Shown: positions 1 to 35,213 of the stretch, in pieces
How the letters are laid out: every line of letters starts with the position of its first letter
Position numbering within the stretch: the stretch's first letter is position 1
From: a virus
Reading direction: 5' to 3' (one strand)
Virus record (IMG/VR): IMGVR_UViG_3300037246_000888
Coordinates: 1-35,213 of that record
Length of the DNA stretch: 35,213 nt
The notes under the pieces: generated by a model
Database searches by the model: none
The model's input: only the letters and a program-made list of their open reading frames with translations
What the model was told of the DNA's origin: nothing
Position numbers and translations under genes: made by a program

Positions 1-127
1 ACATTTCACAGCACGAGAATTTCAATGTCATGATCGTTCGCCGCTCCCTAATAGCTTTGATAAAACCATTCAACCTACAATCGAATTCCTTGAACGGTTG
101 CGCGGCTTTATGAATTTCTACATCCAC
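1..127. repeat. 127-bp terminal direct repeat, copy 1 (circular closure)
   Basis: The first 127 bases are identical to 35087-35213. The repeat is internal to the endolysin reading frame, and joining the ends gives one intact 150-residue protein. A length of 127 matches a common de Bruijn k-mer, so I infer a circular assembly overlap. A true short terminal repeat of a linear genome is the alternative. Confidence 0.95.
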
Positions 128-421
128 AGCAAGACGAACGTGTGGAAGGATATGGGCCTTCAAGTAGTGTCAGGGTATCGCAACCTTGCATATAATCTGA
201 AGATTGGGAGTACGAAAACAAGCCAGCATGTTGCAGGGACAGCAGCGGATGTTAAGCCGGTTGGCGGTTATAAATATTTCAGCTATCGGCAGTTTTATAA
301 AATGTGCGAGCTTGTCGATAAATCGTTTTCAACCCGAGTTTATAGTCTCGGTCTTTATACTCGATCAAAATTCGTTCACGTCGACAGTCGCAAAAAAGCG
401 GCACGTTGGACGGGCAATTAG
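1..421 (+). CDS. M15-family peptidase endolysin, 3' part (gene begins at 35055)
   Basis: Peptidoglycan-cleaving lysis enzyme of the M15 (D-Ala-D-Ala carboxypeptidase-like) family. The gene starts at 35055, crosses the contig ends and stops at 419-421, giving 150 residues. Zinc-ligand motifs are clear in full-length numbering: SQHVAGTAADVK supplies H87 and D94, and FVHVD supplies H137; SGYRN just upstream is also typical. It is a compact single-domain enzyme with no signal peptide, membrane segment or wall-binding domain, so it needs a holin to reach its substrate. The putative holin gene lies immediately upstream and an EF-hand-like mini protein follows 48 nt downstream. Starting this gene at the internal ATG at 107 or the TTG at 98 would remove the conserved N-terminus (HFTAREFQC), so those starts are unlikely. 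The family call is firm; the exact bond cleaved is not known from sequence. Confidence 0.92.
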   Translation, partial: HFTAREFQCHDRSPLPNSFDKTIQPTIEFLERLRGFMNFYIHSKTNVWKDMGLQVVSGYRNLAYNLKIGSTKTSQHVAGTAADVKPVGGYKYFSYRQFYKMCELVDKSFSTRVYSLGLYTRSKFVHVDSRKKAARWTGN

Positions 422-469
422 AAAGCATAGTAAATTAACATTAACCCTCAAACGAAAGGAAGTATTATT

Positions 470-691
470 ATGGATGAAAACAAACTGAAGGAAATTTTCG
501 ATAAAGTAATGCTGATTGTTGCGGACGTTGACCGCGATGGAGACATCGACAGGGATGACATCAAGGGTGGTATCGAACGGATCATGTCGGTCGCCGGGAT
601 TGTCATCAAAATAACTCCAACCAAAAAGGACGATGCCGTATTCAATACGATTGTGAAGCCCATCGTCGAGGCTATTCTCGCGGGACTCTAG
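470..691 (+). CDS. small EF-hand-like protein downstream of endolysin
   Basis: A 73-residue acidic protein preceded by GAAAGGAAG, 8 nt before the ATG. Residues 19-30 (DVDRDGDIDRDD) fit a 12-position EF-hand/dockerin calcium loop: Asp at loop positions 1, 3, 5, 7, 9 and 12, Gly at 6 and Ile at 8. Flanking segments (about 4-18 and 31-41) can be helices. The C-terminus (AVFNTIVKPIVEAILAGL) is an amphipathic or weakly hydrophobic stretch. It is the last gene of the rightward late unit, directly after the endolysin. Calcium binding is inferred from the loop alone, and the function is unknown. A role in controlling or stabilising the endolysin, or a structural role, are both possible. Position 12 is Asp rather than the usual Glu, which is also seen in dockerin loops. 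Confidence 0.75.
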   Translation: MDENKLKEIFDKVMLIVADVDRDGDIDRDDIKGGIERIMSVAGIVIKITPTKKDDAVFNTIVKPIVEAILAGL

Positions 692-750
692 CCTATAATC
701 TTTTGTGCGCATGGCGGTCTTTCGTGCTTTCTTCCGCCATAAAGACCTGA

Positions 751-790
751 CCCCCTGGGAGCGTACACTCAGGGGGTTGTTTTCTTTCTA
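751..790 (+). terminator. rho-independent terminator ending the late unit
   Basis: Arms CCCCCTG (751-757) and CAGGGGG (770-776) can be extended by G-U and G-C pairs and are followed by TTGTTTTCTTTC. It lies between the last rightward gene and the convergent leftward block, and overlaps the stop codon of the leftward gene at 769. The reverse orientation has only a weak T tract. Confidence 0.8.
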
Positions 791-1098
791 CCTTTATAGC
801 TACAATCTTTATGACTGCCTGTCTTACCTTCTGGATAAAGCTTACACATCCAAGGCCGATTTTCATATATGAGGCAGCCTTTCTTTTTATCATACATTCT
901 ACATTTCCAAACCCAGCTACCATTTTTCTTTTGATATTTAAAATCCATGATAGCATGATATAAAGACCATTCCCAAAACGATGCCATATCGCCGTCCTTA
1001 AGAAACTGTATCAATCTTGGGAATATCTCATGTGGCTGGCAATCATGGAAATAAGCATGATTGCAACATCTTCCGCATTTTTTACAAGCTCTTGGCAT
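769..1098 (-). CDS. YkgJ-type CxxCGxCC cysteine-cluster protein (paralogue 1)
   Basis: A 109-residue protein with the signature CKKCGRCC near the N-terminus (residues 5-12) and a distal CLIYENRPWMCKLYP segment. This is the arrangement of the YkgJ / Fe-S or zinc cysteine-cluster family (PF03692-like). The ATG at 1098 is chosen because GGAG lies 5 nt upstream; a GTG two codons earlier is too close to that site. It is the last gene of the leftward block. The next gene upstream (1151-1501) carries the same signature, so the pair is probably an old duplication. Family members are thought to bind a metal cluster, but their biochemical function is mostly unknown, and I assign none here. Confidence 0.8.
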   Translation of the reverse strand: MPRACKKCGRCCNHAYFHDCQPHEIFPRLIQFLKDGDMASFWEWSLYHAIMDFKYQKKNGSWVWKCRMYDKKKGCLIYENRPWMCKLYPEGKTGSHKDCSYKGRKKTTP

Positions 1099-1150
1099 AT
1101 ACACTCCATTTATAGGGTAAATCGGCGCTCAGTCGTCACCTACGGGGCGT

Positions 1151-1501
1151 TTAGTCCTTTCGGGGGTCAACTTCTACGAATGAATAGCCACACCGTTTAG
1201 AAACGATGTCAGCCGGGATAGCAGGATGAGCCTTGCAGAACGCTGGACGCTGACCATAAATCCCGCATATTGCATATTTGATCTTTTTCCATTTACGTCC
1301 GGGGCCGCGACCTTGAACTTTTCGCCATCGAAGATTCGGGCAGTATCGTTGACCGTGTTTTAACTTATCCAAAGTGGCCTTGGTTTCATCTTCCGATAAA
1401 TTTACGAAAACATGCCGGAAGACGTTATGGATATCGCAACACCGACCGCATCGCTTACATTGTCCGATTCGCTTTATGGTCTGTTTCGTTTCGGTGCTCA
1501 T
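1151..1501 (-). CDS. YkgJ-type CxxCGxCC cysteine-cluster protein (paralogue 2)
   Basis: A 116-residue protein with CKRCGRCC at about residues 15-22, then a single Cys (RYCPN), then CGIYGQRPAFCKAHP, equivalent to the CLIYENRPWMCKLYP segment of its neighbour. A basic insertion (RKVQGRGPGRKWKKIKY) separates the two halves. The start codon is preceded by AAAGGTG and overlaps the stop of the upstream gene (ATGA), indicating translational coupling. Divergence from the neighbouring paralogue is large outside the cysteine motifs. Metal-cluster binding is inferred from the family; the function is unknown. Confidence 0.8.
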   Translation of the reverse strand: MSTETKQTIKRIGQCKRCGRCCDIHNVFRHVFVNLSEDETKATLDKLKHGQRYCPNLRWRKVQGRGPGRKWKKIKYAICGIYGQRPAFCKAHPAIPADIVSKRCGYSFVEVDPRKD

Positions 1502-1818
1502 TTTTCACCTTTATCATGTTTGTCCCAACAGGCCAATCTGCTTTTCTTGTAACGATCTCCACAACCGGTTAACATCTCATCGCAATAGCTTGGCCGATCA
1601 CCCTTTTCTGTAATCCGTTCATCGTACTTAGGACAACCTTTTGTTAGTGCATTTTTGAGTCGAGCAATCCGCTCCACAAGACACATATCGGGAAGCCGTG
1701 CGTTCATCCAAGTGTCATCAATATTCGGAAATCGATACCGATAAACATAAACATCCTGACCGACGTCCACAATTTGATGTTCAATATTTTGCCCTTGCCA
1801 GTGATCTATGATTTGCAT
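1498..1818 (-). CDS. hypothetical protein with cysteine-containing C-terminal half
   Basis: A 106-residue protein not recognised as a known family. The N-terminal half (MQIIDHWQGQ...) looks like a small beta-rich domain. The C-terminal half carries spaced cysteines (CLVE, GCPKY, SYCDE, GCGDRY, LACWDK), suggesting a metal site. Its 5' end overlaps the upstream gene by 13 nt, and its stop overlaps the next start by 4 nt, so it is embedded in a coupled operon with the two CxxCGxCC proteins. A shared metal-cluster theme with these neighbours is an inference only. Confidence 0.6.
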   Translation of the reverse strand: MQIIDHWQGQNIEHQIVDVGQDVYVYRYRFPNIDDTWMNARLPDMCLVERIARLKNALTKGCPKYDERITEKGDRPSYCDEMLTGCGDRYKKSRLACWDKHDKGEK

Positions 1819-2186
1819 TTTTGCCTCGATCCTTCAAGAGTTTTTATTTTCGCATCGATAGCCGCAAGGAATGTTTCCTCGTTGGCCTCTGTACCAGCCG
1901 CGATAATTCCTTCGTATGCGCTTATGATTCCAGCTGGGAAGCCGTTATATTCGACGTATACGTGAAATGGTTGGACGGTTATATCTCGCCACTTCTTTGG
2001 TTCCCGATGACCATTCGCCGCTATCGTCCAACGGTGGTCGATCTCGCACTCCCAGCAATCGGCATATTGATTTAACGGATGGGCGTTCATAAGGATTGCC
2101 ATGTCTGCAATCCTCATCATTATTTCCGTCAGTTGATTTTCTTCGTTCGGTTGATTCTCTTCGCTCAGTTGATTTTCTTCGCTCAC
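1806..2186 (-). CDS. hypothetical protein with N-terminal SEENQL repeats
   Basis: A 126-residue frame beginning at a GTG preceded by GAAAGGAAAGCAA, a good ribosome site. Residues 1-19 are three imperfect SEENQL repeats encoded by an 18-bp tandem array. The rest is a globular-looking acidic domain (CWECE, then a beta-rich VYVEYNGFPAG segment and a C-terminal helix). No family was recognised. It overlaps the preceding frame (1945-2418) by 242 nt, an unusual arrangement. Either these are two truly overlapping genes, or they are one protein joined by a frameshift inside the repeat. The good site at the GTG favours independent expression. Confidence 0.6.
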   Translation of the reverse strand: MSEENQLSEENQPNEENQLTEIMMRIADMAILMNAHPLNQYADCWECEIDHRWTIAANGHREPKKWRDITVQPFHVYVEYNGFPAGIISAYEGIIAAGTEANEETFLAAIDAKIKTLEGSRQKCKS

Positions 2187-2418
2187 TTGCTTTCCTTTCG
2201 TTTTCTCGTTGCGCCAAGTATCGCTCCCGGCAAATATGGCAGAGTCTAAGAGCCTTCATGTCGCGTTCGTATACCGCGCTTACTTTTAACAATCGGCCTT
2301 GAGTTCCACAAAGTGATCGAGCCATCGTTCCGGGGAGCGCATCACAATCACTTATACACCAGTAGTCGGATTCACCGAACGGATTATTTTTCATCTTTAA
2401 TAGGTTTATAGACTTCAT
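1945..2418 (-). CDS. hypothetical protein, possible zinc finger, overlapping the next gene
   Basis: The first ~80 residues look like real protein, with cysteines in DYWCISDCDALPG, SLCGTQG and LRLCHICRERYL that could form a zinc site. The segment from the 18-bp repeat onward (ERRKST repeats, then an Arg- and Ser-rich tail) looks like the shadow of the overlapping frame 1806-2186. The ATG at 2418 is placed 8-9 nt after AGGA; a GTG at 2424 and an ATG at 2394 are alternatives. The functional product may end near the repeat, or continue into the other frame by a +1 shift or through a sequence error. No function assigned. Confidence 0.45.
   Translation of the reverse strand: MKSINLLKMKNNPFGESDYWCISDCDALPGTMARSLCGTQGRLLKVSAVYERDMKALRLCHICRERYLAQRENERKASERRKSTERRESTERRKSTDGNNDEDCRHGNPYERPSVKSICRLLGVRDRPPLDDSGEWSSGTKEVARYNRPTISRIRRI
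2131..2184 (-). repeat. three tandem 18-bp repeats in overlapping frames
   Basis: On the minus strand, three copies of GAGCGAAGAAAATCAACT (second and third with one or two substitutions). Read in one frame they give ERRKST repeats, in the other SEENQL repeats. The unit length is a multiple of three, so copy-number change would preserve both frames. Confidence 0.85.
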
Positions 2419-2797
2419 CTTCACTATTCCTGCGCATTCCGGGCGTTTCTTTTTCCTCGAGTATTTTCACCTTATATCTGTCGCCATAGATTTCTTCTTT
2501 CAGTTCTTCGTATTCACACCACTGCACTCCAACTTGAAGGGAAGCGGCCCGGATACCATCGAGCATCAAAAGCAACTTTCCTCTCATTTCTTCTGATGCA
2601 ACATTGTCCATCATTAAAACCTTTTCGGCTTCCATGTCAGCATAATTCGCTGAGTCTGCATCTTCTTGTTTACCGTCCTCTGGCCTATTTCCAGTATCTG
2701 TTTTCGCATCGAAAAGGCCGTGTTGTTTTGTACCTTTTGCCATTTGTTCGATTGCAAGACGTTTCATATCATGCAGAAATTTTAAGCTATTCGACAT
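2384..2797 (-). CDS. hypothetical protein
   Basis: A 137-residue, strongly charged protein with no recognised domain. The N-terminus (SNSLKFLHDMKRLAIEQMAKGTKQHG) is probably helical. The middle is acidic (EDGKQEDADSANYADMEAEK), followed by a helix and a WCEYEELKEEIYGDRYKV segment. The start is preceded by AAGGTG and overlaps the end of the nuclease gene upstream by 11 nt, so the two are likely co-translated. No catalytic motif is visible. It could be an accessory or partner of the upstream nuclease, but only gene position supports that. Confidence 0.6.
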   Translation of the reverse strand: MSNSLKFLHDMKRLAIEQMAKGTKQHGLFDAKTDTGNRPEDGKQEDADSANYADMEAEKVLMMDNVASEEMRGKLLLMLDGIRAASLQVGVQWCEYEELKEEIYGDRYKVKILEEKETPGMRRNSEDEVYKPIKDEK

Positions 2798-3275
2798 GGA
2801 GCACCTTGTCTATTCCAACCCATAGGCCGCCGGGTTTACGTCTGATAAAATCTAAGTGGATATATGGATTTAACGCCAAGTAACCAACGCCTGTTTCAAC
2901 AGGTGATACCATAAGCTGTGATGGGAATATCTTTTCAGCATTCCATAGCCGCTTAAAGTTCATTACAATGGCAACATCTTTTCCGAGTCGAACCGCCAAA
3001 AACGCATGACCACCCGCCGCTGTTATCACGCGGAGCGTTGCTTTTTGTGATGGTTTGACCCCGACCATGAGGTCAAACTTGCGTTTCGGACGTTCCCTGA
3101 TCTTACATTCCATAAAAAACGTTGTGTGGTGATATACGCCGAGAATATCCGGCAGGGATGACAAGGCAGGGGAGCCGTGAAGCTTCCATGTCGGTGCTGG
3201 CCCGACTCCATGAGCACGAGCATAATGCTCGATGCTTTTCATTAGCTGATGTACGAATTTATTTTCTTCTTTCAT
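2787..3275 (-). CDS. PD-(D/E)XK nuclease, VRR-NUC / resolvase-like
   Basis: A 162-residue protein with the restriction-enzyme-like nuclease core: LPDILGV (D43), then FMECK (E56, K58), followed by QKATLRVITAAGGHAFLAV, the Q-helix and GG-strand typical of VRR-NUC and archaeal resolvase-like enzymes. The size fits a minimal single-domain nuclease. The ribosome site is AAGGA 9 nt before the ATG. It probably cuts branched or replicating DNA during recombination or packaging. The phage also encodes another PD-(D/E)XK enzyme (5223-5762) and a Cas4-like nuclease. The fold is well supported; the substrate is inferred. Confidence 0.75.
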   Translation of the reverse strand: MKEENKFVHQLMKSIEHYARAHGVGPAPTWKLHGSPALSSLPDILGVYHHTTFFMECKIRERPKRKFDLMVGVKPSQKATLRVITAAGGHAFLAVRLGKDVAIVMNFKRLWNAEKIFPSQLMVSPVETGVGYLALNPYIHLDFIRRKPGGLWVGIDKVLHVE

Positions 3276-3287
3276 TTTGTTTTTTCC

Positions 3288-3446
3288 TTATAACAACTCA
3301 AATCCAATCATTATAAATAGAGCTCCTATTATTGGACTTAGAACGCTTAAAAAAGACGCTCCGTAAATCGTTAGGAGGGTGAAGGAGACGATACCGATAA
3401 TTGCAGCTCCTGCCATAATAAATATTCCGCTTATTAAATTTTCCAT
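3288..3446 (-). CDS. two-helix mini membrane protein
   Basis: A 52-residue, almost wholly hydrophobic protein in the gap between two accepted genes. Two membrane segments are visible (about residues 5-26 and 31-50), separated by a short turn with YGAS. AAAGGA lies upstream of the ATG and the stop is 12 nt before the nuclease start, consistent with operon organisation. It has no charged residues except near the two ends. Functions of such early phage mini membrane proteins include host membrane modulation, superinfection exclusion and second holins, and the sequence does not decide between them. Confidence 0.65.
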   Translation of the reverse strand: MENLISGIFIMAGAAIIGIVSFTLLTIYGASFLSVLSPIIGALFIMIGFELL

Positions 3447-3476
3447 GCTTTCTTTTCCTTTCGCTTTTTACTTTTC

Positions 3477-3608
3477 CTACTGTGGTCTGACCTTTATTGC
3501 ACAGCATTCCGGGCAGCGTGGCGTCTCGCAAATTCGATACCACGCTTTCCATGTGTTGTTGCATTTCAGACATATCCACATTATTTCTTCTTTGATTTTT
3601 TCTTTCAT
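3477..3608 (-). CDS. 43-residue zinc-ribbon mini protein
   Basis: A short protein with CLKC (residues 13-16) and, after an aromatic stretch (WKAWYRICETPR), CPECC (32-36), a zinc-ribbon layout. The start is preceded by AGGGGG at 8 nt, and that site lies in the arm of a hairpin. The gene sits between the zinc-ribbon gene at 3655 and the mini membrane protein at 3288 with normal operon spacing. An overlapping 105-residue frame across both small genes has no sensible composition and was discarded. Zinc binding is inferred; function unknown. Confidence 0.65.
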   Translation of the reverse strand: MKEKIKEEIMWICLKCNNTWKAWYRICETPRCPECCAIKVRPQ

Positions 3609-3612
3609 CAGT

Positions 3613-3647
3613 CAATCCCCCTAATAGTGATACGGTTAAGGGGATTG
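3613..3647 (-). promoter_or_regulatory. hairpin covering a Shine-Dalgarno site
   Basis: On the leftward transcript CAATCCCC (3647-3640) can pair with GGGGATTG (3620-3613), an 8-bp stem with a 19-nt loop. The second arm contains most of the AGGGGG ribosome site of the gene starting at 3608. It could restrict initiation of that gene unless opened by a translating ribosome or a factor. There is no U tract on this strand, so a terminator is less likely. Confidence 0.5.
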
Positions 3648-3654
3648 GTTTATT

Positions 3655-3855
3655 TTACGCCTTTTTTTCTAACATTTTTTCCATGTTCAATTGTGGCCCC
3701 ATTGTTTCTTTTGCAACTTCTGGAATATTGGCAGTTGAGCTTTTCATGGTCATGGTATAATTACAGCACACAGGCCAGCCATGACGAAGACAATATCCGA
3801 AATCGACGGACGATTCCCGGCCACAATATTTGCATTTTAATGTTGTATTACTCAC
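3655..3855 (-). CDS. zinc-ribbon protein
   Basis: A 66-residue protein with CKYC (residues 8-11), a spacer, YCLRHGWPVCC, then a hydrophilic helical C-terminus (EVAKETMGPQLNMEKMLEKKA). The GTG start at 3855 overlaps the preceding stop as GTGAGTAA and has AAGGA 8 nt upstream; a frame extended 13 codons further would need a larger overlap and lacks a ribosome site. The CxxC pairs suggest one zinc. No family recognised. Confidence 0.65.
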   Translation of the reverse strand: MSNTTLKCKYCGRESSVDFGYCLRHGWPVCCNYTMTMKSSTANIPEVAKETMGPQLNMEKMLEKKA

Positions 3856-4414
3856 CTTCTTTTTCCTTTTTAATCCTTCCAGCATAACTTTCAATAATGA
3901 TTGTTAAGACCTGAACATTCCCATAAGTTGAAGAACGTAGGGTATAGGCTCCAATGGATGAATGTTCTGCTGTTTGTCTTAAATAATTTATTGCGTCGTT
4001 GGTTCCGTTGGGCCGACAAGCAAAACAGATAGGTTCGTTATCTTCCATTTTATCATAGAGGTTGGGCCGTGGAAAATTGACGCCACATTTACCGCATGTA
4101 ATACTTGCAAACATATTTTCTTTTTCCTCTCCCGTTCGCATTTCTTGCCATTTTAATCTGTGTGCGTGGGTCGTTAAATCTGGCTCACCTTCCAAATTTA
4201 ATTCATCATTATCGAGCGCTTCCCTGAGTACCCTTGCGCGTCCTTTTGAACTTCCCGCCTTGTTACCTTTATGGCACCTGATATATTTTTGTTGTTCGCT
4301 ATCCCATATATACCACCACTGGTTTCGGTCGTTAAAGGTCATGCCTTTATTTAAAGATAACCAAGAGTTCCATCTTGGCGGGAAAATACGATCAATTATT
4401 TCTCCGATGTTCAT
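3848..4414 (-). CDS. hypothetical protein with CxxC-CxxC zinc ribbon
   Basis: A 188-residue protein. The start at 4414 is chosen for GAGAGG 7 nt upstream; a TTG five codons earlier overlaps that site. The N-terminal part is aromatic (WNSWLSLNKG, NQWWYIWDSEQQKY) and resembles a small beta domain. The central part carries CGKCGVNFPRP and later CFAC, a four-cysteine ribbon at about residues 107-135. The C-terminal region is beta-rich and ends in a lysine/glutamate tail. It lies directly downstream of the structured RNA candidate at 4437-4532, whose last base is 22 nt before the start codon, so that RNA may form its leader. Function unknown. Confidence 0.65.
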   Translation of the reverse strand: MNIGEIIDRIFPPRWNSWLSLNKGMTFNDRNQWWYIWDSEQQKYIRCHKGNKAGSSKGRARVLREALDNDELNLEGEPDLTTHAHRLKWQEMRTGEEKENMFASITCGKCGVNFPRPNLYDKMEDNEPICFACRPNGTNDAINYLRQTAEHSSIGAYTLRSSTYGNVQVLTIIIESYAGRIKKEKEGE

Positions 4415-4436
4415 GCTTTTGCCTCTCAATTTGTAA

Positions 4437-4532
4437 CCTGGGGCAGAGACCCGGATTTAATCAAGATTACCGGGCGATGCTAAATCTTACGAGGCATGTC
4501 CCCCCGCTTGATACTTACACCGCTGCCCCAGG
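4437..4532 (-). ncRNA. structured RNA candidate / 5' leader element
   Basis: The leftward transcript has a perfect 10-bp closing stem (CCTGGGGCAG at 4532-4523 with CTGCCCCAGG at 4446-4437) around a 76-nt interior. Inside are a hairpin with AUGC/GCAU near its tip and another with CCGG arms. The apical UCUUGA of the latter can pair with an upstream AUCAAG, and GAUUUA can pair with a downstream UAAAUC. This density of long-range complementarity in a stretch with no reading frame suggests a folded RNA. I could not fit a tRNA (no T-loop motif) or a riboswitch class I know. It lies between a stop codon (4543) and the ribosome site of the gene at 4414. Confidence 0.5.
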
Positions 4533-4542
4533 CTGTTGGTTG

Positions 4543-4719
4543 TTAAATTTTACTTACCTTAAAGCCAGCACTTTTCAATGTTGAGAAAAGCAACTCAAGG
4601 GATACTGTCTGTTCTTCTCCTCCATCAGTTGAGACGGAAACACTCTTGGGAGAATCGTCATTATATAAGTTAATTTCAACGTATTCACTTTGATCATCGT
4701 TGCTTACCCTGTATAGCAT
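4543..4719 (-). CDS. hypothetical small acidic protein
   Basis: A 58-residue acidic protein (LYRVSNDDQSEYVEINLYNDD...) ending in SLELLFSTLKSAGFKVSKI, a beta-sheet plus C-terminal helix composition. Of two in-frame ATGs, that at 4719 lies 8 nt after CGGAG, while the one at 4725 is only 2 nt away, so 4719 is preferred. It is flanked by a strong hairpin upstream and the structured RNA candidate downstream. No family recognised. Confidence 0.55.
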   Translation of the reverse strand: MLYRVSNDDQSEYVEINLYNDDSPKSVSVSTDGGEEQTVSLELLFSTLKSAGFKVSKI

Positions 4720-4741
4720 ATACATTACTCCGTTTTGTTGT

Positions 4742-4770
4742 AGCCCTGCGGCGACTGAGGCCGCAGGGCT
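4742..4770. other. 11-bp GC-rich hairpin without U tract
   Basis: Perfect arms AGCCCTGCGGC (4742-4752) and GCCGCAGGGCT (4760-4770) around a 7-nt loop. Neither strand has a run of T after the stem, so a classical terminator is unlikely. It lies between two leftward genes (stop at 4785, start at 4719). It may stabilise or delimit mRNA. Similar U-less hairpins occur at 23790-23820 and 24345-24368. Confidence 0.7.
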
Positions 4771-4784
4771 GGCGTTTGATGTTG

Positions 4785-5222
4785 TTAAATGGATTTACCC
4801 TGAATCTTCGGGCCTTTGCTTTTAGACGTCACTGGCTTCTTCTTGTCCGCTGCTTTCTTAGCTGTGACCTTTTCAGTGTTCTTCTTCGCTTCGGCTTTTT
4901 CCTTGTCCGTCGCTGGCCGAGTATGCTTTTTGATCTTTTCTGCGTCTGCTTTCTTTTTGTTTTCGTCGTCAATAAGGTCAAGCCCCATTTGCGGTAAACG
5001 TTCCGATTCAAGGACGATCCGGTCTACTAAAGCCAAAGAAAGTTCAACCGATTTGATGCGGCTCTCGTTGCCATTTAAATCTGCGTATTCTACCGGCAGA
5101 GTATTCGCCTTGACTCTTAGAATGACCTCAACGAACTCATCTTTTTTCGTCACTTTTTCCTTGAACGTCATGCTCCGAAACGTTAAACCAGTGAGCTTGA
5201 CTTCGCGTTTAATTGTACCCAT
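4785..5222 (-). CDS. hypothetical protein with lysine-rich tail
   Basis: A 145-residue protein with a very strong ribosome site (AAGGAGGTGATTAA before the ATG). The first ~85 residues look like a compact beta domain (KREVKLTGLTFRSMTFKEK, VEVILRVKANTLPV, VELSLALVDRIV). The last 55 residues are a Lys/Ala/Glu/Thr-rich, probably disordered tail. The tail could bind nucleic acid. It lies immediately downstream of the TnsA-like nuclease, with the start one nucleotide past the stop, and belongs to the recombination cassette by position. No family recognised. The strong ribosome site suggests abundant product. Confidence 0.65.
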   Translation of the reverse strand: MGTIKREVKLTGLTFRSMTFKEKVTKKDEFVEVILRVKANTLPVEYADLNGNESRIKSVELSLALVDRIVLESERLPQMGLDLIDDENKKKADAEKIKKHTRPATDKEKAEAKKNTEKVTAKKAADKKKPVTSKSKGPKIQGKSI

Positions 5223-5762
5223 TTAATCACCTCCTTTCTGTTCTTCTATTGCTTTCTTTCTAACGTCCCTGACTCGTTGGATCAAATCAGGAATGCCCTT
5301 TTTCCGGTAGTTACGTTCGAGATCGATCCGGTTGAGATAGTTCGCTACCGGCTCCATGCCATGATCGGTAGTGAATACCCTTAATTCGCGTTCAGGAAAA
5401 TGCTTTACGGCCCGTCTGATTTTGGCTATGCCTTGCAAGGCTCCCTTGACCTCGATCCAATATGTCTCGCCGGTATGGATATATGATACTTCAAAGTCAA
5501 GGGTGTATTGGCTATTCGATTTAAAGGGCTTATCTACTCGCTCATTAAAATCCCAGTGGCCATTGTGCATTTCCTTACGTCCATATCGCCACACGATAGG
5601 TACTCCACTTTTGATAAGCGTGTTTAAATATCGAGCGCACTTGACCTCAAGCAACGATCTGAAATACCAGCGACCATGAGCCTTATCCGTGGGTTGTAGA
5701 TTTTCATCATACCACCCACGGATTGCTCGATATTTTCCCTGTCGTCTGAAGTTGTAAGCCAT
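5223..5762 (-). CDS. PD-(D/E)XK endonuclease, TnsA / DUF1064-like
   Basis: A 179-residue protein with the core of a TnsA- or DUF1064-like nuclease: RWYFRSLLEVKCARYLNTLI (E39 in the first helix), YTLDFEVSY (D89) and YWIEVKG (E104, K106), followed by HFPERELRVFTTDHG. Such phage enzymes usually act on branched or replicative DNA, and a resolvase role is often proposed. It is next to the single-strand binding protein, Sak4-like ATPase and Cas4-like nuclease, supporting a role in recombination-dependent replication. Fold call is good; substrate is inferred. Confidence 0.75.
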   Translation of the reverse strand: MAYNFRRQGKYRAIRGWYDENLQPTDKAHGRWYFRSLLEVKCARYLNTLIKSGVPIVWRYGRKEMHNGHWDFNERVDKPFKSNSQYTLDFEVSYIHTGETYWIEVKGALQGIAKIRRAVKHFPERELRVFTTDHGMEPVANYLNRIDLERNYRKKGIPDLIQRVRDVRKKAIEEQKGGD

Positions 5763-5768
5763 TGTCTT

Positions 5769-6260
5769 TTAGAACGGAATGTCATCATCCATTGAGTTAT
5801 AGCTTCTATTGCCCTGAGAACCTGAATCTGATGGAATATCAGACGCCTGCATCAGTTTTGTGTTGAAGTAGACATTACTTCGAGTCTGTCCGTCTACCTC
5901 TTTGCTTTTGATATTGACCTCCAGTATGATGTCTAGCAATTCCGCCAGCCTGGACGGTAACTCAGAGAGCTTATTGAGCTTTATTCCGCAAGTGGCGAGA
6001 TCGCCTTTTAGGAATTTCATGTTGTCGGCGCTTTGAAGCATGTGGTTCTTGAATACCATACGTTTGATAAATTTGCCACTGATTACACGTAATTGCCATT
6101 GAAGCATCAGATTACCGGCCTGGCTTTCATCGATACAAACCTCCTCGACTTTGACCTGATACTTGCCGTTCGGCAATGGGTCGAATTGTCCGGGTTCGGG
6201 AGTGTCTGCGTTTTCGTATTCATCATCGAGATCGGCAAGTCGTTCTTCGGTTTCGTTCAT
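5769..6260 (-). CDS. ssb: DUF669-like single-stranded DNA-binding protein
   Basis: A 163-residue protein with the DUF669 pattern: acidic N-terminus, LPNGKYQVKVEEVCIDES, LMLQWQLRVISGKFIKRMVFKNH, then VNIKSKEVDGQTRSNVYFN. It ends DDDIPF, the acidic-phenylalanine tip by which SSB proteins recruit partners. Starts by a 4-nt ATGA overlap with the Sak4-like gene. It would coat single strands made by the Cas4-like exonuclease and serve the annealing ATPase. The OB fold is inferred from the family. Confidence 0.8.
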   Translation of the reverse strand: MNETEERLADLDDEYENADTPEPGQFDPLPNGKYQVKVEEVCIDESQAGNLMLQWQLRVISGKFIKRMVFKNHMLQSADNMKFLKGDLATCGIKLNKLSELPSRLAELLDIILEVNIKSKEVDGQTRSNVYFNTKLMQASDIPSDSGSQGNRSYNSMDDDIPF

Positions 6261-6991
6261 TTTGATTTACCTTTCTTTTCGGTTTCGGGCTTTGAGGCCG
6301 GTTGCGTAAATGCCCGCGCAAATTCATCAAAGTCCAGCGCGATGGTATCGGGGAGTTTGCCGGTACGGTCACCGGCCTCGTAGTATGGACTGTTTTTGGT
6401 TCGCATTACACGGCGGTATCCGTCTGGTTTGCCGTCTTTTAGGATAGGTTCGATGTCGCAATAAAGAATGATGTCTACAAGCGCCACGACGGTCTCGCGT
6501 GCTTTGCCGGGAAGTGTAGGCTGAAACCGCGATTGCTTGCCGGTACGGGAGTCTGTTTCGACTTGTACGGCGTGCGAAACGAGATATAGGCCTTGCGGTA
6601 GTCGCGCCATTTTGGTAAGCACCCGGTGGAACTCATTGCGTACAAGCGCCCATCCCTTGCCATATCCGAGGTCGCTTTCGTGTTCAACGTTTTTCCCGCC
6701 GAGAATATGCTCAGTGCAAAGGCGATATGCGTTGTCTACTGTATCCAGTACGATGGTTTTAAATTTGTGCTCACCTTTGGCAACTTCGGCAAGGGCCTCG
6801 AGTAGTTCTGTCCACGAATTGATGGGCACCTTGAATACCTCAAGGTTATTGAGGCCTGGCTCCGTCTCGAAAAACAGGGCGTCCTCGGCATGGGAACACC
6901 ATGTTGATTTGCCGATCTTAGGTGCCCCGTAAACGAGCACCGATAGATTGGCAATCTCGGCTACTGGTTGTGATTTTTTGTCTGGTAACAT
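6257..6991 (-). CDS. Sak4-like RecA-fold ATPase (phage recombinase)
   Basis: A 244-residue AAA_24/Sak4-type protein. Walker A is GAPKIGKST (22-30), Walker B is KTIVLDTVD (78-86, D83) and a further conserved strand is GLYLVSHAVQVE. It lacks the DNA-binding loops and C-terminus of full RecA and is of Sak4 length. Sak4 proteins promote annealing with help from SSB, and the SSB gene follows with a 4-nt overlap. The ribosome site is the common GAAAGGAAAAAGAAAGCA leader. The C-terminal tail is basic (ETEKKGKSK). It is probably the central recombination factor of the phage. Confidence 0.85.
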   Translation of the reverse strand: MLPDKKSQPVAEIANLSVLVYGAPKIGKSTWCSHAEDALFFETEPGLNNLEVFKVPINSWTELLEALAEVAKGEHKFKTIVLDTVDNAYRLCTEHILGGKNVEHESDLGYGKGWALVRNEFHRVLTKMARLPQGLYLVSHAVQVETDSRTGKQSRFQPTLPGKARETVVALVDIILYCDIEPILKDGKPDGYRRVMRTKNSPYYEAGDRTGKLPDTIALDFDEFARAFTQPASKPETEKKGKSK

Positions 6992-7012
6992 TGCTTTCTT
7001 TTTCCTTTCTTT

Positions 7013-7945
7013 TTAAAACGGTTTTTCGGTTTTTGCCAGTTCCTCGTGAGGCTGGCGGATTTCGTACATCGTGTTTAATATATTTGGATTTTCGTTCGAG
7101 CTACATAGCGGCAAGTAGGGACAGGGGCGGTTGAAATTGAAACAGTAGCTTGTATTTTGATACCAAGCATTGCGCCGGGTGGCATCGTTTAATTGTTGTG
7201 TCAGTTCCCATATTTCGGCCTCGATCATTTTAAGGCGGGTTCCGTCAAGGAAGATAATCTCCCGGTGAAACATACCCTGCTCTTGATATTTTTCCACAAG
7301 TCGCGCCTGGAAGTCAGTGTCAGATTCAGGTACTTTGCGAGTTTTTCCGACCTCATATTGTTGTAGGCGCGTCTTGCAAAGTATATTATATAACACTCCA
7401 CTTATCGGAATGTTTAATTCTTGCGCGATATATTTTGAGTAAATCGTTATTTGAAAGTCCGTCCACAACTTGTCGAGATAATTACCGTCTATTTGTGAGG
7501 TTGTTTTGTGTTCGAGCAGATAGTATTCCCCGTCCTGTTTTATGATACCGTCTACTTTGCCTTCGATGTTATATTTAGGGGACATTCTACCTGTAGCAGG
7601 ATTGATTATTGGTTGTTTAAATGGACGTTCACGCCCTTTAATTTCAAATGGTTCTTGAGCATATTTTTCAGCATATCCGGTTAGCATTGCTGTTGCCAAG
7701 TGCCATTCTTTTTTCTGTTTCGGATCGTTGTTACGGTTTGAATATTCATTGTTTAGATAGTTAAATACATGTAAGCAATTCTTATTCCCATGCCAATAAT
7801 AAAGAGCTTGATGTATTACACTTCCGAAAGCCAAAGCCCTTTCTTTTTTAACTGGTTTGATATGTTTGATGTATTTAAACTGATACATTTTCCGACAGTT
7901 GCGAAACATTGACCAACTTGAATAGGTGGTGATTTTCTTTTCCAT
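7013..7945 (-). CDS. Cas4/RecB-like nuclease with Fe-S cysteine set
   Basis: A 310-residue PD-(D/E)XK exonuclease of the Cas4/AddB type. Motifs: GSVIH (H45), VDGII (D132), LLEHKT (E145, K147) and a Q/Y helix further on. One cysteine near the N-terminus (C17, FRNCRKMY) and three near the C-terminus (C268, C275, C281) match the split four-cysteine layout that holds a 4Fe-4S cluster in Cas4 and AddB. The start at 7945 follows GAAAGGCAAAGCAA; an upstream in-frame TTG has no such site. It would resect ends for the Sak4-like ATPase and SSB encoded next. Confidence 0.87.
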   Translation of the reverse strand: MEKKITTYSSWSMFRNCRKMYQFKYIKHIKPVKKERALAFGSVIHQALYYWHGNKNCLHVFNYLNNEYSNRNNDPKQKKEWHLATAMLTGYAEKYAQEPFEIKGRERPFKQPIINPATGRMSPKYNIEGKVDGIIKQDGEYYLLEHKTTSQIDGNYLDKLWTDFQITIYSKYIAQELNIPISGVLYNILCKTRLQQYEVGKTRKVPESDTDFQARLVEKYQEQGMFHREIIFLDGTRLKMIEAEIWELTQQLNDATRRNAWYQNTSYCFNFNRPCPYLPLCSSNENPNILNTMYEIRQPHEELAKTEKPF

Positions 7946-7977
7946 GTTGCTTTGCCTTTCTGTTTTCTTTTCTGTTT

Positions 7978-8028
7978 TTAGAGGCCCCGGTCGACGCATT
8001 TAGCCTGATATTTTTTCAGTGGTTCCAT
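7978..8028 (-). CDS. possible 16-residue peptide
   Basis: A very short frame (MEPLKKYQAKCVDRGL) whose ATG overlaps the preceding stop by one base (TAATG), in the 82-nt gap before the Cas4-like gene. It could be a leader or a chance frame. No separate ribosome site beyond GGTGA is seen. Low confidence. Confidence 0.2.
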   Translation of the reverse strand: MEPLKKYQAKCVDRGL

Positions 8029-8264
8029 TAGATTTCACCATCCCTTATCTTCTTGACGACGTAGGCTGGCATAACGAATTCCACCTTTCTTTTTGGTACG
8101 CTAAACGTCTCCCAAAATACATCATCCAAGCTGCGTAAAGTAATCCAATGAGAACTCGGCAGAGCTTCGATTACCTCAAGGTATTCGCCCCTATAAAGCG
8201 TTATCGTTTGATAGCCGGTAAAGATTGCGTCTTCTAATAATTTTACGATGTCGCCCTTGTTCAT
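8028..8264 (-). CDS. hypothetical protein
   Basis: A 78-residue protein with no family recognised. The sequence (NKGDIVKLLEDAIFTGYQTITLYRGEYLEVIEALPSSHW...) suggests a helix followed by beta strands, possibly an SH3-like barrel. The ATG at 8264 overlaps the upstream stop as ATGA and is preferred to a start six codons earlier. Ends KKIRDGEI. It lies between a single-pass membrane protein and the Cas4-like nuclease. Confidence 0.55.
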   Translation of the reverse strand: MNKGDIVKLLEDAIFTGYQTITLYRGEYLEVIEALPSSHWITLRSLDDVFWETFSVPKRKVEFVMPAYVVKKIRDGEI

Positions 8265-8521
8265 AACACCCCTCCAAGCCACATTCCGAACTTGCCAGCC
8301 AAAACAAGAAGGCCGGAATATGTTGCTATCCCGATTACAGTTGCGGCCAGAACGAACGGCCAGTTGAAATTTGTTTTCAGGCGCAAGCCGTATTGCTTGA
8401 AATCTCCGATCAGCGATACTTTTTCATCCTCGGCACAATAAACAGCGATGACGGTATACTCTTTGCCTTCTTCTAATCCGATGCCGTTGGACCTGCCAGT
8501 AATTTTACCCTCCATATTCAT
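8261..8521 (-). CDS. small single-pass membrane protein
   Basis: An 86-residue protein with a soluble beta-like N-terminal half (EGKEYTVIAVYCAEDEKVSLIGDFKQYG) and a C-terminal hydrophobic stretch from WPFVLAATVIGIATYSGLL to LAGKFGMWLGGVL, enough for one or two membrane spans. GGAGG lies just upstream; the second ATG (8515) has better spacing and may be the true start. It overlaps both neighbours. Function unknown; a membrane-anchored regulator is possible. Confidence 0.55.
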   Translation of the reverse strand: MNMEGKITGRSNGIGLEEGKEYTVIAVYCAEDEKVSLIGDFKQYGLRLKTNFNWPFVLAATVIGIATYSGLLVLAGKFGMWLGGVL

Positions 8522-8873
8522 TTGCCTCCACTTTCACAATCAATTTATCGAGGATTTGATTTACAAGTTCTTGAGCTCTCTCGGCGTTGTCCTCGGCGGC
8601 GTTATTGATCTGGGCGATGGTTCGCGCACAACCATGCACAATACTATGTAAATGACTGGTGTTGTCGTTTGCGATACAATCTTTGCAACGTCTCACCTCG
8701 TAATGTTTTGTTATCAGTATACAAAACGGGCATTGATCTATATGTGCAAGTTCTTCACTTTCGCCGTTTATAAGGCCTCCATTGTCGTCGTCGTCAATGG
8801 GAATAAAATGAACGCCCTGCCATAGTATGCGCGTCTCTTTGATGGCGTCAAGCCATTGTTGCTTGGTTATCAT
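8505..8873 (-). CDS. hypothetical CxxC...CxxC protein with helical C-terminus
   Basis: A 122-residue protein starting MITKQQWLDAIKETR, chosen because the start follows the upstream stop by one base; a longer frame would overlap the previous gene. It has CPFC and, 18 residues later, CKDC, a zinc-finger-like set, then a long helix (ARTIAQINNAAEDNAERAQELVNQILDKL). An acidic DDDDNGG stretch is near the N-terminus. No family recognised. Confidence 0.55.
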   Translation of the reverse strand: MITKQQWLDAIKETRILWQGVHFIPIDDDDNGGLINGESEELAHIDQCPFCILITKHYEVRRCKDCIANDNTSHLHSIVHGCARTIAQINNAAEDNAERAQELVNQILDKLIVKVEANEYGG

Positions 8874-8874
8874 T

Positions 8875-9084
8875 TTATCTTCTCGCCCTACCGCTTCTTT
8901 TTGTAGGCATGATATAGTAATGGACAAACTCGGTATTTTCTAACAGTTTGTCTAAATGCTTCCTAACTCTTTCAACTGCTCGGTTGGCAAAATCTACTTC
9001 AGCATCCCCAATATGTTTTTCTGTTATGTCATCTTCCAACACAGGGAATTCCAATTCTAAATACATTTTCCAAGTTTGTGTCAT
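8875..9084 (-). CDS. hypothetical small protein
   Basis: A 69-residue protein (MTQTWKMYLELEFPVLEDD...) with a strand followed by a long helix (EVDFANRAVERVRKHLDKLL) and a basic C-terminus (PTKRSGRARR). AGGAGG lies 5 nt before the ATG, which overlaps the stop of the XRE regulator by one base (TAATG), so its translation is coupled to the regulator. No family recognised. Confidence 0.55.
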   Translation of the reverse strand: MTQTWKMYLELEFPVLEDDITEKHIGDAEVDFANRAVERVRKHLDKLLENTEFVHYYIMPTKRSGRARR

Positions 9085-9284
9085 TATTTCCTCCTCGGTT
9101 TGTCGCCCAAGATTTCACCGGGCGAGACGTTGAGCGCTTCGGCAAAGCGCCGGATAGTGTCTTCCATCATGTTCTTTTTAAATCGCTCGTAATCGGATAT
9201 GGCCGACTGAGCGATGCCGGTCAGGTCTGATAGCTCGCTTTGTTTTATGCCAGCCTTGAGGCGGATTTCGCGGAGGGCGTTCAT
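9084..9284 (-). CDS. XRE-family helix-turn-helix regulator
   Basis: A 66-residue Cro/C1-type DNA-binding protein, essentially one HTH_3 domain: LREIRLKAGIKQSELSDLTG, IAQSAISDYERFKKNM and FAEALNVSPGEILG. The ATG at 9284 lies 10 nt after GGAG and overlaps the upstream stop (ATGA). It is expressed from the second leftward unit, soon after the promoter at 9.8 kb. It is a candidate for binding the GGTATA-type repeats or the palindrome in the 16.3-16.7 kb control region, but the operator is not shown by sequence. No C-terminal cleavage or oligomerisation domain is present. Confidence 0.82.
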   Translation of the reverse strand: MNALREIRLKAGIKQSELSDLTGIAQSAISDYERFKKNMMEDTIRRFAEALNVSPGEILGDKPRRK

Positions 9285-9463
9285 GCAGGACATTCTCCTT
9301 TTACAATTTTAAGATCGTGAAAGTTGCGCCTTAATTTTTTATAAGATTTACGGGCTTTATAAACAGACCTGTAGGAACAAGTCACATTCTCGCGCTCTAA
9401 TAGATTACCATGAGCGCATAGGGGGCGGCCATTTATGGTAATATGACACACTATTGCTTTCAT
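9281..9463 (-). CDS. hypothetical small basic protein
   Basis: A 60-residue protein (MKAIVCHITINGRPLCAHGN...) that looks like a small beta hairpin followed by a basic helical part (YKARKSYKKLRRNF). The start has the GAAAGGCAAAGCAA leader used by several genes of this phage. The stop overlaps the start of the XRE regulator (ATGA), so it may couple to it. Cysteines at 6, 16, 29 and 58. No family recognised. Confidence 0.5.
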   Translation of the reverse strand: MKAIVCHITINGRPLCAHGNLLERENVTCSYRSVYKARKSYKKLRRNFHDLKIVKGECPA

Positions 9464-9487
9464 TTGCTTTGCCTTTCTTTTTGGGGA

Positions 9488-9721
9488 TTAAGGTTTTTCG
9501 AGTCCGTGTTCTGGACAATTCCAAGCTAATCGGTGAGTTCCCTTATTAGTTATGTGTAAATCTTTCTGAAAGTTATTTTCAAAGTTCATGTCGTGAATTA
9601 CACAAACCCAACGACCCGCCTTTTCCTTACAAGACGGCAAGACTTTTAAGTTTTGTTTTCCGATGGAAGTTGTTACGAGGTATGTTTCGCCAACATCAAC
9701 GGGCGTTATTTTTTCTGCCAT
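9488..9721 (-). CDS. hypothetical protein, first gene of second early unit
   Basis: A 77-residue protein with a beta-rich pattern (VDVGETYLVTTSIGKQNLKVLPS, RWVCVIHDMNFENN) and a C-terminal CPEHGLEKP. Cysteines at 31, 40 and 69 could form part of a metal site. The start has the GAAAGGCAAAGCAA leader. It is the first gene after the promoter at 9773-9801, about 50 nt downstream of the -10 box. No family recognised. Confidence 0.55.
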   Translation of the reverse strand: MAEKITPVDVGETYLVTTSIGKQNLKVLPSCKEKAGRWVCVIHDMNFENNFQKDLHITNKGTHRLAWNCPEHGLEKP

Positions 9722-9772
9722 TTGCTTTGCCTTTCGTGTTTAGGGTTTCTGTTCGTCGCCTTCTGAGTATTG

Positions 9773-9801
9773 AATATATACGATAATAGATATGCTGTCA
9801 A
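9773..9801 (-). promoter_or_regulatory. sigma-70 promoter, leftward
   Basis: TTGACA (9801-9796), a 17-bp spacer and TATATT (9778-9773) on the minus strand. It precedes the gene starting at 9721 and follows a terminator-like hairpin, so it should start the second early unit (9.7 to 0.77 kb). An A/T-rich stretch lies upstream. Confidence 0.75.
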
Positions 9802-9891
9802 TAGGGTAGGCAGGTTTATTTTGCGAAAAACGCATAATAATTATAATCTTATCGGAATCTGTAATGAAATCAATGGGATAGGATATAGCAG

Positions 9892-9925
9892 AAAAGCAAT
9901 AGCCCCGACCGGGGCCGAGGCTATT
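9892..9925 (-). terminator. terminator-like hairpin, leftward
   Basis: On the minus strand AATAGCC (9925-9919) pairs with GGCTATT (9905-9899) around a GC-rich centre that can also form GCCCC/GGGGC. The stem is followed by GCTTTTC. It would end transcripts entering from genes upstream of 10.0 kb. The 9722-10001 stretch otherwise holds only the promoter and no credible gene on either strand. Confidence 0.55.
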
Positions 9926-10001
9926 AACTCAGAAGGTCTGATATGCGGCAAAGCAAAACCAGATAAGAAAACATGATAGCACAAATCGAGAGGATGTCAA
10001 C

Positions 10002-10076
10002 CTAGTTCCTTAATATCCATATCAACAGGATGATTTTCATTGTTAAACTTGTTAAGGCTAATATCGTTATGTTCAT
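10002..10076 (-). CDS. possible 24-residue hydrophobic peptide
   Basis: A frame encoding MNITILALTSLTMKIILLIW and four more residues, one potential membrane helix with a basic C-terminus, preceded by AAAGGGGG 9 nt upstream. It follows the zinc-ribbon membrane protein gene by 19 nt. The good ribosome site argues for a real micro-protein; the length prevents any further assignment. Confidence 0.4.
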   Translation of the reverse strand: MNITILALTSLTMKIILLIWILRN

Positions 10077-10095
10077 TTTCTAACCCCCTTTCTGT

Positions 10096-10257
10096 TTAAC
10101 ATGTCACGAACAGCATAAACAGCCCAGCCACGATAGCCATTAGAACAAGGCCGGTTATAGCTTGTGGCGACCAGCCGATCTCCGCGCCGCAGTGAGGACA
10201 CGATAAAGCGTCTGACGATATTTCCTTGTTGCAGTCCTTACAGTTTATTGTGGACAT
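10096..10257 (-). CDS. zinc-ribbon plus transmembrane mini protein
   Basis: A 53-residue protein with a double CxxC ribbon (CKDC at 6-9, CPHC at 20-23) followed by one hydrophobic helix (AITGLVLMAIVAGLFMLFV). This is the zf-ribbon plus TM layout found in many short bacterial membrane proteins. The strong site GGAGGTGATTAA precedes the ATG, inside the 3' end of the methyltransferase gene (13-nt overlap). Partner unknown. Confidence 0.75.
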   Translation of the reverse strand: MSTINCKDCNKEISSDALSCPHCGAEIGWSPQAITGLVLMAIVAGLFMLFVTC

Positions 10258-10871
10258 TTAATCACCTCCTTTAGATTATTAGCTTCAAAAACTGCCCGTG
10301 CAAATCTAGGTGGCGTCTCGCTTCGTTTTTCGGCCCTGTCTGGAGATGGCGGCATTCGATGTATTTTGCCAGTTTCGGTGGGTTCCACCCGGTTTTTGGG
10401 TGGCATTATAAATCCGTTGCCTGTCCAAAGGTGGGTTTTTTTCGTCCACGGGTCGCCATAATCACAAGGATCGAAAACATAATCCGGCTTTCGCCAGTAA
10501 GTGCTTACTGTGCTGACAGGGTTTTCAATCATATATGGACATTCTAACATTTCTGCAACATCAATGCAAAGCTTAAATAATTCAAGGGCCTCGATTAATT
10601 TTCCCAGACCTTTATCCTTAAACCATCTTGCTCCACTCACCGCAACATCAGTACATGGTGGAAAAAAGAAAGCTATTGCCGCCTCATGTTTATGCCCAGC
10701 TACAAAATCATGCCAATTATGTCGTCTGACATCACAGCCTATTTTTCCTATCTTTCCATCATTGGTATAACCACTTGGATGTTTTTTATCAAAACACATT
10801 GCCCAATAACCGGCTTCAATCCACGGTTTTACCATAATTGTCGAATAATCAAAAACACTTAGAATCATCAT
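10245..10871 (-). CDS. C5-cytosine DNA methyltransferase (compact phage type)
   Basis: A 208-residue enzyme resembling short Dcm-like phage methyltransferases. A degenerate motif I (LSVFDYSTIMVKPWIEAGYW) is followed by the catalytic FFFPPCTDVAVSG (Pro-Cys) and ENPVSTVSTYWRKPDYVFDP, corresponding to the ENV motif, then GDPWTKKTHLWTGNG. It is shorter than classical C5 enzymes and no clear target-recognition domain is visible. It may protect phage DNA from host restriction or act with the radical SAM enzyme encoded 87 nt upstream. The start has AAAGGA 8 nt before the ATG. Confidence 0.8.
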   Translation of the reverse strand: MMILSVFDYSTIMVKPWIEAGYWAMCFDKKHPSGYTNDGKIGKIGCDVRRHNWHDFVAGHKHEAAIAFFFPPCTDVAVSGARWFKDKGLGKLIEALELFKLCIDVAEMLECPYMIENPVSTVSTYWRKPDYVFDPCDYGDPWTKKTHLWTGNGFIMPPKNRVEPTETGKIHRMPPSPDRAEKRSETPPRFARAVFEANNLKEVIKCPQ

Positions 10872-10875
10872 TTTT

Positions 10876-10956
10876 TTATTCCTTTCTTACTCGTTCCTTC
10901 ATCTCGCCCAACTTCTTGGTTTGCAGGATTAACTTTTTAGGTTTGCGTGGGGGCAT
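10876..10956 (-). CDS. 26-residue basic mini protein
   Basis: A short frame (MPPRKPKKLI..., 9 Lys/Arg among 26 residues) between the radical SAM and methyltransferase genes, with GGAAGGATAACC before the ATG. Its stop is 4 nt before the methyltransferase start. It could be a nucleic-acid-binding peptide or a leader. No homology recognised. Confidence 0.45.
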   Translation of the reverse strand: MPPRKPKKLILQTKKLGEMKERVRKE

Positions 10957-10958
10957 GG

Positions 10959-11771
10959 TTATCCTTCCATCTCGTTATGAATCATTATAGGGCGTCGCCA
11001 TTTTCTAGCTAGACGACCCCATTCAGACGCTGGCAATTTAGAATCATCTTCGCCACGATATACCATCGCATACGGCAAAAATCCGCACTCGTAAATAAAT
11101 TTCAATCTATCCTCTGCATCTTTTAAATTATCGCCCGGAATACCAATCAAAACATAACATCGTTTCTTACGACGATCTAACCATGAAAGCCACTTACTTG
11201 CTTTCATCATTCGCTCTGCAATTTTTGCGTCATCGAATGAAAAGAAAAGCTCTCTAATTTTCAAAGCGCTCAATTGGTTAATTGTCCATTCATTCAATAG
11301 GCGAATATCTAACCCCCCCGAAAACGTGACTTGACGCTTTTGTTCTCGTAGCATTTTAAATACTTTCATCTGATGACTTTTCGGCGTTGCTAAGAAATTA
11401 TTATCTTGAACAATCCAACCACCATTAATCGAGATCGTTTGTATTTCGCCTTCCATTTTTGGCACCCTGCAAAACCAACAGTGTCGTGGACAACCACGGG
11501 AGGTTATCGTTATACCTTTTTTTAAATATAATCCGGGCGTAAATTCATTGGCGAGTGAATTAAAAGCAGGGCCACCCAGCTTTGTAGGTAGAAACATTCC
11601 CCAAAATTTAGCCAACCTTTCACCCTCTGCTCGATCCCATGTGAAAGTAACGGATACGTGAGCCTCGTTGGCCTCTGGGATCCATGCCGGGAATGGTGGA
11701 TTACCAATAAATACCATCTCGTCGTCGGGTGTATGAGATGTTCTTTGAGGGAAGACGCGAATTATCTCCAT
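10959..11771 (-). CDS. radical SAM enzyme
   Basis: A 270-residue protein with the CxxxCxxC 4Fe-4S signature (GCPRHCWFC; C94, C98, C101), preceded by KKGITITSR and followed by IVQDNNFLA and GGLDIRLL, which are strands of a partial TIM barrel. The ~85-residue N-terminal part (VFIGNPPFPAW, VSVTFTWD, KLGGPAF) resembles the region preceding the barrel in B12-type radical SAM proteins, but it is too short for a full cobalamin domain. The reaction is unknown. It is separated from the C5-methyltransferase only by a 26-codon frame, which suggests, but does not show, DNA or RNA modification. It is not QueE by its context: no queuosine-pathway genes are seen. Confidence 0.85.
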   Translation of the reverse strand: MEIIRVFPQRTSHTPDDEMVFIGNPPFPAWIPEANEAHVSVTFTWDRAEGERLAKFWGMFLPTKLGGPAFNSLANEFTPGLYLKKGITITSRGCPRHCWFCRVPKMEGEIQTISINGGWIVQDNNFLATPKSHQMKVFKMLREQKRQVTFSGGLDIRLLNEWTINQLSALKIRELFFSFDDAKIAERMMKASKWLSWLDRRKKRCYVLIGIPGDNLKDAEDRLKFIYECGFLPYAMVYRGEDDSKLPASEWGRLARKWRRPIMIHNEMEG

Positions 11772-11802
11772 CTCAACTAAACTCCTCTCTGGTTTTTGCC
11801 GT

Positions 11803-12006
11803 CTATGTAGGAGAATTAACAGCTTTCCTTACAAGGGCAAGTGCCATTGTATGTATTGCGCAAATACCATTTTTCTTGTCTGCGACAACCCACCATGCAC
11901 AATCTTTTTTGAGGCAATCTTGGAAATTTTCATAAGTTAGGTTTATGCCGCCATCTTGACTTTCGTGATATTCATAGTTAGTTAATTTCGTCAACGGACA
12001 TTTCAT
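11803..12006 (-). CDS. hypothetical small cysteine-containing protein
   Basis: A 67-residue protein (MKCPLTKLTNYEYHES...) with cysteines at 3, 31, 36 and 49 in the pattern C...CLKKDCAWW...GICAIH, plausible for a metal site or disulfides. The ribosome site is AAAGGATTAATT. It stands between the primase-helicase and the radical SAM enzyme. No family recognised; the CAWW...C spacing is reminiscent of small proteins beside phage replication genes. Confidence 0.6.
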   Translation of the reverse strand: MKCPLTKLTNYEYHESQDGGINLTYENFQDCLKKDCAWWVVADKKNGICAIHTMALALVRKAVNSPT

Positions 12007-12022
12007 AATTAATCCTTTCTTT

Positions 12023-14179
12023 TTAACTAAATTCTTCCCGTGTTTTTGCCGTCCATTCGCTCAAGGCCCAAAAATTTGTAGCGTTGTTATACTCTGTTTT
12101 CTTCAAGCGACTGATAACTTTGTGCGACGTCAAATCATATAACGAACGACGGACGGTGGACGTTGGAAGGTCTACAGCCTCGGCAACTTCCCGGGTGGAC
12201 ATCTCGACATTATTCTTGCTTTTTACGAGAGCCTCGAGGCACTCATAGCGAATCTTCGGCATACTGTTACTCCCGATGCGCCGCAAGAGCTTCCATGCTT
12301 CGGTATCCGAAATTCCAAGAACTTGCATCGCGGTATAAATCAGAGCGAAGACTTTAACCAGTCGCGTCGGCCCTTCGGTTCCGGGCTTCATTATCACTTC
12401 ATGCGTTCGAGGATCGCGGCCCGAAGGACTCCGACAGTGCGCAGTGAATCGAGCCAGGGCGTTAATCCGTCGGCGTTCATCGGCGTCCAGCTTAACGCGC
12501 CGATCTTTCACGTCCAGGTTATCTATCAAGCCCCGGATTTTCTTTATGGCGTCTTCACGCATGTTCGTCTCGTTCCCGATGCTCTGTAGGGCGTAGTCGG
12601 CACGTTCTTTTTCTTCGCGCTCGGATACCCTATAAAACACAAAGCGCTCGCCCAGCGTCGCCATGACGCCATGATGACGGTCTATTGAGTCGGTTGTCGC
12701 GCCGATAATGCCGATCTTGCCCTTCCATTCGATCACCTGGCCGCCATCTGTCCCGACGATCCTTGACCAATGACCGTCGTATATCTCCCGGAGCGCCGCA
12801 AGCACGGGGGCGCGAGATTCCATATTCATAGATAAAATCGAACCAAAATCCTTCAGGATGATTATACCGAAATCTCCCAATTCACGTAACAGCCCATCGT
12901 TGGCGTTCTTCGCTCGATCCCGCCTCGATCCGGCTGGCAGCAATCCAGCTTCGGTTATTGTCGAGACCACCCGCGCTTCCCATAGCCCACCGATGGGCTC
13001 GATAATTTCTGTCTTACCAACACTCGGCGGCGCAACCACCATCAACCATACCGGGTCACCCTTCATAAAATTTGCCACAATTACCGCCAGCGAAATCTTT
13101 ATCGCCGAATCGTCTGTAAAATATAAATACTTTTTAAAAGCTTGGATAACATCATCGAGCGTGGCGGGTGGTGCTGGCGGCCCCTTGCTTTTAACTGGCG
13201 TCGATGGCCTATCGTTCTGGCGTTTTGTATGCTCGATCTTCACGGCCTTGGAAATGTCATTCAGATTTAATTTAGGGCAATTATCTTTCAATTGGGATTT
13301 CGCTATTCCATAATCGGAGGCATCCATTCTCGAAAGAACATCGACTACACCGAAGGCAGCTTTTACGGTTCCAGCTTCAACCGCAGCTATTAACCTTTCG
13401 GAATCGTTTTTCGGTTCGGCCTTAAAAACATATCCAGCGGTCGCTTCAACGAGTGCCGTAAGTTCTTCCGAGGTTCCACCCCTATCGAGCCAATCCGATA
13501 TGTCACCATGTTCGGCAACCGGCAACTCGAGGATTTTAACGCTTAATGCCACATCGTAAATCGAGACCGCAATATCCGAAGCGTGGGCAAGTCCGGCCTT
13601 GTCCCGGTCAGGAATTATCACAACATCCCGATCCTTGAGCCACATGGAATATTGATCGCGCCATTTGCCAGCACCCATCGGGTTCGTTGTGGCCGTCAAA
13701 TTAAGGCTAATAAGCCTGTCAGCGTCCTTCTCGCCCTCGACAATATAAATCAGGTCTGTTGATGCCAGAAGCTCAGAAAGGCGGTAGAGAATGGGCCTGA
13801 CGCCCTTTAATGACCATATCCAGTCGCCATTACCATCAGGTCGGCGCTGGCTAAAGTCCTTATTATCGAACCTGACGGTCTGGTGCTTTAATTTTCCCTC
13901 AGCATCAAGGTAATCATAAAGAGCTATAATTTTCTTTTTGCCGCGCTTAACGTACAAGTCGGCGGGTTTCATTCCAAGTCGTTCGACGACGTCTTCAAAT
14001 CGACAACCGGCATGGCAAAATAAAACCACCCGGTCGTTGTGTTTACCAACGCTAACCGATAGGCTTGACTTGTCGTCTTTATGGGCAGGACATCTCGCCA
14101 GAAATGAGTTGTCTTTTCCCGCGATGACTTTTTCCAACTTGGCCTTTACCGCTGATAAAATCTGATTGCTGGTTTGCAT
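12023..14179 (-). CDS. primase-helicase replication protein
   Basis: A 718-residue multidomain replicase. Residues 30-59 form a CHC2-like zinc finger (C30, H33, C55, C59). Residues 142-200 are a Toprim domain (IVEGEKDADRL with E149; PDRDKAG with D191 and D193). Residues ~340-530 are a P-loop ATPase with APPSVGKTE (383-391) and a Walker B-like IIILKDF. The C-terminus (~650-718) is a winged helix (MSTREVAEAVDLPTSTVRRS). It should synthesise primers and unwind the phage replication fork. It is the largest early gene and begins next to a HTH protein. No polymerase gene is seen, so the phage depends on host DNA polymerase. Confidence 0.9.
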   Translation of the reverse strand: MQTSNQILSAVKAKLEKVIAGKDNSFLARCPAHKDDKSSLSVSVGKHNDRVVLFCHAGCRFEDVVERLGMKPADLYVKRGKKKIIALYDYLDAEGKLKHQTVRFDNKDFSQRRPDGNGDWIWSLKGVRPILYRLSELLASTDLIYIVEGEKDADRLISLNLTATTNPMGAGKWRDQYSMWLKDRDVVIIPDRDKAGLAHASDIAVSIYDVALSVKILELPVAEHGDISDWLDRGGTSEELTALVEATAGYVFKAEPKNDSERLIAAVEAGTVKAAFGVVDVLSRMDASDYGIAKSQLKDNCPKLNLNDISKAVKIEHTKRQNDRPSTPVKSKGPPAPPATLDDVIQAFKKYLYFTDDSAIKISLAVIVANFMKGDPVWLMVVAPPSVGKTEIIEPIGGLWEARVVSTITEAGLLPAGSRRDRAKNANDGLLRELGDFGIIILKDFGSILSMNMESRAPVLAALREIYDGHWSRIVGTDGGQVIEWKGKIGIIGATTDSIDRHHGVMATLGERFVFYRVSEREEKERADYALQSIGNETNMREDAIKKIRGLIDNLDVKDRRVKLDADERRRINALARFTAHCRSPSGRDPRTHEVIMKPGTEGPTRLVKVFALIYTAMQVLGISDTEAWKLLRRIGSNSMPKIRYECLEALVKSKNNVEMSTREVAEAVDLPTSTVRRSLYDLTSHKVISRLKKTEYNNATNFWALSEWTAKTREEFS

Positions 14180-14374
14180 TTATTTATCTCGCGCATTTTT
14201 AGGATTGATAGATTGCTTACCTATCCATCTTTCGAGGTCGTCCGTTGAATAACGTACTGCGCCACCCACCTTTAAATAAGGCGGCCCCCGTCCCGTACTA
14301 CGCAAGACGTTTAATGTGTTCGGGGAGATGTTCAGAATTTTTGCTGCCTCTTCATTTTTTAATAGCTTATCCAT
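14180..14374 (-). CDS. helix-turn-helix protein (excisionase / MerR-like HTH_17)
   Basis: A 64-residue DNA-binding protein: LLKNEEAAKILNISPNTLNVLRSTGRGPPYLKVGGAVRYSTDDLERWI, the winged HTH_17 pattern of excisionases and small phage regulators. The ATG at 14374 overlaps the upstream stop as ATGGATAA; a longer frame would bury a second cysteine-rich gene and is rejected. No integrase is seen, so a true excisionase role is unlikely. It more probably regulates replication genes or directs the primase-helicase that follows. Confidence 0.78.
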   Translation of the reverse strand: MDKLLKNEEAAKILNISPNTLNVLRSTGRGPPYLKVGGAVRYSTDDLERWIGKQSINPKNARDK

Positions 14375-14528
14375 CGTCTGCCCATTCACAGTCACAACAG
14401 CCCGAAGATATATCGGAGTCTTGCTCACGTTCTTTGCAGTCAAAGTCTGCAACTGCCCGACATCCCTTACGAGTTACGCTCGCACCCACAAGACCACAAT
14501 CATGCCGCTCTTCTTTGTCATCATTCAT
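14367..14528 (-). CDS. acidic cysteine-rich mini protein
   Basis: A 53-residue protein with six cysteines (C11, C23, C31, C44, C45, C47) and Asp/Glu-rich composition, ending CCDCEWADDG. GGAAGGAATAAAAG precedes the ATG, which overlaps the preceding stop by 8 nt. The CCxC end suggests metal binding. No family recognised. Confidence 0.6.
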   Translation of the reverse strand: MNDDKEERHDCGLVGASVTRKGCRAVADFDCKEREQDSDISSGCCDCEWADDG

Positions 14529-14865
14529 CTTTTATTCCTTCCTTTTTAATCGCCGCCAGTGCAACGGCGTGGCGGTATGGTTCATCTGTTTCTATTCCCT
14601 CAACTAACAACTTAAATTTATCCTTGCCAATTTGTATCCAGTTGACGTCAATCATGTATTTAATTTGCAACCCTAAAATATAGCCAGCGTCGGCCAGGTA
14701 GTTGGGGTGCAGGTTTTCGGGCATACCCAGTTTATCTTCGTAAAAATATTCGTCACACTCTAGACAGCTATATCCATGCACCCTTGATTTCTCTAACAGG
14801 TCATGCACACATTTCTTTTCCACTTTTTCACGCAGGTCGCGGTTGATTTGTTCGGCGTCAGTCAT
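14521..14865 (-). CDS. hypothetical protein, possible ABA-sandwich type
   Basis: A 114-residue protein beginning MTDAEQINRDLREKVEKK, then SCLECDEYFYEDK, NLHPNYLADAGYILGLQIKY and PYRHAVALAAIKKEG. The layout (N-terminal helix, central strands, C-terminal AVALAAI helix) resembles phage ABA-sandwich (PF18066-like) proteins, but the match is weak. The CLEC pair is extra. It overlaps both neighbours by 8 nt. Function unknown. Confidence 0.55.
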   Translation of the reverse strand: MTDAEQINRDLREKVEKKCVHDLLEKSRVHGYSCLECDEYFYEDKLGMPENLHPNYLADAGYILGLQIKYMIDVNWIQIGKDKFKLLVEGIETDEPYRHAVALAAIKKEGIKDE

Positions 14866-15058
14866 TGTCTATCCACTCCCTTCCTTTTTCAAATGCATCA
14901 ACCTGATCCATAGTTAAATCCTTTCCCAGAAAACCCTTTAATCGATCCACGTACCGGCTTACCCCATTTACATGCCAACCAGCAGTCACACGAGAAGCCC
15001 TTAATAATGATTCCCTTAAAATTTTATTTTCTCGTCTTAATTTAATTATTTCAGTCAT
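14858..15058 (-). CDS. hypothetical coiled-coil small protein
   Basis: A 66-residue protein starting MTEIIKLRRENKILRESLLRAS, a leucine-zipper-like coiled coil, then YVDRLKGFLGKDLTMDQVDAFEKGREWI. The start at 15058 has AAGGAG 8 nt upstream and overlaps the preceding stop as ATGACTGA. No family recognised. Confidence 0.6.
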   Translation of the reverse strand: MTEIIKLRRENKILRESLLRASRVTAGWHVNGVSRYVDRLKGFLGKDLTMDQVDAFEKGREWIDND

Positions 15059-15347
15059 TGGATGGCTCCTTTTTTGTTTCGCGGAAATGTCTGAGAATGC
15101 ACTCATTGCATATCATATTTATACGTTGTTCCTCGGGAAAGGCACAATATTCTCTACCTATTGGGCATAGGTCGTCACATTCTATCCAATCAGCCGCCCT
15201 TTCCAGCGCCTTTGTTTCGGCAAATCGAAGCGCACGCTCGGAGCGGAGGGCTTTGATAAGAGATTCAACATCTGAAGTTTTTAGGATTATCGCACCTTCG
15301 TTGTGCTTTAATCTTATCTCAATCTTCACCATTTCTTTTTCATCCAT
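15051..15347 (-). CDS. hypothetical protein with cysteine cluster
   Basis: A 98-residue protein: beta-rich N-terminus (KIEIRLKHNEGAIILKTSD), a helix (RALRFAETKALERAADWI), then cysteines in CDDLCPIGREYC and ICNEC near the C-terminus, probably one metal site. The start at 15347 overlaps the preceding stop as ATGGATGA. No family recognised. Confidence 0.6.
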   Translation of the reverse strand: MDEKEMVKIEIRLKHNEGAIILKTSDVESLIKALRSERALRFAETKALERAADWIECDDLCPIGREYCAFPEEQRINMICNECILRHFRETKKEPSND

Positions 15348-15741
15348 CTTCCAGCATCCTCGCTTTCTTGAGAGAATTTTCAAGCGCCATCCAATCAAGC
15401 ACGTCGATTTCTGCGCCAGCTTGCCAATTCACATACAGAGCAAGCCCGTCTTTCGCCACATCCTCAAGCTCCTGGACGCGGGTGGCAAGATGTTCACGTT
15501 CATCGTCTCTGAGTCTTCCAACTGGCTCTTTTAATTTCTGGACAAGGAACGAGCTTTCAAGCATTACCGTACATGGCTGTTCATTTTCAACAGAAACTGC
15601 GATACTATCCTCACCTCGTATTTCAAGGACAATCGCTTTCTGCCCGTACTCGAAAGAACCTTGATTCTCGATTTGCACATAATCACCGCGCTTTAATTCA
15701 ACCTCGTGCATATCTCTTGTTGTCACTTTATCATCGCTCAT
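15340..15741 (-). CDS. hypothetical protein with SH3-like N-terminus
   Basis: A 133-residue protein whose first ~70 residues (VELKRGDYVQIENQG, QKAIVLEIRGEDSIAVSVE) look like an SH3/KOW-like barrel. The second half is helical (LRDDEREHLATRVQELEDVAKDGLALYVNW). AAGGGTGAATT precedes the ATG. No family recognised. Confidence 0.6.
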   Translation of the reverse strand: MSDDKVTTRDMHEVELKRGDYVQIENQGSFEYGQKAIVLEIRGEDSIAVSVENEQPCTVMLESSFLVQKLKEPVGRLRDDEREHLATRVQELEDVAKDGLALYVNWQAGAEIDVLDWMALENSLKKARMLEDG

Positions 15742-15744
15742 AAT

Positions 15745-15918
15745 TCACCCTTCATTTTCGTCAAGACAGTTATCACATATACCGCTATGTCCACAACCGT
15801 CACAGTAGAGTTGTCCACAAAGATCACAAACATGTCCCCGTGGGTTGCCATCTTCTATTATGTAAACTGGCGTAAAGCATATATAACACATTAGCCCATC
15901 AATGTTGTTAATATCCAT
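15745..15918 (-). CDS. double zinc-finger mini protein
   Basis: A 57-residue protein with four CxxC pairs: CYIC (11-14), CDLC (31-34), CDGC (39-42) and CDNC (48-51). This is a cross-brace layout recalling RING, B-box or LIM fingers that bind two zincs. AAGGGTGAATT precedes the ATG. It is acidic and has no other domain. Protein-protein binding is the usual job of such folds; the partner is unknown. Confidence 0.7.
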   Translation of the reverse strand: MDINNIDGLMCYICFTPVYIIEDGNPRGHVCDLCGQLYCDGCGHSGICDNCLDENEG

Positions 15919-15921
15919 AAT

Positions 15922-16134
15922 TCACCCTTCCTTTTCCGGCGTTATCGTTACCGGGAGGCAGCGGTAGCCGCGATTGTAATAATACTCCCATGAATCTAAC
16001 GTCGTTTTGTCTGGCAAACACATATATTGCTTAGCTCTGTATTCATTTTCTGCAATGGCATATGGCACCATATTTCCCTTCTCATCATACACCGCCCACG
16101 CTTTTGCTGGTTTTGGGGTTGTCATCTTATTCAT
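15922..16134 (-). CDS. hypothetical small protein
   Basis: A 70-residue protein (KPAKAWAVYDEKGNMVPYAIAENEYRAKQYM...). The WAVYDEKGN...A.NEYRAK pattern (a short strand-turn-strand followed by a helix) is common in small phage and bacterial proteins of unknown function. It overlaps the preceding gene by 8 nt (ATGAATAA). An ATG three codons later is an alternative start. Confidence 0.6.
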   Translation of the reverse strand: MNKMTTPKPAKAWAVYDEKGNMVPYAIAENEYRAKQYMCLPDKTTLDSWEYYYNRGYRCLPVTITPEKEG

Positions 16135-16330
16135 CGGTTAAGAACTCCAAGTTTCTTTTAGGAAACATTCCTATTGTTTCTTTCTGGAGAGGCTTACTTT
16201 TATATCGGACATGAAACCATTGCTCTCCGTTTGCACGAAATGAACCAACAAGAACTCCTATCTGATCCTTACACAAATAGCCCATGTCTTTGATTTTCAC
16301 TTTTTGGATCAATCCTTTGCCGCCGGCCAT
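16127..16330 (-). CDS. hypothetical small protein, first gene of the leftward block
   Basis: A 67-residue basic protein (MAGGKGLIQKVKIKDMGYLCKDQIGVLV...) that looks like a small beta barrel. GAGGTAAGAT precedes the ATG. It is the first gene downstream of the leftward promoter at 16358-16386 and is bracketed by a 15-bp direct repeat (16130-16144, 16347-16361). No family recognised. Confidence 0.6.
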   Translation of the reverse strand: MAGGKGLIQKVKIKDMGYLCKDQIGVLVGSFRANGEQWFHVRYKSKPLQKETIGMFPKRNLEFLTDE

Positions 16331-16361
16331 ATCTTACCTCACTTTCTTCATCGGTTAAGAA
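16130..16361. repeat. 15-bp direct repeat bracketing the first early gene
   Basis: TTCATCGGTTAAGAA occurs at 16130-16144 and again at 16347-16361, just outside each end of the 67-codon gene. One copy encodes the C-terminus of that gene (FLTDE). The other is in its untranslated leader and reads as the same peptide in the same sense, as if it were the tail of a lost gene copy. Confidence 0.8.
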
Positions 16362-16386
16362 TATATAAGAATCTATAAAAAGTCAA
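16358..16386 (-). promoter_or_regulatory. leftward early promoter
   Basis: On the minus strand TTGACT (16386-16381), a 17-bp spacer and TATTCT (16363-16358); TATATT with a 15-bp spacer is an alternative -10. It lies about 30 bp upstream of the first leftward gene start at 16330. It should drive the 16.3 to 10.0 kb unit. Confidence 0.6.
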
Positions 16387-16399
16387 CAAACTTATTAAA

Positions 16400-16415
16400 T
16401 ATCCTGTACGGGATA
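16400..16415. promoter_or_regulatory. operator-like palindrome
   Basis: TATCCTGTACGGGATA is a 16-bp palindrome with a single mismatched position pair, centred on GTAC, 14 bp upstream of the leftward -35 box. Its position and symmetry fit a repressor or activator site. Confidence 0.5.
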
Positions 16416-16431
16416 ATACCATATATTACAC

Positions 16432-16610
16432 AAGTATCTAATTCCTAACGCTAAAATATCTTCAAAATAATATTTATACCCTAATGTTTTGCTTTTCCGA
16501 TATAACACAGGGGGTATACCCACCTTATACCTAGTACCCTTACCTTTTAGGGTGTGCTTCTTAATAAGTGCTTGTAAGTATCTAATATATCTAATCTCAG
16601 GGTATAAGGT
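16432..16610. promoter_or_regulatory. repeat-rich divergent control region
   Basis: Non-coding. It contains the palindrome GGGTATACCC (16512-16521), the adjoining ACCTTATACC (16522-16531) with its exact inverse GGTATAAGGT (16601-16610), a further TTATACCC (16474-16481), and the direct repeat AAGTATCTAAT (16432-16442 and 16576-16586). These look like multiple sites for one regulator or iteron-like origin elements. The whole gap 16331-16728 has no credible gene. Confidence 0.6.
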
Positions 16611-16649
16611 AGGTACATAGTAACTTATTTATGGGAACAGCTTTTTCCC

Positions 16650-16678
16650 TTGACATTTTGACCCGATTCACGTATATG
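16650..16678 (+). promoter_or_regulatory. rightward late promoter
   Basis: TTGACA (16650-16655), a 17-bp spacer and TATATG (16673-16678), followed about 50 bp later by the terminase small subunit start. The strong -35 and weak -10 suggest an activator-dependent promoter. Confidence 0.55.
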
Positions 16679-16728
16679 TCCCGATTTGAGGATTTGACAA
16701 CGCCTAAGAAAATAGACATCTTTTAAGC

Positions 16729-17142
16729 GTGGCCGGCAAACCTCATGACGGAAAATACAATTCGAAAAAAGCTGACAAGCTGATTGAGTACCTGAAACTT
16801 GGTATCGATATTAACGAGGCGTGTGCGCTCGTTGAAATTAATAAGGGGACATATTATAACTGGCTAAAGAAGCACGAAGGTTTCAACTCTCGCGCGGGCG
16901 CGGCACGTGCTAATATGGAAGCGCGGTATTTAGCGATTATTGCAAAAGCCGCGCAAGGGGATGGAAAAATAAAACCTGACGTGAAGGCGGCTATGTGGGC
17001 GCTCGAAAAAGGATTCCCTGGCAAATACGGTTATCAGGCCCGATTGAAACTTGAGGCCGAAGTAAAATCAACTCTCGACTTTACAAACGAACAACTCACC
17101 ACAATAGCCAAGCGGTTCTTTGATCGGAAGAAAAAGAAATAA
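16729..17142 (+). CDS. terS: terminase small subunit
   Basis: A 137-residue protein with an N-terminal helix-turn-helix (INEACALVEINKGTYYNWLKKHEGF) that recognises the packaging site, then helical oligomerisation segments and a C-terminal basic tail ending RKKKK. It precedes the large subunit, whose ATG overlaps this stop by one base (TAATG). The start is GTG with no clear ribosome site. I found no better upstream start, since an in-frame stop lies just before. Confidence 0.82.
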   Translation: MAGKPHDGKYNSKKADKLIEYLKLGIDINEACALVEINKGTYYNWLKKHEGFNSRAGAARANMEARYLAIIAKAAQGDGKIKPDVKAAMWALEKGFPGKYGYQARLKLEAEVKSTLDFTNEQLTTIAKRFFDRKKKK

Positions 17143-18563
17143 TGCAAGCCGTCGCCATATCGGATGATAGATTACATCCAGTCATTGACGACGATAAACT
17201 CCTCGGAATGTTTCTCGTCAGCGAAGCCGTAGAATCCCCGGACGCCTTTATTGAAATAGCCTTATCCGATGAATGCAATGATCTGATTGTTCAGGGTGAC
17301 CTCCACCTTGACATGCAGGAATTTATCACAATAAATAAAAGGGGTGTCGTTGAATATCCGCGCGAGCATGGGAAGACTACTCAAATGATCGGACGAATAG
17401 CCTGGGAAATTGGTAAGAATCCAAACATTAGAATTAAGGTCGTGTCAGCTTCGGATAATATCGCCACGGCGAGAGGTGGGGCTGTCCGGCGTTTGATGGA
17501 AACGGAGCTTTATCAGAGTATCTTCCCGCACATTGAACAGGGTTATACATGGACAGACGGCAAGCTGACGGTCAAGCGCGACGTTATTACGCCGGATGGC
17601 ACCCTTGAGTGTTACGGTATTCGATCAGCGGCCACTGGTGGTCGGGCCGATTTACTTTTCCTCGATGACCCCGACGACGAAGAAGTTGTGTATTCAGATA
17701 CAATCCGACAGCGCAACGTTGACCGGGTGGATAACGTCTGGTTGAATCTTCTCACCCCGACCGGGCGAGCCTATCTGCTTTGCACCCCCTGGCATGGAAG
17801 TGATATTGCTCATTCACGAATTGCGGCAGGGTGGCCGTTGCTTCGATTTGAGATTAAAGACATGGTTCCAGTGTGGCCGGAACGTTGGGACACTGAATCG
17901 TTGATCGAGAAGAAAAAAGACATTGGCGGTATTCCTTTCGCGCGTGGGTTCGAGTTAGTCGTTATCTCCTCAACCGACGCTGTGATAAAGGGAGTGTGGT
18001 TTAAATATTGGAATGAATTACCGAAGATGGTTAAGCTGGCATTTGGGGTTGACCTTGCTATCAGTTCAAAGAAGGCTGCGGACTATACCGCGATCGGATT
18101 GTTTGGTTCAGACGTAAAGGGTGGAATATATCTCATTTCGTTTATTCGAGAGCATATTGATTTCCCGGCAACCTTAACGAAGATCGTGGCGATGGCTGAA
18201 AGCGCCCAAGAACAGTTTGGCTTGACTCCGACGATTGGAATTGAAGCGACCGCATATCAGCAGGCCGTTCCGCAAACGATGAAAAAGGGTTCACGGTTTC
18301 CGATCCGAGCGTTGACCGCCGAAAAGAATAAACATTGGCGAGCAGAACGCGCTGGGATTCACGCCGAGAATGGCCGGGTCTATTTACGAGGCAATGGTAA
18401 CGGTGGAGTCCATTCCGAACAGCAAATTGTATATGATGAATGTGTGCAATTTCCGGGCGCGGCCCATGATGACACAGTGGACATGCTCGGCTATGGGATT
18501 GAAATGCTCGTCATGCGACGAGCCAAAATACACGTAGGTAGAAGGAGTACAAAGAATGAGTAA
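17142..18563 (+). CDS. terL: terminase large subunit
   Basis: A 473-residue packaging motor. The ATPase has PREHGKTT (73-80) as Walker A and LLFLDDPDD (171-179) as Walker B with its catalytic acid. The RNase H-like nuclease has FGVDLAIS (D304), IGIEAT (E368) and AHDDTVDML (D443/D444). The order and size match headful or cos terminases of siphoviruses. It translocates DNA into proheads and cuts concatemers. Confidence 0.93.
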   Translation: MQAVAISDDRLHPVIDDDKLLGMFLVSEAVESPDAFIEIALSDECNDLIVQGDLHLDMQEFITINKRGVVEYPREHGKTTQMIGRIAWEIGKNPNIRIKVVSASDNIATARGGAVRRLMETELYQSIFPHIEQGYTWTDGKLTVKRDVITPDGTLECYGIRSAATGGRADLLFLDDPDDEEVVYSDTIRQRNVDRVDNVWLNLLTPTGRAYLLCTPWHGSDIAHSRIAAGWPLLRFEIKDMVPVWPERWDTESLIEKKKDIGGIPFARGFELVVISSTDAVIKGVWFKYWNELPKMVKLAFGVDLAISSKKAADYTAIGLFGSDVKGGIYLISFIREHIDFPATLTKIVAMAESAQEQFGLTPTIGIEATAYQQAVPQTMKKGSRFPIRALTAEKNKHWRAERAGIHAENGRVYLRGNGNGGVHSEQQIVYDECVQFPGAAHDDTVDMLGYGIEMLVMRRAKIHVGRRSTKNE

Positions 18564-18840
18564 GCACTTTGATAAATTGAGGGCGAAACCTAACAAGACG
18601 AAGGCCGAAAAGATTATCGTCGCCACAGTTCTGGCGAACCGGGCCGGGGAGAAACTCGATCCGAAAGATATTGAAAGCATCCCGGACGATGCTGAAGATG
18701 TCGAGGAAACCGAGACCGTTGGAGAACCCGATGAGAAACCTGAGCCCGAGCCCGAGCCCGAGCCTGAAAAGGAATCTTCGGAAAACGCATATAAACCATC
18801 CAATCATAAACCGAAAAAGAAGAGCAAACGGAATAAGTAA
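18556..18840 (+). CDS. small charged protein with EP repeats
   Basis: A 94-residue, highly charged protein between terminase and portal. Residues 1-40 may be helical (KAEKIIVATVLANRAGEKLDPKDIE). Residues 44-75 are acidic with a PEPEPEPEPE tract from a 6-bp DNA repeat (18742-18765). The C-terminus is Lys-rich (KPKKKSKRNK). It overlaps the terminase stop as ATGAGTAA. No family recognised; probably disordered and possibly an assembly or packaging accessory. Confidence 0.65.
   Translation: MSKHFDKLRAKPNKTKAEKIIVATVLANRAGEKLDPKDIESIPDDAEDVEETETVGEPDEKPEPEPEPEPEKESSENAYKPSNHKPKKKSKRNK
18742..18765 (+). repeat. (GAGCCC)4 hexanucleotide repeat
   Basis: Four tandem 6-bp units (the last GAGCCT) encoding Glu-Pro repeats inside the small charged protein. 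Copy number is free to vary without changing frame. Confidence 0.85.
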
Positions 18841-20376
18841 ATGGCCAAAAAGCTAATAGCTATCACGACGAAGCGCGGTCACGTCGTTCGAATAAGCGCA
18901 TTAAACGGCTACGCCACTAAAGAGGGATCGAAAGAAATACCACCGGACAGGTATGCCGCGCAATATGGTAACATGTCGCTTGTCGAACCGATCTACAACC
19001 CGGAAGCGTTGGGACGGCTATTAGAACTCAATACATTCCATGCGCGGTGTGTTGGCGTGAAATCCTCGGATATGGTCGGGCTCGGTTATGGCCTGACTCC
19101 GTTAGTTGATGCGCCGAGCGATGAGCAAAAGGCAAGGGTGGAGATGTTGTTCAAGAATGGTATTCATGATATATCGTTCGAAGACATGCTCTTAAAGTTA
19201 GCCAACGATTATTGGTCAGTTGGGGATGCATACATGGAAGTCGTTCGAGAAGACAGTGACCCTGGCGGCTTACCCGTATTATTAAATCACATACCAGCAC
19301 ACACGATGCGTATTCATATATCGAATAAATTGTACGTTCAACAGCGAAACGCTCTGTTTGTTTGGTTCAAACAATATGGACTGGAAAAAGATGTCGATTT
19401 CGAGACGGGCGAGCAATTCGAATTGTACAGCTTGCCACGCGACCAACGCGCCTCGGAGATAATCCCCTTCAAGCTGTATAACGCCAGGTCAGATTATTAT
19501 GGGTTGGCGCCGATCATCCCAGCACTGGGAGCCGTTACTGGGATGCAAGGGTTGAGGGACTACAACCTGAATTTCTTCGAGACGTTCGGCGTTCCTGCGT
19601 ATGCGGTTTACATCACCGGTGATTATGAACTTGGCGACCTGATAGACGACGATGGAATCACTGAAGGCGATGAGGGCTACGATTCAACGACCGGGGAGTA
19701 TGTCATTGTCAGGATGGTTAAAGATCACCTCGAGGCTATCAAGAATAATCCACAATCGCCCTTGATTCTTGCCATTCCATCGGCGACTGAGGGTGCTCCG
19801 GGAGTTCCGCCTGGAAAAGTGGAAGTCACTTTCGAGAAGCTGGCGACCGAGGTTAAAGAAGCATCATTCAGGATGTATCGCAAGGACATGAAAGACGAAA
19901 TCCTAGTTGCTCATGGCATTCCGCCGTATCGGATCGGGATAGCCGAGGTGGGCGCACTCGGCGGGAATTTCGCAGTTGAGAGCACGAAGATATACAAGTC
20001 TTCAGTTGTGCGTCCGGGGCAACGTGTCTTTGCAACTCCGATCAATGAATTGATATTGCAGGATGGATTACAGGTTACCGACTGGCAATTTTATTTCGAG
20101 GAAATCGACACGACCGATGAAAAGCACGATATGGAAATCGCCGATAACTTATTTAAGAAGGGTTCGATGACCCCGAACCAGCTTATCCAATATTTCGGTA
20201 AGCGATTTGGTATCAGTATAATCGAAGATCCAAGCGGTGATTTACATTACATGCCGTCTGGCAATGAGCCGATGGAAACGCAACAATTGAGCAACCAGGC
20301 CATGTTGAGTGCGGTCAAGGAATTTATGGACAGGCTTATGCACATCAGTATAAAGGATCGAGCTAAAGATGCCTAG
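18841..20376 (+). CDS. portal protein
   Basis: A 511-residue protein of the PBSX-type portal family. Features are VEPIYNPEALGRLLELNTFHARCVGVKSSDMVG, then SVGDAYMEVVRE, a characteristic helix near YYGLAPIIPALGAV, and STKIYKSSVVRPGQRVFATPINELI. It forms the dodecameric gate at the capsid vertex through which DNA passes. It follows terminase and precedes the Mu F-like protein, the usual order. ATG directly follows the upstream stop. Confidence 0.88.
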   Translation: MAKKLIAITTKRGHVVRISALNGYATKEGSKEIPPDRYAAQYGNMSLVEPIYNPEALGRLLELNTFHARCVGVKSSDMVGLGYGLTPLVDAPSDEQKARVEMLFKNGIHDISFEDMLLKLANDYWSVGDAYMEVVREDSDPGGLPVLLNHIPAHTMRIHISNKLYVQQRNALFVWFKQYGLEKDVDFETGEQFELYSLPRDQRASEIIPFKLYNARSDYYGLAPIIPALGAVTGMQGLRDYNLNFFETFGVPAYAVYITGDYELGDLIDDDGITEGDEGYDSTTGEYVIVRMVKDHLEAIKNNPQSPLILAIPSATEGAPGVPPGKVEVTFEKLATEVKEASFRMYRKDMKDEILVAHGIPPYRIGIAEVGALGGNFAVESTKIYKSSVVRPGQRVFATPINELILQDGLQVTDWQFYFEEIDTTDEKHDMEIADNLFKKGSMTPNQLIQYFGKRFGISIIEDPSGDLHYMPSGNEPMETQQLSNQAMLSAVKEFMDRLMHISIKDRAKDA

Positions 20377-21148
20377 AATGCTTGAAGATATGATTCGGGA
20401 ATGTTCGGTCTTCTTGGCAATGAAAGCTGTAGACCCGACCGCCTCAGTCGAAACGGCGTTGGAGCGCAAGCTGGCCGGATTGTTTAATAAGGTTATTCGC
20501 GAGACACTAACAAGGCTGCAAGACGCTAATACCTCGAACGATCCGGCCAGCGTAACGCGAGCCTTTCAGATTGTAGAAAGAGATTGGGCGAGAACGGTTG
20601 CCGAGGTTGTTTTGGCGGCCCCGGAAATCAAAGTCAATTCGGCAGCGACTCAAAGCATTATCGATCATGTGTTTGAGGCATCTCAGAAAACCCTAGCACG
20701 AATGCGTTCAACAGTGATGGACGTTATCGCCGAGGGGACAGCCCAGGGCGACGGCATTAAAACGATAGCTCGAAGCCTTCGGGATGTTTCCGATGGGATG
20801 AAAAAGTATGAGTTGAATCGGGTTGCCCGTACGGAAGTTAAGGGCGCTTATGGCGACTCAAACTTCGCTCAACAGCAACAGGCTGGGATTCAATATACCC
20901 AATGGGTTGCCGCTGGCGACGACCGTGTGCGCGACTCTCATCTTGAGCAAAATGGTCTTATCGTTCGATTGGGTGACACGTTCCCCAACGAATTGAAATA
21001 TCCCGGTGACCGAAGCGGCGACCTTGAGGAGTGGATAAATTGCCGGTGCGTTGGGGTATCATTTATCATGCCGCGCGGTTTTATGGCCCCGGTGGGGAAG
21101 CCGTCATTTTATGAAGACGAAATTGTCTCGATAGCAGAGGCAGCGTAA
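20369..21148 (+). CDS. Mu F-like minor head protein
   Basis: A 259-residue protein of the phage Mu gpF family. The C-terminal domain has NRVARTEVKGAYG, QWVAAGDDRVRDSHLEQNG and WINCRCVG, the typical DxRxR/H...NCRC core. The N-terminal ~100 residues are helical. It is a minor head component carried near the portal. It overlaps the portal stop by 8 nt (ATGCCTAG); the ATG at 20378 is an alternative start. Confidence 0.85.
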   Translation: MPRMLEDMIRECSVFLAMKAVDPTASVETALERKLAGLFNKVIRETLTRLQDANTSNDPASVTRAFQIVERDWARTVAEVVLAAPEIKVNSAATQSIIDHVFEASQKTLARMRSTVMDVIAEGTAQGDGIKTIARSLRDVSDGMKKYELNRVARTEVKGAYGDSNFAQQQQAGIQYTQWVAAGDDRVRDSHLEQNGLIVRLGDTFPNELKYPGDRSGDLEEWINCRCVGVSFIMPRGFMAPVGKPSFYEDEIVSIAEAA

Positions 21149-21173
21149 CGATGCAGTGTAAAGGAGTGAACTA

Positions 21174-22526
21174 ATGGAAGAGTATTTACTGGCCGAAGCG
21201 CTTTTAAGAAATCCTGACTTGAACATGAAAAGCGTGGAGGAGATTATAGACGCTTACGAAAATTGGGGAGGTAGCCATGAGGAGTTCGTGGCCGAGCTTT
21301 CATGCAAAGCAGAGATTCATTCCGTTGAGGCACTCGGCAAATGGTTAAAGCCGAAAGAAAAAGAAGAGGATGAACCGGCCCCGAAAGCGGAAAAGGACTG
21401 GACGAATAAATGCGAAATCGTCGGGCCGATAGTTATCAAGAACGATGAAAAGCGAATCGCTACGGCGCCGGTACTTGTTCCAGGTGAAGAAGACACGGAC
21501 GGCGAAACGGTTACGAAAGAACGGGTGGAAGACGTCGCCCTTGAGTTCATGGAACATTATCAAATCATTGATGTCGGTCATTCATTTAACAAGATCGGCG
21601 TCCCGGTTGAATCATGGCTCACTCGGAAACAAGAGCAATTTGGGGATGTGGTTATACCCGAGGGCACCTGGATGATGACGGTCAAGGTGAACGACGATGA
21701 GGCATGGGCAGGAATTAAAGACGGAACGTACAAGGGATTCTCGATCACTGCTGTTAAGCGTGCGGAAATTGAAAACGCGATGAAGGCGAATAAATCTATT
21801 GCATTGAAGGGGAAGACCTTGCTGAAAGACTTAGGCGACGACTGGGTAGTTGGCACCGTTGCCGTGGTTGAAGGCCCGGCAGTCCTGAAATCGAAATGGA
21901 TTGCCATTAAATCGGGCAGGGTGCGCGTTGGTTTGAAGGAATGGTTCAAGAGTCGCTTCGGAAATAATGAAGATAAAACATCAAACAAAAATGAAACGGA
22001 GGAATTAGAAATGGATGAAGCTAAATTAACAGAGGTAATCGGCGCCGCTGTCAAGCAGAGTGCAGAGGAAATAATGGCGTTGCTCAAGGAAATGGACGGG
22101 CGGCTTACCAAGCTGGAATCAACGGGTAAAGACGAAGACCCGGTCGTCGATCCTGAAGCCTTGAAAGACAAGGACAAAGACACCTCGAAAAAAGACGGCC
22201 TCGATTTGAGCATTCCGATTGCCGAGGCAAAAGGTGAACTGTTGGCACTATACGAAAAACCGAAAGCGGAAATCGAAAACAAAAAGGAACACGACGAAGC
22301 TATCCTGACAGTGAAAAACCGTATCGGTGTTATGGAAGGTCTCGTTATGACCGACAAGGTCGACGACGACGACAAAGACGCCGCCACAGTCGCGGACGCC
22401 CTGAAGGCGAAGAAGGCAGCCACCAAGAGCCGGGAGATTTCCGGGCAGGACGGTGCAACCGACGCCGTAGCAGTACCGGCTAAGGACGATATCCAGCGAG
22501 ACATTAACGGCTGCGTGATAAATTAA
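21174..22526 (+). CDS. XkdF-like prohead protease with fused scaffold
   Basis: A 450-residue protein. Residues ~80-245 match the XkdF-type prohead serine protease: IVIKNDEKRIATAPVLVPGE, DVGHSFNKIG (His), PEGTWMMTVKVNDDEAWAGI and YKGFSITAVK (Ser in GFS). After residue 265 the chain is acidic, helical scaffold-like sequence (VKQSAEEIMALLKEMDGRLTK and beyond) with Lys/Asp/Ala-rich stretches. An internal ATG at residue 280 has its own ribosome site, as in phages that make scaffold from a nested start. The gene precedes the capsid gene. AAAGGAG lies 7 nt before the ATG. Confidence 0.85.
   Translation: MEEYLLAEALLRNPDLNMKSVEEIIDAYENWGGSHEEFVAELSCKAEIHSVEALGKWLKPKEKEEDEPAPKAEKDWTNKCEIVGPIVIKNDEKRIATAPVLVPGEEDTDGETVTKERVEDVALEFMEHYQIIDVGHSFNKIGVPVESWLTRKQEQFGDVVIPEGTWMMTVKVNDDEAWAGIKDGTYKGFSITAVKRAEIENAMKANKSIALKGKTLLKDLGDDWVVGTVAVVEGPAVLKSKWIAIKSGRVRVGLKEWFKSRFGNNEDKTSNKNETEELEMDEAKLTEVIGAAVKQSAEEIMALLKEMDGRLTKLESTGKDEDPVVDPEALKDKDKDTSKKDGLDLSIPIAEAKGELLALYEKPKAEIENKKEHDEAILTVKNRIGVMEGLVMTDKVDDDDKDAATVADALKAKKAATKSREISGQDGATDAVAVPAKDDIQRDINGCVIN
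22011..22526 (+). CDS. nested scaffold protein from an internal start
   Basis: In-frame product of 171 residues from an ATG preceded by GGAGGAATTAGAA, a strong ribosome site (GGAGG, 8 nt). It contains the helical, acidic scaffold region only. The same layout is known for lambda C/Nu3. It would make scaffold in excess over protease. Confidence 0.7.
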   Translation: MDEAKLTEVIGAAVKQSAEEIMALLKEMDGRLTKLESTGKDEDPVVDPEALKDKDKDTSKKDGLDLSIPIAEAKGELLALYEKPKAEIENKKEHDEAILTVKNRIGVMEGLVMTDKVDDDDKDAATVADALKAKKAATKSREISGQDGATDAVAVPAKDDIQRDINGCVIN

Positions 22527-22562
22527 TCACGACGAAAAAAAAGAGTAAAGGAGTAATAGACA

Positions 22563-23777
22563 ATGTTACCAAGACGAACAAATGAACAACTACTTGCCGA
22601 CCTTGATTCTGCGATGAAGGCGGCAATAACCACAACCACGGCAGGGACATCAATACTGAATCCAACTCAGTTTGAGCGCTATGTTCAGGCCATGCAAAAA
22701 GACGCGAACATTCTCGCGATGGCGCGACAGACAGTAATGACAACCAACATTTACGACATTAACAAGGTCGGCTTTTCAGCCCGGATAATGGGAGCGCCGG
22801 TCACCGAAGGAACCGAGCGAGATGTCGCCACTTACGGTGTCGCCCCGGTATTCAGCAAGGTTCGCCTGACCGCCGTTGAGACTCAGGGTGTTGTCGGAAT
22901 CACAGACAAGCTGTTGAGACGCGCGGTGGAAAAAGGTAATTTCGAGAACTCTCTGGTATCGATGATCGGATCGCAGTCCGGTGTTGACATCGAAGACCTT
23001 GGACTGAACGGCGTTTCCGGTCATGCCACCGATACGTTCCTTGCCCTGCTCGATGGCTGGTTGGTTAAGGCCGGTCGGTACGCGCAGGAATTGACGAACG
23101 AGAATGTTTCCAGCACGTTCGCAACCATCGCCGCGCAAGTAACCAGAACCTTCGATCACGGTCAGGAAGGCGTCCCGATCAAGCCGGGAACTTACACCCT
23201 AGTATATGACGCTGGCCTTGTGGCCCATGATGACGGTTCAGGTGTGATTGTTGAAGACAATGCTTCAACCGTCGCAGGGACAATCGATTACGAAAGTGGT
23301 CATTTGAACCTGACAACCGCAGTCGCGGAAAAGACCTACACCTACGACTACGATGTCCTGAGCTTCGATCTTACCGCCGAGGACTACCCCGAAAACATGT
23401 TCGAGAGCATGTTGATTGCGGTGCCGAAACTATATTTCAGGAATCCTGGCGAGTTCAAGTTCCTCGTTCCGTGGGCAATCGAAAACACATACCGCACGCT
23501 GTTGAAGGCTCGCGGTACATCCCTCGGCGACGAAGCACAAACCAAGTCGGGCGGATTGGCTTATAAGGGCGTTCCCCTGCAAGTCAACCAGAACATGCCT
23601 AACGATCGGTCGCTCTTGACGCATCCCAACAACATGTTGTACGGCATCTTCCACGAAATCCAGCTGGAGCGTGAACGTGCTGCCCTGACGAAAATGAACA
23701 ACTTTATCGTCAACACCGAAGTGGCGTTCGACTTTGAAGAGGACGAAGCCGCCGTCGTTGCTATCATCGTAGCGTAA
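22563..23777 (+). CDS. major capsid protein (HK97-fold) with inserted beta module
   Basis: A 404-residue HK97-type capsid protein, by position after the protease and by pattern (ILNPTQFERYVQAMQKD, VTEGTERDVATYGVAPVFSKVRL, FENSLVSMIG, FKFLVPWAIENTYRTLL, GVPLQVNQNMPND). Residues ~208-268 form an inserted beta module (VAHDDGSGVIVEDN, GTIDYESGHLNLT, TYTYDYD) also found in the tail tube protein. Such an insert could project from the shell. The strong site AAAGGAG and a downstream stable hairpin suggest high expression. Confidence 0.88.
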   Translation: MLPRRTNEQLLADLDSAMKAAITTTTAGTSILNPTQFERYVQAMQKDANILAMARQTVMTTNIYDINKVGFSARIMGAPVTEGTERDVATYGVAPVFSKVRLTAVETQGVVGITDKLLRRAVEKGNFENSLVSMIGSQSGVDIEDLGLNGVSGHATDTFLALLDGWLVKAGRYAQELTNENVSSTFATIAAQVTRTFDHGQEGVPIKPGTYTLVYDAGLVAHDDGSGVIVEDNASTVAGTIDYESGHLNLTTAVAEKTYTYDYDVLSFDLTAEDYPENMFESMLIAVPKLYFRNPGEFKFLVPWAIENTYRTLLKARGTSLGDEAQTKSGGLAYKGVPLQVNQNMPNDRSLLTHPNNMLYGIFHEIQLERERAALTKMNNFIVNTEVAFDFEEDEAAVVAIIVA

Positions 23778-23789
23778 AACAACAACCAA

Positions 23790-23820
23790 TGTTGCGGCCG
23801 GGAATGTAACGGCCGCAACA
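23790..23820 (+). other. 11-bp hairpin after the capsid gene, no U tract
   Basis: Arms TGTTGCGGCCG (23790-23800) and CGGCCGCAACA (23810-23820) with a 9-nt loop, starting 12 nt after the capsid stop. It is followed by AATAAAACTC rather than U-rich sequence. It is likely to protect capsid mRNA 3' ends or to attenuate transcription weakly. Confidence 0.75.
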
Positions 23821-23846
23821 AATAAAACTCAAGGAGTAAAGAAAAT

Positions 23847-24338
23847 ATGAAACGCTTTCTAACCCAAAAACTTACGCCGGTTATGACAATCCTGCTGATA
23901 CTGCTTTTCGTGTCTTCGGCCTATGCAACTTTCGCGCTGGGGACGAAGTTGCGAGTGCGAGTAACTACCAACGTGAATCAGTGGGTACAGTCTGTATCCG
24001 ATTTAACAAGCGTACAGACGATCTTCGCTGGACATTCAATCGCAAACTGTAAACGTGTTTTAATCTCAGTGGATAATACCTCCGCAAATTATCTCACGGA
24101 TTTAGACATCCGGTTGAGTGATGATAACAACAACATGGCAGATTCTTATGATATTGTAGGGGGTGTATCTTCCGGCGCTTTTCTTAATACCGGTTGGAGT
24201 GATTGCACCGTAACCTTGGCGGCGACTACAAAATGCTATGCACTCTTGCCGTCTAACTCTGGATTCACGCACGTTGATTTAACTGCTGCAGCGACGACAG
24301 TTGCAACAATCACAACGGAACTGAATTGCTGGCGATAA
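23847..24338 (+). CDS. secreted four-cysteine protein between capsid and connector genes
   Basis: A 163-residue protein with an obvious signal peptide: basic start (MKRFLTQK), hydrophobic core (VMTILLILLFV) and SSAYA before residue 28. The mature part is beta-like, Ser/Thr/Asn-rich, with four cysteines (C68, C120, C130, C161), enough for two disulfides. There is no lipobox. The gene sits where head decoration proteins usually lie and is bracketed by two U-less hairpins. AAGGAG precedes the ATG by 10 nt. No family recognised. It may be an exported phage factor, a moron-like cargo gene, or a virion protein whose N-terminus is not a real export signal. Confidence 0.75.
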   Translation: MKRFLTQKLTPVMTILLILLFVSSAYATFALGTKLRVRVTTNVNQWVQSVSDLTSVQTIFAGHSIANCKRVLISVDNTSANYLTDLDIRLSDDNNNMADSYDIVGGVSSGAFLNTGWSDCTVTLAATTKCYALLPSNSGFTHVDLTAAATTVATITTELNCWR

Positions 24339-24344
24339 ATTGAT

Positions 24345-24368
24345 GTGGGGAGCCTCACGGCTCCCCAC
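24345..24368 (+). other. 10-bp hairpin after the secreted-protein gene
   Basis: Arms GTGGGGAGCC (24345-24354) and GGCTCCCCAC (24359-24368) with loop TCAC. It is followed by GCCTTAAAGG, so it is not a classical terminator. It lies between the stop and the ribosome site of the next gene. Confidence 0.75.
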
Positions 24369-24386
24369 GCCTTAAAGGATAAAAGA

Positions 24387-25832
24387 ATGGCAGTATACAC
24401 ATACGGATCGGGCGGGACTTATGCTTCACCACAAGCGGCGGTAGACGCATTATTTGTTGATGTCAGCACTAATACATTTACCGAGCCTCATTATATCCGT
24501 GGAATGGCTGGAACCTATGATGTTGAATCGGGCGAGATATTCGTTGTCGATCTTCCGGAATTATCTCCGACATCTGCCTTTCAATTAATTTTTGATTGTG
24601 ATGGAATTGTAAAATGGCGCGGTGCGAATAAAGCCACACATGAATTATGCTTGCTGGCTGGAGTTGAATATGTTTTATTTTCTTGCATTCAATTCATCGG
24701 TCAGGTTCTTAATGTTGTTAATAATTCGGTTGGAAACGAAGAGGGAGTAACTTTCGAGGATTGTCAAATTGGTAATATCGAATCACCGGAGGATACTGAT
24801 GTTGTGCATCTTTGCAACCTTGATAAATTAACTCAACTTGCGGTGATTCGTTCTATTATTGTCACCGAGGGTAAGGCCATCTATATGGATAATTCATCGA
24901 ATGATGGCGCTATTATTATTTCGATAGTCAATTCAGTTATCCAAACGCTTGACAGCCATTGCGTTGAGAACAAGCAAAGTCTTGTGACAGCTTTAATATA
25001 TCTGCATTCAACTTTCATTGCTGAGAATGGAGCGAATTATTTTGACGTGCAAGCTTCGCCCGGTGGGGCTTTACTTTATGCTTTAATAAATTGTATTTTT
25101 AAAACAACGAATAGTACCGATGCTTGTGTCGCATTTACGAGCCTTCCACAATTCGTTGCAAATCCATTATCGAGTGATTATAATTGCTTTAATCCTGCGA
25201 CTGCTGGTGCGCTTATAAGTCTATTAAATGGTGCGGCTGTTTACGACCTCGAAGCTGTGCAAGAAAATACGAACACGAATTTCAATTCTTTCGAAGATGA
25301 TCCGTTGTTAAATGATGATTGGACTTTACAAGCTGACAGTCCTTGTATCGGGACAGGAACGTATATCGCTGGCGCTGATGCGAATGGTGTTCCTCGAACT
25401 TTGCAAGACATCGACATTGGAGCGATTCAGATTTCAACGAGTGGTTATTGCACTCTGGCTCAAGTTCTGGCAGTGATTAAAGTTGATCCGGTGGACATCG
25501 GAAAAGATAGTATTGTCGAAAGGAATGCCGCGATACAAAATTGGATCGTCGAGATGTCTGCTTTGATCGATGATTATTGTGGACAGAGTTGGACGGAGGC
25601 GACCGTTCCTCGATCTATAGCGAACACATGCGCTAGGATGGTTGCGAACTTTATTGTTGCGGTAATACAAAGAAATAAATCTCCCATCGTAAAAGTGGGA
25701 GAATATACAATACGAAATGCTTCGGATAAAATCTTTACTGATGACATTAAACTTGTGTTGGCTCAAAATTACAAAAAGCGGCCATTGGGTATTGCGATGG
25801 GTTCGTTAGACCCGGATAAATACGATGAGTAA
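24387..25832 (+). CDS. beta-helix domain fused to head-tail connector
   Basis: A 481-residue fusion. Residues 1-349 look like a right-handed parallel beta-helix: repeated short strands (VTFEDCQIGNI, LAVIRSIIVTEG, IIISIVNSVI, LIYLHSTFIAENG, LYALINCIFKTTNS), ending with the signature DSPCIGTGTYIAGADANG and DIGAIQ. Residues 353-481 resemble gp6-like head-tail connectors (YCTLAQVLAVIKVD, IQNWIVEMSALIDDYCGQSW, ARMVANFIVAVIQ). The start at 24387 follows AAAGGATAAAAGA; a GTG at 24345 lies in the hairpin. Connectors are normally about 100-130 residues, so the helix is an added appendage at the neck. Confidence 0.8.
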   Translation: MAVYTYGSGGTYASPQAAVDALFVDVSTNTFTEPHYIRGMAGTYDVESGEIFVVDLPELSPTSAFQLIFDCDGIVKWRGANKATHELCLLAGVEYVLFSCIQFIGQVLNVVNNSVGNEEGVTFEDCQIGNIESPEDTDVVHLCNLDKLTQLAVIRSIIVTEGKAIYMDNSSNDGAIIISIVNSVIQTLDSHCVENKQSLVTALIYLHSTFIAENGANYFDVQASPGGALLYALINCIFKTTNSTDACVAFTSLPQFVANPLSSDYNCFNPATAGALISLLNGAAVYDLEAVQENTNTNFNSFEDDPLLNDDWTLQADSPCIGTGTYIAGADANGVPRTLQDIDIGAIQISTSGYCTLAQVLAVIKVDPVDIGKDSIVERNAAIQNWIVEMSALIDDYCGQSWTEATVPRSIANTCARMVANFIVAVIQRNKSPIVKVGEYTIRNASDKIFTDDIKLVLAQNYKKRPLGIAMGSLDPDKYDE

Positions 25833-26187
25833 ATTAGTAGAAAATGAATTTCTCTCCATTGATATTATGGGGATGGAATCGATACCGAAAGATGCTGTGG
25901 AGATAATCGATTATGCTATCACATTGACGGGGCTGGCATTACAACCTCAAATAGTAATAGAGGAACCAATCGATCAGGGTTTCTTGCGGGAATCAACACA
26001 ATTGCCAAGAGTCGTTGACCAATTTGAGCGAGTTATCGAGATCGAGGCGAACTATTGGCGACCTGTTCATTTCGGTGTTCGTGGTACAAACAGAAAACCC
26101 AACCCGTTCATTGATCGAGCGATTGCTACAGTAGAGCCACGGATCGAAGAGTTTGTTCAAATTGCGATAGACGAGGTAATAAGATAA
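25825..26187 (+). CDS. HK97 gp10-like head-closure / tail-attachment protein
   Basis: A 120-residue protein with the family pattern: hydrophobic helix (DYAITLTGLALQPQ), EEPIDQGFLRESTQL (the D-x-G-x-L-R turn), EANYWRPVHFGVRG and NPFIDRAIATVEP near the end. It overlaps the connector stop as ATGAGTAA. Gene order connector, gp10-like, terminator matches HK97-type phages. It joins head and tail. Confidence 0.8.
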   Translation: MSKLVENEFLSIDIMGMESIPKDAVEIIDYAITLTGLALQPQIVIEEPIDQGFLRESTQLPRVVDQFERVIEIEANYWRPVHFGVRGTNRKPNPFIDRAIATVEPRIEEFVQIAIDEVIR

Positions 26188-26636
26188 TGCAGACATGGGA
26201 ACGAATGGCATTGATCGAAGCTGAAATTGGTAAAGTTTTAATGGCCGCCGATCTCGGAATTAAGATCAATGGGATTATTTTCGGTGCAAAGCTCCGATCT
26301 GGCAGCGTTAATCCGCCACAAATATGGGTACGTCCAGTTGCAACGCCAATAGACGATGAGACGATGGGGCTCAGTGAATATTGGCGTTCACGATATGTTG
26401 TTATTGGAATGGTGAAAGACTTAAATCCAACCAAGGGATTTAATTTAGCCCGGGAACTTGCCTTGAAAGCAAGTGCTGAATTTGTTAAAACTTCCGACGC
26501 ACGGCATCTTAATAATTTGTGCGATGACATTGTTCGCACCGGCTTAATTCCGGTTTATGATAATATCACTGACGATGGCGCTATTCATGGCGCTGGCGTT
26601 TCAATAGAAATTAGATTCGATACAAAGGAGGCATAA
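26187..26636 (+). CDS. tail terminator protein
   Basis: A 149-residue protein at the tail-terminator (gpU-like) position between the gp10-like and tail tube genes. It has a helical start (WERMALIEAEIGKVLMAAD), strands IWVRPVATPIDD and YVVIGMVKDLNP, a helix FNLARELALKASAEFV and a final IHGAGVSIEIRFDTK strand, consistent with that alpha/beta fold. Its ATG overlaps the upstream stop (TAATG). Confidence 0.65.
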   Translation: MQTWERMALIEAEIGKVLMAADLGIKINGIIFGAKLRSGSVNPPQIWVRPVATPIDDETMGLSEYWRSRYVVIGMVKDLNPTKGFNLARELALKASAEFVKTSDARHLNNLCDDIVRTGLIPVYDNITDDGAIHGAGVSIEIRFDTKEA

Positions 26637-26637
26637 A

Positions 26638-28173
26638 ATGTCAATACGAAGATACTTCGGCCCCGCACTGGAATTGGTCTTTGGCACACAGCGAATAGCT
26701 CGATTCCATGAAAACGTAACGGCTCCAGGGATGGACAGTCCCGCCGAGCCATTTATCAACTATGAAGGTGGCATCGGACGTGCACCCACACGGTTCGTTC
26801 CCGGCGTCTATATCAGCGCAGGGGCACCTGAAATGGCGGTGGGCGTGTCAACCCTCTGGTACTGGTTGATGCTCGCCCTGGGCAGCCTGACGACCGATAC
26901 GGACATCGCAGCGTCCAGCGTTACGGATGTTGATGACGAAGCGCTCGGTTCAACCGATGCGGACGGGGATATATCCGAAACTATCGCCAACACCCCAGTG
27001 AATCCCGGTCAGTTTGTGTTGGATAATAACACCCCGGTTCCGGTCGCCGCTGATAACGGGTTCGGTAAGATTTATCCGCTCACCCTGGCGGACGATGAAG
27101 GCGGTGCTCAATTCCTGACCGGCGCTGCCGAAACAACCCTATCCGGGACGCTCGCCAAAAAGCCGATAGCACCGTTAACGTTCTTCTTGGAAGACGACAA
27201 CCCGACAGTCGTTGCGGAAGATAACGGGCACGGAAAGATTATCACGTCGGCTGGCGGTTCAACGGAAATCGGCACCATCGATTACCAGACTGGCGAATTT
27301 ACGCTTTCGGGTTTGCAAGTCGCCACACAGTATACTTGTGATTATTACGAGCGTGAAGCTGCAACCAAGATAGGCACCATTGACTACCTGACGGGCGATG
27401 TAAGAATCGTTGGCCTATCCGATACCAGCGAAGCGCACACATGCGATTATTCGTATGGCCTTTACGAGCATATCATCACGCCCGACCTCGAAGAGGATGA
27501 AATGCTCTCGTTCACCGCCGAGGCTGGTAAAGATAAATACGAGCACCAGTTTCCGGGCGTTGCATTAAACGGCTTTACGATCTCGGTTGAAAAAGCCATT
27601 GCGATGTTATTGCTGGATTGTCTCGGCGGAGTAGACATCAAAGCAACGATAAAAGACTCTGATGACCTTCTGGTTCCCCGTGAAGGCGCGATGGCATTTC
27701 ATAACATTCAATTCAAATACGCCGATTATCAAGGGGCACTCGTGGACATTAGTTGCGACGTTGATTCACTCTCGATGGTGGTCGCAAATAACGCCGACGC
27801 CGAAAGCGGAGTTGGCCTTAATAGTCGTTATCCTTGTAAGGTTTACCAGAACGCGCTCGACATCGATATTGAGCTGAAGCTGAAATACGATGATACCAGC
27901 GCCAAGGAAGACTTTTGGGGTGGCGCAACCGGGCCGACTGAAACGCCAACCGAAAAGGCTTGCGAGATAACCCTCGATGCTGGCGCTTGGGGTAATATCG
28001 TCCTGAACATTCCACGAATGCTTATCACCTCCGTTCCTCACACACCATCGGGACGGAGTCGCCTTGAGCAGACTGTATCGATCAAGGTTCTTTATGACGA
28101 ACTTGGCGAGGAGATGATAACCGCGACGGCCAACGTCACAACCTGTTACGATCAGAAATACGACCTATCGTAA
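26638..28173 (+). CDS. tail tube protein with inserted repeated beta modules
   Basis: A 511-residue major tail protein. The ends (LELVFGTQRIARFHENVTA...; then LYEHIITPDLEEDEMLSFTAE, FPGVALNGFTISVEKAIAM, REGAMAFHNIQFKYADY and a long C-terminal beta domain) match large tail-tube proteins. Residues ~118-275 are an insertion with two VAxDNGxGKI motifs (137-145, 192-201) and two GTIDYxTG motifs (212-219, 246-253). The capsid insertion matches this unit. AAAGGAGGCATAAA precedes the ATG, a strong site as expected for an abundant protein. Confidence 0.82.
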   Translation: MSIRRYFGPALELVFGTQRIARFHENVTAPGMDSPAEPFINYEGGIGRAPTRFVPGVYISAGAPEMAVGVSTLWYWLMLALGSLTTDTDIAASSVTDVDDEALGSTDADGDISETIANTPVNPGQFVLDNNTPVPVAADNGFGKIYPLTLADDEGGAQFLTGAAETTLSGTLAKKPIAPLTFFLEDDNPTVVAEDNGHGKIITSAGGSTEIGTIDYQTGEFTLSGLQVATQYTCDYYEREAATKIGTIDYLTGDVRIVGLSDTSEAHTCDYSYGLYEHIITPDLEEDEMLSFTAEAGKDKYEHQFPGVALNGFTISVEKAIAMLLLDCLGGVDIKATIKDSDDLLVPREGAMAFHNIQFKYADYQGALVDISCDVDSLSMVVANNADAESGVGLNSRYPCKVYQNALDIDIELKLKYDDTSAKEDFWGGATGPTETPTEKACEITLDAGAWGNIVLNIPRMLITSVPHTPSGRSRLEQTVSIKVLYDELGEEMITATANVTTCYDQKYDLS

Positions 28174-28190
28174 ATGAAAGGAAAGAAAGC

Positions 28191-28625
28191 ATGACCGAAA
28201 AAAAGAAAACTGAGCTTGTTGATCTTGACTCGTTGGTAGTGAACGGGACTAAGCATGTGCAAAATCTCGACACCACCATCGGGCGATTTCGCATCCGGCC
28301 CCTATCACTTGGCGAAAAATCAACCCTGAAGTTCCTCCCGTGGAAGACGATGAATCCTAAAACAGCCGACGATAAGATTGATGAATCAGAGATAAAAGAT
28401 TCAGACGTTTTGCGCGGATTGCATGTCACCGAAGAAAAAGACCAACAGAAATTTCAAGCGATTGCTTGGGGCTTGTCCATCAAGAAAGAAGTCACCGTTG
28501 AAAAAATACGTGCCATGATAATGCCGAAAGAAATTGTAAAGGTCTTATACGAAAAAATCCTTGAAATTTCGGAGGTGACCGAAGACGACTTACAGCCCTT
28601 TCCTTCTGTCAGTAAGCGGAAATAG
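28191..28625 (+). CDS. tail assembly chaperone, unshifted product
   Basis: A 144-residue acidic/basic helical protein in the position of the G-like tail assembly chaperone, just before the tape measure gene. It contains LDTTIGRFRIRPLSLGEKSTL, typical of these chaperones, and ends QPFPSVSKRK. The common GAAAGGAAAGAAAGC leader precedes the ATG. An open reading frame in the +1 frame continues to 28791. Confidence 0.75.
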   Translation: MTEKKKTELVDLDSLVVNGTKHVQNLDTTIGRFRIRPLSLGEKSTLKFLPWKTMNPKTADDKIDESEIKDSDVLRGLHVTEEKDQQKFQAIAWGLSIKKEVTVEKIRAMIMPKEIVKVLYEKILEISEVTEDDLQPFPSVSKRK

Positions 28626-28791
28626 TCTCATAACTCTAATTGTAAACGGACATACACTAGCAGAAAAAATAAGCGACATGACTCAGACACAAGTAAATTT
28701 TACAACGCTCGTTTATAAAAAGGTGGCCGAAGCCAGGCGAACGGCCCATAATGAAGCTCGATTGAAAGCAAAGCAGGGAATACGGAGATAA
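28579..28791 (+). CDS. probable frameshift extension of the tail chaperone
   Basis: The +1 frame is open from 28579 to the stop at 28789-28791, 2 nt before the tape measure start. It encodes NSLITLIVNGHTLAEKISDM, continuing with YKKVAEARRTAHNEARLKAK, a sensible helical tail, but has no good start or ribosome site. The overlap with the unshifted frame holds CCC-T at 28596-28599, a plausible +1 slip site. The joined product would be about 200 residues, like other GT-type chaperones. Confidence 0.6.
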   Translation, partial: PKTTYSPFLLSVSGNSLITLIVNGHTLAEKISDMTQTQVNFTTLVYKKVAEARRTAHNEARLKAKQGIRR

Positions 28792-28793
28792 AA

Positions 28794-30809
28794 ATGGCCG
28801 ATCCTAAAGTTGCAATAACTATATCTGCGAAAGATCAAGCCTCAAAACAATTCAAGGCTGTTGGCTCTGCTGGCGCGAAAGCCGGAAAAGCTATCGCTCA
28901 AAATTGGAAGGCGGCGGCGGCTGGAATTGCGGCGGCTGGTGTCGGCCTCGAGGCGATGGCTCGACAGGCGCGAGATACTAATGTTGAGCTTGAGCAAATG
29001 GCTATCGCGATGGATACGGACGCCGAAACATTACGTCAATTGGCCCTGGAAACCTCGAACGTAACTTTTCCATTAAAAGACGTGACGCAGTTATTCAAGC
29101 TGGCTGGACAGCAAGGACTTGAAACAGGCGCACAGCTTCAGGAATTTGCTACGTTTTGGGATACGGTCGCGGATGCGATAAATGGTAATGCCGTTGCCCT
29201 TGCCGAAAATGCCATCGGCTTGCAAGCTTTCGGCGTCGCTGTTGGCAATGAAGCCGAAGCGATGGCCGCGCTTGGATTTATTCAATCCGATACAACCGCC
29301 GGCGTTGAAAAGTTTTTACAGACATTAACGAAATTGGCTCCGGACGCAGAAAAGGTTGGAGTAAGTATCAACGAGATGGCCGCAATTATCGGTATACTTG
29401 AGAAACGTGGTCTTTCAGGCAGGGTTGCAATCGCCGAACTGAATCAAGTAATGACAACAGCCGAGGGCCGTGAAGATTTCCTTCGAGGCATGAATCTTAA
29501 TAACAAGGAATTACAGGCGATGGTGGGCAACGTGGAGGCCGCAGAGGGCAAAATACAAGACATGGCGAACGTCGTTATGGAAAATATGACCATGACCGAA
29601 CGCGCCACCCATGCACTAAAAGAATTTGCCTTTCAGCATGGCGAACTTATGCAAGCAGCAAGTATGTTATCTGGGCCTTTGATGGCAATAGCCACCGGGA
29701 TAACCGCCATTGGATTGGCTGGCCCGGTTTTCGTTGCAACAGCGACGAAGATAATTGCTCAAATGAAACTCATTCAAGCCGAGGGCACAAAAACAGCCAT
29801 TGCATTAAAGGGAATTGGAAAAGGTGTCGGTGTAATGTCAGCAGCTTTTATCGGCTGGGAAGTTGGAACCATCCTCGGGAAATTTACAATCATCCAAAAG
29901 GGAGCGGCTTTTTGGGCGTTCGCCCTTTCACAAGCGATGGAGATTATTCAATTCAAATGGGAGCAACTTCAGGCAGTTTTCTCGGGTGATACTCTTGAAA
30001 AAGCATTTGAACGCCATGAGGCGCGTTTGGCTTCGTATAGTGACGCATTGGATGTAATGCTTGAAGAAACGACCGACGAATGGAAGACTGCTGAAATTGA
30101 ACGTACAAAGGCATCGGAAGAAGCAGTCGAGAAACGAATCGCAGCCGAGAAAAAATATCAAGCTGAAATTGAAGCGGCAATTGTGAAAGCTAAAGAAGCT
30201 GACGTTGCTTTCATGGAATGGGTCAATGCGGCCACGGAGGGTGTAGCTGAAGTAACAAGCGAGGTCGCCATACTCAGTGAAACAGTAATCGAGGCGGCGG
30301 CGGTGGCCGCACAATCTGAATGGATCGTTCCTGAACAAGCGGTTCCATCGGAAGCCTTTGAACGTGTAGACGAATTCGCAGAACATACAAGGGCTGCTGT
30401 AGCAGAAACCAGAAACGTTTTTGAATCTGCGACGGCTGTTGCTCAAGGATTATTTAGTGGACTTGCAAGTCAATCCGCAGAAATGTTTGATCGTTTAATC
30501 TCGGAAGGATACTCGGAGCTTGGTGCGCAACATGCTGTAACGCAATGGTGGCGTAAACAGTTACAAGCATCTAATTTAAATATTGCGATTATGGGTGAAG
30601 GTGGAATTGTAACCGCTCCGACATTAGCTTTAATAGGAGATGACGGCCCGGAAAAAGTTATCCCACTCGGTAGAGGAGATACTGGTAGCGGAACGACGAT
30701 CAATAATTTCAACTTCTCCGGTATCTTCACTGCGGAACCTGATCAAATGCGACAATTAACGCGTGAACTTTTACCATTTATTGAAACGGAAAACGCCCGT
30801 GCCCTCTAA
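28794..30809 (+). CDS. tape measure protein
   Basis: A 671-residue Ala-rich helical protein that fixes tail length. The N-terminus (VAITISAKDQASKQFKAVGSA) and the PhageMin-type block (LRQLALETSNVTFPLKDVTQLFKLAGQQGLETGAQLQEF) are typical. Membrane-like helices occur in the middle (LMAIATGITAIGLAGPVFV; VGVMSAAFIGWEVGTILG). The C-terminus has GEGGIVTAPTLALIGDDGPEKVIPLG, common in tape measures. Its short length predicts a tail near 100 nm. Confidence 0.87.
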   Translation: MADPKVAITISAKDQASKQFKAVGSAGAKAGKAIAQNWKAAAAGIAAAGVGLEAMARQARDTNVELEQMAIAMDTDAETLRQLALETSNVTFPLKDVTQLFKLAGQQGLETGAQLQEFATFWDTVADAINGNAVALAENAIGLQAFGVAVGNEAEAMAALGFIQSDTTAGVEKFLQTLTKLAPDAEKVGVSINEMAAIIGILEKRGLSGRVAIAELNQVMTTAEGREDFLRGMNLNNKELQAMVGNVEAAEGKIQDMANVVMENMTMTERATHALKEFAFQHGELMQAASMLSGPLMAIATGITAIGLAGPVFVATATKIIAQMKLIQAEGTKTAIALKGIGKGVGVMSAAFIGWEVGTILGKFTIIQKGAAFWAFALSQAMEIIQFKWEQLQAVFSGDTLEKAFERHEARLASYSDALDVMLEETTDEWKTAEIERTKASEEAVEKRIAAEKKYQAEIEAAIVKAKEADVAFMEWVNAATEGVAEVTSEVAILSETVIEAAAVAAQSEWIVPEQAVPSEAFERVDEFAEHTRAAVAETRNVFESATAVAQGLFSGLASQSAEMFDRLISEGYSELGAQHAVTQWWRKQLQASNLNIAIMGEGGIVTAPTLALIGDDGPEKVIPLGRGDTGSGTTINNFNFSGIFTAEPDQMRQLTRELLPFIETENARAL

Positions 30810-33800
30810 AAGTTATCGAGTTCATATCGGTCGGGCTGGAAAAGCAATTCAACCCGATTCATCAGCACTTCAAAAGTTTGGGAATGTTCTTTTTCTCGCT
30901 GGTACTAGTATAGAATATACTGGAGTTGGCGCGACAATCGATTTCGGTAAAACAACCGGCGTTCAAAAGATTGGACAAATATTCGAATTCACAACAGCCA
31001 AACAGTTTATTGCTTTAAGGGTAAGCCATAACGAAGTTGGATTTCCAACAGATGATTTGATTGTTAAGGTTTATAATTCTGATAACGAAGTTATCGCAAC
31101 ATCTAATGTCCTTGACGCTGGCAGCATTTGTGATGTTTTCTATGTCACAATTGAGCCAGATACAAAGTATTTTTGGGCGATTGAAAGAACGGGTGCGGCT
31201 GACGATGCGAATTACTATCAAATTATTAAGGCTACAACACCGCCTTCTCCCGATCCTGGCAATGCGATTCAATATGAAAGCGGAATATGGACCGAACTAC
31301 CCTCCGATGACATTCGACATCTTCAATTATATGACGCTGGCGATTACACTATGCACGGCGCAAAAATCAAATATGTTGGTTCTGCGGACAGTATAATCTT
31401 AACGTCCGTTTCTTTTTATGGTGAATCTTTCGGCCCGATCCCGCGCGCGGTTGGTTGTGAGCTTCAAGACGATAGCCATGACCTTATTCAACTGTCGGAA
31501 AACTTTCGAGATCACAACGGCAAGTGGACTTTTTATTTCTCAGAAATCACTTTAACTAAAAACGTGGATTATTATTTAATGTGCTTCGCTGATTGTCTCG
31601 AAGGCGATGTCATTGGCAGCCATCATTTCCCAAATTCAAATTGGTATGGAGAATATTCAACCGATCCGGGCGACGGCAATTATGGCGACGATTCAGAGTT
31701 ATATATTCAAAGGGCCCGTCGATCCGGCCCGTCATATTCAACTGATAGCAATGTTCCGAAGATCGAGGTATCATACCTTTTGCCGGATGCCGATATAACT
31801 GAATATGTTAAAAGTGTAGGCTATAATTCCGGGAAAAATGATGTTGATGGTTCTATTGTTGTTGGCACTGGTGACATTACTTTAAAAAATGATAACGGAG
31901 AATTCAATCCTGATAATGTAAATTCGCCCTTTTATGGAATCTTTGACATTATGTCCATCCTTACAATTTCATTCTACTGGGGTAATTATGGCGGCCCGAA
32001 ATTTACCGGCTTTATTAAAGATATAATCCCGACGCCGTCTACCGGCCAGCAACTTGCAACCGTCTATTTTGAAGATTTATTCTATCAATTCAAGAAAACT
32101 AAAATATCGCTCGGCGCTTTTTCCGGGAATGTTGCCCATTTGTTAATTCGTGATGTGTTAGTTGCAATGGGACTGACTGAGGAAGATTGGGATTTAGATT
32201 CAAATAGCATTATCGAATTAGCTGGTACAACATGGGACGATAAGCTCGCCATCGAATGCTTAAATGACATTGTCGAGGCCGGGCAGCACCATCATTTTAT
32301 TGACGGCGATGGAAAATATATATTCAAATCAAACCAATGGCTATCAAAGCAAGCCCCGGAATGGTATTTTAACGAGCTTAATTCCCATGCACCGAAGATC
32401 GGATGGAAGATCGATTCCATAAAGAATAGTGTTAGTGTTGATTATAATGACACGCCACAAATCGAACAGGATTTCGATTCGCAATCGAAATATGGATTTA
32501 ACGAAATCATTATTGATAACGCATTAACTCCCGATGCACTTTATGCGACATTCGTTGCTCGATTCATCCTTAATAATTTCTCATATCCCGGCTTTGCATT
32601 GGAATTTACCATCAACAATCTCTGGCCGGAATGTGCGGCCCTTGAAAACGGGACGGTCATTCAATACACAAATGCTAATCTCGGTATCGATGATAAATAT
32701 GTCGTTGTTGGCTTAACTCCATCTTTCGATATATCGAAACGGCACACCACGATTGTAAAATGTCGCAAGTGGATAAAGCCCATAGCTGAACAGCTTGCCT
32801 CACACGTTCCGATAGATGGTAATAAGTGGATTGACCTCAATCCAGATTCTACCGAAGTTTCGCAAGGTTTCACACTTGGAATAGATGAGTCCGTTCCATA
32901 TTCGGTTGACTTCACATTCAAGCATCAACTTGATGCTGATACTTATATCACCGTTTCGATCTTTGCCACCGACGTTGACGGATACCCGACTGGGGACGTC
33001 CTGGCTACCAGTGAGCCGATTTTAATTCCTTACACGGCAACTGACGGAACCTATACGGCGTTATTTCCATCGAAAGAACGAATTGAACTAACTGTGGATG
33101 TTCAATATGCTTTTGTCATTGAGACGCCGAAATCAACGGAATTTTTCAGGCCATTTGCTTATCCTGATAATTTGATTTCTTTCGGTGAGAGCACGACGGA
33201 CTTTAAAGCTTTCGGTCAATCATTCGAGATCGATGCAGAAACCGAAGTGGATTCAATGGCGATTGCGCCTACATGGAATACCCTAGCAACTTTAAATTTT
33301 GGAACGTATGTTGAAATATTTGAAGCCGATCTTGACGGTTATCCTGACGGTGCGGCGGTGGCGACATCTCGCGTGGTAAATCTTTCAGTTTCTGGAAATG
33401 GTAAACAGGTTTATGTTTTCGACACACCGCCAACTTTAGCTGCTGCCACTCCATATTGTTGGCGACTGAATGAGGCATTTCCCAGCGATAAAACTTTTTT
33501 CATTAACAATCTTATTCAACAACAGGTCGTTGTAGGGGGAGTACCTGCTGGCATAGGAACACCATTTGTTTATACGAAATGTGGTCAAACTTTCGAAGAC
33601 TCGCGCGATATTGTGAATCCTACAATATCTATTATTGGTTATTACAATACTGGCGGCGCGGCAACGGAAATTACTTGTAAATTATACGATACTGTTGACA
33701 GTCTTCCCGATTCAGTTGTAAAAGATGGCGGTAGTTTTACAATGCCACCGAACAGGAATTTTCAATTAACCAAGAAATTTGAAGCAATAACATTAACAGC

Positions 33801-34761
33801 GGATACCCTTTATGCTTTTGTCCTTGAAACTTTTGATTCGAGTATAATCTTCCGTGCCGCTGTTTCTACTAATGACAATTATCTTGACGGCGAGGTGGTT
33901 GTCGCTGCGAACGGAGTATGGCAAGCTTTCAGGTCTGGTAATGATCTGTATATGATTATTACCGCCGAGAAATATTCAAATCAGTGGCAATGCCAGGGGC
34001 GCAATGATGCTGCTTATGCTGATGGTCATGCCTGGAAGCAACTCAGTGATGACTCCTATGTGGACATGGGTAGTGATGAAGATTTTTGGTTCGCTCTAAG
34101 TGCTGCCGAGGAAAACCGTTGGGAGATATGGGGACAACACGACGATCCTCGCGTTTTGCCTCAAGGGATAGTTTCTCAATTTATTTCCGATTGGGAAAAT
34201 CCTTTATGCCCTAACATCCTCGATGGTTGTGAGGCCGAAGATTGGACAGAAGACGCAAGAGCAACACCGGAAATATTAAACGATGTTGATTTAATCCATA
34301 ATGATAATTCGCTCGATCTCGGAAAAGATAATCATGGTGGAAACGCATTTCAGTTTGGTTATTCACAAGTGACAGCTGAATCACACGACGTTGAAGATCA
34401 CAACGTTGGAATGTGGCTTAAAATTAAGCAGGATGCTTATGATGTTTTACGAGATAACGTGGCATTGGTTTGTCTCCGTATTGTGATAAGAACGAGTTCG
34501 GGAAATTATTATAAGCGGGAATGGATAAAAGATGATTTACCATTTGGTCCCGATGAATGGTATTGCTTACATGGTGATTTGCCGGGTGATTGGGATGAAG
34601 TTGGGGCTCCCGATCCGAACGACATTAACGAACTACAACTTATTGGGTGGACGCATTTACAAGGCGATACCTTCGACAGCGGCAAAATGGGCATGGATTT
34701 CTGGTTTTATGCTGATGAATTTCATGCTTGCGGACTCGACTTTGAATTGAGGTATTATTAA
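30799..34761 (+). CDS. large multidomain tail tip / baseplate hub and receptor-binding protein
   Basis: About 1320 residues, the only tail-tip gene between tape measure and lysis genes. Residues ~1-320 are beta domains (IDFGKTTGVQKIGQIFEF, DLIVKVYNSD). Residues ~330-660 look like a hub domain (DADITEYVKSVGYNSGKNDV, GTGDITLKNDNGEFNPDNV, FTGFIKDIIPTP, ALENGTVIQYTN). Residues ~665-1090 hold repeated beta units of choice-of-anchor type (TYITVSIFATDVDGYPTGDV; YVEIFEADLDGYPDGAAVA; ITCKLYDTVDSLPDSVV). The last ~190 look like a jelly-roll binding domain. The GTG at 30799 overlaps the upstream stop by 11 nt; an earlier GTG (30763) would overlap more. Receptor binding is inferred. Confidence 0.78.
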   Translation: MPSKSYRVHIGRAGKAIQPDSSALQKFGNVLFLAGTSIEYTGVGATIDFGKTTGVQKIGQIFEFTTAKQFIALRVSHNEVGFPTDDLIVKVYNSDNEVIATSNVLDAGSICDVFYVTIEPDTKYFWAIERTGAADDANYYQIIKATTPPSPDPGNAIQYESGIWTELPSDDIRHLQLYDAGDYTMHGAKIKYVGSADSIILTSVSFYGESFGPIPRAVGCELQDDSHDLIQLSENFRDHNGKWTFYFSEITLTKNVDYYLMCFADCLEGDVIGSHHFPNSNWYGEYSTDPGDGNYGDDSELYIQRARRSGPSYSTDSNVPKIEVSYLLPDADITEYVKSVGYNSGKNDVDGSIVVGTGDITLKNDNGEFNPDNVNSPFYGIFDIMSILTISFYWGNYGGPKFTGFIKDIIPTPSTGQQLATVYFEDLFYQFKKTKISLGAFSGNVAHLLIRDVLVAMGLTEEDWDLDSNSIIELAGTTWDDKLAIECLNDIVEAGQHHHFIDGDGKYIFKSNQWLSKQAPEWYFNELNSHAPKIGWKIDSIKNSVSVDYNDTPQIEQDFDSQSKYGFNEIIIDNALTPDALYATFVARFILNNFSYPGFALEFTINNLWPECAALENGTVIQYTNANLGIDDKYVVVGLTPSFDISKRHTTIVKCRKWIKPIAEQLASHVPIDGNKWIDLNPDSTEVSQGFTLGIDESVPYSVDFTFKHQLDADTYITVSIFATDVDGYPTGDVLATSEPILIPYTATDGTYTALFPSKERIELTVDVQYAFVIETPKSTEFFRPFAYPDNLISFGESTTDFKAFGQSFEIDAETEVDSMAIAPTWNTLATLNFGTYVEIFEADLDGYPDGAAVATSRVVNLSVSGNGKQVYVFDTPPTLAAATPYCWRLNEAFPSDKTFFINNLIQQQVVVGGVPAGIGTPFVYTKCGQTFEDSRDIVNPTISIIGYYNTGGAATEITCKLYDTVDSLPDSVVKDGGSFTMPPNRNFQLTKKFEAITLTADTLYAFVLETFDSSIIFRAAVSTNDNYLDGEVVVAANGVWQAFRSGNDLYMIITAEKYSNQWQCQGRNDAAYADGHAWKQLSDDSYVDMGSDEDFWFALSAAEENRWEIWGQHDDPRVLPQGIVSQFISDWENPLCPNILDGCEAEDWTEDARATPEILNDVDLIHNDNSLDLGKDNHGGNAFQFGYSQVTAESHDVEDHNVGMWLKIKQDAYDVLRDNVALVCLRIVIRTSSGNYYKREWIKDDLPFGPDEWYCLHGDLPGDWDEVGAPDPNDINELQLIGWTHLQGDTFDSGKMGMDFWFYADEFHACGLDFELRYY

Positions 34762-34762
34762 A

Positions 34763-35050
34763 ATGGAAGCATACGAAACAGGCGGAATTTTTGTCCTTGC
34801 GATTGGATTGGTTGAGATAATAAAAACACTTATTGCTCGCCGAAAGAGCGGCAACGGTGCGACAATACAACCACCGTTACCGCCACCCGACTTAGACCAC
34901 AAACAGGATGTCAAGTTATGTGACGAAAAGCACATCCATCTAAATGAAAAACTCGCGGACATTAAAAAAGTGGGCGACGATAATAATTCACTTTTGATGG
35001 CATTGCCGGCGCGTTTTACGGCTATCGAAAGTGCGATGAAAAAGGAGTAA
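34763..35050 (+). CDS. putative holin / lysis membrane protein
   Basis: A 95-residue protein with an N-terminal membrane helix (GGIFVLAIGLVEIIKTLI, about 7-24), a positive stretch (ARRKSG), a proline-rich linker (PPLPPP) and a charged helical tail (HIHLNEKLADIKKVG...). Placed directly before the endolysin with normal spacing, it is the best holin candidate. A spanin-like or XhlA-like accessory role is an alternative, as only one clear helix is seen. Confidence 0.65.
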   Translation: MEAYETGGIFVLAIGLVEIIKTLIARRKSGNGATIQPPLPPPDLDHKQDVKLCDEKHIHLNEKLADIKKVGDDNNSLLMALPARFTAIESAMKKE

Positions 35051-35054
35051 AGCA

Positions 35055-35213
35055 ATGACGATTTTTATGGATTCAAAATTAGGCGAACATTTCACAGCAC
35101 GAGAATTTCAATGTCATGATCGTTCGCCGCTCCCTAATAGCTTTGATAAAACCATTCAACCTACAATCGAATTCCTTGAACGGTTGCGCGGCTTTATGAA
35201 TTTCTACATCCAC
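35055..35213 (+). CDS. M15-family endolysin, 5' part (continues at base 1)
   Basis: Start of the endolysin described at 1-421. The ATG follows AAAGGAG by 8 nt. The first 53 residues here (MTIFMDSKLGEHFTAREF...) run off the contig end. Bases 35055-35086 are the only part of the gene not repeated at the left end. The N-terminal HFTAREFQC is typical of single-domain M15 phage enzymes. Confidence 0.9.
   Translation, partial: MTIFMDSKLGEHFTAREFQCHDRSPLPNSFDKTIQPTIEFLERLRGFMNFYIH
35087..35213. repeat. 127-bp terminal direct repeat, copy 2
   Basis: Exact copy of bases 1-127, closing the circle. Removing one copy gives a genome of 35,086 bp. Confidence 0.95.

Follow-up and report, generated by a model that had tools for sequence, protein, structure and literature searches.

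A head–tail adaptor with a β-helix-like N-terminal domain from an uncultured tailed relative of methanogen viruses

The window analysed here, the IMG/VR virus record IMGVR_UViG_3300037246_000888 (35,213 bases, from an uncultured tailed virus), encodes a 481-residue protein in which a C-terminal head–tail adaptor is preceded by about 350 residues that, judged from their sequence, are strongly indicated to form a right-handed β-helix. Comparison with a metagenomic virus contig, L053, identifies the fusion as a real, stably inherited gene and not an artefact. The direct fusion of a β-helix to an adaptor appears to be new, whereas β-helical neck tips and two-domain adaptors are known separately. 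On balance, we favour the explanation that the N-terminal domains of this adaptor would form an outward-facing collar of twelve rods that binds host glycans.

The head and tail module lies on the plus strand and fills the right half of the record, in the order terminase, portal, Mu-F, protease, major capsid protein, a 163-residue protein, the fusion gene, HK97-gp10/Neck1, probable tail terminator, tail tube and tape measure. By sequence, the portal is related to methanogen viruses, whereas the replication and methyltransferase genes resemble those of bacterial phages. The virus is probably related to viruses of methane-producing archaea, with its structural genes pointing there and its replication genes to bacterial phages. 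The fusion gene and its neighbours are as follows.

22563–23777, plus strand: major capsid protein, the upstream neighbour, with an inserted domain in common with the tail tube
23847–24338, plus strand: 163-residue protein whose N-terminus resembles a signal peptide, encoded between the capsid and fusion genes, conserved in L053 only
24387–25832, plus strand: fusion gene, 481 residues, N-terminal β-helix-like domain and C-terminal head–tail adaptor
25825–26187, plus strand: tail completion/Neck1 protein (HK97 gp10-like), the next gene after the fusion, phrog_5 at E 2e-7
26187–26636, plus strand: probable tail terminator by position, with the gene order of Drs3 and vir075
26638–28173, plus strand: tail tube protein with inserted domains, Phage_tube_2 at E 2e-5

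In a tblastn search of a phage collection, the C-terminal part of the fusion matches only methanogen viruses, namely Methanobrevibacter virus vir075 (38.8%, E 7e-14), Drs3 (2e-7) and PhiF3 (3e-3). In all three, the homologue is flanked by the capsid gene and the tail completion (HK97-gp10/terminator) genes, as it is here, so that the bare adaptors of the Methanobavirales Drs3 and PhiF3 and of vir075 share both sequence homology and gene position with the fusion. Members of the alignment match head–tail adaptor families (phrog_132, 3.6e-8; Phage_Mu_Gp36, 6.9e-5; Phage_connect_1, 0.007; also phrog_1161 and phrog_442), to which this virus's own copy is matched weakly and linked via phrog_27112. 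AlphaFold with a 30-row alignment modelled residues 351–430 as helical, with pLDDT block means of 85–96. The nine best structural matches of the modelled domain are all adaptors, with Z scores of 7.8–11.7: Douge (Z 11.7, 111 aligned, 4.4 Å), HK97 gp6 (Z 9.2, 93 aligned, 3.4 Å), SPP1 gp15 (Z 8.4, 97 aligned, 4.7 Å), YqbG (8.4), phiXacJX1 (8.3), Mu (8.0) and SaPI1 (7.8) among them. The next nine are also neck or portal-region proteins, starting with Sf6 gp7 and P22 gp4, and unrelated proteins reach Z 4.1 or less, although Z values for helical domains can be inflated. A Foldseek search of the PDB with the whole model, most of which is unmodelled, gave no significant match. Because the methanogen-virus homologues share gene position, the helical model is confident and the top structural matches are all adaptors, the C-terminal 130 or so residues are solidly identified as a head–tail adaptor of the Ad1/gp6/gp15 type. 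The domain resembles the HK97 gp6, SPP1 gp15 and Mu Gp36 adaptors in fold and gene position. Bare adaptors differ from the fusion in having about 100–140 residues and, beyond short acidic tails in some, no N-terminal domain. The proposal of the first-pass annotation that a connector stands at the C-terminus is thus borne out by bare homologues at the same gene position, adaptor-family matches and the fit to solved adaptors.

The fusion gene is a single open frame from the ATG at 24387 to the stop at 25832, without an internal stop. An alternative GTG start at 24345, upstream of the ATG, sits within a hairpin, and the L053 copy begins at the same conserved ATG (MAVYTYG) with a purine-rich ribosome site upstream. 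Within the frame, five features can be placed.

24387–25430, plus strand: N-terminal domain, residues 1–348, right-handed β-helix-like by rung-motif test, choice_anch_Q and L053 alignment; start GSGGTYASPQAAVDAL...IRGMAGTY, end DSPCIG...DIGAIQ
24747–25100, plus strand: five consecutive rung motifs, spacing 26–30, at the same positions in L053
25323–25430, plus strand: choice-of-anchor-Q-like C-cap, residues 313–348, scoring under the curated cut-off
25431–25442, plus strand: short junction ISTS, residues 349–352, where the start codon of bare relatives falls
25443–25829, plus strand: head–tail adaptor domain, residues 353–481, confidently modelled over its first helices, with structural and family matches

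L053 is the best portal relative in IMG/VR (portal 71% identical) and encodes the same two-domain protein (487 residues, 67% identical over the whole length). Synonymous differences between the two copies are near saturation, and dN/dS is 0.21 or less in every computable segment and 0.09 across the junction (residues 340–365). Near-saturated silent sites combined with low dN/dS indicate that two separate lineages have long maintained the frame. In every other relative, a separate adaptor gene starts at the junction, as would be expected if two genes had been merged here by misassembly or through the recent loss of a stop codon. The presence of the same fusion on an independent contig, with constraint across the junction, makes such a merger exceedingly improbable, and the vicinity of the junction offers no ribosome site followed by a start that both copies conserve. 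An internal start yielding a bare adaptor was rejected on the same ground. A GC-rich hairpin without a T-run lies just 5′ of the fusion gene, at 24345–24368 here and at about 5573–5599 in L053; by eye, the stem sequences differ between the two viruses yet each pairs, and the element may serve in mRNA processing or attenuation.

The evidence on the N-terminal domain comes chiefly from a rung motif. Scored along the sequence with a generic eight-position motif devised once the sequence was already known, the protein shows five consecutive hits (residues 121, 151, 178, 204 and 231) at positions identical to those in L053. None of 2000 shuffles reaches the score of this chain, and in a background of 445 segments from other frames the two homologues take the top two places. 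By this test, the domain has regular rungs of about 20–30 residues with stacked hydrophobic and Asn/Cys/Ser positions. Residues 313–348 match the NCBIfam model choice_anch_Q (NF041518) at 20.5 bits and E 4e-4, short of the curated cut-off of 25 bits, and the L053 copy alone gave no match to it. Choice-of-anchor Q β-helix surface proteins share the DSPCIGxG...DIGA ending, which in them is followed by a variable anchor; the fusion differs in its sub-threshold score and in that its ‘anchor’ would be a phage adaptor. The start of the domain, GSGGTYASPQAAVDAL...IRGMAGTY, bears an apparent resemblance to that of pectinesterase-like β-helices.

Pfam gave no match to the N-terminal domain at E 10, and in a self-alignment repeat test its score was not above that of shuffles. 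AlphaFold, run on the single sequence and then on the 30-row alignment, returned pLDDT of about 35 over residues 1–350; only two sequences cover the domain, too few for a confident N-terminal model. The first-pass annotation had described a protein of two parts, and its connector and its DSPCIGTG...DIGAIQ ending (residues 317–348) stand. Its β-helix over the first 350 or so residues is strongly indicated, with the rung-motif chain and the sub-threshold choice_anch_Q match in its favour, and structure prediction giving no confident N-terminal model.

Many phage β-helices are depolymerases, and the domain could accordingly attack an extracellular glycan as a polysaccharide lyase or hydrolase. 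The only matches of the N-terminal alignment among PDB sequences are alginate lyases, but they are not significant (E 0.12) and span residues 26–120 only. No lyase or esterase family match was obtained, and the neck is a poor position for depolymerisation; an enzymatic collar is therefore quite unlikely.

An alignment-based scan of viral contigs recovered 43 loci besides the fusions, each with a bare adaptor of 90–174 codons (some truncated where the contig stops) and none with a large N-terminal domain. The aligned bare adaptors begin at, or a few residues from, the fusion junction, and in the structural matches adaptor residue 1–2 corresponds to model residue 350–355. Five of the bare adaptors (L029, L026, L030, L036 and L020) carry acidic N-terminal tails of 17–33 residues (MPDEVDIEET...), which suggests that this end tolerates extension and that extension is recurrent. 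Other fusions sought with the N-terminal alignment came down to L053 only, so that two fused examples are known, and a DNA pattern for the DSPCIG...D..G ending matched only the L053 contig. Single-protein scans of IMG/VR with the whole protein, the connector domain alone or the capsid protein gave no matches, and nothing significant was found for the N-terminal domain in phages or the whole protein in plasmids. Against 152 genomes from the phylum of the Methanobrevibacter genome L048, the N-terminal alignment gave marginal matches only (none better than E 0.0035, some of them in interrupted frames). NF041518 matched none of these genomes and also missed its controls, so that its silence is uninformative.

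The main alternative to glycan binding is that the N-terminal domains reinforce or decorate the neck, with a ligand-free collar whose task is to brace the portal–adaptor joint or to shield the capsid vertex. Consistent with this, the caps and the adaptor are more conserved than the middle of the domain: identity to L053 per 20 residues is mostly 40–60% in the middle rungs and 75–85% in the caps, with 76% in the adaptor. The capsid and tube proteins also carry inserted domains. Against it, each of the 43 further relatives from the viral-contig scan manages with a bare adaptor, as do the isolates Drs3, PhiF3 and vir075, and β-helices are rare as pure braces. We regard a ligand-free brace as possible but doubtful. 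Under the favoured reading, in which the collar binds glycans, the middle rungs would differ most because they form the ligand face, although relaxed constraint would look alike.

Solved necks suggest where the fused domain would lie. In SPP1 (PMC9701221), Douge (PMC13033339) and JBD30 (PMC11445458), the adaptor is dodecameric, with its C-terminal arm on the portal clip, hairpins lining the DNA channel and its N-terminal helix on the bundle. In SPP1 gp15, the C-terminus inserts in the portal clip and the N-terminus, helix 0, packs on helices 1–2 (PMC9701221). By analogy with the SPP1, Douge and 812 structures, we infer that twelve copies, anchored through their C-terminal arms, would lie beneath the portal, each with its β-helix fused to the free N-terminus. 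Since the N-terminus of solved adaptors packs on the bundle, and the 350-residue domains would be too big for the DNA channel, they would have to lie outside; a neck collar would then be a natural consequence of the fusion. Each of the twelve rods would comprise about 12 rungs and extend about 6 nm, estimated at 26 residues per rung. Most likely, as a hypothesis, the collar would help to bind host-surface glycans, adding weak, high-avidity attachment like that of lactococcal neck-passage proteins but within the adaptor itself.

The bulky domain beside helix 0 might hinder the 145-degree rotation of that helix seen in SPP1 assembly. SPP1 gp15 starts out as a monomer whose N-terminal helix rotates as it assembles (PMC9701221), which would suit a domain that keeps adaptors apart until they reach the portal and may then be removed by the phage protease, a putative serine protease being encoded by this virus. 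The 350-residue domain is far larger than such a task needs, the junction has only about four residues and the domain surface evolves quickly, all of which renders a role as assembly aid very unlikely.

The nearest functional counterpart of the proposed glycan-binding collar is the neck-passage structure (NPS) of 936 and P335 lactococcal phages (PMC6669499, PMC10747895), which presents binding domains at portal/adaptor level. In 936 phages, β-helix tips stand at the neck on separate neck-passage proteins, with two NPS groups (D and E) ending in a β-helix, and the neck carbohydrate-binding domain shows weak binding to host cells (PMC6669499). The NPS protein stands apart from the adaptor and combines a BppU-like ring domain with a coiled coil and a C-terminal tip, whereas in the fusion the β-helix-like domain is the adaptor's own N-terminus, joined through four residues and without a fibre. 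With its β-helix-like domain and adaptor in a single gene, the fusion falls outside the NPS class, which is defined by an N-terminal BppU-like ring domain and a coiled coil in a protein of its own; this leaves the proposed likeness in function unaffected. The adaptors of Staphylococcus phage 812 and Mycolicibacterium phage Mycofy1 carry an extra outer domain, which is a β-sandwich touching the capsid (PMC12886913) and not, as here, an N-terminal β-helix-like domain of about 350 residues. The dodecameric connector gp26 of the archaeal tailed virus HFTV1 offers a further comparison; the available part of that report describes no N-terminal appendage on gp26 and places the β-helix of HFTV1 in its tail fibre (PMC12494034). 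The main text of a survey classifying 213 Ad1 adaptors contains none of the terms ‘fused’, ‘additional domain’ or ‘extra domain’ (PMC4362835). The earlier statement that connectors are normally small and bare was overstated in view of the 812 and Mycofy1 adaptors and the 936 neck tips (PMC12886913, PMC6669499). Its companion, that no standard phage is known with such a fusion, agrees with the open-licence literature, in which we found no description of a β-helix joined directly to an adaptor, nor of adaptors bearing neck or collar fibres.

Few parts of tailed viruses are as conserved and as limited in size as the adaptor. The stable inheritance of this fusion would mean that the adaptor N-terminus can carry large outward cargo, which gives neck appendages a simple origin in a single gene, and it makes a link between neck binding and genome gating testable. 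In the boldest form of this idea, a lineage of methanogen-virus-like tailed viruses has made the adaptor itself a twelve-armed receptor- or glycan-binding β-helix collar, so that the genome gatekeeper would physically take part in recognising the host and could relay attachment directly to the DNA gate; we consider this unlikely.

Other genes of the record show features of their own. An inserted domain with a GTIDYxxG motif occurs in homologous form (34% identity, E 8e-8) in the capsid protein (22563–23777, residues 173–263) and the tail tube protein (26638–28173, residues 146–236). The tube has a partial second copy of this domain, and both proteins weakly match phrog_6128; decoration of several rings or of the whole virion thus seems to be a theme. 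The N-terminal stretch of the 163-residue protein (23847–24338) resembles a Sec signal peptide, which is odd inside a virion gene cluster. This protein has no match in Pfam or PHROG, and among the fetched loci it is present only in this virus and L053 (67% identical). The slot between the capsid and adaptor genes varies among relatives: in L055 it holds a 231-codon frame (13486–14178) with TGSDLTIAGATG-like sequence, and in L069 a 185-codon frame (8133–8687) with repeated LKKWHQLGPHLRRSESDRWNYL units. A radical SAM protein (phrog_9298) adjoins a phage DNA methyltransferase, at 10959–11771 and 10245–10871 on the minus strand, and the two may form a modification pair. The 1332-residue tail protein at 30763–34761 apparently contains several repeated units with ‘DGYPxGxxxATS’ motifs, seen by eye, and is possibly host-binding.
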